A stretch of DNA of 64,000 nucleotides from the NCBI RefSeq assembly GCF_013393385.1, contig NZ_AP023239.1, forward strand, positions 1,550,001 through 1,614,000. Reading direction: 5' to 3'. The notes beneath the pieces are model-generated. The model had not been told where the DNA came from and searched no databases. It saw nothing but the letters and a program-made list of their open reading frames with translations. Positions 1 through 64,000 of this stretch are shown piece after piece; positions within the stretch are counted from its first letter, which is position 1, and each line of letters starts with the position of its first letter. This stretch comes from Paenibacillus sp. URB8-2. Lineage in GTDB: Bacteria; Bacillota; Bacilli; Paenibacillales; Paenibacillaceae. The translations under genes were made by a program, and so were the position numbers.

Positions 1-1
1 C

Positions 2-253
2 TGCGTGGCAATTCCCGACGGAGTCGACGGAGAATCTGTACGGACCATGCTGCTGGACAGTTTCGGAATCGAAATCGCCAGCTCCTTCGGACCGCTTAAA
101 GGTAAAATCTGGCGTATAGGAACGATGGGCTTCAGCTGCCGCGGGAACAATGTGCTGAGAGTGCTGGGAGCTCTGGAGGCGGCGCTGCTCCGCCACGGCT
201 ACCGGCTGCCGGCCGGACTTGGCGTTCAGGCGGCGCTTGACGTTTACGAGTAG
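2..253 (+). CDS. pucG: Class V aminotransferase, PucG-like, C-terminal part
   Basis: This is the last 83 or so codons of a gene whose start lies left of the window; the frame is open from the first bases to a TAG at 251-253. The motif GKIWRIGTMG followed by a helix ending ALLRHGY is typical of the C-terminal domain of alanine-glyoxylate/ureidoglycine-glyoxylate aminotransferases, PLP enzymes that in Bacillales (PucG) take part in allantoin and purine breakdown. The catalytic lysine would lie in the missing part. The neighbouring adenine deaminase gene supports a purine-catabolic role. A serine-pyruvate aminotransferase is the main alternative. The family assignment is firm and the exact substrate is inferred. 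Confidence 0.65.
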   Translation, partial: CVAIPDGVDGESVRTMLLDSFGIEIASSFGPLKGKIWRIGTMGFSCRGNNVLRVLGALEAALLRHGYRLPAGLGVQAALDVYE

Positions 254-321
254 GCATAGGATAATCGTGAGAAATGTTGGATGTAAGGCATTCGGAGGGT
301 TTACCAGCCGGATGGACTAGG

Positions 322-365
322 AAAACGGCTACCGGCCCCTTGGAGAGGGCAGAGCCGTTTTTTCT
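322..365 (+). terminator. Rho-independent terminator or leader hairpin before adenine deaminase
   Basis: AAAACGGCT at 322-330 pairs with AGCCGTTTT at 353-361. An inner GCCC/GGGC pairing sits between them and a run of T follows. It lies 69 bases after the aminotransferase stop and about 45 bases before the ade start, so it either ends the upstream transcript or acts as an attenuator in the ade leader. I found no purine riboswitch core next to it. Confidence 0.6.
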
Positions 366-407
366 TAAAATGAATGAATGGATTTTTTATGAAGGGAGCG
401 TTAATAT

Positions 408-2237
408 ATGGTCTTTGCAAGAAAACCTCTTGCCGACTGCGTTCCGGCGCTTGTAGCCACGGCGCGCGGCGATATGCCGGCAACATTGGTCATCACCGGG
501 GGGAAGCTGGTCAACGTATGTTCCGGCGAAATTTTGGAAGGCATGTCCGTCGGCATTCAGGAAGGGCGCATTGCCTATGTAGGCAAGGACGTCTCTCATA
601 TGATCGGGGAGAACACCAAGATCATTGATGCGGCGGGAAAATATATCGCTCCCGGTCTGCTCGACGGTCATTGCCACATTGAGAGCACACAGCTGACCGT
701 TACCGAATTTGCGCGCGCGGTTCTTCCGCTCGGAACGACCGGAGGCTTCTTCGACGCCCATGAAATCGCGAATGTATTCGGTCTTAAGGGCATCAAGCTG
801 ATGCTGGACGAAATGCGGACGACGCCGCTTGCCGCGTATATGCAGGTTGCTTCCTGCGTTCCGTCGGCGGGTCCCGAATTTGAAACGACCGGGGCGGCGA
901 TCGGACCGAAGGAAGTGGCGGAGGCGTTCACCTGGGGAGACGATGTCATTGCGCTCGGCGAAGTGATGAACTTTCCCGGCGTCGTCTATGGAGACGATAA
1001 AATGCTCGGGGAAATTCAGGCGACCCTGCGGGCCGGAAGGTATGTCGACGGACATTTCACATGGCCCGCGAGCGATCGGCGGCTGCCCGTATACGCGGCG
1101 GCCGGCGTAACCGGCGATCATGAGTGCGTGACCGCCGAGGACGTAATCGAGCGCGTTCGGCTGGGCATGTACGCAAAGATGCGCCGAGGCTCCGCCTGGC
1201 ATGATGTCGCCAAGACGATAACGGCGCATACCGAGCATGGTCTCGACCCGCGGCGGATGATGCTCGTCACGGACGACCGCAGCTCGGAATCGCTGCGCGA
1301 CGAAGGGCATATGGACTTCGTGGTACGGCATGCCATTGCTCAGGGGGTGAAGCCGGTGACCGCCTTCCAGATGGCGACGATCAACACAGCTGAACGTTTC
1401 GGCGTTGCCCGCGATATCGGCTCCATAACGCCCGGCTCGATCGCCGACATCATTCTGCTGGACGGCAATCTAGCCGACGTCAACGTCGTGATGACGATCG
1501 CTGCCGGGACCGTAGTCGCGGAGAACGGAGCTATGACGGTTTCCCTGCCTCCCTTTGCCTATCCTCAGGAGGTACTGGCTTCCGTCCATCTGCCGAAGCG
1601 TCCGTCAGCCGGAGATTTCGTCATTAAAGCGCCGGTGGAGTCCGGCACTGTCGCCACCCGGGTTATCAAGGTGCTGGAAAATCACGTGGAGACGATGGAA
1701 CGCATTCAAACCTTGCCCGTATCGGAAGGGGAGCTTCAAGTAGGGGGCGGCTTGTGCAAAATTGCCGTTCTGGAGCGCCATAAAGGGACGGGAAATATGG
1801 CGGTCGGCGTGGTGGAAGGAGTCGGCTTCCACGAGCCAGCGGCCATTGCAATGACCGTGGCTCATGACAGCCATAATGTGCTTGTAATCGGCAGCGACGA
1901 CGAGCTCATGGCCAAGGCGGTAAATACCGTTGCCGACGTGCAGGGCGGGGTTGCGGTTATTACTGGGTCCGGCACGACCCTGTTCCCGCTCGCCATCGCC
2001 GGCCTGATGTCCGCCGAGCCGTTTGAAGTCGCCGCCGCCCAATCGGCAGCGATCAGCAAGGCGCTGTACGATGCGGGCTGCACCCTCAACTACGCCTTTA
2101 TGACGCTGTCGCTGCTCGCGCTTGCGGTTATTCCGACTCTGCGCCTATCCGATAAAGGCCTGGTGCGGATTACGCCGGAGGACGGCATTCAGCTTGTTCC
2201 GCTGTTCTGCGGCGAGGGCGTTAACGCCCCGGTATAA
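408..2237 (+). CDS. ade: Adenine deaminase
   Basis: The protein hydrolyses adenine to hypoxanthine and ammonia in the cytoplasm, for purine salvage and nitrogen supply. At 609 residues it has the usual length of Bacillales adenine deaminases. The amidohydrolase metal site is visible as LLDGHCHIEST near residue 85, followed by the family motifs DGHFTWPAS, GDHECVTAED and LVTDDRSSE. The C-terminal part from about residue 400 is the adenine-deaminase-specific domain. The ATG at 408 is preceded by a GAAGGGAG ribosome binding site at correct spacing. The upstream PucG-like gene suggests a purine-use cluster extending left of the window. Confidence 0.93.
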   Translation: MVFARKPLADCVPALVATARGDMPATLVITGGKLVNVCSGEILEGMSVGIQEGRIAYVGKDVSHMIGENTKIIDAAGKYIAPGLLDGHCHIESTQLTVTEFARAVLPLGTTGGFFDAHEIANVFGLKGIKLMLDEMRTTPLAAYMQVASCVPSAGPEFETTGAAIGPKEVAEAFTWGDDVIALGEVMNFPGVVYGDDKMLGEIQATLRAGRYVDGHFTWPASDRRLPVYAAAGVTGDHECVTAEDVIERVRLGMYAKMRRGSAWHDVAKTITAHTEHGLDPRRMMLVTDDRSSESLRDEGHMDFVVRHAIAQGVKPVTAFQMATINTAERFGVARDIGSITPGSIADIILLDGNLADVNVVMTIAAGTVVAENGAMTVSLPPFAYPQEVLASVHLPKRPSAGDFVIKAPVESGTVATRVIKVLENHVETMERIQTLPVSEGELQVGGGLCKIAVLERHKGTGNMAVGVVEGVGFHEPAAIAMTVAHDSHNVLVIGSDDELMAKAVNTVADVQGGVAVITGSGTTLFPLAIAGLMSAEPFEVAAAQSAAISKALYDAGCTLNYAFMTLSLLALAVIPTLRLSDKGLVRITPEDGIQLVPLFCGEGVNAPV

Positions 2238-2407
2238 AACCCCGAATCCGGCTGATTGGATCGACGTTTGCCATGCATCAGCCAGACCGGCAGCGGTTTC
2301 GCATATTAACGCCTCGGGTTTTACGGACCGGTCACAGTCTGCGCAGCTGCGGTCCGGAAGCGCGGGAACCGGCGTATCTTCTGGACCCGTCTCCGCCGTC
2401 CGTCTTC

Positions 2408-2455
2408 AACAACAAAACTCCGCTGTCCCATTACGGGCAGCGGAGTTTTGTTGTT
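2408..2455 (+). terminator. Strong terminator after ade
   Basis: An 18-base arm AACAACAAAACTCCGCTG (2408-2425) is followed by a short loop region and its exact complement at 2438-2455, which ends in TTTTGTTGTT. The perfect stem with A-rich and T-rich outer ends can work in both directions. Confidence 0.85.
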
Positions 2456-2790
2456 TGGCTTGCCGATGACCAGCCAAAGAAACACCTTGCTCTTGCTAAA
2501 TCTCTAAATCTTTGAGCAGAATGTAGTTTCTGAATGTTGAAATGGATTAAATTTACATAAAATTTCTGAAAGTTTGAATTTTAAATGAATTTTATGCGTT
2601 TAGGCGACAAATTCATTAACCAAAATGAATAGTTTTGAAACATTTTTTCCGAAAAGATGCTAATATAATATTAATTTAAGGCATCCCGAAGACGATATAA
2701 CTAAAAATGAATAATAATAGATTTGGTTGATCTAATATTCAAAGCTTAGCGCAATGCCTAAACAAAATTATGCGGATGGGGGAACACGAG
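2456..2790. other. AT-rich intergenic stretch with putative promoter
   Basis: About 335 bases without a gene, clearly richer in A+T than the neighbours. A TATAAT hexamer at 2664-2669 may be the -10 box of the promoter for the IDEAL-domain gene. I could not place a convincing -35 box at normal spacing. Nothing else was recognised. Confidence 0.35.
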
Positions 2791-3243
2791 ATGATCAGAT
2801 TGGAAACGAAGGATATCGTGAGTATCGCCAAGAAGCAAATAGCCAATATTTTTAAGATGGAGCCGCTTGAGCTGAGATTTGTCAACGATTTTCAAGGCGA
2901 GAAGAATCTCTTGAATGATGACAAGCTTCAACTGACCAACCGCCATTATTGGGCTAAGGTAATGGATTGCGTCTTTGAAAATCAGGTTAGGCCGGTTCTG
3001 ATGTGTGAAGTGCTGTATTTTCTCCGCAACGAATTTTTGGAAAGTGAAATCGACTTGAAGTTTTCGTTCGATTTCTCTCAAGGGTCCGACGTCGAAGCCG
3101 CTGCCGTGGCGGAGGTTAGCTTTAACGACAAGCCGGAGCTTGGGAAGAACGAAATCGCTGAGCTGATCGATTTTGCGCTGGCGTTGCAGGACAGACAGTG
3201 GTTTGAGGAGCTTTCCCAGAAATATAAAGAACTGAGCGCTTAA
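2791..3243 (+). CDS. IDEAL-domain protein of unknown function
   Basis: A 150-residue cytoplasmic protein. The start at 2791 is chosen because a GGGGGA ribosome binding site at 2778-2783 precedes it by about 8 bases; two in-frame ATGs at 2770 and 2776 lie in or upstream of that site. The last 30 residues, containing EIAELIDFALALQDRQWFEE, resemble the IDEAL domain, a short helical module found in small Bacillales proteins such as YpiB. The N-terminal 110 residues are not recognised. It is a single-gene unit between terminators. The function is unknown; protein-protein interaction or regulation is a guess from the domain. Confidence 0.6.
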   Translation: MIRLETKDIVSIAKKQIANIFKMEPLELRFVNDFQGEKNLLNDDKLQLTNRHYWAKVMDCVFENQVRPVLMCEVLYFLRNEFLESEIDLKFSFDFSQGSDVEAAAVAEVSFNDKPELGKNEIAELIDFALALQDRQWFEELSQKYKELSA

Positions 3244-3290
3244 GCGCCATGCACCGTATAGACATTTTCCGGATATTACCGGCTGAAACG

Positions 3291-3344
3291 GGCCGCCTCT
3301 TTCGACAATGATTTGATTGTTGAGATGAAGGCGGCCTATTTGTG
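3291..3344 (+). terminator. Terminator-like hairpin after the IDEAL-domain gene
   Basis: GGCCGCCT at 3291-3298 pairs with AGGCGGCC at 3329-3336, with an inner ACAAT/ATTGT pairing. The following T run is short and interrupted, so it is a moderate terminator. Confidence 0.55.
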
Positions 3345-3724
3345 TATACGCTAAAAAACCATCACTTAATAGAAGGATTTAAGATATAATTCCAGAAAAA
3401 AGGAAATCGTGATTTTTATTATAGGGGGTGTGATTTTACATCCAGATTACGTTTTCAACGGTCTGCTATGATCAAGCCAGTAACGCTGGGAAAAGTTACA
3501 TCTGGTTTTGTGAAAATATTCACCCTTTTACGTGAATTTTTTCACCCCTTTTCCCGGACTTTAACAAATGGCCAATCATAAAGGGAAGGTTCAGGCCGAG
3601 CGGGAAGGGAGGAAAGGCCATTCTTATGAAAGTTCCTACAGCTTCCATAAGAAAGACAACGGTTCCAGCATTAGATTTACAAAGAGCTGTATAATACTGG
3701 GGATTTGGTAAAGGAGAATCGGGA
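3345..3724. other. Long leader or intergenic region before the FMN-binding gene
   Basis: 380 bases without a coding gene. A TATAAT at 3386-3391 is a possible -10 box. Around 3512-3542 an ATTCAC/GTGAAT stem followed by six T residues looks like a small terminator or attenuator. A CCAGAT/ATCTGG pair flanks 3443-3505. No known riboswitch was recognised. Confidence 0.3.
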
Positions 3725-6034
3725 TTGAAAAAACTTATTTCTTTAACTGTAAGCGCTGTGATGCTGTTATCGCCTTTCGCCTTCGCAATTGATGCGCCGG
3801 CATTAAATTTAAAGGTCGACGCCGTTTCGGCCGCTTCTGAAGAACAGCCGGCAGCACCGGCGGCGACACCGAAACCGGCCGCAACGCCTAAAGCTACCGC
3901 TAAACCAAAAGCGACAGCCAAACCAAAAGCGACAGCCAAACCGAAAGCGACCGCTAAACCGAAAGCAACGCCTAAAGCGACGGCCAAACCGAAAGCGACG
4001 CCAAAGCCGACTGCTAAACCGAAGGCAACCGTCAAGCCGAGCGCGAAAGCAACCGCAAAGCCTGCCGCAACTGCCAAACCGGCTGCAACGCCTAAGGCTA
4101 CACCAAAAGCTACTGCCAAACCGAAAGCAACCGCCAAACCGGTCACTGTCAGTGCGAACGTGTATCTGGACGGGGTATACGTCGCGTATGGAAACGCTAA
4201 TACCAAAGGCACCGAAGGCGCCAAGGTTACGATCAAGAATGGCAAGGTTGCCGATATCGAGCTGCTCAGAACGAGCGCAAAGATTATCGACAGAGACGCC
4301 CGCAACAATTACAGCGGCGTGTGGGTTGCTTATGGGCTGATGAAGGATAGATTGCTGGGCAAGACGAGAGCAGGCGCGGCCAATGTTGATGCGGTTTCCG
4401 GCGCCACGCGTACGAGCAACGGTTGGAAGCTGTCCGTGGACAGAGCGTTTGTAAGAGCACTTAATGTGAAGCCGAAGGCTACCGTTTACTTTGCCGGCGA
4501 GCACATGGGTGTCGATCCGGAAGGCAAATACGCCGTATTCTCCACTTATGATGCCACTAAGCTGACGGGCGTCAAAGTATACCCGCTGAGCAGCACAGGC
4601 GACATTATTGAAGAAAAAGCGTTCACGCCGGCACAGGCGGCCGCTGTTGCCGCGATTACGCCAGCTCTTCTGGCTAAGGGAACGGCTGCACAGCCTACCG
4701 CCGGTCTAGAGGCGGACTTCAAGGCAGCGGTAAATGCTTTCTGGGACGCCGAGCAGAACGCACTCATCAATAATACAAGCAAGTATATTGATGGTTTCTA
4801 TTCCTCTTACGGCACAGCAAGAAGCGTAGGCGTGGAAAGAGCCGACATTATCATCCGCAACGGCAAACTGGTTGATGTGAAGCTGTACCGTTTGGGAAGC
4901 AACCTGCTGGACAGAGGAACGACGGCTTATGCCAAAGTCGTTGAAGCAAATGCTCCGATGACCGCAAAGCTGCTGGCTAACGGTTCGTATATCGCGAACT
5001 ACGATGAGAAGGTTGACGGCATTTCCGGCGCAACCGAAAGCAGCCACGGCTGGAACCAGTCTGTGGAAAGAGCATTCGAGAAGGCGCTGAAAGTTCCAAC
5101 GAAAGGCCAATATTTTGACGGCAAATTCGCCGGAGTCGACAATCAGTCGAAGCTGTTGCTGCTGGTTGATATCGCTTCGGATAAGGTTACGGGGATCACC
5201 GTGAGCCTGTTCGGCGCCGACAAGAAGCTGATCGCCGCCGACAAACTGACTGCCGAGCAGCAAGCCTTGGTAGCGCAGCTGACAAGCGGCCTGCTGGACA
5301 AAGGCGTACAATTGGCCGATATTGCTGGCCAGGAAGACCTTTCCGCCGCGGCGAGAGCGGCTTTGGCCGACGCCTTGACGAACGCGTCCAAGGTGCAAGG
5401 AGCCTATAAAGACGGCACCTATACCGCTTACGGCGACGCATACGACAAAGGAACTAACCAGGCCAAAGTAACGCTGCGCAACGGCAAAATCGTTGACTTG
5501 GCTCTGTACCGCCTGGGCATGAACATGGTTGACCGCGGCGAAGCCGCTTATAAGGAAGTAGTTAAGGCCATTCCACAGCTTACCTCCAAATTTTTGGCGG
5601 CAGGCACGAGAGAAGGCGTTCAACAGGTCGATGCCGTCTCCGGCGCGACAAGCAGCAGCAATGAGCTGAAGGCCGCCGTTGAGCGGGCATACGGCAAAGC
5701 TGAAGTTACGGAAGCCTACAAAGCGGCCTATTTCAACGGCACCTACATCGGGGTGAGCGCTGATAAATCCGTCAATGTAATGGTAACCGTCAAGTACAAT
5801 GTTCCAGTGAAAATGCTTGTTTACTATCTGGACGAAAAAGGCAGTGTGAGAGCGTACGATAAGCTCTCGAATGACGAGAAGGCCGTGAAGAGCGAAATCG
5901 AAACGCCTTCGTATGACAGCCTGCACAAGTACGGATACAGACCTGCGGCATTCGGCGCGAACGATGCCCAGAAGGCTATATCCGCCAAAGCGGTGGAAGC
6001 AATTAAAGCCGCTTTGGAGAGCGCAGGCAAATAA
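3725..6034 (+). CDS. Secreted protein with Lys/Pro/Ala spacer and three FMN-binding domains
   Basis: A 769-residue exported protein starting at TTG 3725, eight bases after AAGGAG (3711-3716). Residues 1-21 form a signal peptide. Residues about 40-138 are a low-complexity spacer of AKPKAT-type repeats, probably crossing the cell wall. Three FMN_bind (PF04205) domains follow, each ending in the covalent flavinylation motif: DAVSGAT (Thr228), DGISGAT (Thr437) and DAVSGAT (Thr642). In this family the Thr carries FMN attached by ApbE. A fourth, motif-less segment closes the protein. By analogy with PplA of Listeria it may carry electrons outside the cell. No NADH dehydrogenase, quinone or apbE genes are adjacent. 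The domain call is firm and the role is inferred. Confidence 0.85.
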   Translation: MKKLISLTVSAVMLLSPFAFAIDAPALNLKVDAVSAASEEQPAAPAATPKPAATPKATAKPKATAKPKATAKPKATAKPKATPKATAKPKATPKPTAKPKATVKPSAKATAKPAATAKPAATPKATPKATAKPKATAKPVTVSANVYLDGVYVAYGNANTKGTEGAKVTIKNGKVADIELLRTSAKIIDRDARNNYSGVWVAYGLMKDRLLGKTRAGAANVDAVSGATRTSNGWKLSVDRAFVRALNVKPKATVYFAGEHMGVDPEGKYAVFSTYDATKLTGVKVYPLSSTGDIIEEKAFTPAQAAAVAAITPALLAKGTAAQPTAGLEADFKAAVNAFWDAEQNALINNTSKYIDGFYSSYGTARSVGVERADIIIRNGKLVDVKLYRLGSNLLDRGTTAYAKVVEANAPMTAKLLANGSYIANYDEKVDGISGATESSHGWNQSVERAFEKALKVPTKGQYFDGKFAGVDNQSKLLLLVDIASDKVTGITVSLFGADKKLIAADKLTAEQQALVAQLTSGLLDKGVQLADIAGQEDLSAAARAALADALTNASKVQGAYKDGTYTAYGDAYDKGTNQAKVTLRNGKIVDLALYRLGMNMVDRGEAAYKEVVKAIPQLTSKFLAAGTREGVQQVDAVSGATSSSNELKAAVERAYGKAEVTEAYKAAYFNGTYIGVSADKSVNVMVTVKYNVPVKMLVYYLDEKGSVRAYDKLSNDEKAVKSEIETPSYDSLHKYGYRPAAFGANDAQKAISAKAVEAIKAALESAGK
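3842..4140 (+). repeat. Low-complexity Ala/Lys/Pro/Thr coding repeat
   Basis: About 100 codons of degenerate tandem repeats built on AKPKAT and TPKATAKP units. Many copies of GCGACAGCCAAACC-like sequence give long spurious reading frames on the other strand. The positive charge and proline content suggest an extended cell-wall spacer. Copy number may vary between strains. Confidence 0.85.
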
Positions 6035-6057
6035 CGGGCGCAAGCCTCGTTTCGAAG

Positions 6058-6104
6058 GAGCTGTTCCTGGGACCATTCATATGGACCGGGAACGGCTCTT
6101 TTTG
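6058..6104 (+). terminator. Terminator after the FMN-binding gene
   Basis: GAGCTGTTCCTGG (6058-6070) pairs, with G-T wobbles, with CCGGGAACGGCTC (6086-6098). An inner GGACCATT/ATGGACC pairing adds to the stem and TTTTTG follows. Confidence 0.8.
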
Positions 6105-6199
6105 TCTTTATTCCCGCCATTTGAAGGGATTGAAGCAGCCGATGTCAAAGTTAGTGTGGGTAGAATAGAAGAAGGTTTAACCTATGTAGGAGGCTCACC

Positions 6200-7156
6200 A
6201 TGAAACAAATTAACCAACTTGCGCCACAGGACGAATTCATCGGCTTTTATCTGCTGCGGGAATTGACCGTCAAACAAACGAACGGCAATCCTCCCAAGGA
6301 TTATTTCGATATTGTGCTATGCGATTCCAGCGGTCAGCTGTCCGCGAAGTATTGGGATGTGTCGACTGCGGATAAAGAGACCTTTTTTCCAATGGGACTT
6401 GTCAAAATTCAGGGCATCGCCCATTTATACCGGGAGAAGCTGCAAGTCAAGGTCACTAAAATGAGACTCGCGACGGAGGAGGACGGTGTGTCGCTGACCG
6501 AGTTTATCCGCTCGGCGCCAATCCGGCCGGTCGACTTGATTCATGCGATCAAGCAGGCGATGAATGCCATAAGCGATCCGGAGATTCGGACGATCGTTGC
6601 GTATTGTGTGGGCAAGGTGGAGGAGAAGCTGATGCATTATCCGGCGGCCAAGACCCATCATCACGCCTATTTTGCCGGCCTTGCCTATCATATGGCGAGA
6701 ATGCTGGAGATTGGGGACTTTCTGTGCAGACAGCGGCCTTTCCTGAATCCGGATTTGCTGAAGGCGGGCATTATCCTGCATGATATTGCCAAGCCGGAGG
6801 AAATGATCGCCGAGCTTGGAATCGTCTCGGATTACAGTGTTCAAGGCAAGCTGCTCGGTCATATTGCGATGGCCTCGAACTGGATTACGGAAGCGGCGAT
6901 ACGCTCCAATATCGATCTTGGGTCTCCGAAGGTTATCGGGCTTCAGCATCTGGTGCTGTCGCATCACAACCTAGGGGAATGGGGAAGCCCGGTGCAGCCC
7001 CAGACGGCTGAAGCGGTGGCGCTCCACCATATCGATGCCATGGACGCCAAGCTTCAGATGGTGGAGGATGCGCTGGATACGACGCCCGAGACCGAAGAGT
7101 GGACGCCGTTTATCCGCGGACTGGAGAATAAGGCTGTATATCGGATGAAGCTGTAG
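6200..7156 (+). CDS. yhaM: 3'-5' exoribonuclease YhaM
   Basis: A 318-residue protein, close to the 314 residues of Bacillus YhaM. It has an N-terminal OB-fold nucleic-acid-binding domain (about residues 15-95) followed by an HD hydrolase domain. The HD metal residues appear in THHHAYFAGLAYH and in LHDIAKPEE, with the later LSHH motif. YhaM degrades RNA and single-stranded DNA from the 3' end in the cytoplasm in a metal-dependent way. The start at 6200 follows GTAGGAGGCTCACC. It stands alone, facing a convergent exonuclease gene. Confidence 0.93.
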   Translation: MKQINQLAPQDEFIGFYLLRELTVKQTNGNPPKDYFDIVLCDSSGQLSAKYWDVSTADKETFFPMGLVKIQGIAHLYREKLQVKVTKMRLATEEDGVSLTEFIRSAPIRPVDLIHAIKQAMNAISDPEIRTIVAYCVGKVEEKLMHYPAAKTHHHAYFAGLAYHMARMLEIGDFLCRQRPFLNPDLLKAGIILHDIAKPEEMIAELGIVSDYSVQGKLLGHIAMASNWITEAAIRSNIDLGSPKVIGLQHLVLSHHNLGEWGSPVQPQTAEAVALHHIDAMDAKLQMVEDALDTTPETEEWTPFIRGLENKAVYRMKL

Positions 7157-7218
7157 ATCCTGGCGGCAAAAAGGCCGGCTCAAACGCCTGTTATCGGCGA
7201 AGGGACGGCCATGAATGA

Positions 7219-7253
7219 GAGGAGGCTTGTCCTGAAAAGGAGGATGCCTCCTC
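7219..7253. terminator. Hairpin between convergent yhaM and exonuclease genes
   Basis: GAGGAGGC (7219-7226) pairs with GCCTCCTC (7246-7253), with an inner TCCTGAAAAGGA stem-loop. It lies between two converging genes and probably ends transcription from both sides. The T run is weak on both strands. Confidence 0.6.
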
Positions 7254-7256
7254 TTC

Positions 7257-8006
7257 TTATTCTCTACCCGGCGCCTCGCTGGAGGCTGCCGTTTCATTAT
7301 GCTGAAGAAGAGCTTGGGCGGATTCCGCCGGGGCGGCCGCTGACTTGATCCCGGACTTCTTCCCGGACTTCTTCCCGGCAGCTTTCGTCTTCTTGCCGGA
7401 CGGCTTGCGTGCCGGAATTGAGAACGGCGTGTAGCCTCCGATATGCAGTGTGCCGATCCGGCATCCCAAATCTTCCGCCAACGCTGTAAGGCCGGAATGC
7501 CCCGCCCGCTCCGACAGCTTCAGCAGGATGACCGCCGCGGTACGGGCATCCTCCAGCGCGTCATGATGCCGCAGGGGAATGCCGAAATATTCGGCAAGAA
7601 TATTGAGACGGTAAGAGCCGAAGCCTGCCAGCATTTTTTTGGCGAGCAAATACGTGCACCAATATTGAAAGGACGGATAGGGCAGGGAGCACTGATCCAG
7701 TCCATAGCGGAGTACGCTCATATCGAAGGAAGCGTTATGCGCCACTACATTTTTCTCATGGATAAGCGGTTCAATGACGGGCCACAGCTCGCGGAATGTC
7801 GGCTGCCCGGCGACCATTTCGGGCGTTATTCCGTGGATGGCGATATTTCTGCGGTCGAATGACTGCTCCGGATTAATCAGCCATGCCTGCTCGGACACGA
7901 TCCTTCCGCCCTTCACTTCCACCAGTCCCAATGCGCATGCGCTGGCCCGGCCGGCATTCGCCGTCTCAAAATCGATTGCCACAAAATCGATTGCCACAAA
8001 ATCCAT
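7257..8006 (-). CDS. DnaQ-like 3'-5' exonuclease (DEDDh)
   Basis: A 249-residue member of the DNA polymerase III epsilon/RNase T exonuclease superfamily. The four acidic and His motifs are visible: DFETA (Exo I), HNASFDMSVL (Exo II) and HDALEDARTAA (Exo III, with its His and Asp). These bind two metals and remove 3' nucleotides. After about residue 195 a Lys/Gly/Ala-rich tail with GKKSGKKSG repeats follows, probably disordered and nucleic-acid binding. The N-terminus reads DFVAIDFVAIDFETA, an in-frame 12-base tandem duplication. The start at 8006 has AGGAGC seven bases upstream. The exact cellular role (repair or RNA processing) cannot be told. Confidence 0.85.
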   Translation of the reverse strand: MDFVAIDFVAIDFETANAGRASACALGLVEVKGGRIVSEQAWLINPEQSFDRRNIAIHGITPEMVAGQPTFRELWPVIEPLIHEKNVVAHNASFDMSVLRYGLDQCSLPYPSFQYWCTYLLAKKMLAGFGSYRLNILAEYFGIPLRHHDALEDARTAAVILLKLSERAGHSGLTALAEDLGCRIGTLHIGGYTPFSIPARKPSGKKTKAAGKKSGKKSGIKSAAAPAESAQALLQHNETAASSEAPGRE

Positions 8007-8092
8007 AATTCAAGCTCCTGTCTTTCCTTGTTGGTAGATTAAAGATTCCTTTATATAAGTATAGCAGAGGTCAACCTTGAAAAAAGTGAAGT

Positions 8093-8299
8093 TTACTTCT
8101 GCTCTTCCGGAATATCGACGACTTCCTCGTTCATGGCGACGTCTTGGATGCCGAGCTCCGTCACCGCTCCGTCCGGGTCGATAAATCCGTAGGAGGCTAT
8201 ACCGATATGGGGCATGGCCCGAAAATAGACAAATCGGCTGTTCAGAATGGGTCGTCTGCCGCTTTCATCCAACGCTTTGGTATTTTTGAACAGATTTAG
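8093..8299 (-). pseudogene. C-terminal fragment of copper-amine-oxidase-N-domain protein split by an IS element
   Basis: On the minus strand the frame reads from LFKNTKALDESG to a TAA at 8093-8095 and ends VVDIPEEQK. It has no start of its own. Joining it to the fragment at 9853-10557 across the inserted tnpB element gives one uninterrupted frame (ESALF followed by LNLFKNT), so it is the separated tail of that secreted protein. Confidence 0.8.
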
Positions 8300-8308
8300 T
8301 GTCGCAGT

Positions 8309-8341
8309 CCCCCACCTCTAAGCCAACAGCGAAGGTGGGGG
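8309..8341 (+). repeat. Left-end hairpin of the tnpB element
   Basis: Nine-base arms CCCCCACCT and AGGTGGGGG with a 15-base loop. It matches the right-end hairpin in its outer bases. Subterminal hairpins of this kind are the TnpA recognition structures of IS200/IS605 elements. Confidence 0.8.
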
Positions 8342-8418
8342 TTAGACATGTTCGATTCACCAAACATACGTTCTTGTGTTATACTAGGTTCATCAAACTT
8401 GCGATGGAGGCGTGTCTC

Positions 8419-9771
8419 ATGAAGGTGGTCAAAACACTCAAACATCCGATTACGTCTCACCACCGCATGCTAGATGCGACTCTTCATGTGTATCAAGAGG
8501 CGCTGTCGTTTTTGATTACGGTCATTCAAGAGCAGTTTATGGCCTTGGAATCGTTATCCACCCAAGCGGTTGTGACGGCGGTAGAACGGCTGACTCACCG
8601 TACCAGGCACAATCCGAATCCGCTCTACGCCGAGTTTGATCAACGCTTTTATAAGTTTCCTTCGTACTTCCGCAGAAGTGCCATTGCGGAAGCGTTTGGC
8701 ATTGTGAAAAGTCATCATTCCCGTTTTGAGCTTTGGCAAGCCGAGCGGCAACACGCTGGGCAAGAAGGGAAACGCTTTTCGAAGAAACCGCCGACACTCC
8801 AAGCTAAGCATCAGGCGTTCCCTTGCTTGTACAAAGGCAATATGTTCAAACGAACCTCCGATACGACAGCCAACATTAAGATACTTCATCAAGGTGATTG
8901 GGTATGGCTCCCCATTACTTTTAAAGGCCAAGACCTATTCAAACGTAACGTGTGGAGCATGAAAGAATGCAGCCCCACATTAGTCCGAAAAGGAAAACGC
9001 TATGCCCTTCATATCGCCTATGAAGGGGATGTGAAGTTGACTCAGGCGGAAAATTCCAAGCAGCGGGTGTGTGCCGTTGATTTAGGCTTAACGAATTCCG
9101 CAGTCTGTTCCGTGATGGACGTAAGCGGCACTGTCTTGGCGAGGACATTTATCAACCAAGCCAAAGAAAAAGATCGATTGCGCCAAATCACAGGCAAACT
9201 GAAACAAGCCCAGCGACAATCCGGTATAGGGGCAAAACCGAATTTCTGGCGGCGGATGAACGGCTTACAGACGCATATCGTCCACGATACCGCGCATCGA
9301 ATCATCGCCTTTGCCCAAAAGCACAGCGCAGATGTCATTGTCATGGAGTATTTAGGCAAGATGCGTCTGCCTAAAGGAACGTGGGGAGCCAAGCGACTTC
9401 GTGCCAAACTCCAGTTTTGGGCGAAACGGCGCATCCAAACAAAAGTGACCGAAATGGCGCATTTCTTGGGAATACGGGTTTCCATGGTCAATCCTGCGAA
9501 TACAAGCGCGCTTGCTTTTGATGGCAGTGGATGGGTTCAACGAAACACGAAACGTGATGTTGCTGTATTCGCAACAGGCAAAGCGTATCACGCGGACCTT
9601 AATGCCTCGTATAACATCGGCGCACGGTACGTGTTACGTAGCATACACAAAGCCACATCTGAAAAGATGTGGTTGTCCTTGGAGGCAAAAGACCCTTCAT
9701 TGGCAAAACGAACGTATTGGACGTTGGCTTCCCTCATTCGGGTGCAACAGGCGCTGAGCCTTCAATTATGA
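8419..9771 (+). CDS. tnpB: TnpB RNA-guided nuclease without zinc-finger cysteines
   Basis: A 450-residue TnpB, the nuclease ancestor of Cas12, starting at ATG 8419, eight bases after GGAGG (8406-8410). The three RuvC carboxylates are present: Asp221 in AVDLGLTNSA, Glu310 in IVMEYLGKM and Asp393 in YHADLNASYNIG. The usual Cys4 zinc ribbon between the last two is absent: where CSxCG and CxxCG are expected the sequence reads ALAFDGSGW and VFATGKAYH. The nuclease may still be active, unlike nuclease-dead TldR proteins. It would cut DNA guided by an RNA from the element's right end. It is the only gene of the element. Confidence 0.88.
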   Translation: MKVVKTLKHPITSHHRMLDATLHVYQEALSFLITVIQEQFMALESLSTQAVVTAVERLTHRTRHNPNPLYAEFDQRFYKFPSYFRRSAIAEAFGIVKSHHSRFELWQAERQHAGQEGKRFSKKPPTLQAKHQAFPCLYKGNMFKRTSDTTANIKILHQGDWVWLPITFKGQDLFKRNVWSMKECSPTLVRKGKRYALHIAYEGDVKLTQAENSKQRVCAVDLGLTNSAVCSVMDVSGTVLARTFINQAKEKDRLRQITGKLKQAQRQSGIGAKPNFWRRMNGLQTHIVHDTAHRIIAFAQKHSADVIVMEYLGKMRLPKGTWGAKRLRAKLQFWAKRRIQTKVTEMAHFLGIRVSMVNPANTSALAFDGSGWVQRNTKRDVAVFATGKAYHADLNASYNIGARYVLRSIHKATSEKMWLSLEAKDPSLAKRTYWTLASLIRVQQALSLQL

Positions 9772-9872
9772 AGCTCGCAAGCGTGTGCAACCCTGTATCG
9801 ATGCCAACAGAAGCCCCCACTTCATGCGTAAGCTAAGTGGGGGAGAGTTCACGAAGAGGGCGCTCTCCGTTA
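9640..9872 (+). ncRNA. Putative omega RNA (reRNA) of the tnpB element
   Basis: TnpB guide RNAs overlap the 3' end of tnpB and run through the right end into the flank. Here CCACATCT (9653-9660), a GAAA tetraloop and AGATGTGG (9665-9672) form a tight hairpin inside the end of tnpB, and the right-end hairpin lies at 9814-9843. The guide would then be the bases from about 9853, GAAGAGGGCGCTCTCC. The placement is inferred from the family and not shown by the sequence alone. Confidence 0.4.
9814..9843 (+). repeat. Right-end hairpin of the tnpB element
   Basis: Arms CCCCCACTT and AAGTGGGGG with a 12-base loop, close to the end of the element at about 9852. It is the counterpart of the left-end hairpin. 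Confidence 0.8.
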
Positions 9873-10557
9873 TTGCGCCATTGGTCAGTCTTGCCGTCCA
9901 CAATAGCTTGCTTCGTCCGTTTACCACTTCATAATAAGAGACGACGTCGCCGCCACTGGTCAAGAACCGCTCATATTCGCCTAACGGAAAATAGAAGGTG
10001 AAGTTCTGGCCTTCCAGAGAAGATGGGGTCGGTTCAAGATTCCGGATCATGCTCACGCGGGGCAGCTGCAGGGCTGCTCTGCGCGCTTCGGTCAAATTGC
10101 CGGACGCCAGGCGGTCCTTCAATTGATCGTCGGCCTTCGCCACATACACCGTTCGAGAGAGCGGGTTCCAGGTCACATAAGCGCCCGAGACTTCGGCGAT
10201 AAAACGCAGCGGAACCATGACATGCCCCTTGTGAAGGGTGGCGGGCATAGAGAGTGTAATCTTGCCGGAACCGGCGGAGGCTGTCTTCTGACCGGCAATC
10301 AGCTCGATCGCATCGCTGCCGTTCTTGACCGTCACGGTCTTGGTCTTGTTATCCCAGCTTACCGATATATCCGGAATCTGCTGCACTGCGTACAAGGGGA
10401 CCATAGTCGTTCCGTTTGCCAGGTAGGCGGATGTTCCGGGCCCTGCCGTACGGTTGTTCACTATAACTTGGATTTCGCCGGCCGCTAACGATGTTCCTCC
10501 CGATAGTAATGCCAGGACAAGGACTCCGGCGCAGCCCAAACTTATCAGCTTTTTCAT
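9853..10557 (-). pseudogene. Copper-amine-oxidase N-domain protein, N-terminal part, broken by the tnpB element
   Basis: Starts at the ATG complement of 10555-10557, eight bases after GGAGG; an in-frame codon at 10587 is too far upstream of the ribosome site. Residues 1-26 are a signal peptide (MKKLISLGCAGVLVLALLSG). Then a copper amine oxidase N-terminal-like domain (PF07833) follows, with IQVIVNNR, GTTMVPLYAV and HKGHVMVPLRFI motifs, a common extracellular domain in Paenibacillus. The frame runs into the inserted element after ESALF and would end with element-derived residues. The lost tail lies at 8093-8299. The original protein had about 300 residues and an unknown function. Confidence 0.8.
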
Positions 10558-10631
10558 TGCACATATACCTCCGGGAAAAAGATTCATTACATCTTAGACG
10601 CAGCCCGGTCCAACAAGTTACAGAAACTTAC

Positions 10632-10668
10632 AAAAAAAAGCACTCTCCCTGCCCGGCAAGGAGAGTGC
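10632..10668 (-). terminator. Terminator of the pspC-pspA operon
   Basis: Read on the minus strand, GCACTCTCC (10668-10660) pairs with GGAGAGTGC (10648-10640), with a GC-rich loop and eight T residues after it. It lies 66 bases beyond the pspA stop. Confidence 0.85.
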
Positions 10669-10733
10669 CCATATAGTTCCGTAACCGCCGCCCGGTATGG
10701 GAAGGCTGTTTTTCGTCTTCGTATTATTTCGTG

Positions 10734-11459
10734 TTAATCCGAATCTTTATGTCCGGCGCTCTTCATCTGTCCACGCAGGCGTTCCAGCTCGGCTGCCGCC
10801 TGTTCCTTTACGCGGGCGTCGGGGCGTCCGCCTTCGGTGTCAACAGCCGGGGAAACATTCCGGACCGGGAAATCCTGTCTTGCTTCCCATTCCTGGATTT
10901 TTTCTTCCATCCGCTCGAAGCCCCGCGCTGCGGCATGAGTATTCAGGCCGGAGAAGACGGTTCGGCAGGGAGCTGGAGTGGTGCTGCTTGGAGCGGAAGT
11001 GGTGTTCCCTGGTACTTTACGGAGACGCTCGGCGCGTTCGGCAAGCTCGTCTCTTTTGGCTTTCAGCCGGCCCCGCTCTTCCTTGGCCGCGGCGATCTCA
11101 TATCCCAGCCCCGCCAGAACCTGCCGGGTCTCCTCCAGACCGGCGGAGCATTCCCGCTCGCTCTCCGTATAGGCAAGCTTCGCCTCGATGGCCTGCTTGG
11201 CCTTTTCTTCGTCGCCGTTCTCCAGCGCCTTCAGGGCATCGCCTTCGCTGAGCTCCGCCAGCATCGAGTATTCTTTCAACCGGCGCTCCAGGAGCTTGGC
11301 TGCCGCCTGCAAATCGCGGCTTCTCTGCTCGGCTTCCTCGATCCGGTCATCCAGATCGCGCAAATATTGTCCAGTCATGATGACTGGGTTCTCCAGCCGG
11401 TTCAGCCCTTCATGCATGGCCGCTTTCGTTAACGTTGCAATTCTCTCCAAAATACTCAT
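10734..11459 (-). CDS. pspA: PspA/IM30 family membrane-stress protein
   Basis: A 241-residue protein made almost entirely of helices and coiled coil, with the family N-terminus MSILERIATLTKAAMHEGLN and a long charged central region (about residues 30-150). A Pro/Ser/Thr-rich stretch then leads to a second helical segment (about 165-235). PspA proteins bind the inner face of the membrane and form ESCRT-III-like assemblies that protect it under envelope stress. It is the second gene after a pspC-domain gene, 48 bases upstream on the same strand, which supports the call. The region around residues 150-165 is more degenerate than usual. Confidence 0.85.
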   Translation of the reverse strand: MSILERIATLTKAAMHEGLNRLENPVIMTGQYLRDLDDRIEEAEQRSRDLQAAAKLLERRLKEYSMLAELSEGDALKALENGDEEKAKQAIEAKLAYTESERECSAGLEETRQVLAGLGYEIAAAKEERGRLKAKRDELAERAERLRKVPGNTTSAPSSTTPAPCRTVFSGLNTHAAARGFERMEEKIQEWEARQDFPVRNVSPAVDTEGGRPDARVKEQAAAELERLRGQMKSAGHKDSD

Positions 11460-11507
11460 CGGTATCTCTCCCTTTTTTTGTATTTAGCATTTTACAAAGG
11501 CTCTAAC

Positions 11508-11726
11508 TTAGTAATAATGGTGCCCGTCCATGAAGCTTTCTGTCGGTTCGCTCGGAACAATCAAGCTGGCGATCAGATAAAAAAGAATGAACGACCCGAC
11601 ACTGCACAAAGCGACGATTACGGCAACCAAGCGAATAAGGGTGGAGTCGATGCCCAGCCACTGAGCCAAGCCTCCGCACAAGCCGCTGAATTTCTTGTCT
11701 CTTTCGGAACGGTAAAGTTTTTTCAT
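11508..11726 (-). CDS. pspC: PspC-domain membrane protein
   Basis: A 72-residue protein with the PspC signature [21 protein letters not shown] near its start, then a membrane segment (about residues 32-56, [20 protein letters not shown]) and a short hydrophilic tail ending MDGHHYY. PspC proteins sense envelope stress and partner with PspA. It is first in a two-gene unit with pspA and has its own terminator downstream. An upstream regulator is not in the window. Confidence 0.88.
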
Positions 11727-11865
11727 AATTTAATCTCTTCCCTTCGTCATATCCGTTATCTATGCTTTTATTCTAGTGGTTTCACGCACGCGGCAAAACG
11801 GGCTGGAGACGGTTTTGCGATCTCGACCTTAGACGGGGGGAGGTTCGGCAATTGGACGGGGATAA

Positions 11866-11897
11866 CAAAAAGACTTCCGGCTGCAAGGCCGGAAGCC
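11866..11897 (-). terminator. Terminator of the lacI-family gene
   Basis: On the minus strand CTTCCGG and CCGGAAG (11874-11880 and 11889-11895) form the stem, followed by TCTTTTTG. It lies about 60 bases beyond the regulator's stop. Confidence 0.8.
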
Positions 11898-11955
11898 CCT
11901 ATCTGAAACGATTGGCACAGGTATGCGGTGCATGGTACTATCCGTTCCGCATTCC

Positions 11956-12951
11956 TCAGTCCGTGCTTTCGCGGATCGCCAGGTAGTGGGTGACGTTGGA
12001 ATGCTGCGGAATATCCGCGGCGCCTCTAATCATTTTGATGAGATTGCGGGTGGCTGTCATGCCGATTTCCGCTGCGGAATACTCCACCGTCGAAAGCTTG
12101 GGGCGGATAATCGACGACAGATAGCTGCCGTCAAAGCCGAATACGGCTACATCTTCGGGTATGCGCATGCCGTGGTCCATCAAATAATTCATCGCTCCGA
12201 GCGCCATCCAGTCCGTTGAGCAGAATACCGCGCTTGGCATGTCGCCGGTTTCCGCCAGCTTGCGCATGGCGTTCATTCCGTCTTCCACGGACAGCTCGCT
12301 CTCCACAACCCAGTCTTCCCGGATCGGAAGTCCCGCATCGCTCATCGCCTGCCGAAATCCCTGGTAGCGGTCGCTTCCAATGCCAGAATCGCCTGTTCCG
12401 CGAATCATCGCGATGCGGGTGTGCCCTTTTTGAATGAGATGGGTTACGGCTTCGTAAGAGGCGGTGACGTTATCCACATGGACGGAAGGGATGGATGGAA
12501 TATTGGAGATTTGTCCGATCACTACGCAGGGGATTCGTGCCGCTTCAATGGTTTCAATATGCCTGCGTTCCAGAATGGAGCCGACAAAAATGATACCCTG
12601 CGACTGGATATCTCCAAATCTTTTTAAATGATCAAGCTCGCTTTCAAGTGTTCCGTCCGTCAGCCCGATGAGCAGCTCGTAGCCGTACAACCGGGAAACC
12701 GACCCGATGCCCGCCACCATATCATTAAGCACGGTGTGGCTGAACTGCGGCGCAATGACTCCGATTAGCTGGGAATCGGTCTTGGCACTGTCGTCTATGG
12801 AGGCGCCGGAACGGTAATTGGTCCGCTTAATCGCTTCCATTACCCGCATCCGCACATCCTCTTTGACCGGCTTGCTGTTGTTGATCACCCGGGAAACGGT
12901 AGAGATCGAAACTCCGGCCATTCTGGCGATATCGTTAATCGTTACTTTCAT
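11956..12951 (-). CDS. LacI-family repressor of the glucosidase gene
   Basis: A 331-residue regulator. Its helix-turn-helix (TINDIARMAGVSISTVSRVI, residues 3-22) is followed by the hinge and a periplasmic-binding-protein-like sugar sensor domain. I place the start at 12951 (MKVTIND) or two codons earlier at 12957; the longer upstream frame has no ribosome site. The gene diverges from the oligo-1,6-glucosidase gene, and matching GGAAAA/TTTTCC palindromes lie before both, so it most likely represses itself and the glucosidase until an alpha-glucoside is present. The effector sugar is not known. Confidence 0.88.
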   Translation of the reverse strand: MKVTINDIARMAGVSISTVSRVINNSKPVKEDVRMRVMEAIKRTNYRSGASIDDSAKTDSQLIGVIAPQFSHTVLNDMVAGIGSVSRLYGYELLIGLTDGTLESELDHLKRFGDIQSQGIIFVGSILERRHIETIEAARIPCVVIGQISNIPSIPSVHVDNVTASYEAVTHLIQKGHTRIAMIRGTGDSGIGSDRYQGFRQAMSDAGLPIREDWVVESELSVEDGMNAMRKLAETGDMPSAVFCSTDWMALGAMNYLMDHGMRIPEDVAVFGFDGSYLSSIIRPKLSTVEYSAAEIGMTATRNLIKMIRGAADIPQHSNVTHYLAIRESTD

Positions 12952-12987
12952 GAGCATCACAACTCCGAATATTAAGATGGATGAATG

Positions 12988-13001
12988 GGAAAATATTTTC
13001 C
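12988..13001. promoter_or_regulatory. LacI-type operator before the repressor gene
   Basis: The perfect palindrome GGAAAATATTTTCC lies 37 bases upstream of the repressor start. Its half-sites equal those of the operator at 13083-13096. Confidence 0.65.
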
Positions 13002-13044
13002 TAATTTGTATCATATCATGCCGAAACCCAACTGCCAATTCCAC

Positions 13045-13074
13045 TTGACTAGGAAAAAAGAGTTGTTTTATACT
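13045..13074 (+). promoter_or_regulatory. Promoter of the glucosidase gene
   Basis: TTGACT (13045-13050) and TATACT (13069-13074) are separated by 18 bases, a sigma-A-type promoter. Transcription would start near 13081, inside the operator. Confidence 0.65.
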
Positions 13075-13081
13075 CCGAATA

Positions 13082-13097
13082 AGGAAAAACTTTTCCT
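13082..13097. promoter_or_regulatory. LacI-type operator at the glucosidase start site
   Basis: AGGAAAAACTTTTCCT is a near-perfect inverted repeat placed just after the -10 box, where a bound repressor blocks transcription. It shares GGAAAA/TTTTCC half-sites with the palindrome at 12988-13001. Confidence 0.7.
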
Positions 13098-13123
13098 ATA
13101 GAGGGTTGGAGGAGCTGACGGAA

Positions 13124-14803
13124 GTGGAAAGAATCTGGTGGAAAGAAGCGGTGGCCTATCAAATATACCCCCGGAGCTTTATGGACGGCAACGGAGATGG
13201 AGTCGGCGATTTGCGGGGAGTTATCGGCAAGCTGGATTATCTGAAAAACTTAGGGATCGACGTGATCTGGATCTGCCCGATCTACAAGTCGCCCAATGAC
13301 GATAACGGGTACGATATTTCGGATTATCATGACATTATGGACGAGTTCGGCACGATGGAGGATTTCGATGAGCTGCTGGAAGAGGTTCACCGCAGAGAGA
13401 TGAAGCTTATCATGGATTTGGTCATCAACCACACCTCGGACGAGCATCCGTGGTTCATTGAATCCCGGTCCAGCAAAGACAATCCGAAACGGAACTACTA
13501 TATATGGGCCGATCCGAAAGACGGTGCGGAGCCGAACAACTGGGACAGCATCTTCGGCGGGTCCATCTGGGAGTATGACATAATTACGGAGCAGTATTTC
13601 ATGCATGTATTCTCCAAAAGACAGCCGGATCTCAACTGGGAGAATCCCGATGTGCGCCAGGATTTGTACGAAATGGTCAACTGGTGGCTGGATAAAGGCA
13701 TCGACGGCTTCCGTATCGACGCCATCTCGCATATCAAGAAGCTGGCCGGATTTCCCGACCTGCCGAACCCGGAAGGCTTGCGCTATGTGAGCGCCTTTGC
13801 CGGACATATGAATCGCGAAGGGATTCACGATTTTCTGCTGGAATTGAAAGAGGAAACGTTCGACAAGTACGACATCATGACTGTCGGCGAAGCGAGCGGG
13901 GTCACGGCGGGGGACGCGGATCTGTGGGTCAGCAAGGAAAAAGGCAAGTTCAACATGGTGTTTCAGTTCAATCATATGCATCTTTGGGATAAAAGCCTGG
14001 AGAGCGGGTTCGACCTGGTCACCTTCAAGAAGGTGCTTACCGAGTGGCAGAAAGCGCTCGAAGGCACCGGCTGGAACGCCCTTTTCATGGAGAACCACGA
14101 TAAGCCCCGCTCGGTCTCCACTTATGGCGATGATGGACCGCTGCGGGTGCAGTCGGCCAAGGCGCTGGCGACGATGTATTTCCTGATGCAGGGCACTCCC
14201 TTCATCTATCAAGGCCAGGAAATCGGTATGACGAACGTGCAATTTCAGTCGATCGACGATTATGACGATGTGCATATGAAGAATTGGTACCGGCTAGAAA
14301 GAGAAGAAGGTAAGGAACATGAAGATCTGATGCCCGTGATCTGGACCAACGGCCGGGATAACTCCCGAACGCCGATGCAGTGGAATGCCGGGGAGCAGGC
14401 GGGATTTACGGAGGGGACGCCATGGATGAAGGTGAACCCGAATTACAAGGAAATCAATGTGGAAAGCGAACTTGCGAATCCCGATTCAATCTACCATTAT
14501 TACAAGAAGATGATCCATCTACGCAAAAGCAACCCGGTCGCCGTCTACGGCGTCTATGATCTGATCCTGCCAAAGAACAAGCAAATATACGCATATACCC
14601 GAACGCTTGAGGATGACCAGTTGCTGATTATCACCAACCTGTTCGCGGAAGAGGCGCTGTTCCACCTGCCTAAAGGCATTCGTTACAGCTCCACCGAGCT
14701 GCTCCTGTCGAACTATGAGGCTCCTGTATGCGGCAGCATCCGGACGATCCACCTGAAGCCGTACGAGGCCAGAGTGTACCGGCTTCATGGTAAGACTTTG
14801 TAA
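13124..14803 (+). CDS. malL: Oligo-1,6-glucosidase / alpha-glucosidase (GH13)
   Basis: A 559-residue cytoplasmic GH13 enzyme that releases glucose from isomaltose-type or other short alpha-glucosides. The four conserved regions are present: DLVINHTS, GFRIDAISH with the nucleophile Asp199, TVGEASG with the acid/base Glu256, and MENHDKPR with Asp326. I take GTG 13124 as the start: it gives the typical MERIWWKEAVAYQIYPRSF beginning and lies 11 bases after GGAGG. A TTG at 13106 overlaps that ribosome site. No signal peptide is seen, so its substrate must be imported. Exact linkage preference (oligo-1,6-glucosidase, sucrose isomer hydrolase) is not certain. Confidence 0.9.
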   Translation: MERIWWKEAVAYQIYPRSFMDGNGDGVGDLRGVIGKLDYLKNLGIDVIWICPIYKSPNDDNGYDISDYHDIMDEFGTMEDFDELLEEVHRREMKLIMDLVINHTSDEHPWFIESRSSKDNPKRNYYIWADPKDGAEPNNWDSIFGGSIWEYDIITEQYFMHVFSKRQPDLNWENPDVRQDLYEMVNWWLDKGIDGFRIDAISHIKKLAGFPDLPNPEGLRYVSAFAGHMNREGIHDFLLELKEETFDKYDIMTVGEASGVTAGDADLWVSKEKGKFNMVFQFNHMHLWDKSLESGFDLVTFKKVLTEWQKALEGTGWNALFMENHDKPRSVSTYGDDGPLRVQSAKALATMYFLMQGTPFIYQGQEIGMTNVQFQSIDDYDDVHMKNWYRLEREEGKEHEDLMPVIWTNGRDNSRTPMQWNAGEQAGFTEGTPWMKVNPNYKEINVESELANPDSIYHYYKKMIHLRKSNPVAVYGVYDLILPKNKQIYAYTRTLEDDQLLIITNLFAEEALFHLPKGIRYSSTELLLSNYEAPVCGSIRTIHLKPYEARVYRLHGKTL

Positions 14804-14840
14804 GCAGCGCCGCGATTTAAGGATGGATAAAGAAGCGAGG

Positions 14841-14874
14841 AAGAGGGACGGAGAGATCCGTTCCTCTTTTTTTG
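14841..14874 (+). terminator. Terminator after the glucosidase gene
   Basis: GAGGGACGGA (14843-14852) pairs with TCCGTTCCTC (14857-14866) and seven or more T residues follow. Confidence 0.85.
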
Positions 14875-15019
14875 CTGCCGTAGAATGAGCCTTAGGACCT
14901 TACCTTAATGTGATTATATATGACACGTAAATCCTTGGAAACCATGCTATTTTCATTAAAAAGGAGTAGAATTCAATTGAATAAAAGAGTAATCCTCCAT
15001 TTTGTAAATAAAAAAAGTG

Positions 15020-15048
15020 TTTACTTTTATTTTGCGATAGAATATTAT
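15020..15048 (+). promoter_or_regulatory. Putative promoter of the amino-sugar operon
   Basis: TTTACT (15020-15025) and TATTAT (15043-15048) are 17 bases apart in an AT-rich stretch 30 bases before the binding-protein gene. It is a plausible but imperfect sigma-A match. Confidence 0.4.
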
Positions 15049-15077
15049 AAGAACAAGCTTATCAAGGGGGGATTTGG

Positions 15078-16442
15078 ATGAAAGGTTTATTAACTCGTTG
15101 TGTTACTTTGGCATTGTCTTTGACCGTCATTTTGGCGGGCTGCGGCTCGAAACAGGACAGCTCGACCAATGCGGGCGGCGCTTCCGGCGGAAGCGGACAA
15201 TCGGGAACATCCAAGGTGTCCATGGTGTACTGGCCGGGACCGGAGAGCGACGCCATGCAGAAAGTGGTGGATGCCTATAACAGCGGGCAGGGCAAGACCG
15301 ACGGCGTGAATGTCGAAATGGTGCTGCTGAGCCGTGACGGAACTTACGAGAAGGAAGCGGCCATGATGAGCTCCAAATCGGATGAAGTGGATATGTACTT
15401 TACCGCAAGCTATATCATTGGCCAGCATGCGCCAAGTCTGGATGCCCTGGACGGCAAGGTGAATACTGACGGTTATTTGAAATCCTCGGTCGACTCCCTG
15501 CGAATGAATAACGAGACCCTGGCGATCCCGATGGATGTCAGCAATCATTTCCTGCTGTACCGCCAGGATCTGATCGATAAATTGCTGAGCGATTCCGCTT
15601 GGAAGAGCAAATATGGCGAAGTCAGCCAAAAGGTGCTGGGCCAAACCCTTGAGCCCAAAGATCCCAAGGACTGGACATGGGATGACTTTATTGCGGCTGC
15701 GGCGTTCTTCAGCCAGGAGTACAATCCGGATTCCCCGACGAAATACGGAACCGCGCTTCAAATGAAGAACCTGATTTTCAACGTGATGATTTGGGACGAC
15801 TTCCTGTGGTCGAGCGGCGGTTCCTGGCTTGACGAGAGCGGCAAGCCGCAGCTCAATTCGGACGCGGCCAAGAAAGCGATGGGTATCTACTCGACGATTT
15901 ATAACGGTAAAATGACGTCCCCGAACTCGACCGTTGCGGAATATCCTGAAACCCAGGCGGCTCTGCAATCCGGCAACGCGGCTTTTGCCGTTCAATGGGG
16001 AGCGGCGTATGACGAATTGAACGATCCGGCACGTTCTCCCAATATTGCGGGCAAAATTGCGGTCGCGCCGATTCCGGGTGAACACAAGACACATGTTCAC
16101 GCACTCGGGGTGGGACTGAACAAATACGCCAAGAACAAGGAAGCAGCACTGAAATGGATGAATTATTTGACGACGAAGGACGCCATGCAGATCTATGCCG
16201 ATGGAGGAGGGATTCCTCCGATTGCGGAAGTGCTGAACGGTCTGGGCGAGAAGAAGCCGGTACTGCCGCTCATCGCGGAGCATGTGGATAAATACGGTTA
16301 TTCCACACCGATTATTGCCGAAACCCAGCCAATCATGCTGAAGCTGGCCGAAGATTTGAGTGGAGCCTGGGCAGGAAAGGACGACATCGGTAAGGCGCTG
16401 GAGAAAGCGCAGAGCGATGTAAGCGAGACTTTGTCCAAGTAA
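15078..16442 (+). CDS. Sugar ABC transporter binding lipoprotein (amino-sugar operon)
   Basis: A 454-residue extracellular solute-binding protein of the CUT1 (SBP_bac_1) type. It has a lipoprotein signal ending LAGCGS, then a Ser/Gly linker and the binding fold. The start at 15078 follows AAGGGGGG. It captures a sugar outside the cell for the two permeases encoded next. The genes for an epimerase and kinase of amino sugars at the operon's end suggest N-acetylmannosamine, N-acetylglucosamine or a sialic-acid-like sugar as the cargo. No ATPase gene is present; a shared MsmX-type ATPase is expected elsewhere. Confidence 0.88.
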   Translation: MKGLLTRCVTLALSLTVILAGCGSKQDSSTNAGGASGGSGQSGTSKVSMVYWPGPESDAMQKVVDAYNSGQGKTDGVNVEMVLLSRDGTYEKEAAMMSSKSDEVDMYFTASYIIGQHAPSLDALDGKVNTDGYLKSSVDSLRMNNETLAIPMDVSNHFLLYRQDLIDKLLSDSAWKSKYGEVSQKVLGQTLEPKDPKDWTWDDFIAAAAFFSQEYNPDSPTKYGTALQMKNLIFNVMIWDDFLWSSGGSWLDESGKPQLNSDAAKKAMGIYSTIYNGKMTSPNSTVAEYPETQAALQSGNAAFAVQWGAAYDELNDPARSPNIAGKIAVAPIPGEHKTHVHALGVGLNKYAKNKEAALKWMNYLTTKDAMQIYADGGGIPPIAEVLNGLGEKKPVLPLIAEHVDKYGYSTPIIAETQPIMLKLAEDLSGAWAGKDDIGKALEKAQSDVSETLSK

Positions 16443-16452
16443 GCTGCTGCCG

Positions 16453-16487
16453 GTAAAGGGGGGGGTTCTCCCCTTCACCCTATTTTT
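16453..16487 (+). terminator. Hairpin between binding protein and permease genes
   Basis: GGTAAAGGGG pairs with CCCCTTCACC around a GGGGTTCT loop, followed by TATTTTTT. It probably protects the binding-protein mRNA or attenuates readthrough, so that binding protein is made in excess over permease. Confidence 0.6.
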
Positions 16488-16504
16488 TAAGAAGAGGTGT
16501 TGAG

Positions 16505-17356
16505 ATGGTCTATTCGGATAAGGCAGCAAAGTGGGTCCTGTCGTTTCCCCTGCTGTTATTCTGGGTTGTCATGGTTGTATTCCCGGCGGGATATGCGATT
16601 TACTTAAGTCTTCACGATGTATCCATGGGCCAGGGGATGTCCTCTTTTTCCGGGTTCGGCAATTATCTGGAAATTTTGCGGGATGCCGACTTTTGGCACT
16701 CCATCGGCTTTACTCTTGAGTTTGCTCTGATCACCACGGTTCTTGAGCTTGTTTTCGGATTTTTGCTCGCGCTGCTGTTTAACCGGTCGTTTCCCGGGAA
16801 GCGTCCGCTTCTGAGCATGGTGCTGCTGCCGATTATGGTCGCGCCCTCGCTGATGGGCATCATGTTCCGCCTGATTCTGAATGAGAACAACGGCGTCGCC
16901 ACCTATTTTTTATCCCTGCTGCATATCCAGGTTAACCTGTTCGATCCCGATCTTGTTGTGCCGCTGATGATCGTTCTGGACATTATGCAGTGGGTCCCGT
17001 TTACGTTTCTGATCATCTATTCCGGGCTGCAGGGTGTCGATCCGGGACTCTATGAGGCGGCCTCGGTGGACGGTGCTTCATACTGGAGAACCGTTTTGCA
17101 GATCATTCTTCCCGTTATTGCTCCTATCTTTTTTATCGCGGCGTTTCTGCGGGGAATCGATGCGTTCCGCACGTTCGACGTCATTTATGTCCTGACGAAC
17201 GGCGGTCCCGGCAATGTCACGAAGACGGCGAGCATCTACATCTATGAAGCGGCGTTCAAATCCGGCCAAATCGGGCAGGCGGCCTCAGCCTCCGTCATTG
17301 TCGCCGTATTCCTGCTGCTGCTCATTCCGTTCTTCGTGAAGAGATTATCCAAATAA
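16505..17356 (+). CDS. Sugar ABC transporter permease, MalF/UgpA type
   Basis: A 283-residue membrane protein with six predicted membrane segments. The permease coupling (EAA) motif is YEAASVDGASYWRTVLQIILP, near residues 182-202, here with the usual Gly and Ile-Leu-Pro. Together with the next gene it forms the membrane channel of a CUT1 importer. The start ATG 16505 follows GAAGAGGTGTTGAG. It lies in the operon 15078-20701. Confidence 0.9.
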   Translation: MVYSDKAAKWVLSFPLLLFWVVMVVFPAGYAIYLSLHDVSMGQGMSSFSGFGNYLEILRDADFWHSIGFTLEFALITTVLELVFGFLLALLFNRSFPGKRPLLSMVLLPIMVAPSLMGIMFRLILNENNGVATYFLSLLHIQVNLFDPDLVVPLMIVLDIMQWVPFTFLIIYSGLQGVDPGLYEAASVDGASYWRTVLQIILPVIAPIFFIAAFLRGIDAFRTFDVIYVLTNGGPGNVTKTASIYIYEAAFKSGQIGQAASASVIVAVFLLLLIPFFVKRLSK

Positions 17357-17379
17357 AGCACAAGGAGGGCCATCCTCTC

Positions 17380-18201
17380 ATGAAAGCAAGAAAGCCGTGG
17401 ATTACAACGGTCGCCGTCAGTGTAATCGCCGTGTTCCTGCTGCTCCCTTTGCTCAACACGCTGCTGACCAGCTTGAAAACGACGGGCGACATCAATTCTT
17501 TCCCTCCGAAGTTTACGTTCGCTCCGACGCTGGAGCATTACCGAAATGTGATGTTCGCGGCGGGGTATGATTTTACAAGCTATTTTAAGAACAGCATCCT
17601 GCTGTCCGTGTTCACCAGTCTTTTTGTGATCGTGATCGCGCTGCCGTCTGCCTATTCCGTTATCAGGCTGGGCTTCAGTTCCGGAAGGCTTCTGACCCTT
17701 TCCATGGCGCTGAGACTGTTTCCGCCCATTGTATTTGCCATTCCCTACTATTTAATGTTTCAATATTTGGGACTGCTGGATACGGTCACCGGTTTGATCC
17801 TCATTAATATTTTCCTGAATATTCCGCTTGGGCTGATTTTAATGGTAGGATTTTTGCAGGAGCTGCCCTATGAGATTGAAGAATCTGCCAAAATCGACGG
17901 GTGCAACGTGTACCAGATTCTGTGGAAGATTATTCTTCCGCTGATGGCGCCGGGCATCGCCTCCGTGGCCATACTTGCGTTCATTTTTTCATGGAACGAT
18001 TATTTATTTGCCGTTATTATATCTCTTAACAAGGCTACTCCCGTTACCCTGGGTTCGACGATGTTCATAACGAGCTGGGGAATTAAATGGGGAGATATTT
18101 CAGCCGCTACCGTATTATCGATACTGCCGCCGCTTCTGTTCACCTTTTTCGCCCAGCGTTATCTGGTCAGCGGATTGTCCATGGGTGCGGTTAAGGGCTG
18201 A
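17380..18201 (+). CDS. Sugar ABC transporter permease, MalG/UgpE type
   Basis: A 273-residue six-span membrane protein and the partner of the preceding permease. Its coupling motif reads EIEESAKIDGCNVYQILWKI, followed by the Leu-Pro typical of binding-protein-dependent permeases. The C-terminus VSGLSMGAVKG is a hallmark of MalG-type subunits. The start ATG 17380 is preceded by AAGGAGGG. It is 24 bases behind the first permease gene. Confidence 0.9.
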   Translation: MKARKPWITTVAVSVIAVFLLLPLLNTLLTSLKTTGDINSFPPKFTFAPTLEHYRNVMFAAGYDFTSYFKNSILLSVFTSLFVIVIALPSAYSVIRLGFSSGRLLTLSMALRLFPPIVFAIPYYLMFQYLGLLDTVTGLILINIFLNIPLGLILMVGFLQELPYEIEESAKIDGCNVYQILWKIILPLMAPGIASVAILAFIFSWNDYLFAVIISLNKATPVTLGSTMFITSWGIKWGDISAATVLSILPPLLFTFFAQRYLVSGLSMGAVKG

Positions 18202-18229
18202 ACAGGTGCAATGAGGAGGAACTGCCGGG

Positions 18230-19081
18230 ATGGAAAAAATAATTATACCCACCGGAAATGTAATCGCGTTTATCCGAAGCATTTATCCGACGCTGACTAA
18301 GGCCGAGAAGAAAGTGGCCGACGTCGTTCTCAGCGAAGTCAAAAATATTATCTTCGATTCGCTAACCGATCTCGCGGAAAAAGCGGAGGTTGGGGAAACA
18401 TCGGTGCTCCGGTTCTGCCGGCATATCGGGTACAAGGGATTCCAGGAGTTTAAACTGGCCCTTGCCCAGGAACTGGATTCTGGCCATGATCAGCAAAAAG
18501 ATCCCATCGGAGATGGCATTACCGAACAGGTCAGACAAAAAAATCTTCATATTATCAATGAAACGACCTCCCTTCTGAAAGAAGAGCAGATCCGGGAGGC
18601 GGTGAATATGCTGCTCCGCGCTAAGCAAATTGTGTTTTTCGGCGTGGGCTCTTCGGGATTTACGGCGGAAATCGCCAAATACCGGTTTATCCGCACGGGT
18701 CTGCCTGTCGAAGCAGTGACGGATGGGCATCTCGGACCCGTAAAGGCCACCTTGATGACGGAAAGCGATGTCGCCGTATTGCTGTCGGTATCGGGGAGCA
18801 CGGTGGATATGGTGGACATAGCCCGCATTGCCAAAGAGGAAGGCAAGGCCGGAGTCGTGTGCATCACGAGCCACATCAAATCGCCGGTCACCAAATACGC
18901 CGATGTCGTTCTGCTCAGTTCGTCACGGGAGAAGCCGACGGAAGGCAGCGCCTTTACGTCAACGATTCCGCAGCTTTATATTCTGGATATTATTTTTGCG
19001 CATGTGATGCAGGAGCTTGGCGAGACCGCTGTGGGAACGATCCAAAAAACGGCAAAGGCCACCAGTAAAAACTTATACTAA
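18230..19081 (+). CDS. MurR/RpiR-family regulator
   Basis: A 283-residue regulator with an N-terminal RpiR helix-turn-helix (about residues 10-85; the recognition region contains AEKAEVGETSVLRFCRHIG) and a C-terminal SIS sugar-phosphate-binding domain (about 125-260; VFFGVGSSGFTAEIAKYRF, then LLSVSGSTVDMV). Members sense sugar phosphates such as N-acetylmannosamine-6-phosphate or GlcNAc-6-phosphate. Lying between the transporter and the epimerase/kinase genes, it probably controls this operon. The start ATG 18230 follows GAGGAACTGCCGGG. Confidence 0.88.
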   Translation: MEKIIIPTGNVIAFIRSIYPTLTKAEKKVADVVLSEVKNIIFDSLTDLAEKAEVGETSVLRFCRHIGYKGFQEFKLALAQELDSGHDQQKDPIGDGITEQVRQKNLHIINETTSLLKEEQIREAVNMLLRAKQIVFFGVGSSGFTAEIAKYRFIRTGLPVEAVTDGHLGPVKATLMTESDVAVLLSVSGSTVDMVDIARIAKEEGKAGVVCITSHIKSPVTKYADVVLLSSSREKPTEGSAFTSTIPQLYILDIIFAHVMQELGETAVGTIQKTAKATSKNLY

Positions 19082-19098
19082 AAGGAGTGGCAAAATCA

Positions 19099-19806
19099 AT
19101 GGACAACAGCATGAAGCACGGACTCGTCGTATCCTGCCAGGCACATTTTGACCATCCGTTAAATCACCCGCTTCACATCGCGGCTTTGGCTAAATGCGCC
19201 GAGCTGGGGGGGGCGGTCGGAATCCGGGCGGATAGCCCCGAGCATATCAGAGAAATTAAGAAGAATGTAAACGTTCCCGTTATCGGGATCAATAAAGTGC
19301 TTCAACACGGCCATCGTTTCTTTATTACGCCAACATTCGAACACGCCAAGGACATCGTGGAAGCTGGAGCGGATATTGTTGCGCTGGAAGCGACCTTTCA
19401 GAATCAACCGGACAAGGAAGCGCTGAAAGAACTGATCCGGGAGATCAGAGAAGAGCTGAATACGCCGGTCATGGCGGACGTTTCCACATACGAGGAAGGC
19501 GTCCGGGCCTGGGAGCTTGGGGCTGATTATGTAGGAACCACGCTATCCGGATATACGGATATCAGCATGGACCGGCTGACGCCGGATATCGAGCTGGTCA
19601 AGGCGCTGGCCGATGCCGGCATACGGACGATTTGCGAAGGACATGTCTCCTCGCCGGAGCAGGCCCTCGCGGCCGTGGAAGCCGGCGCATACTTCGTCGT
19701 TGTCGGAACGGCGATCACCGATACGGTAGCCATTACCAAAGGGTATACGGGATTATTGCAAAATCACGGCACAGGAAGTGATCGCGATGCTGATTGTCTG
19801 CGTTGA
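19099..19806 (+). CDS. nanE: N-acetylmannosamine-6-phosphate 2-epimerase
   Basis: A 235-residue TIM-barrel enzyme of the NanE family. It interconverts N-acetylmannosamine-6-phosphate and N-acetylglucosamine-6-phosphate in the cytoplasm. Family features are the GLVVSCQA start, VGIRADSPEHI, PVIGINK and the MADVSTYEEG strand. ATG 19099 is preferred over an in-frame GTG at 19087, which overlaps the AAGGAG ribosome site. The 3' end overlaps the kinase gene by 20 bases, pointing to translational coupling. Its presence makes ManNAc or a ManNAc-containing sugar the likely operon substrate. Confidence 0.9.
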   Translation: MDNSMKHGLVVSCQAHFDHPLNHPLHIAALAKCAELGGAVGIRADSPEHIREIKKNVNVPVIGINKVLQHGHRFFITPTFEHAKDIVEAGADIVALEATFQNQPDKEALKELIREIREELNTPVMADVSTYEEGVRAWELGADYVGTTLSGYTDISMDRLTPDIELVKALADAGIRTICEGHVSSPEQALAAVEAGAYFVVVGTAITDTVAITKGYTGLLQNHGTGSDRDADCLR

Positions 19807-20701
19807 CGGAGGCCAGACGAAGACCTCGATTGACCTGTTCGACGGGAACGGCGGGCTAATCCGGAACTGGAAGACCGAGCCGGTTATCCACTATGCCCGG
19901 CCCGGAGGCTTGGACAGCTACTGCCGTATTGCTGCGGGGCTGTGCGAAGAACTGAACGGGATGAAGCTGGTCGAACCGGTCTCTGTATGCTTCAGCCTTA
20001 GCGGCTATCACGGAGATGTGTCCATCATTCCAAAGACGATTGAACGCGGGATGAGCGGCCGGAGCTTTACCATGGCCGGGCTGCTGGTGGTGCCCGACTA
20101 CTTGGGTAACTGGCGGGCCGTAACGGACGGCAAGCCGGGGATCGTCGTCATCAGCGGCGGCGGCACGGTTGCTTATGGGAAGAATGCGGCGGGAAGCTCG
20201 GCGCGTCTTGGCGGCTGGGGACATCATCTGGGAGACGAGGGCAGCGGCTACTGGATCGGCCTGGAAGCCGTCAAGGAAGTTCTTAAAGCGCGGTCCGGCA
20301 TTTCAGCCGCAACGGCTTTGGAACTACTGGTCGCCTCAGTGCTGGATTTTAAAGAGGAAAGCGGGCTTCTGGCCGGATTCTACTCTGGAGAAATAACCGA
20401 CAAGGATCTCGCCCTGCTCGTTCCGGCGGTGAATGAACTGGCCGAGCGGGGAGACCCCGCCGCGTGCCGGATAATGGAAGAGGCGGCAGGGCATCTGTTC
20501 CGGCTGACCTTTGCGGCGCTGGGGCGGCTCGGCGGTGAACTTCCCATCTATTTGTCCGGCGGTGTATTCAACGCTTCGGCGCTCCGGCGGAATCTGAGCT
20601 CTCTCTTTGAAATGGCCGGAATTTCCCGGCTTGTGTCTATTTGCGAGGGAAATCCCGCACACGGCATTTACTGCCTGGCAAGGGAAAATGCCGCTTTATG
20701 A
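19787..20701 (+). CDS. N-acetyl-hexosamine kinase, BadF/BadG ATPase family
   Basis: A 304-residue sugar kinase of the ASKHA fold. The phosphate-1 loop CVDGGQTKT lies at the N-terminus, followed by VVISGGGTVAYG and GGWGHHLGDEGSGYWIG, motifs of the eukaryote-type N-acetylglucosamine kinases. ATG 19787 has AGGAAG at eight bases; an upstream GTG at 19778 is less likely. Beside nanE it should phosphorylate N-acetylmannosamine or N-acetylglucosamine with ATP. It fills the place usually taken by a ROK-family NanK. Which sugar is used cannot be decided from sequence. Confidence 0.82.
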   Translation: MLIVCVDGGQTKTSIDLFDGNGGLIRNWKTEPVIHYARPGGLDSYCRIAAGLCEELNGMKLVEPVSVCFSLSGYHGDVSIIPKTIERGMSGRSFTMAGLLVVPDYLGNWRAVTDGKPGIVVISGGGTVAYGKNAAGSSARLGGWGHHLGDEGSGYWIGLEAVKEVLKARSGISAATALELLVASVLDFKEESGLLAGFYSGEITDKDLALLVPAVNELAERGDPAACRIMEEAAGHLFRLTFAALGRLGGELPIYLSGGVFNASALRRNLSSLFEMAGISRLVSICEGNPAHGIYCLARENAAL

Positions 20702-20738
20702 GCCAACTGAAGCATAGCTATTCGTTATTGCAATATAC

Positions 20739-20768
20739 AAGGGAGGGCTGATAATGGCCTTCCTTTTT
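20739..20768 (+). terminator. Terminator of the amino-sugar operon
   Basis: AAGGGAGGGC (20739-20748) pairs, with G-T wobbles, with GGCCTTCCTT, followed by TTTTG. It lies 38 bases after the kinase stop. Confidence 0.7.
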
Positions 20769-20881
20769 GCAGTTGAGGTACGGGAAGGAGCGGCCTCCGT
20801 TCATTTTTGACTCTTCCAGCAAGCTTCCGTTTCGTTGTATACTTGACCAAAGTTATTTTGACCTCGGAAGGATGAAGCAGG

Positions 20882-21766
20882 ATGGCCGTCAAGTGTAAGC
20901 CCCGTTGGATCGTCTATGTGTTACTGTTGTCCCTGTGTCTGCTCGTTATCGCTGGCTGTGCCAGGAATTCGCCGCAGGGCAACGCTTACGCAACCTCAAG
21001 TCCCGCAGCCGCTTCATCGAATTCGGCATCTGCATCTCCAGGCGAGCCGGCAGATTCCGCGGCCGAACAGACGGAGCTGCTGGTATCGGCGGCTGAAAGC
21101 TTGAGCGATGCTTTAAAAGAACTGGTTCCGAAATTTCAGGCTGCGCATCCCGATATTGCCGTGCGTCTGAACCTGGCGTCTTCGGGCTCGCTTCAGCAGC
21201 AGATCGAGCAGGGCGCTCCCGCAGACCTGTTCATCTCAGCGGGTGCCAAACAGATGAACGCCCTTGCGGACAAGCAGCTGACGAATCCCGGCCTGACCAG
21301 GACCCTGCTCACGAATGACCTGGTGCTGGTCGTTCCCGCCGACTCGGCGGCGTCGGCTGTTACCGCCGAAGATTTAACCGGCTCCGGCTTCGCGAAGATT
21401 GCGGTCGGACAACCCGAATCGGTACCGGCCGGCATGTACGCGCAGCAATTTCTTCAACATGCGGGCCTCTGGGACACGCTGCTGCCCAAAATCGTCTTTG
21501 CCAAGGATGTCCGTCAGGTTCTGACCTACGTGGCGTCAGGCAATGTGGAAGCGGGCCTGGTGTATGGCAGCGACGCGGCCGGGGAGCCAAAGGTGAAGGT
21601 CGCCATGCAGGTCGACCCTTCCGCTCACGATCCGATTGATTATCCGGCGGCGGTTCTGGCGGAAAGCGCGCATCCGGAGCAAGCGGAAGTCTTCTACGAT
21701 TACTTGTTTACACAGGAGGCCGGAGAGGTGTTCGTCAAATACGGTTTCAAGCTGGCCGGAAAGTAA
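20882..21766 (+). CDS. modA: Molybdate ABC transporter binding lipoprotein
   Basis: A 294-residue lipoprotein (signal ending VIAGCAR, then an Ala/Ser linker of about 40 residues) with the ModA fold. The motifs LLVSAAESLSDAL, FQAAHPDI, SSGSLQQQIEQGAPADLFIS and AGLVYGSDA are the oxyanion-site and fold signatures of molybdate/tungstate binding proteins. No modB or modC permease or ATPase follows, which is unusual; it is closed by its own terminator and so stands as an orphan. Partners would be encoded elsewhere. Confidence 0.88.
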   Translation: MAVKCKPRWIVYVLLLSLCLLVIAGCARNSPQGNAYATSSPAAASSNSASASPGEPADSAAEQTELLVSAAESLSDALKELVPKFQAAHPDIAVRLNLASSGSLQQQIEQGAPADLFISAGAKQMNALADKQLTNPGLTRTLLTNDLVLVVPADSAASAVTAEDLTGSGFAKIAVGQPESVPAGMYAQQFLQHAGLWDTLLPKIVFAKDVRQVLTYVASGNVEAGLVYGSDAAGEPKVKVAMQVDPSAHDPIDYPAAVLAESAHPEQAEVFYDYLFTQEAGEVFVKYGFKLAGK

Positions 21767-21801
21767 AACTTTATTTTCCGCATGATCCGTTCCCTTATAA
21801 G

Positions 21802-21840
21802 GCGATCTGTTTTCGGTGCATCCGGGCAGGTCGCTTTTTT
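21802..21840 (+). terminator. Terminator after modA (twin of the one at 23600)
   Basis: GCGATCTG (21802-21809) pairs with CAGGTCGC (21827-21834), with an inner CGG/CCG pair around TGCAT, then TTTTTT. Nearly the same sequence recurs at 23600-23636. Confidence 0.9.
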
Positions 21841-21844
21841 ACAC

Positions 21845-21893
21845 TTGATATTAGATGATACATCATCTATAATGAAATCAAATGATACATCAT
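21845..21893 (+). promoter_or_regulatory. marR promoter with two operator palindromes
   Basis: TTGATA (21845-21850) and TATAAT (21868-21873) are exactly 17 bases apart. AGATGATACATCATCT (21853-21868) fills the spacer and ATGATACATCAT (21882-21893) lies at the start site. Both are inverted repeats with ATGA/TCAT arms and a TACA centre, which suits autorepression by the MarR protein. Confidence 0.8.
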
Positions 21894-21930
21894 CTAGTTC
21901 TACAAATAATTGATCAAAGGTGATTTTTAG

Positions 21931-22401
21931 ATGGATAGGAATAAGTATTCCAAAGCTGAGACCTTTCGCTACGAAATACTGGCCGTACAGCGGCAGGGAA
22001 ACAGGCTGCTCAATAACTTACTGAAGGAAATCGGGTTAACCGCTTCGCAAGCAGAAGTTCTACGAATATTGGATGAGTGGAAGACCCTTTCTCTGAAAGA
22101 TCTTGGGCATTTATTGATCTGTGAGTCCGGCAGTCCTTCACGGCTTCTGGAACGAATGTGTGCGGACGGTCTTGTTGAAAAAGTAGTTGATCCGAAAGAT
22201 TCGCGGTATGTAATCCTTCAACTCACAACTCAGGGATTGGAGAAAGCCAAACTAGTCGATGGCATCGAGCAGGGGCTATACGAACAACTCATGCAGCTCT
22301 ATTCCGAAGAGGAGCTTGAGACCATTAATTCTTTGTTGTTTCGTTTTTTAAAGGGGCAGTCTTTGGCGGACACTCTCAAAAGACGCGGGTACGAGCCTTA
22401 A
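21931..22401 (+). CDS. MarR-family transcriptional regulator
   Basis: A 156-residue winged-helix regulator. The helix-turn-helix core (about residues 35-75: LTASQAEVLRILDEW, then KDLGHLLICESGSPSRLLERM) and the wing VEKVVDPKDSRYVILQLT are typical. It has a textbook promoter with embedded palindromes. A related palindrome, AAATGACATGTCATTT, lies before the following NAD(P)H oxidoreductase gene, so the regulator probably controls that gene too, in response to an electrophile or quinone. The inducer is unknown. Confidence 0.88.
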   Translation: MDRNKYSKAETFRYEILAVQRQGNRLLNNLLKEIGLTASQAEVLRILDEWKTLSLKDLGHLLICESGSPSRLLERMCADGLVEKVVDPKDSRYVILQLTTQGLEKAKLVDGIEQGLYEQLMQLYSEEELETINSLLFRFLKGQSLADTLKRRGYEP

Positions 22402-22429
22402 TCGCTGACATTGTGCCGGAAGAATCTGC

Positions 22430-22512
22430 GAGAAACGGTACCTAAAAGCGATACTCGTATCGCTACTTCGGAAGCTTAAGCTGCTAATAGAATGGGGCAG
22501 ACGTTTCTTTTT
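22430..22512 (+). repeat. Hairpin repeat, GAGAAACG...CGTTTCTT family, copy 1
   Basis: GAGAAACG (22430-22437) and CGTTTCTT (22502-22509) can close a long stem. Inside is the perfect hairpin GCGATAC TC GTATCGC. Two elements with the same closing arms but different interiors lie at 29515-29562 and 31159-31208. This copy has a longer interior and is the least certain member. Confidence 0.45.
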
Positions 22513-22520
22513 ACCCTATT

Positions 22521-22536
22521 AAATGACATGTCATTT
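22521..22536. promoter_or_regulatory. Palindromic operator before the NAD(P)H oxidoreductase gene
   Basis: AAATGACATGTCATTT is a perfect 16-base palindrome 27 bases before the gene start. Its ATGA/TCAT arms with four-base centre match the marR operators, so it is probably bound by the same regulator. Confidence 0.6.
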
Positions 22537-22563
22537 ATTTTCTAATGCGAAGGAGAGTTTTAA

Positions 22564-23138
22564 ATGAACGTACTGATCATCTATGCGCACCCAATCCGGC
22601 AAGCTTCAATCACGCCACCCTGGAAAAAGTAAAGCAAGGACTAAAAGAGAAAGGCCATACATTCACTATTATTGATTTGTATCAAGAACAATTTAATCCC
22701 GTCCTGAAGTTCGACGAGACCTCCAAGAGAAGAGATTTAAAGAACGATCCCGAGACGGAACGTTATCGTACTCTTGTGAAACAAGCAGATCATTTTATCT
22801 TTGTATACCCTGTCTGGTGGTATGGTACACCTGCGATCTTAAAAGGTTTTTTTGACAGAGTGTTCGTATCCGGCTTTGCCTACATATATGAAGGATTGAT
22901 GCCTAAGGGATTGTTGGCGGGAAAATCTGCATGGGTTATTTATACGATCGACTCCCCTTCCTGGTTTGTGAGGCTTTTAAGAGGAAGCACCGAATGGAAA
23001 GTAATCAAGACTTCCATCCTGAAGTTTTGCGGCATTCGTTCTGTGAAGAGAATGATGTTTGCGGGAATGAAGGGCAGCAGTATCCAGCGAAGAGAAAAGT
23101 GGCTGCAATATGTCTACCATCAAGCGCGTCAACTTTAA
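22564..23138 (+). pseudogene. NAD(P)H oxidoreductase, flavodoxin fold (MdaB/KefF-like), frameshifted
   Basis: Translation from ATG 22564, eight bases after AAGGAG (22550-22555), gives MNVLIIYAHP, the expected flavodoxin-fold start. Two bases short of the next codon, at about 22591, the frame breaks; the continuation NPASFNHATLEKVKQG is one base out of register. The rest is a complete NAD(P)H:quinone reductase or azoreductase-type domain with VYPVWWYGTPAILKGFFDRV, the FMN-site motif, and ends RQL at 23138. Such enzymes reduce quinones or nitro compounds by two electrons. A single missing base (C in a CCC run) explains it: pseudogene or sequence error. Confidence 0.8.
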
Positions 23139-23181
23139 GATTAGTAGATACCTAAAATAATAAAAGAAAGCGGTGTTGTTC

Positions 23182-23562
23182 ATGAAGGTGTTAGATACAT
23201 TAATTCGAGTATTTGTTGAAAGAGATGCCCTGGATCAAACCATTCACTTCTATGAAGATTTGTATCAGGAAAAGTGTAAAGCTCGCGTGTTTTATGAGGA
23301 ATTAAACTTAGAACTGGCGATGATTGCCCGTACGGTCATTATTGCAGGAGATGCGGAGTCCAGACGGCTATATGAGTCTGCAAGTGCAACCTTTTTAGTT
23401 GATTCAATCCAGGAAGCGGCCGTTTATTTGCAGCAGCATGGAGCAGTCTGTTTAACGGAAGCGAAGCGGACCCCGAGAAGCTGGATTATGCTTGTCAAAC
23501 ACCCGGACGGCTTGATTGCGGAATATGTGGAACTCGTTCCGGAGCAACCTTCATATACCTAA
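23182..23562 (+). CDS. VOC-family (glyoxalase-like) protein
   Basis: A 126-residue single-domain protein of the vicinal oxygen chelate fold. It shows the beta-alpha-beta pattern DTLIRVFVERDALDQTIHFYED at the start and ends WIMLVKHPDGLIAEYVEL, where the second metal ligand Glu normally lies. Members are glyoxalases, dioxygenases or antibiotic-binding proteins; the role here is not clear. It follows the frameshifted oxidoreductase by 43 bases, in the cassette bracketed by two twin terminators. ATG 23182 is used; a GTG at 23173 is an alternative. Confidence 0.7.
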   Translation: MKVLDTLIRVFVERDALDQTIHFYEDLYQEKCKARVFYEELNLELAMIARTVIIAGDAESRRLYESASATFLVDSIQEAAVYLQQHGAVCLTEAKRTPRSWIMLVKHPDGLIAEYVELVPEQPSYT

Positions 23563-23599
23563 GATCATTATACAGGGGCTTCCCCGCTCCCCTTTTTAA

Positions 23600-23636
23600 G
23601 CGATTTGTTCCGGTGCATCCGGGCAGATCGCTTTTT
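23600..23636 (+). terminator. Terminator after the VOC gene (twin of the one at 21802)
   Basis: GCGATTTG (23600-23607) pairs with CAGATCGC (23624-23631) and TTTTT follows. The loop contains CGGTGCATCCGGG, identical to the loop of the terminator after modA. Confidence 0.9.
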
Positions 23637-23650
23637 CATTTAAAAAAATA

Positions 23651-23690
23651 CTTAAAAACACTTAACAAATCGCTTAATAATGCTTATAAT
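23651..23690 (+). promoter_or_regulatory. deoR-family gene promoter with phased CTTA repeats
   Basis: TTAACA (23662-23667) and TATAAT (23685-23690) lie 17 bases apart. Four CTTA units start at 23651, 23661, 23673 and 23683, roughly one helical turn apart, across the promoter. They look like a direct-repeat operator for the DeoR-type protein encoded next. Confidence 0.6.
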
Positions 23691-23715
23691 GGTGAGGAGA
23701 GGGGAGGAGTTTTCC

Positions 23716-24480
23716 ATTTACCAGGAGGAACGCCTGCTGAAAATTTTGGATCAACTGAAGACCCATGCCCAATTGTCCAATGCGGACGTTTGCGAGCTGC
23801 TGGACATCTCCAGAGATACGGCGAGAAGAGACATTATCAAGCTGGTGGAGGAAGGCGCTGCCATCCGGACGCATGGCGGAATCGCTTTGCCATTTTTCAA
23901 AGAAGAAATTAAAGCCTACAAGGATCGTGCGGCCTCCGCTTCCACAGAGAAGCTTCGAATTGCCCAGACGGCTAACGGCTACATCGCCAAAGGGGAGGTC
24001 TGCTTCATGGATGTCTCCACCACGGTCCGGGAGCTGTGCGCGCAGGTTCGGGAAAAGATCACGGTGTATACCCACTCGCTGGATAACGCGGAGGTTCTGG
24101 CGGGCAAAACGGACGTCGATCTTCAACTGCTCGGAGGAAAGTTTAACCATGACAACCGGTTTTTTTACGACGAGACTCAAGCATTGCAGTTGAACGAGAT
24201 TTACTTTGACAAGGTCTTTTTGGGGGCGGCGGCGATTATGGAGGACGGGATATATTTTGCGAACCGGGAAGACGCGCTGGTCAAAAAGCTTGTAGCGGGG
24301 CGCGCCGGGAAAGTGTTTGTGCTGGCGGACAACCAAAAATTTAATCTTACCGCTTCATTCAGGGGCATGGAATTCTCGGACATCAATATGTTGATCACCG
24401 ACGAGAATCCGCCGGAGAAGCTGCTGCCTGTCATGCGCGAAAGCGGGATCGAGATCATCCAGACGGCCAGGGAAGAGTAA
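23716..24480 (+). CDS. DeoR/GlpR-family regulator with probable ATT start
   Basis: A regulator of about 254 residues. Its N-terminal helix-turn-helix (LSNADVCELLDISRDTARRD) is followed by a sugar-phosphate-sensing DeoRC domain (about residues 75-230, with VFLGAAAIMEDG and VFVLADNQKFN). The open frame extends up to ATGs at 23680 and 23689, but these overlap the -10 box of a good promoter and lack a ribosome site. GGGGAGGAG (23701-23709) is six bases before an in-frame ATT at 23716, giving IYQEERLLKIL, the normal family start. It is co-transcribed with a HAD phosphatase gene 26 bases downstream and probably senses a related sugar phosphate. Confidence 0.82.
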   Translation: MYQEERLLKILDQLKTHAQLSNADVCELLDISRDTARRDIIKLVEEGAAIRTHGGIALPFFKEEIKAYKDRAASASTEKLRIAQTANGYIAKGEVCFMDVSTTVRELCAQVREKITVYTHSLDNAEVLAGKTDVDLQLLGGKFNHDNRFFYDETQALQLNEIYFDKVFLGAAAIMEDGIYFANREDALVKKLVAGRAGKVFVLADNQKFNLTASFRGMEFSDINMLITDENPPEKLLPVMRESGIEIIQTAREE

Positions 24481-24506
24481 CCAAAATTGTCAAGGAGCGA
24501 TGTGCC

Positions 24507-25328
24507 ATGATCAAAGCTATTTTCAGCGATATTGACGGAACCCTGCTGAATTCGCGGCACCAGATTACGCCGGACACCAAAACCGTTATACAGGAGGTGA
24601 AGCAACGGGATATTCCGTTTGTCCTCGTTTCGGCCCGGATGCCGAGCGGTATTCTTTCCCTGCAGCAGGAGCTTGAAATCAATGAGCCCGTCATTTGTTA
24701 CAGCGGCGCTCTCGTTCTCGGAGGAAGCGATGCCCATGGCGGCAGAGAAACCCTTCACAGCATCGGACTGAACAATAACAGCGTAAGAGCCATGCTTCAC
24801 ATCGTGGGTACGGGCTTTCCGGGCATCAGCATCAGTCTGTACAGCTACGACCATTGGATCGTCGGCGACCGCTTCGACCCGTGGGTTATTCAGGAGCAGG
24901 AGATTATTAAGGTCGATCCGATAGAGCGCGAGCTGTCTGCTTATATTGAAGAAGATCATGAGATTCACAAAATATTATGTATGGGAAGTCCGGAGGAGAT
25001 TAACCGGCTGGAGCGAACCCTGCAAAGTGTGATTCCGGGCATCAGCATTTACAAATCCAAAGATACCTACCTGGAAATCATGGACGAAATGGTGTCCAAA
25101 TCATATGCGATCCGTGAGCTGGAAGAGGTGTTTCATATCTCCAACCGGGAATTGATGGCGATCGGAGACAATTATAACGACATTGACATGATCCTCTACG
25201 CGGGAGTGGGAATTGCAATGGGGAACGCGCCGGAGGAAGTAAAACGGATTGCCGACAAGGTCACTTTAAGCAATGACGAAGACGGTTTAAAGGATGGCAT
25301 TGAGAGATTTGTTTTAATACGCCCTTAA
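24507..25328 (+). CDS. Cof-type HAD-IIB phosphatase
   Basis: A 273-residue cytoplasmic phosphatase. Motif I IFSDIDGTLL carries the nucleophile Asp8 and the acid Asp10. The Thr/Ser motif is VLVSARMPSG, and motif IV is MAIGDNYNDIDM near the C-terminus. An inserted C2-type cap makes it class IIB, whose members act on sugar phosphates or phosphorylated cofactors. The start 24507 follows AAGGAGCGATGTGCC. It shares an operon with the deoR-type regulator, which supports a sugar-phosphate substrate. Confidence 0.9.
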   Translation: MIKAIFSDIDGTLLNSRHQITPDTKTVIQEVKQRDIPFVLVSARMPSGILSLQQELEINEPVICYSGALVLGGSDAHGGRETLHSIGLNNNSVRAMLHIVGTGFPGISISLYSYDHWIVGDRFDPWVIQEQEIIKVDPIERELSAYIEEDHEIHKILCMGSPEEINRLERTLQSVIPGISIYKSKDTYLEIMDEMVSKSYAIRELEEVFHISNRELMAIGDNYNDIDMILYAGVGIAMGNAPEEVKRIADKVTLSNDEDGLKDGIERFVLIRP

Positions 25329-25387
25329 CATAAGTTTTTTATAGTAGAAACAAGACCTTCTATGAAAAAATAAGGGTGGCTGAACCT

Positions 25388-26017
25388 ATGGGTATTCATG
25401 CATATTTCCGGTCTCTGGGCGGGCTTGAACGGATTATCCGCTGTCCGGGGAAGTTCAAATTCGAGGAACACAGTGTGGCGGCCCACTCGTGGAAGGTGGT
25501 GCAGTACGCCAAGACACTGGCAGATATCGAGGAGCAGCACGGCGTGAAGATCGACTGGAAGAAGCTTTACGAGATTACGAGCAGCCATGATTATGGCGAA
25601 ATCTTTATTGGCGACATCAAAACGCCGGTTAAGCATTCCTCCCCGCAGCTTCGGACGCTGATTCAGCAGGTGGAGGAGGGGATGGTACATCATTTTATCG
25701 AAGAACACATCCCGTCCGAATTCAAAAGCATCTTCTACAACCAGCTGCGTGAGGGCAAGGACGAGTCGGTGGAAGGGCGCATTCTTGAAGTCGCCGACAA
25801 GCTGGACCAGGTGTACGAGGCGTTCGCCGAGCTGCAAAAGGGCAATACGGAGAAGGAATTTATTACGATGTACCGCAGCGCCTTGATGAAGATCAAGGAC
25901 ATCCCGCTGCACTGTGTCGGCTATTTTCTCGAACGCATCCTGCCGGATCTTGTAAATGAAGAAACCATTTCCCCTGTAGACATCAGACGGATAACGGAAG
26001 AAGCTTTGGCAAATTAA
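25388..26017 (+). CDS. HD-domain hydrolase, YfbR-like
   Basis: A 209-residue protein of the HD phosphohydrolase superfamily. The metal residues lie in EEHSVAAHSW (His) and SSHDYGEIFIGD (His-Asp), with a further Asp in EVADKLDQVYEAF. The layout resembles YfbR 5'-nucleotidases, which dephosphorylate deoxynucleoside monophosphates, but the protein is larger than some relatives and the substrate is not certain. ATG 25388 is used because AAGGGTGG lies eight bases before it; an in-frame GTG at 25376 sits inside that site. Confidence 0.75.
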   Translation: MGIHAYFRSLGGLERIIRCPGKFKFEEHSVAAHSWKVVQYAKTLADIEEQHGVKIDWKKLYEITSSHDYGEIFIGDIKTPVKHSSPQLRTLIQQVEEGMVHHFIEEHIPSEFKSIFYNQLREGKDESVEGRILEVADKLDQVYEAFAELQKGNTEKEFITMYRSALMKIKDIPLHCVGYFLERILPDLVNEETISPVDIRRITEEALAN

Positions 26018-26056
26018 TAAAATGGGCCATGAGCGGCATCGCGCGCAGTGGCAGAC

Positions 26057-26089
26057 AAAAAGCCTAAACCGGTTGGTTCAGGCTTTTTC
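26057..26089 (+). terminator. Terminator after the HD-domain gene
   Basis: AAAAAGCCT with AAACC pairs with GGTT and AGGCTTTTT, a symmetric stem that can act on both strands. Confidence 0.85.
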
Positions 26090-26227
26090 TATGTCTTTTG
26101 TAATGATGCCAAGCGATTTAAAGAATTGTCTTCGTGAAAAGCTCGGCGGGGTGTGCTTGATCTTATAAAATAATCTCTTTAGAATATAACCATTAGCTTC
26201 ATAAACGTACGGGAAGGAGGATTCGGT

Positions 26228-26554
26228 ATGGAGATTTTTACGAATATTGCAGATGATCTGAAGCTTCTGGGCGACAGAACCCGCTTAGCAATGCTTTCCC
26301 TTTTAAAAGAGCGGGAATGGTGCGTGTGCGAATTTGTCAGCATCTTCGACATTTCCCAGCCCGCCGTCAGCCAGCATTTAAGAAAGCTGAAAAGTAAAGG
26401 CATGGTTAAGGAGAAGAAACGCGGACAATGGGTTTACTATTCGTTGAATGTTGAAGACAAGCCGTATATCCGGGACGTTCTTGATCATATGCCGGACTCC
26501 AAAACGATCCTGTCCTCCCTGAATAAAGAATCCGTTACCGCCTCATGCGAGTAA
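26228..26554 (+). CDS. arsR: ArsR-family metalloregulator
   Basis: A 108-residue winged-helix repressor with the arsenic-type CxC metal site WCVCEF (Cys31 and Cys33) at the edge of the DNA-binding domain, followed by the recognition helix SQPAVSQHLRKLKSKG and the wing KKRGQWVYYSL. A further Cys is next to last. Members release DNA when As(III) or Sb(III) binds. The start 26228 follows GGAAGGAGG. No arsenic pump, arsenate reductase or other target follows before a terminator, so it is an orphan here. Confidence 0.88.
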   Translation: MEIFTNIADDLKLLGDRTRLAMLSLLKEREWCVCEFVSIFDISQPAVSQHLRKLKSKGMVKEKKRGQWVYYSLNVEDKPYIRDVLDHMPDSKTILSSLNKESVTASCE

Positions 26555-26592
26555 TGAAGAGTGGGGAGATTCCCCAATATAGTGGAACGATT

Positions 26593-26635
26593 AACGCGGA
26601 GATGTGTCCAAGGATGCATAGCTGCGTTTTTATTT
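26593..26635 (+). terminator. Terminator-like hairpin after arsR
   Basis: AACGC (26593-26597) pairs with GCGTT (26624-26628), with an inner imperfect GATGTGTCC/GGATGCATAG stem. TTTTATTTTT follows. Confidence 0.55.
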
Positions 26636-26742
26636 TTCCGGATTATCAATAATTCATACTTGACCCATTGGATTTATCGTGATATATTTTCTCCAATGAA
26701 AGTTTTAATTTCATACCCTAAGCGCCCACTGGACAAACCAAC

Positions 26743-26783
26743 GGCCTACCGCACTCTATCAAAGAGCCAAGTAGGCCTTTTTC
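26743..26783 (+). terminator. Isolated terminator between arsR and the lacI-type gene
   Basis: GGCCTAC (26743-26749) pairs with GTAGGCC (26771-26777), with an inner CTCT/AGAG pairing and TTTTT after it. No gene lies between this and the hairpin at 26593-26635, so it may be all that is left of a lost gene, or a second insulator. Confidence 0.7.
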
Positions 26784-26854
26784 TATCCATTGAAAGGAGT
26801 GAAGGAGAATTTCGCCGCAAGTTGGTATACAAAACGGAATAACTTGAACAGGAA

Positions 26855-26872
26855 ACTGAAAAGCTTTTCAGT
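26855..26872. promoter_or_regulatory. Operator palindrome before the second lacI-type gene
   Basis: ACTGAAAAGCTTTTCAGT is a perfect 18-base palindrome 31 bases before the regulator start. Its core TGAAAAGCTTTTC recurs before the binding-protein gene at 27985. Confidence 0.75.
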
Positions 26873-26902
26873 GGAAAAAGCGTCCGGTGAAAGGTGATAG
26901 AC

Positions 26903-27931
26903 ATGAAAGCAACGATCAAAGATGTGGCACGACTCTCCGGCGTATCCATCAGCACGGTATCCAGAGTAATGAATAATCCCGAATTGGTTGTTCCCAGGAA
27001 ACGTCAGAGGGTGCTTGAAGCCATCCGCGAGCTGCACTATTCGCCGAACGCATTGGCGCGAGGGCTTATACATAAGCGGACCGGGACTCTGGGAGTTTTG
27101 ATTCCGGATATATCTAATCTTTTTTATCCCGCCGTGCTCAGAGGCATGGAGGATGCAGCCAACCAGTCGGATTACAATCTGATTATTTGCAACACGGATA
27201 CAAGCACCGTGCGCAGAAATTCCATTCTGAAGGTGCTGTATGAGAAGCAGATTGACGGCGTGATTTGGACAAGCGAGCCGCTTCCCCGTGACAGTTACGA
27301 GATGTTTGACACGCTCGATTTTCCGGTGGTGCTTGCGGCTACCCACAGTCCGGATTATGAGATTCCTTCCGTAAGGGTTGACGATGAGCAGGCAGCCTAT
27401 GACGCGACCGTGTATCTGATTAAACGGGGGCATACCCGAATCGGTATGATCAGCGGTCCGCCGAACGATCCGATCTCCGGTTATCCGCGGATTCAGGGCT
27501 TTCTTCGGGCATTAAGGGATCATCAACTTCAATTTGACGAATCGGTCTGTGTGGAATTCGGGAAATATCATTTTGAGGACAGCTATGAAGCGATGAAACG
27601 TCTTCACGGCAAATATCCGGAAATGACTGCTGTGTTTGCCTCCAGCGATGAACGGGCTTTAGCCGCCATTTCTTATTTGCACGAGAATCAGATCCGGGTT
27701 CCGGACGAAATCTCGGTTATCGGTTTTGACGACACGCGGATGGCGGGCATGAGCTTTCCCCGGCTGACGACGGTAGCCCAGCCTCTGTACAACATCGGGT
27801 ATTTGGCGGTGGACAAGCTTCTGAAAGTGATCAATGGGGAGCCTATCGAGGAACTGCGAACCTGCGTGCCCCACCGAATTATCGAACGGAATTCCGTAAT
27901 TGACTGTACGCAGCAGGCCGTTATCAAGTAG
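26903..27931 (+). CDS. LacI-family regulator of the sulfated-glycan operon
   Basis: A 342-residue regulator with helix-turn-helix TIKDVARLSGVSISTVSRVM at residues 3-22 and a CcpA/RbsR-like ligand domain (LGVLIPDISNLFYPAVLRG, then RVDDEQAAYDAT). ATG 26903 is preferred over GTG 26894 because AAAGGTGA precedes it. Palindromes TGAAAAGCTTTTC lie before this gene and before the next one, a sugar-binding protein, so it probably represses itself and the transporter-sulfatase operon 28051-34751. The effector is probably a sugar released from the sulfated substrate. Confidence 0.88.
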   Translation: MKATIKDVARLSGVSISTVSRVMNNPELVVPRKRQRVLEAIRELHYSPNALARGLIHKRTGTLGVLIPDISNLFYPAVLRGMEDAANQSDYNLIICNTDTSTVRRNSILKVLYEKQIDGVIWTSEPLPRDSYEMFDTLDFPVVLAATHSPDYEIPSVRVDDEQAAYDATVYLIKRGHTRIGMISGPPNDPISGYPRIQGFLRALRDHQLQFDESVCVEFGKYHFEDSYEAMKRLHGKYPEMTAVFASSDERALAAISYLHENQIRVPDEISVIGFDDTRMAGMSFPRLTTVAQPLYNIGYLAVDKLLKVINGEPIEELRTCVPHRIIERNSVIDCTQQAVIK

Positions 27932-27983
27932 ATGCGGCTGCTGTGGAGTAAAGAGACGGATAAGGAGTAATCGGTTGGCCAAG

Positions 27984-27998
27984 CTGAAAAGCTTTTCT
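27984..27998. promoter_or_regulatory. Operator before the sulfated-glycan binding-protein gene
   Basis: CTGAAAAGCTTTTCT shares the 13-base core of the palindrome at 26855-26872. It sits between a weak TTGGCC (27975-27980) and TATTTT (27998-28003), where repressor binding would stop RNA polymerase. Confidence 0.65.
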
Positions 27999-28050
27999 AT
28001 TTTGTAATAATTGTAATCTTTTAATCAGATTCCAGAGGAGGATTTAAACA

Positions 28051-29400
28051 ATGAGAACAAAAGCAGCGAAATTAAGTATGGCACTGATTATGACCGGGGT
28101 ACTCCTCGCGGGGTGCGGTAACTCCGGCAACAATGCCTCAGGATCGGGCAGCGCAAGCGGAGAATCCAGTGCGGCTCCTTCCGCGGGGGCTTCAGCGGCA
28201 GCTACCGCCGCCCCGGCAGCGGGCGAAAAAGTGAAGATCGTCTTCAGCCAGGGCGCAGACCAGACCGATGGCACCAAAAAACTGGTGGAAGCCTTTGAAG
28301 CGCAGCATCCGGACATCGATGTCGAGGTCCGCGAGTTCCCGAATGATTCCTCGCAAATGCATGACCAGCTTCTGACGATTCTGAGCGGCCAATCCTCCGA
28401 GATTGATGTCGTCAACCTGGATGTGACGTGGCCGGCCGAATTCGCCCAAGCCGGGTTCCTGCTGCCGCTGGACCGGTATATTGAGCAGGATGGTATTGAT
28501 ACGAACGAATACTTGAAGGGCGGTATTCAAGCCGGATATTACAACGGCCAGCAGTGGGCGTTCCCGAGATACAACAATGCGGGGCTGCTCTACTACCGCA
28601 CCGATCTGGTGAAGAAGGTTCCGACGACCTGGGACGAGCTCCTGAAGCAGGCGGAGGAACTGAAAGGCAAAGGCGGAACGAAGTACGGATTCGTAACTCA
28701 AGGCAAGCAGTATGAGGGACTGGCCGTCGGGTTTACCGAACTGGTTAACGCTTATGGCGGTCAAATCATTGACGATCAGGGCAACGTTGTCGTGAACAGC
28801 CCGGAAGCCCTGAAGGGACTGAAGAAGCTGATCGAGATCCAAACCTCGAAGGCGGTTCCTTCCAACCTGAACACCTTCACCGAAAAAGAAACCTTGACTG
28901 CTTTCATCGAAGGCGACGCCGTATTCGCCCGGCATTGGCCGGCCTTGTACGCACAGGCCAACGACACCAAAGTATCCAAAGTTGTCGGTAAAGTAGGCAT
29001 TGCTCCTCTTCCTGCCGGAGACGCCCGTTCCGCGGCGGCGCTTGGCGGTTGGCTGGGCGCCATCAGCAAATACTCCAAGCATCCGAAGGAAGCTTGGGAA
29101 TTCCTGAAATTCCTGATCAGCGAGCAAGGAGAAAAGATTGTGGCTATCAACAATACGCAAACGCCGACCTACCTGAAGCTGTTCGAAGATCCGGAAGTGC
29201 AGAAGGCAAGCCCGTTGTTTGCAAGCCGCGATTTCGTGAACGGTCTTGGCAGCGCGGTTCCGCGTACCATTACACCGCAATACGCCAAAATCTCCGGGCT
29301 GATTCAAGTCGAGGTCTCCAAGGCCATCGCCGGTCAGCAGACCGCTGAGCAGGCCCTGGCTAATTTGGAAACGCAAATTAAAGCCGCTGTTTCTCAATAA
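28051..29400 (+). CDS. Sugar ABC transporter binding lipoprotein (sulfatase operon)
   Basis: A 449-residue CUT1-type solute-binding protein. The lipobox is LLAGCGN (Cys near residue 23), followed by a Ser/Ala/Gly linker to about residue 55. The fold then begins KVKIVFSQGADQTDG. It resembles trehalose/maltose-type binding proteins. The ribosome site AGAGGAGG precedes ATG 28051. Its permease genes lie 1.8 kb downstream because an IS110 copy is inserted between them. It is likely to bind an oligosaccharide made or desulfated by the operon's sulfatase; the sugar is not known. Confidence 0.88.
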   Translation: MRTKAAKLSMALIMTGVLLAGCGNSGNNASGSGSASGESSAAPSAGASAAATAAPAAGEKVKIVFSQGADQTDGTKKLVEAFEAQHPDIDVEVREFPNDSSQMHDQLLTILSGQSSEIDVVNLDVTWPAEFAQAGFLLPLDRYIEQDGIDTNEYLKGGIQAGYYNGQQWAFPRYNNAGLLYYRTDLVKKVPTTWDELLKQAEELKGKGGTKYGFVTQGKQYEGLAVGFTELVNAYGGQIIDDQGNVVVNSPEALKGLKKLIEIQTSKAVPSNLNTFTEKETLTAFIEGDAVFARHWPALYAQANDTKVSKVVGKVGIAPLPAGDARSAAALGGWLGAISKYSKHPKEAWEFLKFLISEQGEKIVAINNTQTPTYLKLFEDPEVQKASPLFASRDFVNGLGSAVPRTITPQYAKISGLIQVEVSKAIAGQQTAEQALANLETQIKAAVSQ

Positions 29401-29430
29401 GCGTCAATCAAGTCCAATAAGGCGGGTGAA

Positions 29431-29460
29431 GAGCCGTATTTACGGCTCTCACTCGTTTTT
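29431..29460 (+). terminator. Hairpin after the binding-protein gene
   Basis: GAGCCGTA (29431-29438) pairs with TACGGCTC (29441-29448); CTCACTCGTTTTT follows. It is a partial terminator or mRNA stabiliser between binding-protein and permease genes. Confidence 0.7.
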
Positions 29461-29514
29461 GAAAATATAAGACTGTATAAGCCGGCGGCTTAACATTTTG
29501 GCTTATATTTCTAC

Positions 29515-29562
29515 GAGAAACGTACTTGCGTCTTATAAAGACGCCGTCAGGCGTTTCTTCTT
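29515..29562 (+). repeat. Hairpin repeat, GAGAAACG...CGTTTCTTCTT family, copy 2
   Basis: GAGAAACG (29515-29522) pairs with CGTTTCTTC (29552-29560). Inside, GCGTCTT and AAGACGC (29528-29534, 29538-29544) form a second stem. The sequence TACGAGAAACG and the end CGTTTCTTCTT are shared with the copy at 31159-31208, while the inner stems differ. Confidence 0.65.
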
Positions 29563-29611
29563 GAAATATCAGACTCCCATGCCGCTGCGCGGCACCACTG
29601 AATAATGAAAA

Positions 29612-29810
29612 TATGGGCGATACTGGTTACTGGGCTGGCGAAGGTAGGTCGTACTTTCTTGGTGTCACGAACCCGGATATCAGACGGACCCCATCGACCC
29701 GGTGCATCACAGATTGTTGCTCCCATTCGGGAAGCACGCAGGGCAGAATAACCTTAGTATTGGTCTTTGCACCAGCCTTAATTAGCGCCAGCAGGCAGGA
29801 GAAGCAAAGC
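29612..29810 (+). ncRNA. Possible bridge RNA region of the IS110 element
   Basis: IS110 elements transcribe a bridge RNA from the non-coding end before the transposase, which pairs with target and donor DNA. The 200 bases before the transposase start are non-coding and contain short self-complementary stretches. I could not identify the two loops, so this is placed by family knowledge only. Confidence 0.25.
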
Positions 29811-31030
29811 ATGGAAATCCTGATTGAACGTTGCTGTGGATTGGATGTGCACAAGAAAAGCATCACCGCATGTATCATCACCCCGAAAGGAAAGGAGATT
29901 CGAAGTTTTGAAACCCTGACCAGACGACTGGTCGATCTGGTGGATTGGATCAAAAGCGAGCGGTGCAGCCATGTCGCGATGGAGAGTACCGGGGATTACT
30001 GGAAACCGATTTATAACCTGCTTGAACTGGAAGACGTCAAGCCGATCGTCGTGAACGCTCAGCATATCAAAGCGGTGCCTGGGCGAAAAACGGATGTAAA
30101 GGATGCGGAATGGATTGCCAAGCTACTCCGGCATGGACTGGTGCAAGGGAGCTATATTCCGGGTCGGGAGCAGCGTGAGCTACGGGAAATTATTCGCTAC
30201 CGGCGAAGCATCATCGAAGAACGAGCCCGGGAAGTAAACCGACTGCAAAAGGTACTGGAAGGTGGAAATATCAAACTCTCGTCGGTGGCCTCCAATGTGC
30301 TGGGCGTATCTGGACGGAACATGCTGGAAGCGATGATTCAGGGAGAAAGTGATCCATCGATCCTGGCTGACTTCGCGCAAAAGAAGCTGAAGGCCAAGAA
30401 AGAACAATTAAAACTGGCGCTTGAAGGTAGCTTGGGGCCGCATCAGCTGCTCATGCTGGAAAAACAGCTGTCGCATATCGACCAATTGAACGAGTTAATC
30501 ACCGAACTGGATGAAGAAGTGGAACGCCGAATGACCCCTTTCGCAGAGGACCTGAAGTTGTGGATACCATTCCCGGCGTCGGTAAGCGAACCGCCGAACA
30601 AATTCTGGCGGAAATCGGGACCGACATGACACGGTTTCCAAGTCCGGGACATTTATGTTCCTGGGCAGGAATGACTCCAGGTCACGATGAAAGTGCCGGG
30701 AAAAAGCGGTCAGCGAAGACCCGAAAAGGGAACAAAAAACTGCGAAGTGCGCTGGTGGAAGCGGCACGGGCCGCGGGACGAAAAAAGAATACCTACCTGT
30801 CGGCCCAATATCACCGGATCGCAGGCAGGCGAGGAAAAAACAGGGCAGCAGTGGCTGTCGGACATAGCATCCTGACGATCGTTTATATCTTGTTAACGCG
30901 AAAACAAGAATATAAAGAACTGGGATTTGATTATTTCGATCAACGAAACCGCGACATGGTGATGAACCGTTCCATCAAACGATTAGAATCCTTAGGCTAC
31001 CAAGTGAATCTGACGGAACAAACGGCCTGA
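29811..31030 (+). pseudogene. IS110-family transposase, frameshifted
   Basis: From ATG 29811 the protein opens MEILIERCCGLDVHKKSITA with the first catalytic Asp, then VAMESTGDYWKP with the Glu, and KTDVKDAEWIAKLLRHG with the final Asp pair. Together these make the RuvC-like DEDD domain. At about 30560 the frame breaks: the C-terminal Transposase_20 domain (DTIPGVGKRTAEQILAEIG, then KTRKGNKKLRSALVEAA) continues one base out of register to TGA 31028-31030. The full protein would have about 405 residues, normal for the family. One missing base explains the break. It is either inactive or mis-sequenced; programmed shifting is not usual here. Confidence 0.85.
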
Positions 31031-31158
31031 CAGCTGATTCAAAAAAATATACAATCTGGGGTTTGTTTTCGTATGCACACTTTTAGTGTTCTGGAGCAAC
31101 TTTATTTTCAGGGCAGAAAGTATAAGCTTCGCGCTTATCCTTAACCTGATATTTTTAC

Positions 31159-31208
31159 GAGAAACGGATGCCTTCCTCTTCCAGAGGACGGCGAAGCCGT
31201 TTCTTCTT
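31159..31208 (+). repeat. Hairpin repeat, GAGAAACG...CGTTTCTTCTT family, copy 3
   Basis: GAGAAACGG (31159-31167) pairs with CCGTTTCTTC (31197-31206). Inside, TCCTCT (31174-31179) and AGAGGA (31183-31188) form a second stem. It lies just before the permease gene; its outer arms are those of the copy at 29515-29562. Confidence 0.65.
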
Positions 31209-31238
31209 ACTGAACTCGAATAAAGGGGAGTCCATACT

Positions 31239-32546
31239 ATGCCGCTTAAGAAAAAAAGCAAATGGAAAGAAGGGCGAGCGGCATATGCCATGATCCTGCC
31301 CGCTGTGCTGATTATTGCTGCAGTTGCGCTCTGGCCGCTGCTCCGTTCCTTCTGGATCAGCCTGTTTGATCTCCGGCTGGGCGATCCGACACGCAATGCC
31401 ATCCACTACTCGTATTCGATGAATGTCGAGCAGTATGCCGACCGGTTTCCAGGTTTGCTCCGGGCAGTGAAGCGGGAAGCCGGAAATGCCGGAGGCGGCG
31501 CATTGTCCGTCCTGTCCGCTGTCGAGAAGAAATTGGATGAAGTCGGCGGCGGGCTTGAGGATGACCCGGCGTTTCAGGAGAGGCTCACCAAGGTGAACGG
31601 GCTGCTGGATGCTTTTTCACCGGTCCCGCAAGAGCTGCGGTTCATCCCGGTGGATAATGCGAAGGCCGAGCGGCTCAAGGCAGAGCTTCAAGAGATTCGA
31701 AAGGAGCTTGCCGGACTAAAGGTCGCCGGGTCCTTGGAACGCCCGGATGAAGTTATTGGGCTGACCAATGCCGTGCTCGATACGTTCCAGGCTCCCAATT
31801 TTGTCGGTTTATCGCATTATAAAGACTTGATGTCGGGCCGGCGGCTGTGGGAGTCGCTGGGCAACACCCTGTTGTTTACCGTGTTTGCCGTGGCGCTGGA
31901 GATGCTGCTGGGACTTCTGATTGCGCTGCTGATGAACCGGACCTTTCGGGGGCGCGGGCTGGTGCGTGCGGCGGTGCTCATACCCTGGGCTACGCCGACC
32001 GCCGTATCAGCCATGATCTGGCATTATCTGTACGACGGGCAGAACGGCATTGTCGCGAAGCTGTTATACGAAGCCGGGCTGATTTCGGATATGGGAACCC
32101 TTCTGTCTTCCGGCTCCCAGGTCATGGGTTCGGTCATAATGGCCGATGTCTGGAAGACGGCCCCTTTCGTGGCTCTGCTGCTGCTTGCCGGTCTTCAGAA
32201 CATTCCCGCTTCCCTGTATGAAGCCGCCTGGGTAGATGGAGGCGGCAGGTGGAAGCAGTTTGTGCATGTAACCGTGCCGCTGCTGAAGCCCGCATTTTTC
32301 GTCGCGCTGATGTTCCGTACGCTGGATGCCTTCCGCGTGTTTGATCTGATCTATGTGCTTACCGGCGGCGGCCCTGCGAATTCAACGGAATCGATCTCCA
32401 TCTACGCGTACAAAACGATGTTCAGTGAACTCGATTTCGGCAAAGGCTCGGCGCTTTCCGTCATTGTATTTGTTTGCGTGCTATTGATCAGCATGGTCTA
32501 TGTCAAATGGCTTGGAGCCGATGTTGTCGGCCGGCGCGCAAGTTAA
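31239..32546 (+). CDS. Sugar ABC permease, MalF type, with a large extracellular insertion
   Basis: A 435-residue permease, about 130 residues longer than usual. After the first membrane segment (residues 19-41) a hydrophilic, partly coiled-coil region (about 50-185; VEKKLDEVGGGLEDD, ERLKAELQEIRKELAG) faces the outside, a position comparable to the P2 loop of E. coli MalF. The remaining membrane segments and the coupling motif YEAAWVDGGGRWKQFVHVT follow. The start 31239 follows AAAGGGGAG. It works with the permease encoded next and the binding protein at 28051, from which an IS110 copy has separated it. Confidence 0.9.
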   Translation: MPLKKKSKWKEGRAAYAMILPAVLIIAAVALWPLLRSFWISLFDLRLGDPTRNAIHYSYSMNVEQYADRFPGLLRAVKREAGNAGGGALSVLSAVEKKLDEVGGGLEDDPAFQERLTKVNGLLDAFSPVPQELRFIPVDNAKAERLKAELQEIRKELAGLKVAGSLERPDEVIGLTNAVLDTFQAPNFVGLSHYKDLMSGRRLWESLGNTLLFTVFAVALEMLLGLLIALLMNRTFRGRGLVRAAVLIPWATPTAVSAMIWHYLYDGQNGIVAKLLYEAGLISDMGTLLSSGSQVMGSVIMADVWKTAPFVALLLLAGLQNIPASLYEAAWVDGGGRWKQFVHVTVPLLKPAFFVALMFRTLDAFRVFDLIYVLTGGGPANSTESISIYAYKTMFSELDFGKGSALSVIVFVCVLLISMVYVKWLGADVVGRRAS

Positions 32547-32557
32547 GGAGGGGGAGC

Positions 32558-33385
32558 ATGAATCAAAAGAGAGGTCTGCTGTTTTATATCGCCATTGCCG
32601 CGTTTATTGGAATTGTGATTTTTCCGTTTCTGTGGGTACTGCTCGCTTCATTAAAAGCTCCCCTGTATTTATACGGAGAGTACGCGTTCAGTATTAAGGT
32701 CCCGGAGTACACGCTCCAGAACTACATTTCCGTGTTTACGAACCATCCTTTCGGCAGATATCTGCTGAACAGCTTTACGGTCGGTGTGCTGACGATGTTT
32801 CTTTCTATCAGTATCGCGGCCTTTGCATCGTATGCGGTGGCCCGGCTGTACTTTTTTGGAAAAACCTTTTTTCTCGGCATTCTGCTCGCCGTATCCATGC
32901 TGCCGCAAATCGCCACATTGTCGCCGCTGTTTTTGTTTATGCAATCCATCGGTTTGCGCAACACGTACGCCGGGCTGGTCATTCCCTATACAACCTATGC
33001 CCTGCCGATTGCGATATGGTACATGACTACGTTCTTCAAGCAGATTCCGGTCGAGCTAGAGGAGGCGGCCAAAGTGGACGGTGCTTCCTTGCTGGGCATT
33101 TTTGGCCGGGTGCTGCTGCCGCTCGTGTCGCCCGGGCTGTTCACGACGGCCATTATCGTGTTTGTGGACGCGTGGCATGAGTTCCTGTTCGCGCTGACAA
33201 TCAATACGAAGCAGTCGATGATGACGGTGCCCGTCGGTATTGCCATGTTCCAGGGGGAGTTTACGTTTCCTTGGGGAGAAATATCGGCGGCAACCGTGAC
33301 GGTAACGGTTCCGGTGGTGCTGCTCGTCCTGCTGTTCCAGCGCCGGATTATCGCCGGCCTGACGTCGGGAGCGGTGAAGCAATAA
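32558..33385 (+). CDS. Sugar ABC permease, MalG type
   Basis: A 275-residue six-span permease. ATG 32558 is used (AAGGAGGGGGAGC just before it); the frame extends upstream into the previous gene without a ribosome site. The coupling motif is ELEEAAKVDGASLLGIFGRV and the C-terminus is AGLTSGAVKQ, as in MalG proteins. Only 11 bases separate it from the MalF-type gene. The ATPase must come from elsewhere in the genome. Confidence 0.92.
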   Translation: MNQKRGLLFYIAIAAFIGIVIFPFLWVLLASLKAPLYLYGEYAFSIKVPEYTLQNYISVFTNHPFGRYLLNSFTVGVLTMFLSISIAAFASYAVARLYFFGKTFFLGILLAVSMLPQIATLSPLFLFMQSIGLRNTYAGLVIPYTTYALPIAIWYMTTFFKQIPVELEEAAKVDGASLLGIFGRVLLPLVSPGLFTTAIIVFVDAWHEFLFALTINTKQSMMTVPVGIAMFQGEFTFPWGEISAATVTVTVPVVLLVLLFQRRIIAGLTSGAVKQ

Positions 33386-33410
33386 ATGTGGTCAAAAGGA
33401 GGAACATGAA

Positions 33411-34751
33411 ATGAAGCGTAAAAATATTTTGCTCATGATCTCGCATGACACCGGCCGGTATTTGGGCTGCTACGGACAATCGGTCAAAACGCCAGCTATT
33501 GACGCTTTAGCTGAGGAAGGAGTGCGCTTCAGCAATTATTTCTGCCCGGCGCCGCAATGCAGCCCGAGCCGGGGGAGCATCCTTTCCGGGCTCTATCCGC
33601 AAAATCACGGAATGATCGGGCTAAGCCATCTCGGCTTCTCCATAAACCCGGAGGTAACAACGCTGCCGATGAGCCTGGGTGAAGCCGGCTATGAAACCGC
33701 GCTGATCGGCTTCAGCCATGAAACGATCGGCGAAGCCGGAGGCGACCGCACCTCATCTACATATAAGCTGGGTTACGAGACGGTCCTCCCGGTGCCAGGC
33801 GACCGGGCCGCGGATGTCGCGGAGCGGGTCGTCTCTTTCCTGGAGGATAGAGCGGCAGGGCCGCAGGAACGACCGTTTTTTGCTTCAGTCGGTTTCTTTG
33901 AAACCCACCGCGATTTCGACGAATACGCGCCGGTGGCCGATCCGGCTGAAGAGATCGTTCCGCCGCCTTACCTTCCCGACACGGAGCGGGTGCGGGAAGA
34001 CTTTGCGCTGCTGCGCGGCTCGGTCAAGATGCTTGACCAAGGCATCGCCCGCATCCTGTCCCGGCTGGATGCCTTGGGACTTGCGGAAGAGACGCTGGTG
34101 ATCTATACGACGGATCACGGCATTGCCTTCCCCCGGGCCAAGGGCACTCTGATGGATGCAGGCCTTGAGACCGCTCTCGTTATGCGCTGTCCGGGCACAC
34201 TGGAAGGCGGGCAGGTCAACGGTCATTTGCTCTGCAACATTGATCTGATGCCTACCCTGCTGGAGTTTGCCGGAGCGGAGGCGCCGCAGGACATCGATGG
34301 AGTCAGCTTTTACAGGCTCCTGCAGAATGCGGACGGACCCTCTACACGCGACCATTTCTTCGCCGAGCTGACTTGGCATGACCAGTATCATCCGATGCGT
34401 GGCGTCCGCACGGACCGGTACAAATACATCCGCAATTTCGAGGACGGGCCTTCCGTTTATTTGCCGCTCGACATTCACCTCAGTCCCTCCGGTCATGAAG
34501 TGCGGGAAGAATATTATAAGCCGAATGTGCCTGAAGAGCTGTACGATCTTGCGAAAGATCCGCTTGAGGAACGGAATTTGGCCGATGACCCGGCTTATGC
34601 AGAAATTCTGCTGGAACTGCAGCGGAAGGTGGAGGATTGGATGGTATCAGGCGCCGACCGGCTGCTGAGCGGTAAAGTTCCGGGCATCGCCGCTTCCGAC
34701 TGGCAGGAGCAATATGATAACGGCAGCGCATACGGTTCAAAACGAGGGTAG
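33411..34751 (+). CDS. Sulfatase (S1 family, heparan-N-sulfatase-like)
   Basis: A 446-residue sulfatase without a signal peptide, so it acts in the cytoplasm on imported sugars. The signature CSPSRGSILSG begins at Cys50, which must be oxidised to formylglycine; Arg54 is the conserved partner. Metal ligands are expected at His12-Asp13 (MISHDTGRYLGCYG) and Asp-His in YTTDHGIAFPRAKGT. The best overall likeness is to the sulfamidase/heparan-type clade. No maturase gene is in the window. As last gene of the LacI-controlled transporter operon it probably removes sulfate from an imported glycan fragment. Substrate not determined. Confidence 0.88.
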   Translation: MKRKNILLMISHDTGRYLGCYGQSVKTPAIDALAEEGVRFSNYFCPAPQCSPSRGSILSGLYPQNHGMIGLSHLGFSINPEVTTLPMSLGEAGYETALIGFSHETIGEAGGDRTSSTYKLGYETVLPVPGDRAADVAERVVSFLEDRAAGPQERPFFASVGFFETHRDFDEYAPVADPAEEIVPPPYLPDTERVREDFALLRGSVKMLDQGIARILSRLDALGLAEETLVIYTTDHGIAFPRAKGTLMDAGLETALVMRCPGTLEGGQVNGHLLCNIDLMPTLLEFAGAEAPQDIDGVSFYRLLQNADGPSTRDHFFAELTWHDQYHPMRGVRTDRYKYIRNFEDGPSVYLPLDIHLSPSGHEVREEYYKPNVPEELYDLAKDPLEERNLADDPAYAEILLELQRKVEDWMVSGADRLLSGKVPGIAASDWQEQYDNGSAYGSKRG

Positions 34752-34779
34752 CGACCAACTGGAATTTTGCAGTCTTTTG

Positions 34780-34807
34780 CCCCGGATGTCATTTAAGTTA
34801 CCGGGGC
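34780..34807 (+). terminator. Hairpin after the sulfatase gene
   Basis: GCCCCGG pairs with CCGGGGC around a 15-16-base loop, about 30 bases after the sulfatase stop. There is no clear T run, so it may be a weak terminator. Confidence 0.45.
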
Positions 34808-34827
34808 GAAAGCTTCCGGATGGTCGT

Positions 34828-34877
34828 TGCAATGGTGGCCCGCACTAAACAGTTAATCAAGGAAACCTACGTCTGTT
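34828..34877 (+). pseudogene. Relic of a TetR-family gene start
   Basis: These 50 bases match 44 of 50 bases of the tetR gene at 47489-47538 (codons for AMAARTKELIKETFVR). The match stops abruptly on both sides and no functional gene surrounds it. It is a leftover of a second tetR copy in the intergenic space before the sensor kinase gene. Confidence 0.7.
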
Positions 34878-34953
34878 CAAATGATTCTCCGTTTGCTAGT
34901 ATAGGGTCATAAGCATCAAACATTCCGCAGTATCATCCCCTGGAGCTGAGTAT

Positions 34954-36729
34954 ATGTGGAAAAAAGTTATGGCTATTCTGTTCCCTGCTTCATTGAAGAA
35001 TCGATTGTTTTTGGCTTTTATTCTGCTCATCTTGTTTCCGTTCTCCATTCTGAACATCTATAATTTCAACAAAATGGAGGGCGTAATCAAAACCAAGGTG
35101 AGCGAACAAAGCCAGACGGAAATGGATCAGATGAAACGATCGCTTGAGGAAATCATTAACACATCGATTCGTACGTTCACTTTGCTTGAGCAAGATCCGA
35201 ATATTTCCGACATTCTACAAAATCCGGCGAAATACGATTCTTACGATTCACAGAATCATTTGGAGAATAAATTTAAAGCGCTTACAAATAGTATTTTTTT
35301 AACGACTTCCCATGTCTATTTTACGATTTTGGATATGAAAGGACATTTCTATACTTCCTATAAGCCCGCTGAAGCGTTGGGGTATGATAAGCTGAAGAGG
35401 CAAGACTGGTACCATCAGGACATACGGGGACAAACGCCTTATCAATGGTTCCTGGAAGTGAATTATGTTCATAAGGATGAGTCTCCTAATCCCCGGCTGC
35501 TTACAGCTGTCACTTCTTTTAAAAGCCCCAATGGAGAGGTGTACGCGGTTGTTCGTTTGAGTATTGATTATATCGATTGGTTTCAATCTATAACGTACGG
35601 GGCTTCGCCTGGTCAAGACTATTTTTTGGCCAGTGCCGATGGGGAGATTGTTGCCGAGAATAGGAATGCTGCACAGGAACTGAATGCATCGGCCTGGGAT
35701 CGGATCAGAAGGAATGCGAGTAAAGAAGGATTTGATCTGGATCGCGATTCTATTGTGATTTACACCTATATTCCTTGGCTTGATTGGTATCTGCTGAAAA
35801 GAGTGTCAACCGGCGTTGTTTTTGCGGAAACCGAACAGCTTAAACAATCGTTTTTCTTTTCTTTTATTCTATTTACAACAGCTTTCGTCCTGATCACGTT
35901 TTTTATTGCTGCGACAATTACCCGGCCGCTTAAGCACCTTCAGGTCAGAATGCAGCAGATGGTAAGGAAAAATTTGAAGGTCCGCCTCCCGGAAGAACGC
36001 TATCGCGGGGAAATGCGCCAATTGACTCAGACGTTCAACCAAATGGTTAGCGATATGAATGGTCTGGTAGACAGGCTGAGAATCGAGGAACGGGAAAAAG
36101 AAGCTGTACATTTCCAAATGCTGCTCTCCCAAACAAATCCGCATTTTTTGCTGAACACGTTAAATACGATCAAATGGATTGCTATTGGTAAGCAGGATGA
36201 GGAGATCAGTGAAATCTGCCTATCCCTGGGAAGGCTGCTGGAAGCCAGTTTAAACTCGGAAGTGGAGCTGATCTATTTAAAGAACGAAGTGGAACTCGTT
36301 GATGCTTACATGGTTATTCAGAATTTCAGGTACAAACAGAGATTTAAGGTTCACTTTGAAATCGATGAGTTTTTGAAATATGCATTGGTACCGAAACTTA
36401 GTCTTCAGCCACTAGTTGAAAATTGCATCCAGCACGGTTTCAAGCTGACCAAGGAAGAAGGAGAAATTCGGATTCGCACTTATCGGAGCGAGGACAGACT
36501 GGTTGTGGAGGTGGAGGATAACGGTATTGGAATCGCTCAAACTGAGGCCTTATATCAAGAGGTTCCTTCTCCAAGAAAGCGAAGCGGAATCGGACTCAGC
36601 AATTTGAACAAGAGGCTTGCCCTTTTATTCAAAGAAAAGGCCGGACTAGACGTGCAATCCTCGGATCATGGAACGCTTGTCAGGTACTATCTGCCCCTCT
36701 TGCTCTCTGAACCCTATCATAAGGAGTGA
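34954..36729 (+). CDS. YesM-type sensor histidine kinase
   Basis: A 591-residue membrane kinase. Membrane segments near residues 14-36 and 300-322 flank an extracellular cache-like sensor domain. A HAMP domain (about 323-375) is followed by the His_kinase (PF06580) box with QTNPHFLLNTLNTIKW, phospho-His about residue 397, and an ATPase domain with VENCIQHGF, DNGIGIA and SGIGLSNLNKRL. It passes a signal, probably a sugar or sugar-binding protein, to the YesN-type regulator encoded five bases downstream. The pair is located before a carbohydrate operon, as in rhamnogalacturonan use of B. subtilis. Confidence 0.92.
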   Translation: MWKKVMAILFPASLKNRLFLAFILLILFPFSILNIYNFNKMEGVIKTKVSEQSQTEMDQMKRSLEEIINTSIRTFTLLEQDPNISDILQNPAKYDSYDSQNHLENKFKALTNSIFLTTSHVYFTILDMKGHFYTSYKPAEALGYDKLKRQDWYHQDIRGQTPYQWFLEVNYVHKDESPNPRLLTAVTSFKSPNGEVYAVVRLSIDYIDWFQSITYGASPGQDYFLASADGEIVAENRNAAQELNASAWDRIRRNASKEGFDLDRDSIVIYTYIPWLDWYLLKRVSTGVVFAETEQLKQSFFFSFILFTTAFVLITFFIAATITRPLKHLQVRMQQMVRKNLKVRLPEERYRGEMRQLTQTFNQMVSDMNGLVDRLRIEEREKEAVHFQMLLSQTNPHFLLNTLNTIKWIAIGKQDEEISEICLSLGRLLEASLNSEVELIYLKNEVELVDAYMVIQNFRYKQRFKVHFEIDEFLKYALVPKLSLQPLVENCIQHGFKLTKEEGEIRIRTYRSEDRLVVEVEDNGIGIAQTEALYQEVPSPRKRSGIGLSNLNKRLALLFKEKAGLDVQSSDHGTLVRYYLPLLLSEPYHKE

Positions 36730-36734
36730 ATGCA

Positions 36735-37541
36735 ATGTTGACCGTCATGCTCGTGGAGGATGAAGTGTTTGTCAGAGAATCGGTCAGAAAAATAATCGAT
36801 TGGGAAGCTTTGGGGTTCACCGTCATCGGAGAAGCGGGAGACGGGGAGGAAGCTTTCCGATTTATTATCGACCGCAATCCTGATATTGTCATATCGGATA
36901 TCATCATGCCCAGGATGAACGGTGTAGATCTTCTGAAGAAAGTCCGCGAACACGGAATTTCCTCAAGATTTATCATGCTGTCCTGCATGAGTGATTTTGA
37001 ATATGTAAGGCAAGCCCTGGAATACGGGGCCTCCAATTACATTCTAAAGCTGTCTATGGATGTGAAAGCACTTCGGGTCGCTTTGGAGAAGGTTGGCAAG
37101 GAGCTGAATTCGGCTTCCGGGAAGGGAGCTTTACAGTCCGAGGCCCGAAAACCGGCATCGGAGCCGGATAAATCCGAGGATTTGACCACAGACCACCCCG
37201 AAATCAATCGCATCCTTGATTATATTCATCAGCACTTTATGGAGGATATTACACTAACTTATATGGCTCACTATGTGGTCATGGATGTCAAGTACGTTAG
37301 CCAGCTGTTTAAGAAAAAAACAGGCCAAACTTTTGTGCATTATTTGCACCGTATTCGGATTGAGCAGGCTTGCCGCTATTTGGAAACCTCCAGGATGCCG
37401 GTTCATGAAATCGGCGAGAGGGTAGGTTTTACCAATGACAATTATTTTATCAAAATTTTCCGGCGGTGCTGCGGTATGACCCCTCAGAGTTACCGTAAGC
37501 TGAATACAAACAATCGGGCGAATTCCATTGCCGCTGAATAG
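36735..37541 (+). CDS. YesN-type response regulator, AraC family
   Basis: A 268-residue regulator with a receiver domain at residues 1-120 (acidic pocket Glu8-Asp9, phospho-acceptor Asp55 in VISDIIMP, then Lys in YILKLS). A linker rich in Ser/Lys leads to an AraC-type double helix-turn-helix (about 160-258; MAHYVVMDVKYVSQLFKKKTG and IGERVGFTNDNYFIKIFRR). ATG 36735 lies nine bases after AAGGAG; the GTG at 36726 overlaps it. It should activate the transporter/oxidoreductase/glycosidase operon that starts at 37706. Confidence 0.92.
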   Translation: MLTVMLVEDEVFVRESVRKIIDWEALGFTVIGEAGDGEEAFRFIIDRNPDIVISDIIMPRMNGVDLLKKVREHGISSRFIMLSCMSDFEYVRQALEYGASNYILKLSMDVKALRVALEKVGKELNSASGKGALQSEARKPASEPDKSEDLTTDHPEINRILDYIHQHFMEDITLTYMAHYVVMDVKYVSQLFKKKTGQTFVHYLHRIRIEQACRYLETSRMPVHEIGERVGFTNDNYFIKIFRRCCGMTPQSYRKLNTNNRANSIAAE

Positions 37542-37565
37542 AACAAGAAATTGTTCTATTTTTTT
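37537..37565 (+). terminator. Terminator overlapping the stop codon of the response regulator
   Basis: AATAGAACAA, a GAAA loop and TTGTTCTATT form a perfect 10-base stem followed by T residues. The TAG stop lies inside the left arm. Confidence 0.85.
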
Positions 37566-37621
37566 ATTTGTATCCAGCAAATTCAAGATTTTGATCTATC
37601 GATGTATAGAATCTGTTCATT

Positions 37622-37637
37622 ATCCGGTATTCCGGAT
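37622..37637. promoter_or_regulatory. Inverted repeat before the YesM/YesN-controlled operon
   Basis: ATCCGG TATT CCGGAT lies 69 bases before the binding-protein gene. It may be a regulator site or an mRNA hairpin; direct evidence is lacking. Confidence 0.35.
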
Positions 37638-37705
37638 AGATGTATAGTTGAGAAGTAGAGCGATAAACCAATCAGGAAGGTCGAAAGGGAGGTTCTAAGC
37701 TAACT

Positions 37706-39028
37706 ATGAATAAAAAGAAAACAGCATTATCCATGGTGGCTTCATTGGCTTTGCTTGCGGGGCTGTTTGCAGGCTGCAGCACCGGCGGTTCAACGGATGG
37801 CAAGCAGGGTGGCAACGGAACAGGTTCAGAGAACAAGGGAGTCACCTTGAAGTTTTGGGGAGGTGTTCCTGCGGAGAACGGCCCGCAAGCGGTTGTAGAT
37901 GCCTGGAACAAACAGAACCCGGATATTCAGGTCAAATATGAGCGCTATGTGAATGATGATGCCGGCAACCTGAAGCTGGATACCGCTTTAATTGCCGGGC
38001 AGGATGTGGATTTGTTTGTGAATTACACGACGACACGGCTGCAGAAAAGGGTGGAGAACGGAAATGCCGTCGATCTATCCGCCTTCAACGATTATAATAT
38101 CGATGAAAAAATGGGGCCGGATGCAGAGGAATGGAAGCTTGACGGAAAGTATTACGGGATGCCGACCAAACGGAATATTTATTTTTTCTGGTTAAATAAA
38201 GACGCCCTGGATCAAGCGAATCTTCCGGTACCTTTCGATTGGACCTGGAAAGATGCTCAGGAGTATGCGGCTAAGCTTAAAACAGATAAACGCTATGGAT
38301 TAGTTCAACATTTGGAAGCGTTTCCAGATCCGATGGACGGTTCGCTGGCCGGGGCCAAATATGTGAAGCCGGACGGCACATCCGATTTTGATAATCCGAT
38401 CGTCGGAACCTGGCTTGAAACGCTGAACTCCATGATGAAGGACAGCAAGTCTACGCCGCCGCTCGGTGAACAGTTAACGACCAAGATGCCGGTTGAAACC
38501 GTGTTCCTGAAAGGCGAGGCAGCGATGATGAATGCCGGTGAATGGATTTTCCGGAGCTCGAACGATCTGAAGAGCAACCCCAGAGATTTCAAAATTGCCT
38601 TTGCGCCCGTACCTAAGGTAACGAAGGATCAGACCAATTTTAAAATCCGGGGCGGGCTGGGAGACACCATTTCCATCTCCGCAAAAAGCCCGAATAAAGA
38701 AGCCGCGTGGAAATTCCTGAAATGGTACGCCGATGGTGGAATGCTGCCGATGGCCCCGGGCGGGCGGGTTCCAGCTTCTAAGGACGCCAATTTGGAGGAA
38801 GCGACCAAGCTCCTTCTTGGTGACGCGGCGGATACTTACGATCAAGAGTCGCTGCAGAAAGTCGTATTTGGCGAATTTGACACTTATAATCGTGATTTAC
38901 CCCAGCAGGTCATGGATTTGCGCAAAGAAGAATATGAGAAGTACTTTCTTGGCAAACAGGATTTGAAAACCACGCTAGAAACACTCGCCAAACGGCATAA
39001 CGATTTTATAAAGCAAAATAAGAAATAA
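37706..39028 (+). CDS. Sugar ABC transporter binding lipoprotein (YesMN-linked)
   Basis: A 440-residue solute-binding protein of CUT1 type. The lipobox is LLAGLFAGCST, followed by a Gly/Ser linker; the mature part starts GVTLKFWGGVPAENGP. The start 37706 follows GGGAGGTTCTAAGC. It is the first gene of an operon with two permeases, an FAD oxidoreductase and a large secreted glycosidase, next to YesM/YesN regulators, a layout common for plant cell-wall oligosaccharide uptake in Paenibacillus. The sugar is not known. Confidence 0.88.
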   Translation: MNKKKTALSMVASLALLAGLFAGCSTGGSTDGKQGGNGTGSENKGVTLKFWGGVPAENGPQAVVDAWNKQNPDIQVKYERYVNDDAGNLKLDTALIAGQDVDLFVNYTTTRLQKRVENGNAVDLSAFNDYNIDEKMGPDAEEWKLDGKYYGMPTKRNIYFFWLNKDALDQANLPVPFDWTWKDAQEYAAKLKTDKRYGLVQHLEAFPDPMDGSLAGAKYVKPDGTSDFDNPIVGTWLETLNSMMKDSKSTPPLGEQLTTKMPVETVFLKGEAAMMNAGEWIFRSSNDLKSNPRDFKIAFAPVPKVTKDQTNFKIRGGLGDTISISAKSPNKEAAWKFLKWYADGGMLPMAPGGRVPASKDANLEEATKLLLGDAADTYDQESLQKVVFGEFDTYNRDLPQQVMDLRKEEYEKYFLGKQDLKTTLETLAKRHNDFIKQNKK

Positions 39029-39040
39029 ACGAGGCTTTGA

Positions 39041-39074
39041 AAGGGGAGCGTACCTGATGTTGGGTGCTCCCCTT
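39041..39074 (+). terminator. Intercistronic hairpin after the binding-protein gene
   Basis: AAGGGGAGC (39041-39049) pairs with GCTCCCCTT (39066-39074) around a 16-base loop. There is no T run, so it more likely stabilises the upstream mRNA than ends transcription. Confidence 0.6.
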
Positions 39075-39100
39075 CTCCAAACCAACAGGAGGAATCCTTG

Positions 39101-39982
39101 ATGAATGTCAACTGGTTGAAACGTCAGCGGTGGATCGGCATGCTTTTTATTGCTCCCAATTTAATAGGTATATTGCTGTTCTTCATCATCCCTGCGATCT
39201 TTTCCCTGGGATTGGTTTTTACGGATTGGAAGTTCGGTAGTCCGGTCTTTCATTTCGTCGGACTCGATAATATCAGCAGATTGCTGCATGACGATTTATT
39301 TTACATTTCCTTAAAAAACACAGGTATCTTCTTATTATCTGTCCCAGTCTCCATCCTGCTTGCTTTCCTGGTGGCAATTATACTTAATCATTCAGTTTAT
39401 TTGAAAGGCCTGCTGCGGGCTATGTATTTCATGCCTTATATCACGAGCGGTGTGGCCATTGGCTTTGTTTGGATGCTGCTATTTCACCCGGAACAAGGTC
39501 CAATCAACCAGTTCCTTAGAATGGTTGGCGTAAGTCATCCTCCGCAGTGGCTGGCCTCGATGGATACTTCCATGTACGCCATGGATATTATCTGGATCTG
39601 GTTTATGCTGGGATACAATATGATTATTTATTTGGCGGCTTTACAGGAAATATCTTCGGATATCCTGGAAGCGGCTAAAATCGACGGGGCCCATTACGGG
39701 AAGATCATCCGGCATATTTTGTTTCCGCTGGTGAGTCCAACCACTTTTTTACTGCTGATTACGGGACTGATCATGACGATCAAGACATTCGGGATAATCG
39801 AGGCAACCACACAGGGCGGACCGGGGAGCAGCACAACGATTTTGTCCTTATATGTTTACAAAACAGCATTCTCCTACTATGAGATGGGATATGCTTCCAC
39901 AGTCTCGTGGGCCCTGTTCGCCGTTATCCTGTTCATTACGCTGCTTCAATGGTTTGGTCAAAAGAAATGGGTTCATTATTAA
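39101..39982 (+). CDS. Sugar ABC permease, MalF/UgpA type
   Basis: A 293-residue, six-span permease. ATG 39101 is eight bases after AGGAGG (39087-39092); an in-frame TTG precedes it by one codon. The coupling motif is ILEAAKIDGAHYGKIIRHIL followed by Phe-Pro. It forms the channel with the next permease, which starts 19 bases beyond its stop. Confidence 0.92.
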   Translation: MNVNWLKRQRWIGMLFIAPNLIGILLFFIIPAIFSLGLVFTDWKFGSPVFHFVGLDNISRLLHDDLFYISLKNTGIFLLSVPVSILLAFLVAIILNHSVYLKGLLRAMYFMPYITSGVAIGFVWMLLFHPEQGPINQFLRMVGVSHPPQWLASMDTSMYAMDIIWIWFMLGYNMIIYLAALQEISSDILEAAKIDGAHYGKIIRHILFPLVSPTTFLLLITGLIMTIKTFGIIEATTQGGPGSSTTILSLYVYKTAFSYYEMGYASTVSWALFAVILFITLLQWFGQKKWVHY

Positions 39983-40001
39983 TCGGCAGGGAGGCAATTT
40001 C

Positions 40002-40892
40002 ATGAGTTCACCAAGAACGAACGTTCTTACCAAAACTCCGGTTTTTTCCCGAAGACGTTCGATTGCTTCAGGCATCCAATGGATCAAGGTCATGATGACG
40101 ATCTTGATGCTGATATTCGCTGTAGCTACCATTCTTCCCTTTCTGTGGATGATCAGCACATCCTTCAAGAGCCCGGCAGAGGTCTTCGAGTACCCGATTC
40201 ACTGGATTCCACAGCATTGGGTGATGGAGCATCACCAAAAAGTGTGGTTTGGAGATAGCAGCTTTGTTCAGTACTACTACAATTCGTTAAAGGTTGCCGT
40301 GATTTCAACCTTCGGCGCCACGTTTCTTTCGGCACTTGCAGCCTATGGTTTTTCCCGTGTGGAATTTAAGGGAAGAGAAGCGCTATTCGTCATTTATTTG
40401 TCGATGATGATGATTCCGCCGCAGGTCCTGTTCGTTCCCAAGTTCATTATGTTTAATTGGATTGGCATTTATAATACGCACTGGGCGTTAATTCTGCCAG
40501 GCTTTTTCACCATCTTCGGGGTGTTCCTGATGCGCCAATTTATGATTTCCATCCCCAAGGAAATTACGGAATCGGCATTTATTGACGGCGCAGGCCATTT
40601 TCGCATTTTTTTTCAACTGATGCTTCCACTGGCTAAGCCGGCTTTGGCTACGCTCGCAATTATCGATTTTTCCTGGCACTGGAACGATTATGAGAACGCG
40701 CTTGTTTTTCTGATTGATCAGAAGCTGTTTACAGTACCACTAGGCCTGCAAAATTTCATTCTTGAATACAACATTGACTATAACGGGATGATGGCGGCAA
40801 CTTCTGCGGGGATTATTCCCATTCTGATTCTGTTTCTGATTGGCCAAAGATTTATTATTCAAGGAATATCCAACACCGCAGTGAAAGGGTAG
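40002..40892 (+). CDS. Sugar ABC permease, MalG/UgpE type
   Basis: A 296-residue six-span permease. ATG 40002 follows GGGAGGCAATTTC; the frame runs further upstream inside the previous gene but has no ribosome site there. About 30 basic, cytoplasmic residues precede the first membrane segment. The coupling motif EITESAFIDGAGHFRIFFQL carries Phe at the usual Lys/Arg position. The C-terminus QGISNTAVKG is typical of the family. Confidence 0.92.
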   Translation: MSSPRTNVLTKTPVFSRRRSIASGIQWIKVMMTILMLIFAVATILPFLWMISTSFKSPAEVFEYPIHWIPQHWVMEHHQKVWFGDSSFVQYYYNSLKVAVISTFGATFLSALAAYGFSRVEFKGREALFVIYLSMMMIPPQVLFVPKFIMFNWIGIYNTHWALILPGFFTIFGVFLMRQFMISIPKEITESAFIDGAGHFRIFFQLMLPLAKPALATLAIIDFSWHWNDYENALVFLIDQKLFTVPLGLQNFILEYNIDYNGMMAATSAGIIPILILFLIGQRFIIQGISNTAVKG

Positions 40893-40902
40893 TGTGACCA
40901 GG

Positions 40903-43149
40903 ATGAAGAATGAACTTGTTCAAACGGACATCACGGTGATTGGGGGCGGATTGTCGGGAGTATGCGCGGCGGTGGCAGCGGCCCGGCTTGGACAAACGGT
41001 CGCGCTTGTGCAAAATCGCCCCGTACTTGGCGGGAATTCGAGCAGCGAGGTCAGAGTCTGGGTATGCGGCGCTACGGCTCACGGAATCAATCGGTATGCC
41101 AGGGAAACGGGGATCATGGGTGAAATGTTCGTCGAGAATCAGTACCGCAACCCGGAAGGGAATCCATATTTTTGGGATCTGATTGTGCTGGAAACCGTAA
41201 TCGCGGAGAAAAATATCAAGCTGTTCCTGAACACAGACGTTCACGAGGTGGAAGCGGACGGTGACGAGTCCAGTCGAAAGATCCGGTCCGTAACCGGATG
41301 GATGATGGGTTCGGAAAGACGCATCCGATTTGAGAGCCGGATGTATCTGGATTGTACCGGAGACGGGCTTATCGGATTTCTAGCCGGCGCCAAGTACCGC
41401 GTCGGACGGGAAGCCCGGCACGAGTACAACGAAGAGTGGGCCCCGGAGATAGCCGATGATATCACCCTTGGCAGTACGCTGCTGTTCTACACCAAGGATG
41501 CAGGTCATCCTGTCAAATACGTTCCGCCAAGCTTCGCCAAGGATATCAGCCAAACCTCTATTCCATTGAAACGTGTAATCCGCAGCGGCGACTCCGGATG
41601 CCATTACTGGTGGATCGAATGGGGCGGGGAGCTGGATACCGTTCACGAGAATGAGCGGATCCGGAATGAGCTGTGGTCCGTGATTTATGGGATCTGGGAT
41701 TATATCAAGAACTCCGGTCTTTTTGACTCCGCGAATATGTCGCTCGAATGGGTCGGAGCCATACCGGGAAAAAGAGAGTACAGAAGATTTGTCGGAGACT
41801 ACGTGCTGACCCAAAACGATATTCTGGCCCAGACCCCTTTTGAGGACCGGATCGCTTTCGGTGGCTGGTCTATCGATCTCCATCCGCCGCAGGGCATGTA
41901 CGCGGATGAAAGCGGTTCAAAGCATAAACACGCAGATGGTATTTATCATATTCCTTTTCGTTCTTTATTTTCCGTAAATGTTGACAACCTAATGTTTGCC
42001 GGACGGAATATCAGCGCGACTCATGTTGCTTTCGGTACAACAAGGGTGATGGCGACATGCGCTGTCATAGGCGAAGCCGCAGGTACCGGAGCGGGCCTTT
42101 GTGTTCAAAAAGGAATCAGTCCAAGGGAACTGAGCCGCCAATTTACTGATGAACTGCAGCAGGTGATGCTGCGTCAGGATGCCTCGATCATCGGTTTAGC
42201 CAGCCATGATCCCAATGATTTGGCCAGAAAAGCGGAAGTGACTGCGTCAAGCACACTTGAACAGCTGAAGGTTGAGCGGGCAAATGAGACTATAGAGCTG
42301 ACTGCCGATATCGCCTTTACCCTGCCTGTGGATCCCGTGCTAAGTCATATTGAACTTCTGCTCGGTGCAACAGCCCCAACGACCTTGGAAATTGAATTAT
42401 GGGATACGGGGAGACCTGAGAATTATGTCCCTGCCGGCAAACGGTCGACAGCCAAGGTGCACGTCCAAGCGGGCGAAAAGCAGTGGATCCGGGCCGCGCT
42501 GCCCTGGACCCCAGAAGTTCCGCAAAACGCCTTTATCATCATCAAAGCTAACCGGAACCTTCAGATCTATGCATCCCTAGTGCCACAGACGGGTGTGCTG
42601 TCCTTTACGGCCACGGCGGAACAGGCGGTGTCCAAGGATCTGGAGGATCACGATCATCATCAGCCGGTGATCGCATGGTCCATGAAAAGGCTGGTTCGAA
42701 AGCCGATATGCTTTAGAGCGTTTCCGGAAACAATGGCCTTTCAAGCGCAAAAGGCGGTTGACGGATTTTCACGTCCCTTTGGAGGTCCTCATACATGGCT
42801 GTCCAAGCCGATGAAGGATGGTCAGCAGGAGTGGTTACAGCTGGATTGGGAAGCGCCGGTGGATGTCCGCGAGATTCAAATTACGTTTAATGATGATGTT
42901 AACGAGGATTTAATCAATCTGCACCATCACAAGACACCGTTTGAGATCATTCCCGAATTAGTGAAGAACTACCGCGTTGAAGCCCTTATTGAGGGCGTTT
43001 GGAAGCCGCTGGTTTCGGAAACGGATAACCGGAAGAGAACAAGGAACCATCGTTTCGATCCCCAGATCCGAACCGGACATTTGCGGGTTGTGGTGGAATC
43101 AACCAACGGCGGAGCCTGCGCGGAAATCGTCGGGATCCGGGTTTATTAG
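40903..43149 (+). CDS. FAD-dependent oxidoreductase with C-terminal carbohydrate-binding-like domain
   Basis: A 748-residue protein. The Rossmann FAD motif VIGGGLSGVCAAVAAARLG lies at residues 13-31, then ALVQNRPVLGGNSSSEV, and the family (PF12831, FAD_oxidored) continues to about residue 440 with MFAGRNISATHVAFGTTRVM. The second half is beta-rich; its end (about 600-748, LDWEAPVDVREIQITFNDD) looks like a discoidin/F5-8C-type sugar-binding fold. No signal peptide is seen. ATG 40903 is used; a GTG at 40894 is too near the AAAGGG site. In this sugar operon it probably oxidises or isomerises an imported sugar. The reaction is unknown. Confidence 0.8.
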   Translation: MKNELVQTDITVIGGGLSGVCAAVAAARLGQTVALVQNRPVLGGNSSSEVRVWVCGATAHGINRYARETGIMGEMFVENQYRNPEGNPYFWDLIVLETVIAEKNIKLFLNTDVHEVEADGDESSRKIRSVTGWMMGSERRIRFESRMYLDCTGDGLIGFLAGAKYRVGREARHEYNEEWAPEIADDITLGSTLLFYTKDAGHPVKYVPPSFAKDISQTSIPLKRVIRSGDSGCHYWWIEWGGELDTVHENERIRNELWSVIYGIWDYIKNSGLFDSANMSLEWVGAIPGKREYRRFVGDYVLTQNDILAQTPFEDRIAFGGWSIDLHPPQGMYADESGSKHKHADGIYHIPFRSLFSVNVDNLMFAGRNISATHVAFGTTRVMATCAVIGEAAGTGAGLCVQKGISPRELSRQFTDELQQVMLRQDASIIGLASHDPNDLARKAEVTASSTLEQLKVERANETIELTADIAFTLPVDPVLSHIELLLGATAPTTLEIELWDTGRPENYVPAGKRSTAKVHVQAGEKQWIRAALPWTPEVPQNAFIIIKANRNLQIYASLVPQTGVLSFTATAEQAVSKDLEDHDHHQPVIAWSMKRLVRKPICFRAFPETMAFQAQKAVDGFSRPFGGPHTWLSKPMKDGQQEWLQLDWEAPVDVREIQITFNDDVNEDLINLHHHKTPFEIIPELVKNYRVEALIEGVWKPLVSETDNRKRTRNHRFDPQIRTGHLRVVVESTNGGACAEIVGIRVY

Positions 43150-43193
43150 CGCCAAGGCGGTTTATTATGCTTAATCGGAATGGGGGCATTTGA

Positions 43194-46100
43194 ATGAGGA
43201 AACGGAGCCAAAGAAAAATCAGTTTTTTTCTTCTGGTTTGCATGGCTGCTTTTGTATTTGGCGTCATTGGGCCGGGACAAGTTAAGGTTTCCGCCGAAAC
43301 GTTGTTCAATGACGATTACGAAGACCAAAACGCTGACGGATGGGTAACTCCAAGCGGGAACTGGTCTGTAGCTGCGGACGATTCATATGTATTCAAACAA
43401 GGCCGCTCCGATGCAGCTGCGGAATCGATCGCCTACACAGGCGACGGCAGCTGGACGGATTATTCGGTGACAGCCCGTATCAAAATTAATGATTCGAGTC
43501 TGGGAGCCGCATCGGGTATCATCGCCCGCTATAAGGATCAGTCCAATTATTACCTGCTAAGGCTGCATGCAACCCAGGGGCTGCAGTTGTACAAAAAAAG
43601 CGCGGGAACCTTCACTTTGCTTGATACCTACAGCGTATCCGTAACGACCAATACCTGGTATACGCTGAAGCTCTCCGTAAACGGTTCCAGTCTGCAAGGC
43701 TATCTGGACGATCTGGAGATTGGCAAAATCATCAAGACCGATACCTCCGTCACGAAAGGCGCTGTTGGATTAAGAACATATGGTCAGAGCGCCAATTATG
43801 ATAATGTGACCGTGGAAAGCTCCACTTCCGTACCGGTGCAGGATGTCGTTATAACATACGGCGACAGCGGCTATAGCGAAACCGGAACATGGCTAACCAG
43901 TTCCCTCACCGGCTACAACGGAACAGCATCCCGCTATTCCATAACGGCAGGCAGTACGGCAAAGTGGAGCCAGTATGCGCCCGCAACCGGCAACTATAAA
44001 ATCTATGTATGGTACCCGAGCAGCAATAATACCAATAGTGCGGAATATACAATCCGTTCCCTGAATGGCACTTGGGTAAAAATGATTGATCAAACTCAAA
44101 ATGTAAACGCCTGGAACCTTATTGCGACTGTAAGCGGGACTTCCGGAACCGCTTTGGATGTAACCTTAAAGGTGAAATCCGGAAATACACGGGCTAACGC
44201 AGTGAAAATAGAATATACAACGAATGCGGTTGATCCCGTATCGACTTCTCCGTCTACCGATTCAAATACGATCGGTATTTTTACCAACCAAAGCGGCTTT
44301 GACCTGGGGAAGCCGAAGCGGGCGACGATCACGAATGTTCCGGACGGTACTCCCTTTGACATCAAGAGAACGAGCGATAACAGCACGGTATTTTCCGGGA
44401 CCGTAACCGGTCAAATTGCTGATTTCTCCGCTTTTCATCCGGCCGACAGCGGCGAGTTTTATATTGAGTGCAGCGGAAAGAGATCCTATTCATTTTCGAT
44501 AGGAAAGTATTGGATGCAGAAGGTGTCGATAGGTCCGGCGCTTCGTTTCATGGATCTTTCGAGACAGGACACCTTTAATGTCGGAGGGAATACAGGCTAT
44601 GCGTGGCGCGACGGCCACCAATTTTCCTTCGAGCTGAATTCCCTGGTTTGGCAGTATATGGCGAACCCCAGCGCTTACGACAGGCTGCCGTACGGGATAT
44701 CTAACTTATCCACAACCCAGTACCCGGAGCTCCGTGCGCAAACTGAGCCGGATATAATCTGGCTTATGAAATTCGCAGCCACTCGTTATTATGATTTGAA
44801 GACGAATGGCGGAAAAGACCTGCATGCCCTGATCAAAGGGCAGCTCGCTTACTTCTTGTATCTCTACCCGGAAATTAGTGCATATGTAAGCCCTGAGTTT
44901 TATACCCAAATCCGGGATTTTACGATTCAGCAGTGGTCCGATCCGAATTCCAGTCTCCAGTGGTATGATATTGGAGGCTCCGCCGATAATAATTTATTTG
45001 ATACTCAATCCGTGATTGGCACCATAAAAGGTCAGCAGCCCCCGGGATATGCGATTATACCGAATCTATTGATGTATGAAGTAGCGAAGAGGGACGGTCT
45101 CCCGAACGCCCAGGATTTTTTCAATGCGGCATATAACAATTGCAAATGGCTGATCGATAATGTGGACCTTAACGATCCGGCCAATACTAAAGGCCAAAGA
45201 ATGAGCGAACGGATTACAATGGAAGCGTTGGCTTACTTTCAGGAGGTGTATCCTTCGCTTGCTCCTCCCGGACTGTCTGATAAAATCGGCGTATGGGCTG
45301 ATCTCATGATCAAACGCTCGTATAATATGTGGGATTTGAGAAAATATGCGGATTTGCATGACGGCACCGGAACGCTAGACCAATGGACCGGAGGGCTGAA
45401 CACATATAATGAACCGGGAAGCCCGGCTGGATTTATGGCTTCAGCATATGCGGCAAACAGGGTGATTCAAGATCCGCTCAAGAGCAGCAGACTTCAAGAA
45501 ATTGGGATCGCGCAAATCGATGATGTATTTGGAAGGAACCCGTTCGGCCGGCACTTCAGCTATGACGGGCCGGGAGAGATCCAGGGAGTCGACAAGGGCT
45601 GGTTTACTTTCTACAAGGGGGGCTTTGGCGATCTCATGAATGTGCCTGGAGTGCTTGACGGGGCCCCGAAAGAGTCGGCGTATCCGTTTTCTCCAGGTGC
45701 AGATCCCGGTTATACCGAGGGCTGGGTTGCTTTCAATACCGCGTGGAACGAATCACTTGCTTATTCAGCGGCCGATGAACTGGAGATCAAGGCTTTCGAT
45801 TCCATGTTCACGAACGAGATCAGCTCAGCCGTGGAAGGAAGCACGATAGGAATCCGGCTAAGAGCACCGCTTAATTTTGACGAGAATAGAGCAGAGCAGG
45901 GCGAGGTTGTCGTCACTACGGATCATGGGGAAGAAGGCAAAGTAACGGTAACGGAAGCAAGCTATGATGATTATTATTTTAACTCTGCATTTACAGTGCC
46001 TGCCGGCGTGAAGTATATCGATATTTCTTACGGTATCGGGCTGTTCAAGAAAAGTGCCAGAATTTATGTTCAAGATCAAATGCCGCCGGCAGACCCTACT

Positions 46101-46955
46101 TTTGAAGCAGATCGAACGGCACCGACTTCTTCAAATGTCGCCGTCACGATCAGCTTCCCGCAGGACGCAGCAGTGAAAGAGTATAAAGTTGGAGCTGCCG
46201 GCCGGTGGACAGCATATAACTCTCCTGTTATTTTTACGGATAATGACATATTGTATGCCAGAGCAGCGGATTCGGCGGGCAATGTTTCCCGGGTAACCAG
46301 CTATGAAGTAAATAATATCGATAAGGATGCGCCCGTGAGTGCCGCTTCATTAAGTCCAGATGAGCCTAACGGCAGAAACGGCTGGTACACATCGGATGTT
46401 ACGGTAACTTTGTCTGCATATGACCATTCAGGTATCTTGAATACGGAATACAGAGTAAATAGCGGGAATTGGGTTACCTATACCGGTATCATTCCTGCCT
46501 TAGATGAAGGGGTTTATAAAGTAGACTACCGGAGCACGGATCAGGCCGGCAATGTGGAAGAAGTCAAAACCATCAAGTTTAAAATTGACAAAACAGCGCC
46601 GCTCCTGTCCATTCAATTAGATAAAACGTCTCTATGGCCCGTTAATCATAAAATGATTGCCGTACATGCGCTGATTGATACCCGTGATGATACATCAGGG
46701 GTAGTATCTATTGTACTAACATCGGTTACAAGCAGTGAACCGAATGGTAGCAACGACATGGAAGCCGGTATCGGTACATCGGATACTTCTTTTCTATTGC
46801 GTGCAGAAAGATTGGGCAATGAAACAGGACGTATCTATACCATCACCTACACGGTAACCGACCAAGCGGGCAATCAAACGGCGAAAGCTGCTACCGTCAC
46901 AGTACCCCATGATCAGTCGGATGACTCTATTGACCGTATTGAGGACACTCTTTAA
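43194..46955 (+). CDS. Large secreted multidomain GH9-like protein
   Basis: A 1253-residue exported protein with a signal peptide (about residues 1-34, FLLVCMAAFVFGVIG). Domains in order: a concanavalin-like sugar-binding domain (about 38-205), a golvesin/XLY-type binding domain (215-345, YGDSGYSETGTW), an Ig-like CelD_N domain (360-440, IGIFTNQSGFDLG), a GH9-like helical barrel (445-860; FGRNPFGRHF and WVAFNTAWNESLAYSA correspond to GH9 C-terminal motifs), then Ig-like and OmpL47-type domains to the end. The usual GH9 catalytic Asp pair in YDAGDY reads YAWRDGH here, so the activity may differ. It lacks an LPXTG or SLH anchor. It probably releases the sugar taken up by the linked transporter. 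Confidence 0.75.
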   Translation: MRKRSQRKISFFLLVCMAAFVFGVIGPGQVKVSAETLFNDDYEDQNADGWVTPSGNWSVAADDSYVFKQGRSDAAAESIAYTGDGSWTDYSVTARIKINDSSLGAASGIIARYKDQSNYYLLRLHATQGLQLYKKSAGTFTLLDTYSVSVTTNTWYTLKLSVNGSSLQGYLDDLEIGKIIKTDTSVTKGAVGLRTYGQSANYDNVTVESSTSVPVQDVVITYGDSGYSETGTWLTSSLTGYNGTASRYSITAGSTAKWSQYAPATGNYKIYVWYPSSNNTNSAEYTIRSLNGTWVKMIDQTQNVNAWNLIATVSGTSGTALDVTLKVKSGNTRANAVKIEYTTNAVDPVSTSPSTDSNTIGIFTNQSGFDLGKPKRATITNVPDGTPFDIKRTSDNSTVFSGTVTGQIADFSAFHPADSGEFYIECSGKRSYSFSIGKYWMQKVSIGPALRFMDLSRQDTFNVGGNTGYAWRDGHQFSFELNSLVWQYMANPSAYDRLPYGISNLSTTQYPELRAQTEPDIIWLMKFAATRYYDLKTNGGKDLHALIKGQLAYFLYLYPEISAYVSPEFYTQIRDFTIQQWSDPNSSLQWYDIGGSADNNLFDTQSVIGTIKGQQPPGYAIIPNLLMYEVAKRDGLPNAQDFFNAAYNNCKWLIDNVDLNDPANTKGQRMSERITMEALAYFQEVYPSLAPPGLSDKIGVWADLMIKRSYNMWDLRKYADLHDGTGTLDQWTGGLNTYNEPGSPAGFMASAYAANRVIQDPLKSSRLQEIGIAQIDDVFGRNPFGRHFSYDGPGEIQGVDKGWFTFYKGGFGDLMNVPGVLDGAPKESAYPFSPGADPGYTEGWVAFNTAWNESLAYSAADELEIKAFDSMFTNEISSAVEGSTIGIRLRAPLNFDENRAEQGEVVVTTDHGEEGKVTVTEASYDDYYFNSAFTVPAGVKYIDISYGIGLFKKSARIYVQDQMPPADPTFEADRTAPTSSNVAVTISFPQDAAVKEYKVGAAGRWTAYNSPVIFTDNDILYARAADSAGNVSRVTSYEVNNIDKDAPVSAASLSPDEPNGRNGWYTSDVTVTLSAYDHSGILNTEYRVNSGNWVTYTGIIPALDEGVYKVDYRSTDQAGNVEEVKTIKFKIDKTAPLLSIQLDKTSLWPVNHKMIAVHALIDTRDDTSGVVSIVLTSVTSSEPNGSNDMEAGIGTSDTSFLLRAERLGNETGRIYTITYTVTDQAGNQTAKAATVTVPHDQSDDSIDRIEDTL

Positions 46956-47005
46956 AAAGGGACTATGCTGCTATGAGAAGGGAAACCCAGGCTAGATCCT
47001 ATTGT

Positions 47006-47119
47006 CTAATGACCGACATTTTGCGGTTGTCGTACAACGATTTGCTGCGCTTCATTCCAGGAAATCTTCACTTGAGGCGATTCATAATAAACCATATCTC
47101 TTACGCTCCATTTGATCAT
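47006..47119 (-). pseudogene. Possible gene relic, minus strand
   Basis: Between the large glycosidase and tetR the minus strand reads MIKWSVRDMVYYESPQVK and on to a stop at 47006-47008; the open frame reaches upstream to about 47200 without a start or ribosome site. Composition looks protein-like, so it may be the tail of a lost gene. I do not recognise it. Confidence 0.3.
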
Positions 47120-47212
47120 TTTTAAAGTTGCAAACGTCAGCAGTACGGGCGTCCAAGGATCGCTCTGCCATCGAGCTGCGCCGGATGGCTGTTGTCCCCG
47201 GACTCCCGTATC

Positions 47213-47340
47213 TGACGGGACTTATGGCAATTTTATCAGGTTAAGCGCAGGGAGAGGGCCTCCCGGGAATTGATGCAATTTGCCGTCTTCGGCAAAACCG
47301 CCTAGATCAACGCGGCGCTGGAACAGTTAACAAGTGAGTA
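47213..47340 (+). pseudogene. Possible gene relic, plus strand
   Basis: The plus strand reads RDLWQFYQVKRRERASRELM and FAVFGKTA, then an in-frame TAG, then INAALEQLTSE and a TAA. This looks like the decayed C-terminus of a helical protein, with one internal stop. There is no start or ribosome site. Unrecognised family. Confidence 0.3.
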
Positions 47341-47468
47341 AACCTGCTGTCCGGTTTCGTTGTACATCTGCGGGAAATGCCGCCGAGGTGCCGGGTTATG
47401 CTTAATGGAAATAATATGATATGTTAGTGACATCAAAGACAAGATATCTATGGAAAGGCTTAAACACC

Positions 47469-48062
47469 ATGCCTGAGAATAAACATGATGCAATGGCGGC
47501 CCGCACCAAAGAGCTAATCAAGGAAACCTTCGTCCGTTTAGTTGAGAAAGAGGGCTTCGGCGGGGTGTCTGTCCGGAATTTAACTGCAAGTGCAGGGATA
47601 AATCGAGGAACATTTTATCTCCACTACAAAGATAAATATGATTTAATGGAACAAATTCAAACGGAGATTCTGGATGGCTTGCAGAAGGTCATGGTAGTGG
47701 ATATCTCTTCGGTTGAGCTTCAGCAAACCTATTTAGATGAACAGCCCTATGCTCCATTCGTTTACATATTCCAATATCTGCATGAGCATGGGGGCTTAAT
47801 CCGATTGCTGTTAGGTCCCAAAGGAGAATCCGGCTTCCCGGGCAAAATGAAAGAGGTGGTGAGCGAAAGCTTCTATAAGAAGCTGTTCAACCACCATACT
47901 TTTGAAAATAACCCTTCGATCCCGAAAGAATATTTGACCGCTTTCTCGGTATCCGTATTTCTTGGTGTCACGGAGGAGTGGTTAAACCAGGACCCGCCTT
48001 ATTCCCCGGAACAAATAGCCGTAATTTATATCAAATTACTCTTCTTTCAGCCTTTTAGATAA
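47469..48062 (+). CDS. TetR-family transcriptional regulator
   Basis: A 197-residue regulator. ATG 47469 starts MPENKHDAMAARTKELIKET; the frame extends upstream but without a ribosome site. The helix-turn-helix reads VSVRNLTASAGINRGTFYLHY (about residues 36-56). The C-terminal ligand domain is of the TetR_C_33/YxaF-like kind seen in Bacillales. It converges with the quinone oxidoreductase gene and may regulate it. A 50-base relic of a close relative lies at 34828-34877. Confidence 0.88.
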   Translation: MPENKHDAMAARTKELIKETFVRLVEKEGFGGVSVRNLTASAGINRGTFYLHYKDKYDLMEQIQTEILDGLQKVMVVDISSVELQQTYLDEQPYAPFVYIFQYLHEHGGLIRLLLGPKGESGFPGKMKEVVSESFYKKLFNHHTFENNPSIPKEYLTAFSVSVFLGVTEEWLNQDPPYSPEQIAVIYIKLLFFQPFR

Positions 48063-48066
48063 ATCA

Positions 48067-48133
48067 CCCCTTGCGGCAGAGCGGCGGTCAAGCTCAACTA
48101 ATCATGAGCCCGGCCGCCATCTGCCGCAAGGGG
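48067..48133. terminator. Long hairpin terminator between convergent tetR and oxidoreductase genes
   Basis: CCCCTTGCGGCAGA (48067-48080) is fully complementary to TCTGCCGCAAGGGG (48120-48133), with a second inner GCGGCGG/CCGGCCGC stem. This 67-base structure serves both converging genes. Confidence 0.8.
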
Positions 48134-48156
48134 AGGGATTGTCTTCTTTCACGCCA

Positions 48157-49122
48157 TTACTGCCGCCAATCCAAGTTAATCAATACTTTCCCCCGGATTT
48201 TTCCTGCCTGACTTTTGTTGTGAATCAGCGCCAGATCGTCAAGCTTTACTCTTTCGGTAATTACGGGCTTAATTCGCCCTTCGTCTACCAATGCGGCAAT
48301 TTGCGAAAGCTGTCCGGCATTGCGCCCCACATACATTCGGATCGTCTGGACACCCGAACGATTGGCGAGTTCAGCGTCCGCTGGACTTGTGGTCGATACA
48401 AAAATCCCCCCCTCTTTCAGCAAGGGCAGCCACTTATTCAATTCCGCCGGGCCTTCCGGAGCAAGATTGAGAATCAGGTCCAGCTTTTCGCTTACTTTTT
48501 CCTCCACAGCCTCATGCTTATAGTCAATAATCTGATCGATCCCAAGTCCTTGGAGAAGCGGGAAGCTCGCTTCCGAAGCTGTGCCAATTACATGTGCACC
48601 CTTCCACTTGGCCAGTTGAACGGCATAAGATCCGACTCCGCCTGCGGCTGCGGTAATCAGTACACGCTGGCCATCTTGAAGCTTGCCATGATCGAACAAT
48701 CCTTGCCAAGCCGTTAAAGCCCCTACAGGAATTGCGCCAGCATCCTGGAGATCAATACTCTTAGGAGCAAGAGCGGCATTTTCAGCTTTGGTCACGACAT
48801 ATTCGGCAGCGGCGCCGTCTTTGGTCATATCCAGAAAGACAAAGACGGGATCACCCGGTTTAAAGTTTGTTACGGCCCCGCCGATGCTTTCAATGACGCC
48901 GGATGCTTCGACATTCGGGATATACGGCATCTGATGAGGAAAAATGTTCTTCAGCGCTCCCATTCGAATCGCTGCATCCACAGGATTAAACGCAGTCGCA
49001 GCCACCTTGATTAATACTTCATCTTGGTCTATTTCAGGGATAGGAGTCACTTCATAACGAATAACCTCGGTGCCGCCATATTCATGAATTCTGACAGCTT
49101 TCATATCACCTTTTATTGTCAT
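48157..49122 (-). CDS. NADP-dependent zinc-free alcohol dehydrogenase / quinone oxidoreductase
   Basis: A 321-residue medium-chain reductase of the QOR type. The GroES-like domain (about residues 5-120; FNPVDAAIRMGAL, NVEASGVIESIGGAVTNF) is followed by the NADP-binding Rossmann fold with VLITAAAGGVGSYAVQLAKWKG. Structural zinc cysteines are absent. It reduces quinones or enones with NADPH in the cytoplasm. The start at 49122 has GAGAGGTG six bases before it; 49131 and 49104 are alternatives. It converges with tetR, a common pairing for detoxification genes. Confidence 0.88.
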   Translation of the reverse strand: MTIKGDMKAVRIHEYGGTEVIRYEVTPIPEIDQDEVLIKVAATAFNPVDAAIRMGALKNIFPHQMPYIPNVEASGVIESIGGAVTNFKPGDPVFVFLDMTKDGAAAEYVVTKAENAALAPKSIDLQDAGAIPVGALTAWQGLFDHGKLQDGQRVLITAAAGGVGSYAVQLAKWKGAHVIGTASEASFPLLQGLGIDQIIDYKHEAVEEKVSEKLDLILNLAPEGPAELNKWLPLLKEGGIFVSTTSPADAELANRSGVQTIRMYVGRNAGQLSQIAALVDEGRIKPVITERVKLDDLALIHNKSQAGKIRGKVLINLDWRQ

Positions 49123-49361
49123 TTTGAACACCTCTCAGTCTTTTTATTAATGAACAACGTGTTGATCATTTGTATGAATCTATCTTACTCTCTGATTATC
49201 TTCAAAACAATCAACAATACTCTTTGAAATGTTCAGTGCAAGCTCGTCGGTCCTTGATGCCGGGAATGCGGCCATTAAGGTGTATGCAGGAAAGGTCAAT
49301 GGAAAATAGACCGCTCGGACAAGCCATTTGTGGGGCCTTTCCTTCTTGATCTTTAGTGAGT

Positions 49362-49493
49362 ATGCTATATAATGTTGGCAGGATTGCATACGGGACTTAC
49401 ACTGTATATAAAACGGATAAAGGGCAGATTGTCAAAGAATATGCAAATGGTGAGATAGTACCAATAAACGATCAGGAATCTTTACATGAATGA
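49362..49493 (+). CDS. Small hypothetical protein, 43 residues
   Basis: ATG 49362 opens a short frame reading MLYNVGRIAYGTYTVYKTDK and ending NDQESLHE before TGA 49491-49493. Its composition, with alternating charged and aromatic residues, looks like a real small soluble protein or the end of one. The ribosome site is weak. The base composition is lower in G+C than its neighbours. No family recognised. Confidence 0.4.
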   Translation: MLYNVGRIAYGTYTVYKTDKGQIVKEYANGEIVPINDQESLHE

Positions 49494-49613
49494 GCATTCG
49501 AAATTTGATTGTTCTGACTTTTTTCAGCGGCCTCCGGATGCGGGAGGTCCTTTTTTCAAATTCATCAACATGATTGCAATGGACAATAGAGGAGTCGTTG
49601 GTAGGTGCAGAAA

Positions 49614-50354
49614 ATGAACGGAACACAAACGCTCAGTCGCGCGCTGGATATCCTGTTCGCCTTGGCGGAAGCAGGCGATACGCTTACGGTCAGCGAGATT
49701 GCCGAGAAGGTATCGATACCGGAGAGCACCACGTACCGGTTTCTCCAGACGCTGGAGCAGAACGGCATAGTAGAGAGAAGGGGGAGAAGCCGAATCGCCC
49801 TTGGTTTGCGGATTCTCGATTTGGCCCGGAGTCTCAACCTGCAGTTTCAACGGGACCTGCTGCCCCTGGCGCTGCCGATTATGGAGGAGCTGACGGAGAA
49901 GGTGCAGGAGACGTCAGTGCTGTTCGTGCGGACCGGCAATAATGCCGTGTGCATCCAGAATGTCAAAAGCAACAGCCTGATCCAGTTCTCCATCGAGAAT
50001 GGACGGATTTTACCGCTGCATTTGGGCGCTTCAGGCAAATGTATTCTTGCTTTTGAGAGCGGCAAGGTCATTGAGCGGATTTTTCAGACCATAGAAGACG
50101 CGGGGGACAGAGCGCGCCTGGAAGCGGAGCTTGACGCTGCACGGGCTCAGAATTATATTATCACAAAGGGCGAGGTGGACCCCGATGTGTTCGCCGTCGC
50201 CGTCCCGATTACGGACGGCCACGGACAGGCGGTAGCCAGTCTGTCCGTGGCCGGTCCAAGCTTCCGCTGCAACCCGGAGCGGGAGGGCTTTATCACTGAA
50301 GCGGTTAAACATGCTGCGGCCGAATTATCGCGGCGAATGGGGGCTGGACATTAA
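49614..50354 (+). CDS. IclR-family regulator of the ergothioneine-type catabolic cluster
   Basis: A 246-residue regulator with an N-terminal winged helix (about residues 5-65; LTVSEIAEKVSIPESTTYRFLQTLEQNGIV) and a C-terminal IclR effector domain (about 75-245; LHLGASGKCILAFE, then NYIITKGEVDPDVFAVAVPI). ATG 49614 is used, with GTG 49605 as alternative after GAGGAG. It precedes the quaternary-amine transporter and catabolic genes on the same strand, with a strong promoter between, so it is the likely local regulator. The effector may be a pathway acid such as a thiourocanate-like compound; this is inference. Confidence 0.85.
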   Translation: MNGTQTLSRALDILFALAEAGDTLTVSEIAEKVSIPESTTYRFLQTLEQNGIVERRGRSRIALGLRILDLARSLNLQFQRDLLPLALPIMEELTEKVQETSVLFVRTGNNAVCIQNVKSNSLIQFSIENGRILPLHLGASGKCILAFESGKVIERIFQTIEDAGDRARLEAELDAARAQNYIITKGEVDPDVFAVAVPITDGHGQAVASLSVAGPSFRCNPEREGFITEAVKHAAAELSRRMGAGH

Positions 50355-50390
50355 TTTTTGAAATTCCGATAAAAATACTAGAATTAATGG

Positions 50391-50420
50391 TTGACAAAAT
50401 AAGGGCGTCAATAATAATAT
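50391..50420 (+). promoter_or_regulatory. Promoter of the transporter and catabolic genes
   Basis: TTGACA (50391-50396) and TAATAT (50415-50420) with an 18-base spacer lie 37 bases after the iclR stop and about 270 bases before the permease gene. The leader between is AT-rich at first and holds one small reading frame. Confidence 0.65.
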
Positions 50421-50567
50421 TGAATTGTGGAGTTTGATTATCATATGTTAATAAATAATGCTTGATTTGAGGTGTATCACAAGCACTTAAGGTGTTTGTG
50501 ATTTATCTTCACCCTAATTCATATTAAATTGATTTGAATACTACATATTTGTGAGGTGTTGCACGGC

Positions 50568-50675
50568 ATGAAGTTTATCTTACATATTCGCGTGAAAATC
50601 CCGGGAACCGAGCGATGTCGACGCTCCAACATTCAAGTACAAGCGAAGCCGGCTGCTATCGCCATTTTATTTTGA
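50568..50675 (+). CDS. Possible leader peptide, 35 residues
   Basis: ATG 50568 follows GTGAGGTG by nine bases and opens MKFILHIRVKIPGTERCRRS, ending AIAILF. The stop is 17 bases before the permease start, so translation could be coupled. It resembles no known family and may be chance. Confidence 0.3.
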   Translation: MKFILHIRVKIPGTERCRRSNIQVQAKPAAIAILF

Positions 50676-50691
50676 AGGGCGGTGATCCTGA

Positions 50692-51333
50692 TTGATTGAT
50701 CGGATGCTCGAATATCTGTCCAAGAACCACGACGTCTATTTTGAAGCCGTACTGACGCACATCGGCATCAGTATTGCGGTTGTGTTGATTGGAATATTGA
50801 TAGCCGTTCCTTTAGGGGTATTGTGCGCAAAGTTTTTGAAGCTGTCCCAGCCGGTGCAAGGACTGTTTAACATCCTCCGTCTGATTCCGAGTCTTGCGAT
50901 TCTGATTGTGATTATGCCGGTGCTCGGAACAGGGCTTGCTCCCGCAGTTTTTGCCTTGACGCTGCTGGCTTTTCCGGCAATTTTGATTAACACAAGCATT
51001 GGCTTCACAGGAATCAGCCCCTCGGTTATCGAGGCGGCCAAAGGCATGGGGATGAGCCCGCGGAGGATTTTGTTCACGGTTGAATTTCCGCTTGCCTTTC
51101 CTATGATCATCACGGGAATAAGAACGGCTGCCGTGGAAGTGATTGCGAGTGCGACATTGGCCGCTTACATCGGTTCCGGCGGTCTTGGCGAATTAATCAT
51201 CATCGGACTCAGTCTGCCGAGCACAGCCATTTTACTCGTCGGGGGGGTGTCGGTAGCTATACTATCCATTGCCGCGGATGTGATTCTATCCATTACCCAG
51301 AAGAGACTTACGAAATATTTGTGGGTTAACTGA
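50692..51333 (+). CDS. Quaternary-amine ABC permease, OpuCB/EgtU type
   Basis: A 213-residue permease with about six membrane segments, of the glycine betaine/carnitine/choline family. Typical motifs are FNILRLIPSLAILIV, the coupling segment IEAAKGMGMSPRRILFTVE with Phe-Pro-Leu following, and AAYIGSGGLGE. The start is TTG 50692, five bases after GGTGAT. It is the first gene of the transporter, whose second permease lies after the ATPase. Unlike the single-chain EgtU, the binding domain here is a separate lipoprotein. Confidence 0.88.
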   Translation: MIDRMLEYLSKNHDVYFEAVLTHIGISIAVVLIGILIAVPLGVLCAKFLKLSQPVQGLFNILRLIPSLAILIVIMPVLGTGLAPAVFALTLLAFPAILINTSIGFTGISPSVIEAAKGMGMSPRRILFTVEFPLAFPMIITGIRTAAVEVIASATLAAYIGSGGLGELIIIGLSLPSTAILLVGGVSVAILSIAADVILSITQKRLTKYLWVN

Positions 51334-51334
51334 G

Positions 51335-51369
51335 AGGAAGGTTGGAAGGTTGGAAAGGTTGGAAGGTTT
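51335..51369 (+). repeat. Short tandem repeat GGTTGGAA
   Basis: About four copies of GGAAGGTT/GGTTGGAAA between the permease stop and the binding-protein gene. Such repeats can vary in number and change spacing. It lies too far from the start (50 bases) to be the ribosome site. Confidence 0.6.
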
Positions 51370-51417
51370 ACCAGGCAGATATTATATATAAATTTTTTAT
51401 TTGGGGAGAGAAAACAT

Positions 51418-52350
51418 ATGAAAAAATCCTTTAAGTCCATACTCAGCATCTCGTTGCTAACCATCGTCGTACTGTCCACCTTGCTCTCACTCACTGGCTG
51501 CTCAAAAGAAAGCGCAAGCGGCCCGGCAATTACGGTAGGCTCCAAAGATTTCACGGAGTCGCTGGTTCTTGCGGAGATTTACGCGAAGGCGCTTGAAGAG
51601 AACGGATTCTCGGTGAACAGACAATTTAATATCGGCGGGGAAGGACCTCACGCGGCGCTGCTGAAAGGCAGCATCGACTTCTACCCGGAATATACCGGAA
51701 CAGCGTTAACGGTTATTTTGAAGGAACCGGCATTGTTTGACGCCAAAGAAGTATACGACAAGGTTTCTGCCGAATATAAAGACAAGTTTAAGCTTGTCCT
51801 GCTAGACCAGGCCAACATCAATGACTCGCAAGGTCTTGTCATCACCAAGAAAGCTTCGGATGAATTCGGCATCAAGACGATTTCCGATCTGCAGAAGAAT
51901 GCCGACAAAATCAGATATGCCTCCAACGGTTCGTTTGATGAACGCGAGGATGGCCTTATCGGTTTGAGAAAAGTGTATGGAGAGTTCAACTTCAAATCCT
52001 CAAAGGTATATGACGACGGCATCAAGTATCAGGTGCTTAAAAATGACGAGGCCGATCTGGCCGTAGCGTACACGACAGAGGGCTCGCTGGTCGATCCGCA
52101 GTTCGTTGTGCTGGATGATGACAAACACTTGTGGCCTCCTTATTATGTGGCGCCGGTTGTCAGAGAGAACGTAGTAAAGGATTCGCCGAAGGTGGCGAAT
52201 ATACTGAACGCCGTGTCGGCAAAGCTTGACAACCCTACGATTATCAAGCTCAACGCCGCCGTCGATATTGACAAAAAAGAGTATGAAGAAGTGGCGGACG
52301 ACTATTTCGAGACCATCAAGGCTGATGTGGAAGCGGCAGCAGGCAAATAA
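51418..52350 (+). CDS. Quaternary-amine binding lipoprotein (OpuBC/EgtU-like)
   Basis: A 310-residue lipoprotein (lipobox SLTGCSK) of the OpuAC/ProX family. The mature part starts ITVGSKDFTESLVLAEIYAK, the family signature, followed by GEGPHAALLKGSIDFYPEYTG and a C-terminal lobe ending about residue 310. Relatives bind betaine, choline, carnitine or, in EgtU, ergothioneine through an aromatic cage. Neighbouring genes for an ergothionase-like lyase make ergothioneine or a conjugate the best candidate ligand here. The start 51418 follows GGGGAGAG. Ligand is inferred from context. Confidence 0.88.
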   Translation: MKKSFKSILSISLLTIVVLSTLLSLTGCSKESASGPAITVGSKDFTESLVLAEIYAKALEENGFSVNRQFNIGGEGPHAALLKGSIDFYPEYTGTALTVILKEPALFDAKEVYDKVSAEYKDKFKLVLLDQANINDSQGLVITKKASDEFGIKTISDLQKNADKIRYASNGSFDEREDGLIGLRKVYGEFNFKSSKVYDDGIKYQVLKNDEADLAVAYTTEGSLVDPQFVVLDDDKHLWPPYYVAPVVRENVVKDSPKVANILNAVSAKLDNPTIIKLNAAVDIDKKEYEEVADDYFETIKADVEAAAGK

Positions 52351-52370
52351 GATTACTAACCAAAAAAGAA

Positions 52371-52411
52371 ATGAAAACCACGTATCGATTGGGTAGTGGT
52401 TTTCATTTTTT
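52371..52411 (+). terminator. Strong terminator inside the transporter gene set
   Basis: ATGAAAACCAC (52371-52381) and GTGGTTTTCAT (52396-52406) form a perfect 11-base stem followed by six T residues. It lies between the binding-protein and ATPase genes, so downstream genes need readthrough or their own promoter. Confidence 0.88.
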
Positions 52412-52452
52412 CTTGGCGATTATGACGGTTATGTGAAGAGGGGTTGATATCG

Positions 52453-53487
52453 GTGAGCAAGACAGCGCTTGAATTTAAAAATATAAGAAAAAGGTTCTCC
52501 CATACGGAGACTGACGCCGTTTCCGATGTCAGCATTACCGTAGATGAAGGTGATTTTGTCACTATACTCGGGACATCCGGCTCCGGGAAAACCACGCTGT
52601 TAAAAATGGTCAACCGGATCTACGAAAGCACTTCGGGCGACATCTACTTCTATGGTGAAAATATTAAAAAGCTGAAAGTGGAGGACTACCGGAGAAAAAT
52701 CGGCTATGTTATCCAGCAAATCGGGCTGTTCCCGCATATGACAGTAGCGGACAACATCGCTACAGTGCCCAAAATTCTTCGCTGGAGCAAGGAGAGAATC
52801 AATGCCCGCGTGGAAGAACTGCTTGAACTGGTAGGGTTGCCGGGCGAAAGCTACCGGAAGAGGTACCCTTCGCAGCTCTCTGGCGGGCAGCAGCAGAGGA
52901 TCGGACTGGCGCGGGCAATGGCCGCTGATCCTCAGGTCATGCTGATGGATGAGCCGTTCGGCGCGATCGATGCGATCACAAGACAGAATCTGCAGGATGA
53001 GCTGATCCGCATTCAGAAAAAACTGAATAAAACGATACTTTTTGTCACTCATGATATTCATGAAGCCTTCAAGCTCGGCAACAAAGTCATCATTATGGAC
53101 CAGGGGGAAGTCCAGCAGTATGATACGCCCTTCAATATTCTTTTTCACCCTGCCAATGAATTTGTTGCGCAATTAGTAGCATCTGAGAATATTATCAACC
53201 GGCTCAAGATTCTGAAAGCTGAAACCGCCGTGCAGCCATTAACCCGGACCCCGGATGATACGGATATCTATATCGGCAAGGATGAGTTTCTCGACAGTGT
53301 GCTGTCAAAGTTTTTTGAAAGTGGCACGAAAACGATCATTGTGACGGATGCGGACGGCAGGCCGGTCGGCGAAATCGCCTGGGATCAGTTAAACGGGCTG
53401 CTGCATTCAAAAGATGACGGGACGCAAACCGGCAGCCAAAACCGGATCGGTGAGAAGGTGAACATTCATGCTCCAATCCATAGCTGA
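52453..53487 (+). CDS. Quaternary-amine ABC ATPase, OpuCA/EgtV-like
   Basis: A 344-residue ATPase. Walker A is GTSGSGKTT (about residue 37), the Q-loop VIQQIGLFPHM, the signature LSGGQQQRIGLARAM, Walker B VMLMDEPFGAID and the H-loop VTHDIHEA. After about residue 240 a CBS-like C-terminal region follows (IIVTDADGRPVGEIAW), as in OpuCA, where it senses ionic state. GTG 52453 is used, 10 bases after AGGGG; a TTG at 52444 is too near that site. It overlaps the next permease gene by 20 bases. Confidence 0.9.
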   Translation: MSKTALEFKNIRKRFSHTETDAVSDVSITVDEGDFVTILGTSGSGKTTLLKMVNRIYESTSGDIYFYGENIKKLKVEDYRRKIGYVIQQIGLFPHMTVADNIATVPKILRWSKERINARVEELLELVGLPGESYRKRYPSQLSGGQQQRIGLARAMAADPQVMLMDEPFGAIDAITRQNLQDELIRIQKKLNKTILFVTHDIHEAFKLGNKVIIMDQGEVQQYDTPFNILFHPANEFVAQLVASENIINRLKILKAETAVQPLTRTPDDTDIYIGKDEFLDSVLSKFFESGTKTIIVTDADGRPVGEIAWDQLNGLLHSKDDGTQTGSQNRIGEKVNIHAPIHS

Positions 53488-54175
53488 TTTTCTGGCCTAC
53501 TTCGCCAAATATTATGACAAAATGCTGTCCATGACGCTTGAGCACCTGCAAATCGTTACGCTCGTCCTGCTTATTTCGATCATAATCGCCGTGCCGCTCA
53601 GCCTTGCTCTATATCATTCGCACAAGCTGTCAACGATTGTACTGGCCATACTCGGAGCGCTGTACGCCATTCCAAGCCTCGCCTTTTTTGCGATCCTTAT
53701 CCCGCTTTGCGGATTGGGTATGCCTACCGCCGTTACTGTACTGGTCGTCTATACCCAATTTATTTTGGTGAGAAATATTTTGGCCGGTTTTAAATCGGTC
53801 GATCCGTTCTTGCTGGAAGCCGGCCGGGGTATGGGGCTTAGCGCCACGCAGCTATTTTTCAGAGTGCAACTGCCGATCGCCATGCCTGCCTTGCTCGGCG
53901 GTCTCAGGCTGGCGGTCATTTCCTCCATCGGAATGGCGACGATCGCGGCAACGATTGGAGCGGGAGGTTTGGGTACGCTGCTGTTTGACGGACTCCGCAT
54001 GAATTTTGCATTGAAGATCGTATGGGGAACGGTATTGGCCTCGGCTCTGTCCCTGATCGCCAACCGAATTCTTTTATTCTTTGAAAAACGGGCGATGAAA
54101 CGCGCGCGCGGCGAACTGCATCAGCCGAAAACAGGGCAGCCGTCCAAAAATCTTCGCCAAGCTCTTGAAGAGTAA
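53468..54175 (+). CDS. Quaternary-amine ABC permease, OpuCD type
   Basis: A 235-residue permease with six membrane segments, second channel subunit of the transporter. Motifs are ALYAIPSLAFFAILIP, the coupling region LEAGRGMGLSATQLFFRVQ with Leu-Pro, and ATIGAGGLGTLLFDGL. A basic tail of about 30 residues ends the protein. Its start overlaps the ATPase gene by 20 bases. It is followed, 16 bases after its stop, by the GH4 glycosidase gene, which ties that enzyme to the transporter. Confidence 0.9.
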   Translation: MLQSIADFLAYFAKYYDKMLSMTLEHLQIVTLVLLISIIIAVPLSLALYHSHKLSTIVLAILGALYAIPSLAFFAILIPLCGLGMPTAVTVLVVYTQFILVRNILAGFKSVDPFLLEAGRGMGLSATQLFFRVQLPIAMPALLGGLRLAVISSIGMATIAATIGAGGLGTLLFDGLRMNFALKIVWGTVLASALSLIANRILLFFEKRAMKRARGELHQPKTGQPSKNLRQALEE

Positions 54176-54191
54176 AGGGGGGCGTGTTGAG

Positions 54192-55520
54192 GTGAAGAGC
54201 ATGCTGTATCACAAGCAATACTTGAAATTCGTATTTATAGGCGCGGGAAGTTCTTTTTTCACCATGCGGCTTGTCGGCGACATTCTCAGCGAACCGAGTT
54301 TGCAGAGCGGGCATCTGGCCCTTGTCGATATCCATGAAGGCCTGCTGAATGAAACGAAGACTGCTGTGGAAAATCTGGTCGGATACGCAGGCGGGAAATT
54401 TACGGTGTCCGCGCATACCGAGGTTAAAGCCGCACTAAACGGAGCCGACTTCGTATTCTTCACTTTCGCGACCGGCGGATATGAGCGGTGGAAGAACGAT
54501 ATAGAAATCTGTACAAGTCACGGCGTGCTGCAGTCGGTCGGGGATACCATCGGTCCCGGCGGCATTATCCGGACTCTTCGCACCATTCCTGCCGTGCTTG
54601 ACATCGCCGGCGAAATGGAGAAGAGATGTCCCGGGGCATGGATTATCAATTATTCCAACCCCGAAGGCGCCGTCTGTCTTGCGCTGCAAAAATATACAAA
54701 AATCAAATCGTTCGGGCTGTGTCACGGCACTCCCGATACTGCCCGCTGGATTGCGGAGAAAGTCTTTCAGGTGGACCCGGCAAGACTGCATTTCCGCGCC
54801 GCCGGCATCAATCATCTTACATGGTTTACGAATCTTACGCTTGATGGCGTCGATGTCTATCCGCAGCTTATGGAAGAGCTCCACAGGTCAGGCATGGACA
54901 AGGAGGAGCCGATCTCGGCGGAGCTGTTTCGCACGTATGGCCTTTATCCTGCGCCCGGGGACCGGCATGTCGGCGAGTTTTTTCCGTTTTTTCTTAAGGA
55001 TCAGGTTCTGTTGGATCACGATTACGCCTGGAAGAACAATGACTTTGCCGCAATTGACGGCTGGCGCAGCAATCTTCGCCAATTATTCGATGAAGTGCGT
55101 GTGCGGAACACCGGCTATGAGAAATTTCTGGAAGGCTCGGGAGAAACTGCGACTCACTTCATCCGGGCGCTTGTAACCGGTGAGACCGCCTCAGAGATGG
55201 TCAATGTCATCAATAGGGGATACATCGAGAATATCTCGAACGGAGTCATCGTCGAGCTGCCCGCATTCATTGACAGCTTCGGCCTGCATCCGCAAAAAAT
55301 TGGAGCCCTTCCGGACGGCATCGCCCACAAGTGCGACACGCTGGGGTGCGAGTATCTGCTCGCGGTGGACGCTGCTGTCACGTGCGATTATTCCAAAGCG
55401 CTTCAGGCGATGTATCTTGACCCGCTCGTCTCCAATTGCAATTATCCAGACCGCCTGTTGAAAGACCTTGTCAAAGCTAACCTGGATGTTCTTCCGGAAA
55501 GCTGGGGCAACTTTTTATGA
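54192..55520 (+). CDS. GH4 glycosidase (NAD- and Mn-dependent)
   Basis: A 442-residue cytoplasmic enzyme of glycoside hydrolase family 4. The NAD site FVFIGAGSSFFT is at the N-terminus. The substrate/metal motifs are IINYSNPEGAV, the metal-binding Cys-His in FGLCHGTPD, and AGINHLTWF. Family members oxidise C3 of a sugar and eliminate the aglycone, so they accept alpha- and beta-, O- and even S-glycosides. GTG 54192 or ATG 54201 is the start. The placement directly after a betaine transporter is unusual; the sugar and aglycone are unknown. Confidence 0.85.
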   Translation: MKSMLYHKQYLKFVFIGAGSSFFTMRLVGDILSEPSLQSGHLALVDIHEGLLNETKTAVENLVGYAGGKFTVSAHTEVKAALNGADFVFFTFATGGYERWKNDIEICTSHGVLQSVGDTIGPGGIIRTLRTIPAVLDIAGEMEKRCPGAWIINYSNPEGAVCLALQKYTKIKSFGLCHGTPDTARWIAEKVFQVDPARLHFRAAGINHLTWFTNLTLDGVDVYPQLMEELHRSGMDKEEPISAELFRTYGLYPAPGDRHVGEFFPFFLKDQVLLDHDYAWKNNDFAAIDGWRSNLRQLFDEVRVRNTGYEKFLEGSGETATHFIRALVTGETASEMVNVINRGYIENISNGVIVELPAFIDSFGLHPQKIGALPDGIAHKCDTLGCEYLLAVDAAVTCDYSKALQAMYLDPLVSNCNYPDRLLKDLVKANLDVLPESWGNFL

Positions 55521-56455
55521 ACAAGATTCCCCTGATAATGGATGTCGATACCGGCACAGACGATGCGATTGCCATCATCTGCGCGCTGATGAGCACGGAG
55601 GTGCTGGATATAAAAGCATTCACCGCCGTTGCCGGAAATGTCGGAGTCGATCTGACGAGCAGCAATACCCTAAATATTGTGGATTATCTTGGCTTTGACA
55701 TCCCTGTTGCGGTCGGCGCGGCTAAGCCGCTGAACAAGGATTTGCATACAGCGATCAGTCATGGCGCAACCGGTCTCGGCGATGTGATTGTGCCGAAATC
55801 GGACAGGGCATTTTACGAAAGAGATGCGGCTGACACCATCTATGAGCATGCCGTTGCCATGCAAGGCGAGCTTGAAATTGTGGCCGTCGGCCCGCTTACC
55901 AATATTGCCGAGGCCATCATTCGTTACCCGGATATTGTCCGCTTAATCAAACGGATTACGATTATGGGCGGCGCACTCCGGGGCGGCAACATGACCCCGG
56001 CTTCCGAGTTCAATCTCTATGTTGATCCTGACGCTGGGAAAATAGTGTTCGAGGCCGGCATCCCTCTGGTGATGGTCGGGCTTGACGTGACGCTGAAACC
56101 GCAGCTTCCGCTTGCTGTTGTTGAAACCGTCAAGCGGCTGGACAACAAATTTGCGAACTTAGCTGCCCGGATTTTTGACTTTATGCTGCGCCGCTGCGAG
56201 CAGTTCGGATTTGATCCGCCGAATGTCCATGATGCCATCGCATTGGCCAGCCTGATCGTTCCCCGGCTCGTTACTCTGAACAAATATGTAATGACGGTAG
56301 AAACCGAAGGGACGGTAACCCGCGGCATGACCGTTGCCGACTTCAACAACGTTACGGGAAAAGAACCGAATGTGAGCGTTGCGGTTGATGTGGACTGCAA
56401 TCTGTTCTGGGACTGGATGACGGGCAAATTCTTAAGTGCGGAGAGAGATGGCTAG
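55517..56455 (+). CDS. Inosine-uridine-type nucleoside hydrolase
   Basis: A 312-residue enzyme. The calcium site DVDTGTDDA lies at residues 9-17, followed by TAVAGNVGVD, VAVGPLTNIAEAI, IMGGALRGGNMTPASEFNLY and the later NVHDAIA, all hallmarks of nucleoside hydrolases that split N-glycosidic ribosyl bonds. It overlaps the GH4 gene by four bases, so the two are translationally coupled. In this betaine-catabolic setting it may remove ribose from an imidazole nitrogen; that is inference. Plain purine or pyrimidine nucleoside salvage is the alternative. Confidence 0.9.
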   Translation: MNKIPLIMDVDTGTDDAIAIICALMSTEVLDIKAFTAVAGNVGVDLTSSNTLNIVDYLGFDIPVAVGAAKPLNKDLHTAISHGATGLGDVIVPKSDRAFYERDAADTIYEHAVAMQGELEIVAVGPLTNIAEAIIRYPDIVRLIKRITIMGGALRGGNMTPASEFNLYVDPDAGKIVFEAGIPLVMVGLDVTLKPQLPLAVVETVKRLDNKFANLAARIFDFMLRRCEQFGFDPPNVHDAIALASLIVPRLVTLNKYVMTVETEGTVTRGMTVADFNNVTGKEPNVSVAVDVDCNLFWDWMTGKFLSAERDG

Positions 56456-56508
56456 CCAAGGACAAAGCGGGATCAAGATTAGAAATATGCACCCGGAGGA
56501 GGACAGGT

Positions 56509-57515
56509 ATGCCGCTGCAACAGAATTTGTTCGAAACAAGCTGGAGCATGGATATCGCGGATGTCGAGCCTTTAAGGCTCGGTTTTATCGGCGCCGGCGA
56601 GATGGCTTCTTTTGCCGTATACCCGGCCTTGCATTTCTCGGAAATCGCCCTGCAGGCGGTTTGTGATCTGGATGAACAACGGGCAAAACGGATTGCCGAT
56701 AAATTTTGTCCGGGACACTGGTACACGGACTATCGCAAGATGTGGGAAAAAGAAGACATAGAAGCGGTTGCCATCCAGCTCCAGCCCGGAGAAACAAGGC
56801 TCCGTATCGCGCATGAAGCACTGGAAGCGGGTTACCATGTAATTATTCCAAAGCCGCCAACGCGAAGCTACCGTGAAACGGTGGAGCTTGCAGAGTCGGC
56901 CGAAAAATCCGGAAAACGGGTTATGGTGAACTTTGAAAGCCGCTTTAGTTATGGCGTGAGGATGGCCCAAAAAGTGATGGCCCAGCCTGATTTTGGACAA
57001 CTGACGCAAGCGTCTTTCTCTTTTTGCACGGGTTCATACAAGGACCGGCTTGTCTATCGGCATGATACTCCCTATAAAGACGGCGTTCACGCCTATTTGC
57101 TCGATTTTGCCCCGCATCATCTGGATCTTGCCCGCTATCTTGGCGGCGAAGTGAACAAAATGGCGCTGTTTCACCACGAATGGGGAGGGGAAAGCGCAAA
57201 CGCATTGGCTGTTGAATTTGAAAACGGTTCGGTTGGCACGATGCAGCTCTGCAGCAACCGGATCTGGTGGAGAAATTACGATCGCATTGAGCTTACAGGG
57301 CAAGGGGAATATATCATTCTTGACGGGTTGTGGAACGTAAAGCATTATACGGCAGACCAGAATACGTTTACGGAAAACTACCGGGATGAGCGAAGCGGGG
57401 AATTAACTGGTGACCTGTTGCAAGCATCCAGGATTGCGCCGGGACCATGGAGCTGTATCAAGCCATTTATGATGCGGTTGCGTCCGGAAAAGACGGTGTT
57501 ATTTTCAAAAGGTAA
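56509..57515 (+). pseudogene. Gfo/Idh/MocA-family oxidoreductase, frameshifted near its end
   Basis: An NAD(P)-dependent sugar dehydrogenase-type protein of about 335 residues. The Rossmann motif LGFIGAGEMASFAVYPAL lies at about residues 24-41, with the catalytic-loop IIPKPPTRSYRE and the later HHLDLARYLGGEV. Near 57443 the frame breaks: reading on gives an implausible tail running into the next gene, whereas one base out of register the sequence gives MELYQAIYDAVASGKDGVIF and a TAA at 57513-57515, the expected C-terminus. A lost G in a GGG run explains it. Start 56509 has GGAGGACAGGT before it. Confidence 0.82.
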
Positions 57516-57553
57516 TGCCAAAGAGAGATTGAAACAGAAAGGATGGGATAGCC

Positions 57554-59218
57554 GTGAGCAGAATTACGGCGGCAAGAGGAGGAGAACTTCGATGCAAGGG
57601 CTGGCGGCAGGAAGCGCTGCTGCGAATGCTGGAGAATGTGCTGGAGAACGGCGAGAACCAGAAGGAGCTGATTGTCTATGCTTCATTGGGCAAAGCGGCG
57701 CGGAACTGGCCGTCTTACAGAGCCATCGTGGACACGCTGAAGAATCTGGAAGAGGATGAGACGCTGGTCATTCAATCGGGCAAACCGATCGGCGTCTTCC
57801 GCACGCATCGCCAGGCTCCGCTCGTTGTGATGGCGAACTGCAATTTGGTGGGCCGATGGGCGACCAGCGAGAACTTCTATGAATTGCAGGACAAGGGCCT
57901 GATTATCTGGGGAGGGCTGACCGCAGCCGCTTGGCAGTACATCGGTTCACAGGGCGTTATCCAGGGAACGTATGAAATCTTCCAGAGCATTGCGCGCCTG
58001 CATTTCGGCGGAAGCTTGCAAGGCCGTTTTATTCTGACCGCCGGCCTGGGCGGCATGGGCGGGTCGCAGCCGCTGGCCGGAACGATGGCGGGCGCAGCTA
58101 TTCTATGCGTGGAGGTCGCGGAGGACCGGATCGACAAGCGCATTGCCGCAGGTTACTTGCAGCGCAAGACCGCAAGCCTGGACGAAGCGCTGGCCTGGAT
58201 CGAAGAGGCGAAAGGCAGCGGAGAGGCGCTGTCGGTCGGCCTGCTCGGCAATGCGGCCGATGTCTATCCCGAGCTGCTGGCGCGCGGGGTGCTGCCGGAT
58301 ATTGTGACGGACCAGACCTCCGCGCATGATTTGCTCTACGGGTATATTCCGAGAGGCTATACCCCCGCCACTGCGGCGGAGGCCCGCAAGACGGACCCGG
58401 CTGGACTTCAGGAAGCCGCCGGAACGTCGATTGCGGTCGAGGTCGGAGCGATGCTGCAATTCAAGGCGCTCGGCTCGGTCGTCTTTGATAACGGCAACAA
58501 CATCCGCTCCCAGGCGGTGAAGTACGGTGTCGCCAACGCTTTTGACATCGACATCTTCACGGAAGCCTTTCTGCGGCCCCTGTTCGCCCGGGCCATCGGC
58601 CCGTTCCGCTGGATCGCCCTCAGCGGCGACCCGCAGGATATTCGGACCATTGACGAATATATTTTGCGCGAATTCAGCGACAACGAGATCGTGTCGAACT
58701 GGATCAAGCTGGCGAATGTTCACGTACCGGTCGAAGGACTGCCTGCCCGGATCGGCTGGTTCGGCCACCGGGACCGCAGCAGGCTGGCGCTGGCCGTGAA
58801 TGACATGGTCCGCGAAGGCAAGCTGAGCGGTCCGGTGGCGTTCTCGCGCGACCATCTGGATGCGGCCGCCATGGCCCACCCGAACATCATGACCGAGCGG
58901 ATGAAGGACGGCAGCGACGCGATTGCCGACTGGCCGCTGCTGAACGCGATGCTGAACTGCTCCTCCATGGCCGATCTGGTGGCCATTCATTCCGGCGGCG
59001 GAGGTTATGCGGGGTACATGACAAGCGCCGGCGTCACCATTGTCGCCGACGGAAAGGCGGAGAGTGACCTGCGCCTGCGGACTGCCCTCGATAACGACAC
59101 CGGACTGGGCGTGCTTCGGTATGCGGATGCCGGATACGAGGAGTCGTTAGACGAGGTGGAACGCAAGGGAATTGCAAGAATTGATACCGGCAGGCACGAA
59201 GAGATTGTGGCGGACTAA
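57554..59218 (+). CDS. Urocanase homologue, probable thiourocanate hydratase
   Basis: A 554-residue member of the urocanate hydratase family. The start ITAARGGELRCKGWRQEALL and the NAD site AGLGGMGGSQPLAG are conserved. The urocanase signature normally reads QGLPARICW; here it is EGLPARIGW, so the signature Cys is Gly401. Thiourocanate hydratase, step two of ergothioneine breakdown, is a known urocanase relative, and a Paenibacillus enzyme has been characterised. With an ergothionase-like lyase and a DUF917 desulfurase behind it, that role fits better than histidine use. GTG 57554 follows AAAGGATGG. Confidence 0.82.
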   Translation: MSRITAARGGELRCKGWRQEALLRMLENVLENGENQKELIVYASLGKAARNWPSYRAIVDTLKNLEEDETLVIQSGKPIGVFRTHRQAPLVVMANCNLVGRWATSENFYELQDKGLIIWGGLTAAAWQYIGSQGVIQGTYEIFQSIARLHFGGSLQGRFILTAGLGGMGGSQPLAGTMAGAAILCVEVAEDRIDKRIAAGYLQRKTASLDEALAWIEEAKGSGEALSVGLLGNAADVYPELLARGVLPDIVTDQTSAHDLLYGYIPRGYTPATAAEARKTDPAGLQEAAGTSIAVEVGAMLQFKALGSVVFDNGNNIRSQAVKYGVANAFDIDIFTEAFLRPLFARAIGPFRWIALSGDPQDIRTIDEYILREFSDNEIVSNWIKLANVHVPVEGLPARIGWFGHRDRSRLALAVNDMVREGKLSGPVAFSRDHLDAAAMAHPNIMTERMKDGSDAIADWPLLNAMLNCSSMADLVAIHSGGGGYAGYMTSAGVTIVADGKAESDLRLRTALDNDTGLGVLRYADAGYEESLDEVERKGIARIDTGRHEEIVAD

Positions 59219-59357
59219 AATTTGTACCGGCCGATATTTGGCCGACGGATAAGTGTGCAAAAAATAACGGCGGCGAGCCGGAAAAGTGCTGGAAATAGGC
59301 GAATGAATGCCTTTCATGCAGCCGCGCCCGGCTTGCCGCAAGAGGAGACGGGGATAA
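59219..59357. other. Intergenic gap between hydratase and desulfurase genes
   Basis: 139 bases with a short GGCCGATATTTGGCC hairpin near 59228 and a GAGGAGACGGGG ribosome region before the next start. No promoter was recognised. Confidence 0.3.
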
Positions 59358-60464
59358 ATGAGAGAGTTAACGAGAGACGATGTAAACGCCGCGGTTAGAG
59401 GCGGTTCCGTATTTGCCAGCGGCGGGGGCGGCTGGGTGGACCACGGTCTGGATATCGGTCACGCTGCGCTCAGCGTAGGCCGTCCGAAGCTGGTGTCGGT
59501 CGATGAGCTGCCGGAAGACGCCGTTATTCTGACCTGCACGGCTATCGGCGCACCGGCGGGCCGCGACTGGCAGATGCTCGGCAAAGATTATATCAAGGCC
59601 GTACAGCTCGTCATCGACCACTATGACGGCAAAATTGCCGGGGTCATGACGCCGCAGAACGGAATGTCGAGCACGATCAACGGCTGGCTGCCGGCAGCCG
59701 CGCTCGGCCTTGTTGTTGTGGACGCCACCGGGGACATCCGCGCCCATCCCACCGGCAAAATGGGCTCGCTCGGCCTCGCCTCGTCCATTGATTACGAGAC
59801 GGTTCAGGCGGTGGCCGGCGGCAAGCCGGAGCTGGGCAGCTACATCGAGCTGGTTGTCAAAGGGACCCCGGCGCGGACCTCGAACATTCTGCGTACCGCA
59901 TCGGACATGGCCGGCGGCTTCATCGCCGCGGCGCGCCATCCGCTCCCGGCGAAATACATCAAGGAGCATGCCGCGCTGTGCGGCATCTCGATTGCGATTG
60001 AGCTGGGCCGGGCGATCCTGGCGGCCGAGCCGGACGGTGCGGAAGCGGTGCTTGACACGATCGTACGCCATACAAAGGGCAGAATTGTCGGCAAAGGTAC
60101 AGTGACGAAGAAAAATGTGCACTATTCCGGCGCTTTTGATATCGGCACTATTGAAGTGGAAATCCCGGGGAGTTCTCTGACCCTGCACGTGATGAACGAA
60201 TATATGGCGGTGGACGACCGGTCGGGCACACGGCTGACCACCTTCCCCGATGTCATTACGAGCATCGATTTGGCCACAGGCCGTCCGGTCAGTGTAGGGG
60301 ATCTTAAGGAAGGGCAGGAGATTGCCGTATTTGCCATCGACAAGTCCAATGTTCCACTCAGTTCCAGCGTCAAGGACCCGAGCGTCTATCCCGAAGTGGA
60401 AGAGGTGCTGGGGATCGACCTCCAGAGCTACGCCTTCGGCAAGGAGAAGCAGGTTCATGCCTGA
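59358..60464 (+). CDS. DUF917 protein, probable thiohydantoin desulfurase
   Basis: A 368-residue protein of the DUF917 / S-Me-THD family (PF06032). Characteristic stretches are VNAAVRGGSVFASGGGGWVD at the N-terminus, LTCTAIGAPAGRDWQML and VVDATGDIRAHPTGKMGSLG. One member catalyses loss of sulfide from the thiohydantoin intermediate of ergothioneine breakdown; the family is named after S-methyl thiohydantoin desulfurase. Located between the hydratase and the lyase gene, it fits step three of that route. It overlaps the next gene by eight bases. The alternative is a hydantoinase-like activity. Confidence 0.82.
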   Translation: MRELTRDDVNAAVRGGSVFASGGGGWVDHGLDIGHAALSVGRPKLVSVDELPEDAVILTCTAIGAPAGRDWQMLGKDYIKAVQLVIDHYDGKIAGVMTPQNGMSSTINGWLPAAALGLVVVDATGDIRAHPTGKMGSLGLASSIDYETVQAVAGGKPELGSYIELVVKGTPARTSNILRTASDMAGGFIAAARHPLPAKYIKEHAALCGISIAIELGRAILAAEPDGAEAVLDTIVRHTKGRIVGKGTVTKKNVHYSGAFDIGTIEVEIPGSSLTLHVMNEYMAVDDRSGTRLTTFPDVITSIDLATGRPVSVGDLKEGQEIAVFAIDKSNVPLSSSVKDPSVYPEVEEVLGIDLQSYAFGKEKQVHA

Positions 60465-61998
60465 GAGAAGCCCGCTATCCGGCAGCGCACTGGTGCTGGA
60501 CGGAACGGGTCTGAGCGTTGCCGATGTGGACAGCGTTGCCCGGGGCCACCGGGAGGTTGTAATCGCGCCGAGCGCCTGGGAACGGCTCGAGAAGGCGCGG
60601 CAGGTTATCTTCGAGCTGGCGGAGGAAGGACTGCCCGTATACGGGTTGAACCGTGGCGTCGGCTGGAATAAGGATAAGATCATTTCTCCCGGATTGTATG
60701 AATATTACAACCGCAGCCTGCTGTTGTCCCACAGCGCGGGAATCAAGCCCGAGGCCCCGGAGGAGGTGGTGCGGGCGGCGATGCTCGCCCGGCTGAACGG
60801 TCTGCTCGCTGGAGTCACTGGTTCGCAGCCGGAAATCGCCGCGCGCTACGCCGATTTCCTCAACCTGGGATTTCACCCCGTTCTGCCGCTGCGCGGGTCA
60901 GTGGGCGCTGCGGATATCACCCTGATCTCCCACCTGGGTCTGGCGATGATCGGGGAAGGGGAGGCGGAGATTGGCGGACGCCGCCTGCCGGCCAAGCAGG
61001 CGCTGGCGGAGCTTGGACTGGCTCCGCTGAGGCTGGGGCCGAAGGACGGGCTGGCCATCGTCAGCTCCAATGCGCTCTCTGCCGGAAACGGCGCGCTGGC
61101 GCTGCATGATCTGGCCGGATTGCTGGAAACCGCCGATACGGTGTACGCCCTGTCGCTGGAGGCGATTCGCGGCAATGTCAGCCCGCTGGACGAAGCCGTT
61201 CACCGCAAGCGCCCATTCCGTGGGCAGCTTGCGAGCGCGGCGGATGTCCGCAAGTATCTTGCCGGAAGCAGCCTGTGGGAGGCGTATAATCCGGACTCCC
61301 TGCAGGACCCGCTAAGCTTCCGCGATGCCTGCCAGATCCACGGCGCGGCCCGTGATGCGCTCGCCTATACCCGGGAACTGCTGGAAATTCATCTGAACAG
61401 CCCGGACGACAATCCGTGCGTGCTGGCGGAAGAGCGGCGCATATTATCCAACGCCAATTTTGATCCCGTCGTCTGGACGCTCGGCTTCGAGATGCTGGGG
61501 AGCGCCCTGCATCATGTCTCCAAAAGCTCCTGCTATCGCATCCTCAAGCTGGGCGATCCGGCCTTTACCGGCCTCAGCCGCTTTCTGACTCCGGATGCGG
61601 AACGCTCAATCGGCTTCGGCACCGTCCAGAAGACGGCCTCTTCGCTGGATGCGGAAATCCGCCATCTGAGCAACCCGGCCTCCGCCGATTATATGTCGCT
61701 GGCGGGAGATATCGAGGACCACGGGACCAACGCGCCGTTTGTCGTCTCCAAGACAAGGGAGATCATTGACCGGCTGACCTATATGCTGGCGATTGAAGCC
61801 ATTCACGCCGCCCAGGCCATCGACCTTCGCGGCGGGGTCAAGCTTGGACGGGGAACGGAGGCGGCCTACCGTCTGCTCCGTTCCGCCGTGCCTTTCCTGG
61901 ATGCCGACCGCATCCAGACGGTGGATTTCGAGGCGGCGTACCGGCTGATCAAGGACGGGAAGTGGCTTACATCGGTGCGGCAGGCTTTAAGCGAGTGA
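60457..61998 (+). CDS. MIO-less aromatic amino acid lyase homologue, probable ergothionase
   Basis: A 513-residue member of the histidine/phenylalanine ammonia-lyase superfamily. ATG 60457 lies 10 bases after AAGGAG; the frame continues upstream only as an overlap. True lyases have GSVGASGDLAPL, whose Ala-Ser-Gly makes the MIO cofactor; here the sequence is GSVGAADITLIS (Ala151-Ala152-Asp153), so no MIO can form. Other active-site regions remain: YGLNRGVGW, SSNALSAGNG, QDPLSFRDACQIHG, SPDDNPCV and IEDHGTNAPF. Ergothionase, which eliminates trimethylamine from ergothioneine to give thiourocanate, is such a MIO-free homologue. Neighbours agree. Confidence 0.82.
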   Translation: MPERSPLSGSALVLDGTGLSVADVDSVARGHREVVIAPSAWERLEKARQVIFELAEEGLPVYGLNRGVGWNKDKIISPGLYEYYNRSLLLSHSAGIKPEAPEEVVRAAMLARLNGLLAGVTGSQPEIAARYADFLNLGFHPVLPLRGSVGAADITLISHLGLAMIGEGEAEIGGRRLPAKQALAELGLAPLRLGPKDGLAIVSSNALSAGNGALALHDLAGLLETADTVYALSLEAIRGNVSPLDEAVHRKRPFRGQLASAADVRKYLAGSSLWEAYNPDSLQDPLSFRDACQIHGAARDALAYTRELLEIHLNSPDDNPCVLAEERRILSNANFDPVVWTLGFEMLGSALHHVSKSSCYRILKLGDPAFTGLSRFLTPDAERSIGFGTVQKTASSLDAEIRHLSNPASADYMSLAGDIEDHGTNAPFVVSKTREIIDRLTYMLAIEAIHAAQAIDLRGGVKLGRGTEAAYRLLRSAVPFLDADRIQTVDFEAAYRLIKDGKWLTSVRQALSE

Positions 61999-62156
61999 AG
62001 GCTTGAGTGAATGAGCGATCACGGTTCCTCGAAAAAGATACTTTCCTGAGAAAATATGGATAATTATGTCCGCTTAAGAACAGGTTTTACTAAAAAGGTG
62101 GAAAAGAATCGAATTTGTGATTTTTAATGAATAGTTAAAAGCTTTATAGGTTGTTG

Positions 62157-62186
62157 AATAGCTCAAGCGATAAGCTTGAGCTTATT
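62157..62186 (+). terminator. Hairpin after the catabolic cluster
   Basis: GCTCAAGC (62161-62168) pairs with GCTTGAGC (62174-62181) around a short loop, with flanking AATA/TTATT. It is about 160 bases past the lyase stop. Confidence 0.55.
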
Positions 62187-62210
62187 TGTGCGTACAGTTT
62201 CCTAAGAAAA

Positions 62211-62240
62211 TTGAAGTTAATTTGAATAATGGGGTATAGT
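62211..62240 (+). promoter_or_regulatory. Putative promoter of the last gene
   Basis: TTGAAG (62211-62216) and TATAGT (62235-62240) with an 18-base spacer, about 75 bases before the TTG start at 62316. Confidence 0.4.
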
Positions 62241-62315
62241 GACGAATTATGCATCTATGGATTTAGTTTTCCATTATATTGTTTTAAGGTTGGTTAAAAT
62301 ATGGAGGTAAGTGCT

Positions 62316-64000
62316 TTGCAGAGAATTCAGTTAATTTGGAAAATGATATACGGTTTGATTTTTGTATTAGGACTTGTATTTGGATGGTCGCTTACTGCAA
62401 ATGCAGAGCAGAAACAGCAAGAAATCTCAGTTGTTGTCGATGGGAAAATAGTAAATCTAATGAAAAAACCGATCAGCGTTAATAATGTGATTTATGTGCC
62501 TTTACGGGGAGTGTTTGAGCAATTGGGTGTTAGTATCAAGTGGGATCAGAGCTCAAGTACGGTAAAGGCAAATAAAGGTGCTCAGAAGATGGTATACACT
62601 CTTGGTAGCTCGTATGCACGCATTAATGAGAACGTGCTGCCCCTGTCTTCACCGGGTAAAATAATTGACAGTACGATTATGGTCCCTCTTCGGTTTGTTG
62701 GAGAAGCGTTTGGAGCGGAGGTTATTTGGAACTCAACCACAAGAACCGTCGTGATATCGTCCGATCAGACACTACTTTCTTCCATTTCCGCAGAGTCTAC
62801 AGGAAGCACCTCTTCCAATCTGGCTAATAACGGGTTTGCAGTTAAGGAGGGGAAGTGGATTTACGGGCTGGAAAATGAACAGCATGGATACGTATCTGGA
62901 GGGAATGGCGGATACTTATATAAGGTAAACGAAGAAGATGGCAAAAAGGTCAGTCTTTTACTATCCCAAGTGCGGATGCTGAATATTCAAGGCGAATGGC
63001 TTTATTTCATAGGCAGCGACGGCATTTACAAAATGAGGACTGACGGCAGTTCGCTTAAACAACTGGCATATAACACTGTCGCAAGACAATTATTAATCAT
63101 GAACAATTGGTTGTTTTATAATACAGACGATGGAATCTACCGGATGCAAATTGACCGGAAAGGAGCAATGCCTATACGGATTCTCGATAATCCGAATATC
63201 TATCAGTTTACTGTCTCGAAGGGATGGGTTTATTACAAGGAATCAAGCAACAGTGGGCAAGCCGGAACGATCGGAAGAATCCGTATTAACGGAACGGACA
63301 ACCTCAATTATGGCAGTCTCGACTATGAAGATCTCACGGTACATGAAGACTATATATATTTCAACTATATCGCAGAAGATAAGGCGATGATTGGCAGAAT
63401 ACCTGTTGAAGGAGGTCGCCTGCAGAACTTGGCTATTGCCGAAGGTTTTAATATTTCAGATAATAAGCTGTACTTCAGCAAGGGATATTCCCTCTATCAA
63501 AGCAATTTGGACGGTACCGACAGTAAGAAAGTAGCTCAATTGGGCAGTTGGCCAATGCCAATGAAGCTGATAATTTTGGACGGATCAGTATATTATGAAA
63601 AAGACGCAAGCAATGAAAAGGGCGAATTTGTATCTGCAATGTATTCAATGAATTTAACAACTCAACTGGGAAATAGCTTATATGGAAAGACATTACCCTC
63701 TAGCAATAATGTTGAAAATATATTCGATGAGGTCTATCCTCTTCTGTCTGAAACGGATTCGGAAAAAGAGTACGAAGTAAAGCAAGCCGCCAAGGCTGTA
63801 GTGGAACAAACGGTTTTACCGGATATGACAACGCGTGAAAAAATAAAGGCATTACATGACTATGTTGTACTGAATACGGCATATGACTATGATAATTATC
63901 TGAATGACACTATACCGGACGTTTCTTATAGTGAATATGGAGTATTGATACAGCATAAAGCTGTGTGCCAAGGATATGCATTAACGATGAAAATGCTACT
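62316..64000 (+). CDS. Secreted copper-amine-oxidase-N / beta-propeller / transglutaminase-like protein, 5' part
   Basis: An open frame of 561 codons that runs off the right edge. TTG 62316 is the start: GGAGG at 62303-62307 is eight bases before it, and the ATG at 62301 overlaps that site. Residues 1-30 form a signal peptide (GLIFVLGLVFGWSLTANA). A copper amine oxidase N-like domain follows (about 35-150; VIYVPLRGVFEQLG, TIMVPLRFVGEAFG), then a DUF5050-type propeller with repeated WLYF and IYKMRTDG units (about 175-450). The end enters a transglutaminase-like domain with the Cys in HKAVCQGYALTM. This architecture occurs in Paenibacillus and Clostridium surface proteins of unknown function. 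Confidence 0.82.
   Translation, partial: MQRIQLIWKMIYGLIFVLGLVFGWSLTANAEQKQQEISVVVDGKIVNLMKKPISVNNVIYVPLRGVFEQLGVSIKWDQSSSTVKANKGAQKMVYTLGSSYARINENVLPLSSPGKIIDSTIMVPLRFVGEAFGAEVIWNSTTRTVVISSDQTLLSSISAESTGSTSSNLANNGFAVKEGKWIYGLENEQHGYVSGGNGGYLYKVNEEDGKKVSLLLSQVRMLNIQGEWLYFIGSDGIYKMRTDGSSLKQLAYNTVARQLLIMNNWLFYNTDDGIYRMQIDRKGAMPIRILDNPNIYQFTVSKGWVYYKESSNSGQAGTIGRIRINGTDNLNYGSLDYEDLTVHEDYIYFNYIAEDKAMIGRIPVEGGRLQNLAIAEGFNISDNKLYFSKGYSLYQSNLDGTDSKKVAQLGSWPMPMKLIILDGSVYYEKDASNEKGEFVSAMYSMNLTTQLGNSLYGKTLPSSNNVENIFDEVYPLLSETDSEKEYEVKQAAKAVVEQTVLPDMTTREKIKALHDYVVLNTAYDYDNYLNDTIPDVSYSEYGVLIQHKAVCQGYALTMKML

Follow-up and report, generated by a model that had tools for sequence, protein, structure and literature searches.

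A run of genes in Paenibacillus sp. URB8-2, lying within the 64,000-nucleotide stretch of DNA that was analysed and is called the window here, is by its sequence matches a well-supported operon for the breakdown of ergothioneine (ET), the mushroom antioxidant. We tentatively propose, with confidence somewhat short of an even chance, that this operon carries an accessory and partly decaying de-glycosylation step, which would strip imidazole betaines of ribose, and maybe of another sugar, before trimethylamine is eliminated. The proposal draws on family assignments, gene order, conservation and the loss of the GH4 glycosidase gene in relatives, each of them observed directly. The genes and candidate control sites are as follows.

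49605..50354, +, IclR-family regulator (Pfam IclR_C, HTH_IclR)
50391..50418, +, promoter-like site, TTGACA-16-AATAAT (sequence scan)
50476..50502, no strand, palindrome with 12-bp arms, possible operator (sequence scan)
50692..51333, +, ABC permease A (PF00528; 82% to Sporolactobacillus)
51418..52350, +, substrate-binding protein, OpuAC/OsmF type (PF04069)
52444..53487, +, ABC ATPase, ProV-like (PF00005; TIGR01186 304 bits, under the cut-off of 326.6)
53468..54175, +, ABC permease B (PF00528)
54201..55520, +, GH4 glycosidase, intact, CHGT motif (PF02056 164.8 bits and PF11975 147.8 bits, both above cut-off)
55517..56455, +, nucleoside hydrolase (NH), IU type (PF01156 281 bits)
56509..57515, +, Gfo/Idh/MocA oxidoreductase, 3′ end broken (PF01408; homologue comparison)
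57554..59218, +, thiourocanate hydratase, a urocanase homologue (NF058530 1007.2 bits, cut-off 930)
59358..60464, +, thiohydantoin desulfurase, DUF917 / S-Me-THD family (NF058529 604.7 bits, cut-off 440)
60457..61998, +, ergothionase, a MIO-less HAL-fold trimethylamine-lyase (nearest solved structures 6s7j/6s7q)
62160..62182, +, terminator-like hairpin 3′ of the lyase gene (sequence scan)

The named genes all lie on the + strand between 49605 and 61998, in the order listed, as an earlier note on this DNA had described. Its description of tight spacing holds too, with overlaps of 20 bp between the ATPase and permease B genes, 4 bp between GH4 and NH, and 8 bp between desulfurase and lyase, given a lyase start at ATG 60457. 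IclR homologues are present in 22 of the 30 fetched ET loci, at 51–96% identity (100% for the window's own copy). The promoter-like sequence recurs in the gap between the IclR and permease A genes in all six clade members, and the palindrome is retained in five of the six, being damaged in relative L052. Hairpins of the terminator type are not enriched across the region as a whole (13 found, 14.4 expected), and the window gave no match when scanned for Rfam families and tRNA genes.

The ET-type catabolic core that had been proposed is confirmed by the matches to NF058530, NF058529 and 6s7j: ergothionase, thiourocanate hydratase and thiohydantoin desulfurase, as known from bacterial ET breakdown, are all in the window and pass specific sequence tests. 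Among solved structures, ergothionase 6s7j is the top match of the lyase (E = 1.2e-148, 499 bits), while the best HAL reaches 222 bits; the lyase reads GSVGAADIT where GSVGASGD would be expected and thus has no MIO (Ala-Ser-Gly) motif. The window operon departs from the known pathway in adding GH4, NH and a broken Gfo/Idh/MocA gene, and in lacking hydantoinase and carbamoylase, which are found in many other ET loci and are missing from the clusters of the window's clade. The nearest hydantoinase relative in the window genome has 39% identity to the Cohnella hydantoinase.

The NH is the solid part of the case, being the best-supported sugar gene of the cluster. Its active-site motifs are intact, with DxDxGxDDA present as DVDTGTDDA, and a dN/dS of 0.12 across five clade members indicates purifying selection. 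It shares its Pfam domain and active-site motifs with IU-type nucleoside hydrolases (RihA, RihC, UriH), but it scores short of the cut-off with each of the four NCBI NH models that it matches, and its type is tied to clusters of the imidazole-betaine kind. At an ortholog threshold of E<=1e-75, it is found in 7 of 392 genomes of the order; a search of 104 genomes from another family met one of these genomes a second time, and among 295 from the window's family it turned up in four, of which one was new. In all eight distinct Paenibacillales genomes with an ortholog, the gene lies within a run of lyase/hydratase genes, in six cases an ET cluster and in two a Hut-type operon whose HutH has no MIO motif. 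Gene order around NH varies across the window clade, Cohnella, the two Hut-type operons and Sporolactobacillus, and the association with lyase/hydratase genes persists in all of them. Viewed from the pathway, NH occurs in 6 of 30 Paenibacillales ET loci, with a remnant in one more and neither in the other 23, and it is absent from 7/7 further loci of the class. With GH4 in one of the 30, sugar genes cannot be a general feature of ET breakdown.

The GH4 gene is full-length and intact. Of two possible starts, ATG 54201 is more likely than TTG 54165, because the stored homologue and most aligned homologues begin at the former. Full-length homologues reach 86% identity, and Cys174 and His205, the putative metal ligands of the Cys/His site, are invariant in 22 aligned homologues; the CHGx motif makes a uronidase at most a tentative reading. 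Within family 4 it carries both Pfam domains but belongs to an unusual subfamily: among the matches listed from 100 genomes of the genus (E<=1e-60), none but itself exceeds 36% identity, and among the loci examined it adjoins ET genes solely in the window and in Sporolactobacillus. There, the order in Sporolactobacillus laevolacticus is ERG-TUH-THD-IclR-permA-SBP-ATP-permB-GH4-NH. A neighbour survey covered the 21 close GH4 loci, as opposed to 18 more distant ones (L106-L123). No ET genes were seen beside 20 of the 21, some of which lie on short contigs, and several of the 20 are sugar loci of an ordinary kind; GH4 is therefore ruled out as a general ET enzyme. In the genomes of 20 of these loci (L099 shares its assembly with L093 and was left out), NH is found only in Sporolactobacillus, which also has the sole lyase match at 50% identity; the other seven lyase matches are at 32–35%.

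In the window's own clade, GH4 is missing from five relatives. Breakpoints vary, and the same gene core is lacking in all five; several independent losses are unnecessary, as one loss with later erosion explains the pattern equally well. The earlier note had held that clusters without sugar genes in close relatives would mean chance insertion. Such a cluster exists in form in L052, where NH is reduced to a stub and no other sugar gene is present, and in part in four relatives that have NH and lack both GH4 and the oxidoreductase. For GH4, though, the pattern is one of loss and not insertion, because a 70-bp GH4 fragment survives in relative L058 and Sporolactobacillus has the same GH4-NH block.

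The third sugar gene stands apart. Compared with its homologues, the oxidoreductase lacks about 16 codons near 57414 and has its last ~33 residues in another frame, with a stop at 57515. The frame is therefore not intact through the C-terminal domain, and the 206-bp overlap of the ORF with the hydratase gene is an artefact; the gene appears to be either broken at its end or mis-sequenced. No copy was found in the clusters of relatives, and an 8-bp repeat, AGAGAGAT, flanks the gene, compatible with deletion in relatives as well as with insertion here. We also counted contigs larger than 5 kb shared between listed homologues, matched by source and size, against the counts with shifted sizes. GH4 and NH share three (shifted: mean 0.22, maximum 2), one of which is S. 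laevolacticus, and NH and the oxidoreductase share three, two of them agreeing in source (shifted: mean 0.125, maximum 1), while the count for GH4 with the oxidoreductase is not raised among these homologues (2 seen, 1.1 expected). The metagenomic contigs concerned include 13365 and 64771, holding NH with GH4, and 8286 and 95495, holding NH with the oxidoreductase. The three genes do not form one unit, and chance insertion is ruled out for NH and GH4, whereas the oxidoreductase may have come in that way. The earlier reading of these genes as signs of a substrate bearing sugar withstands tests able to overturn it only for NH and, less firmly, for GH4 with its Sporolactobacillus block and L058 fragment; it does not hold for the oxidoreductase, which is broken here and absent from every relative's cluster.

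The transporter belongs to the same quaternary-amine importer superfamily as the EgtU importer described in PMC9732360, with the binding protein encoded by a separate gene in the window. Solved relatives of this protein include acetylcholine/nicotine sensor precursors, ProX and EgtU, and it scores nearer the first two than EgtU. When EgtU positions are mapped through conserved motifs and residue spacing, and not from the EgtU sequence itself, the window protein retains the residues aligned with K242, T296, R379, Y419 and Y443 but has Phe at G244, Tyr at F293, Gln at Y341 and Ser at E375, so that none of Gly244 (invariant in EgtU), Phe293 and Glu375 is retained. The acid at the Glu375 position is missing in all eight binding proteins from NH-containing ET clusters (one with only an NH remnant) and in none of 29 from NH-less loci. 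In EgtU this residue is described as binding an imidazole nitrogen, and the Ka of SpEgtU falls from about 2e7 to 4e4 on E375Q substitution (PMC9732360). Its loss beside NH genes fits an N-substituted ring as the possible ligand. The eight proteins form one clade (support 0.993), so the pattern possibly reflects one event, and several independent losses are unsupported; the P. eucommiae binding protein keeps Glu despite an adjoining NH, which counts against the argument. Phe occupies the Gly244 position in all 31 binding proteins where it is visible (30 plus L138), so free-ET binding by any of them is only putative.

The two Hut-type operons bear on where NH would act. That of P. eucommiae codes for HutU and HutI, together with a HutG-like protein that falls slightly short of its cut-off, and that of P. 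montanisoli has homologues 74–84% identical to these; unlike in a Hut operon, the HutH-like lyases of both are without the ASGD (MIO) motif, and one of the two operons carries a betaine-type transporter. Both perhaps serve hercynine breakdown. The P. eucommiae lyase exceeds the NCBI hutH cut-off (586 against 539), so what argues for a hercynine lyase is the lost motif and the transporter. If these operons act on hercynine, their overlap with the ET pathway is confined to its early, histidine-betaine part, which would place the NH step before the lyase. They also point to a hercynine trimethylamine-lyase with an origin separate from ergothionase.

From these sequences we infer a substrate, an order of sugar steps and sugar positions. 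The transporter would import an imidazole betaine, possibly with ribose on one of the imidazole nitrogens, and NH would take off the ribose in the cytoplasm. GH4, through NAD-dependent oxidation/elimination chemistry, would release a second sugar attached either to the ribose or to sulfur. The freed betaine would pass to the MIO-less lyase, where trimethylamine is lost, and then to the hydratase and the desulfurase. GH4 enzymes are described as cleaving S-glycosides also (PMC10628242), and S-glycosylation of ET is described in lincomycin biosynthesis (PMC4360819). Of the "glycosylated or ribosylated" substrate suggested earlier, the ribosylated form is the better supported. The extra step would be decaying in the clade, with GH4 gone in five relatives, NH a stub in one and the oxidoreductase broken in the window.

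A plainer account, which we consider unlikely, is that a sugar/nucleoside block travelled along with a betaine transporter of broad specificity. NH and GH4 would then act on nucleosides and glycosides that have nothing to do with ET, whose breakdown genes would be mere neighbours. The rarity of GH4, its loss in relatives, the broken oxidoreductase and the placing of several GH4 relatives in sugar loci favor such accretion, but it does not sit well with NH accompanying lyase/hydratase genes in 8/8 genomes and Sporolactobacillus despite differing gene order. Metabolite repair would have free ET or hercynine imported, with NH clearing N-ribosides that arise inside the cell when base exchange or phosphorylases act on the imidazole compounds as a side reaction, and GH4 doing a separate job. 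It agrees with NH tracking the pathway in ET clusters and both Hut-type operons, and with four relatives keeping NH under purifying selection without GH4. We hold it to be distinctly unlikely; it leaves unexplained both the GH4-NH-transporter block common to the window and Sporolactobacillus and the distinct binding-protein clade.

It is very improbable that NH is no ribosidase here and, after a change of function, instead hydrolyses a ring or an amide bond in some late intermediate. The lack of hydantoinase and carbamoylase in the clade's clusters would suit such a role, but the Cohnella ET cluster holds NH, hydantoinase and carbamoylase together, no hydantoin step is expected in the Hut-type operons, and the active-site motifs of NH are canonical.

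The de-glycosylation step that we prefer leads to a broader claim, which we think somewhat doubtful: that N-ribosylated (and further glycosylated) ET and hercynine are a natural class of nucleoside-like compounds, which some Bacilli take up and open with dedicated importers, NHs and GH4s ahead of the loss of trimethylamine. On this view, NHs of one kind would also serve hercynine breakdown, running in parallel, for which a MIO-less HutH evolved independently. A literature search found no ribosylated ET or hercynine, and to our knowledge none is known. If the claim is true, such conjugates would occur naturally and be abundant enough for bacteria to evolve an entry step, and the measuring and tracing of ET and hercynine in soil, fungi and diet would change. 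With one NH group tied to imidazole-betaine clusters of two kinds, the candidate enzymes and substrates for assay come down to a few.

Sugar-related genes also lie close to the Hut-type NH operons. In P. eucommiae, a divergent ribokinase gene (318.6 bits, cut-off 299.65) lies about 1.6 kb from NH, beyond a regulator gene, and in P. montanisoli a non-orthologous GH4 begins 24 bp after the HutG-like gene. On plasmids, no NH was found at E<=1e-60; lyase homologues below 60% identity occur on 122 plasmid records.

All genes that the earlier note named are present on the + strand from 49605 to 61998, as judged by ORF, domain and model matches; the assignment to ergothioneine is sound and the cluster is real. 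The thiourocanate hydratase matches its NCBIfam model at 1007 bits (cut-off 930) and the thiohydantoin desulfurase at 605 bits (cut-off 440). The lyase, which lacks the Ala-Ser-Gly motif, scores 499 bits against the solved ergothionase 6s7j versus 222 bits against the best histidine ammonia-lyase. On the left, the cluster can reasonably be taken to begin at the IclR gene, whose upstream neighbours encode a TetR regulator and a dehydrogenase of the zinc type; a terminator-like hairpin lies at 62160, 3′ of the lyase gene. The window strain and five congeneric relatives form a clade in which 6/6 members share a promoter-like site at 50391, and a strong palindrome in the gap between the IclR and permease A genes (50476-50502), kept in 5/6, is a candidate operator. 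Just past the window's right end, ∼2.3 kb downstream of the lyase gene, a transposase-like gene identified by eye (L064:15827-16861) may mark an unstable flank.

The comparison set came from the 28 genomes, among 392 of the order, that have a match to NF058530 above its cut-off; all 30 resulting loci were retrieved as stretches of 19.5 kb, except four shortened by contig ends (12.7, 16.0, 16.5 and 18.7 kb). By tblastn, ergothionase is found in 28 of the 30 (missing from loci L051 and L063), a full-length nucleoside hydrolase (NH) of the IU type in six, and the GH4 glycosidase and the Gfo/Idh/MocA oxidoreductase in one each, a match to the latter in L051 being unrelated (24%). The NH-bearing loci are:

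window: the cluster itself
L054, L055, L057 and L058: same genus, 92-97% identity
L036: Cohnella pontilimi, 62% identity

In the fifth relative (L052), NH is reduced to its last 30 codons. A class-wide sample had hits in 10 of 398 genomes; three of these were known from the first set, and in the seven further loci tblastn found neither NH nor GH4.

Searching from the side of NH (E ≤ 1e-75) gave 7/392 genomes of the order, 1/104 in the family of genome G224 (the same genome) and 4/295 in the window's family (one new); these samples overlap and hold eight distinct genomes. In all eight, NH has lyase and hydratase genes as neighbours, in six ergothioneine clusters and two operons of Hut type. In the Sporolactobacillus family, NH occurs in 1 of 26 genomes (E ≤ 1e-60). 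A tree that includes the 119 best homologues places the window NH with that of Sporolactobacillus (local support 0.82) and the Cohnella NH with those of the two Hut-type operons (support 1.0), indicating two NH lineages. Both sit in imidazole-betaine-type clusters in the minority of tree members whose context is known, most members being metagenomic. The dN/dS of NH is 0.12 among five clade members, and that of the transporter and regulator genes 0.10-0.12. The linkage of NH to such clusters is a solid observation, and was found nowhere in the literature searched (ergothionase, thiourocanate, ergothioneine glucoside or riboside, ergothioneine with nucleoside hydrolase, hercynine lyase), although a search of open-licence papers only is weak evidence of absence.

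The linkage of GH4 to ergothioneine genes is real but rare. Chance insertion of GH4 in the window, the case that the earlier note had set against its proposal of a sugar-conjugated ergothioneine, does not hold, as the relatives point to loss. Where GH4 would be expected, between the permease B and NH genes, L058 retains a 70 bp remnant (residues 371-393, 91% identical). In the other relatives GH4 is missing, with breakpoints that differ, and in the binding-protein tree the window strain falls outside the group of five relatives. The ancestor of all six thus most likely had GH4, and the pattern fits either a single loss with later independent erosion or more than one loss. Among the matches listed from 100 genomes of the genus (E ≤ 1e-60), none except the gene itself exceeds 36% identity. 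A scan of named genomes gave 39 GH4 loci, and among the 21 most similar, whose neighbours were inspected (several on short contigs, which limits the weight of absences there), only Sporolactobacillus laevolacticus DSM 442 has ergothioneine genes, in the order ergothionase, hydratase, desulfurase, IclR, permease A, binding protein, ATPase, permease B, GH4, NH. Its transporter proteins are 73-82% identical to those of the window, GH4 78% and NH 72%. These transporter identities are higher than those with ergothioneine clusters from other genera of Paenibacillales (mostly about 30-58%). Transporter, GH4 and NH thus seem to move as a block, which stands beside ergothioneine genes in two different arrangements.

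Shared contigs were inferred by matching contig sizes among the homologues listed, against a background of 120 shifted sizes. GH4 and NH matched on three contigs >5 kb (shifted mean 0.22, maximum 2), one being S. laevolacticus itself, and NH and the oxidoreductase on three (8286, 9204, with differing sources, and 95495; shifted mean 0.125, maximum 1). Shorter matches (1582, 2506) were left out of the count. GH4 and the oxidoreductase showed no excess among these size-matched homologues (2 observed vs. 1.1 expected).

The 206-bp overlap of the oxidoreductase ORF into the hydratase gene is an artefact of a broken end. The in-frame match to homologues ends near 57414; the next ∼16 residues are lacking, and the final ∼33 residues are encoded in a different frame that stops at 57515. 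The defect may be genuine or an error of sequencing, and we judge the gene decayed or mis-sequenced. It is missing from all five relatives, with a nearly identical junction, and an 8-bp repeat flanks it in the window, a pattern that fits gain here as well as loss there.

As described in passages of PMC9732360, Glu375 of SpEgtU bonds an imidazole nitrogen of ergothioneine, and E375Q lowers affinity several hundred fold. In a motif alignment of 38 binding proteins from these loci, this position holds Glu in 28, Asp in two, Ser in seven and Ile in one. Absence of the acid coincides exactly with membership of an ergothioneine cluster that has NH (seven proteins) or, in L052, its remnant. The acid-bearing 30 comprise 29 proteins of loci without NH and that of L138, which is next to an NH. 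In the tree, the acid-less proteins make up a single clade (support 0.993), so the acid loss may be a single evolutionary event. It fits, and does not prove, a ligand with a substituted imidazole nitrogen. Where EgtU has Gly244, Phe occurs in 31/31 cluster binding proteins in which the position was seen, and by that published mark none of those is EgtU.

The Hut-type operons (L138:4438-14275 and L147:2382-10597, inferred to be from P. eucommiae and P. montanisoli) comprise NH, a HutH-like lyase, HutU, HutI and a HutG-like gene. In L138, HutU scores 997 bits (cut-off 375), HutI 518 (298) and the HutG-like protein 220, just under its cut-off of 229; the L147 proteins are 74-84% identical. L138 also has a quaternary-amine-type transporter, and a divergently oriented gene on the far side of a regulator (the latter named by eye) encodes a ribokinase that passes its model cut-off. 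Both lyases have GSVGY-LTHMAH without the ASGD of the MIO motif, with Tyr opposite the cofactor on alignment to 6v6h; that of L138 is nevertheless over the NCBI hutH cut-off (586 vs. 539). On the simplest reading, a MIO-less HutH encoded alongside an importer of betaine type would remove trimethylamine from hercynine, but it could also be a dead enzyme. These operons perhaps serve hercynine breakdown, and their trimethylamine-lyase would then have arisen from HutH, separately from ergothionase. In L147, a non-orthologous GH4 gene (about 30%) starts 24 bp 3′ of the HutG-like gene, and next comes a gene for a sugar kinase.

A sugar-tagged substrate of the cluster is unproven. In the proposed route, import would be followed by removal of an outer sugar by GH4, whose position is a guess, and of ribose by NH; elimination of trimethylamine, hydration and desulfurisation would then follow. 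The NH step is set upstream because the two pathways, for ergothioneine and for hercynine, have nothing in common but the histidine-betaine substrate that precedes elimination. Passages of PMC10628242 describe GH4 enzymes that also cleave S-glycosides, and passages of PMC4360819 describe ergothioneine S-glycosylation in lincomycin biosynthesis, which together make an S-glycoside a possible substrate in ergothioneine clusters; it cannot account for the Hut-type operons.

Gene content varies further among the ergothioneine loci. By tblastn, hydantoinase and carbamoylase are absent from the window cluster and present in many others; the window genome's closest relative of the Cohnella hydantoinase has 39% identity. 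L051 has the hydratase with transporter, hydantoinase and carbamoylase, desulfurase and ergothionase not being found by tblastn within 19.5 kb. A second kind of cluster in Paenibacillales (L037, L038, L042, L044, L045, L050, L053, L056, L059, L061 and L062) has a different binding protein (29-33% identical) and an internal luciferase-like monooxygenase gene named by eye, with no hydantoinase found by tblastn in 8/11. In L040 and L041, genes for the two kinds of binding protein occur in the same region, one 5′ of the hydratase gene and the other 3′ of carbamoylase-like genes.
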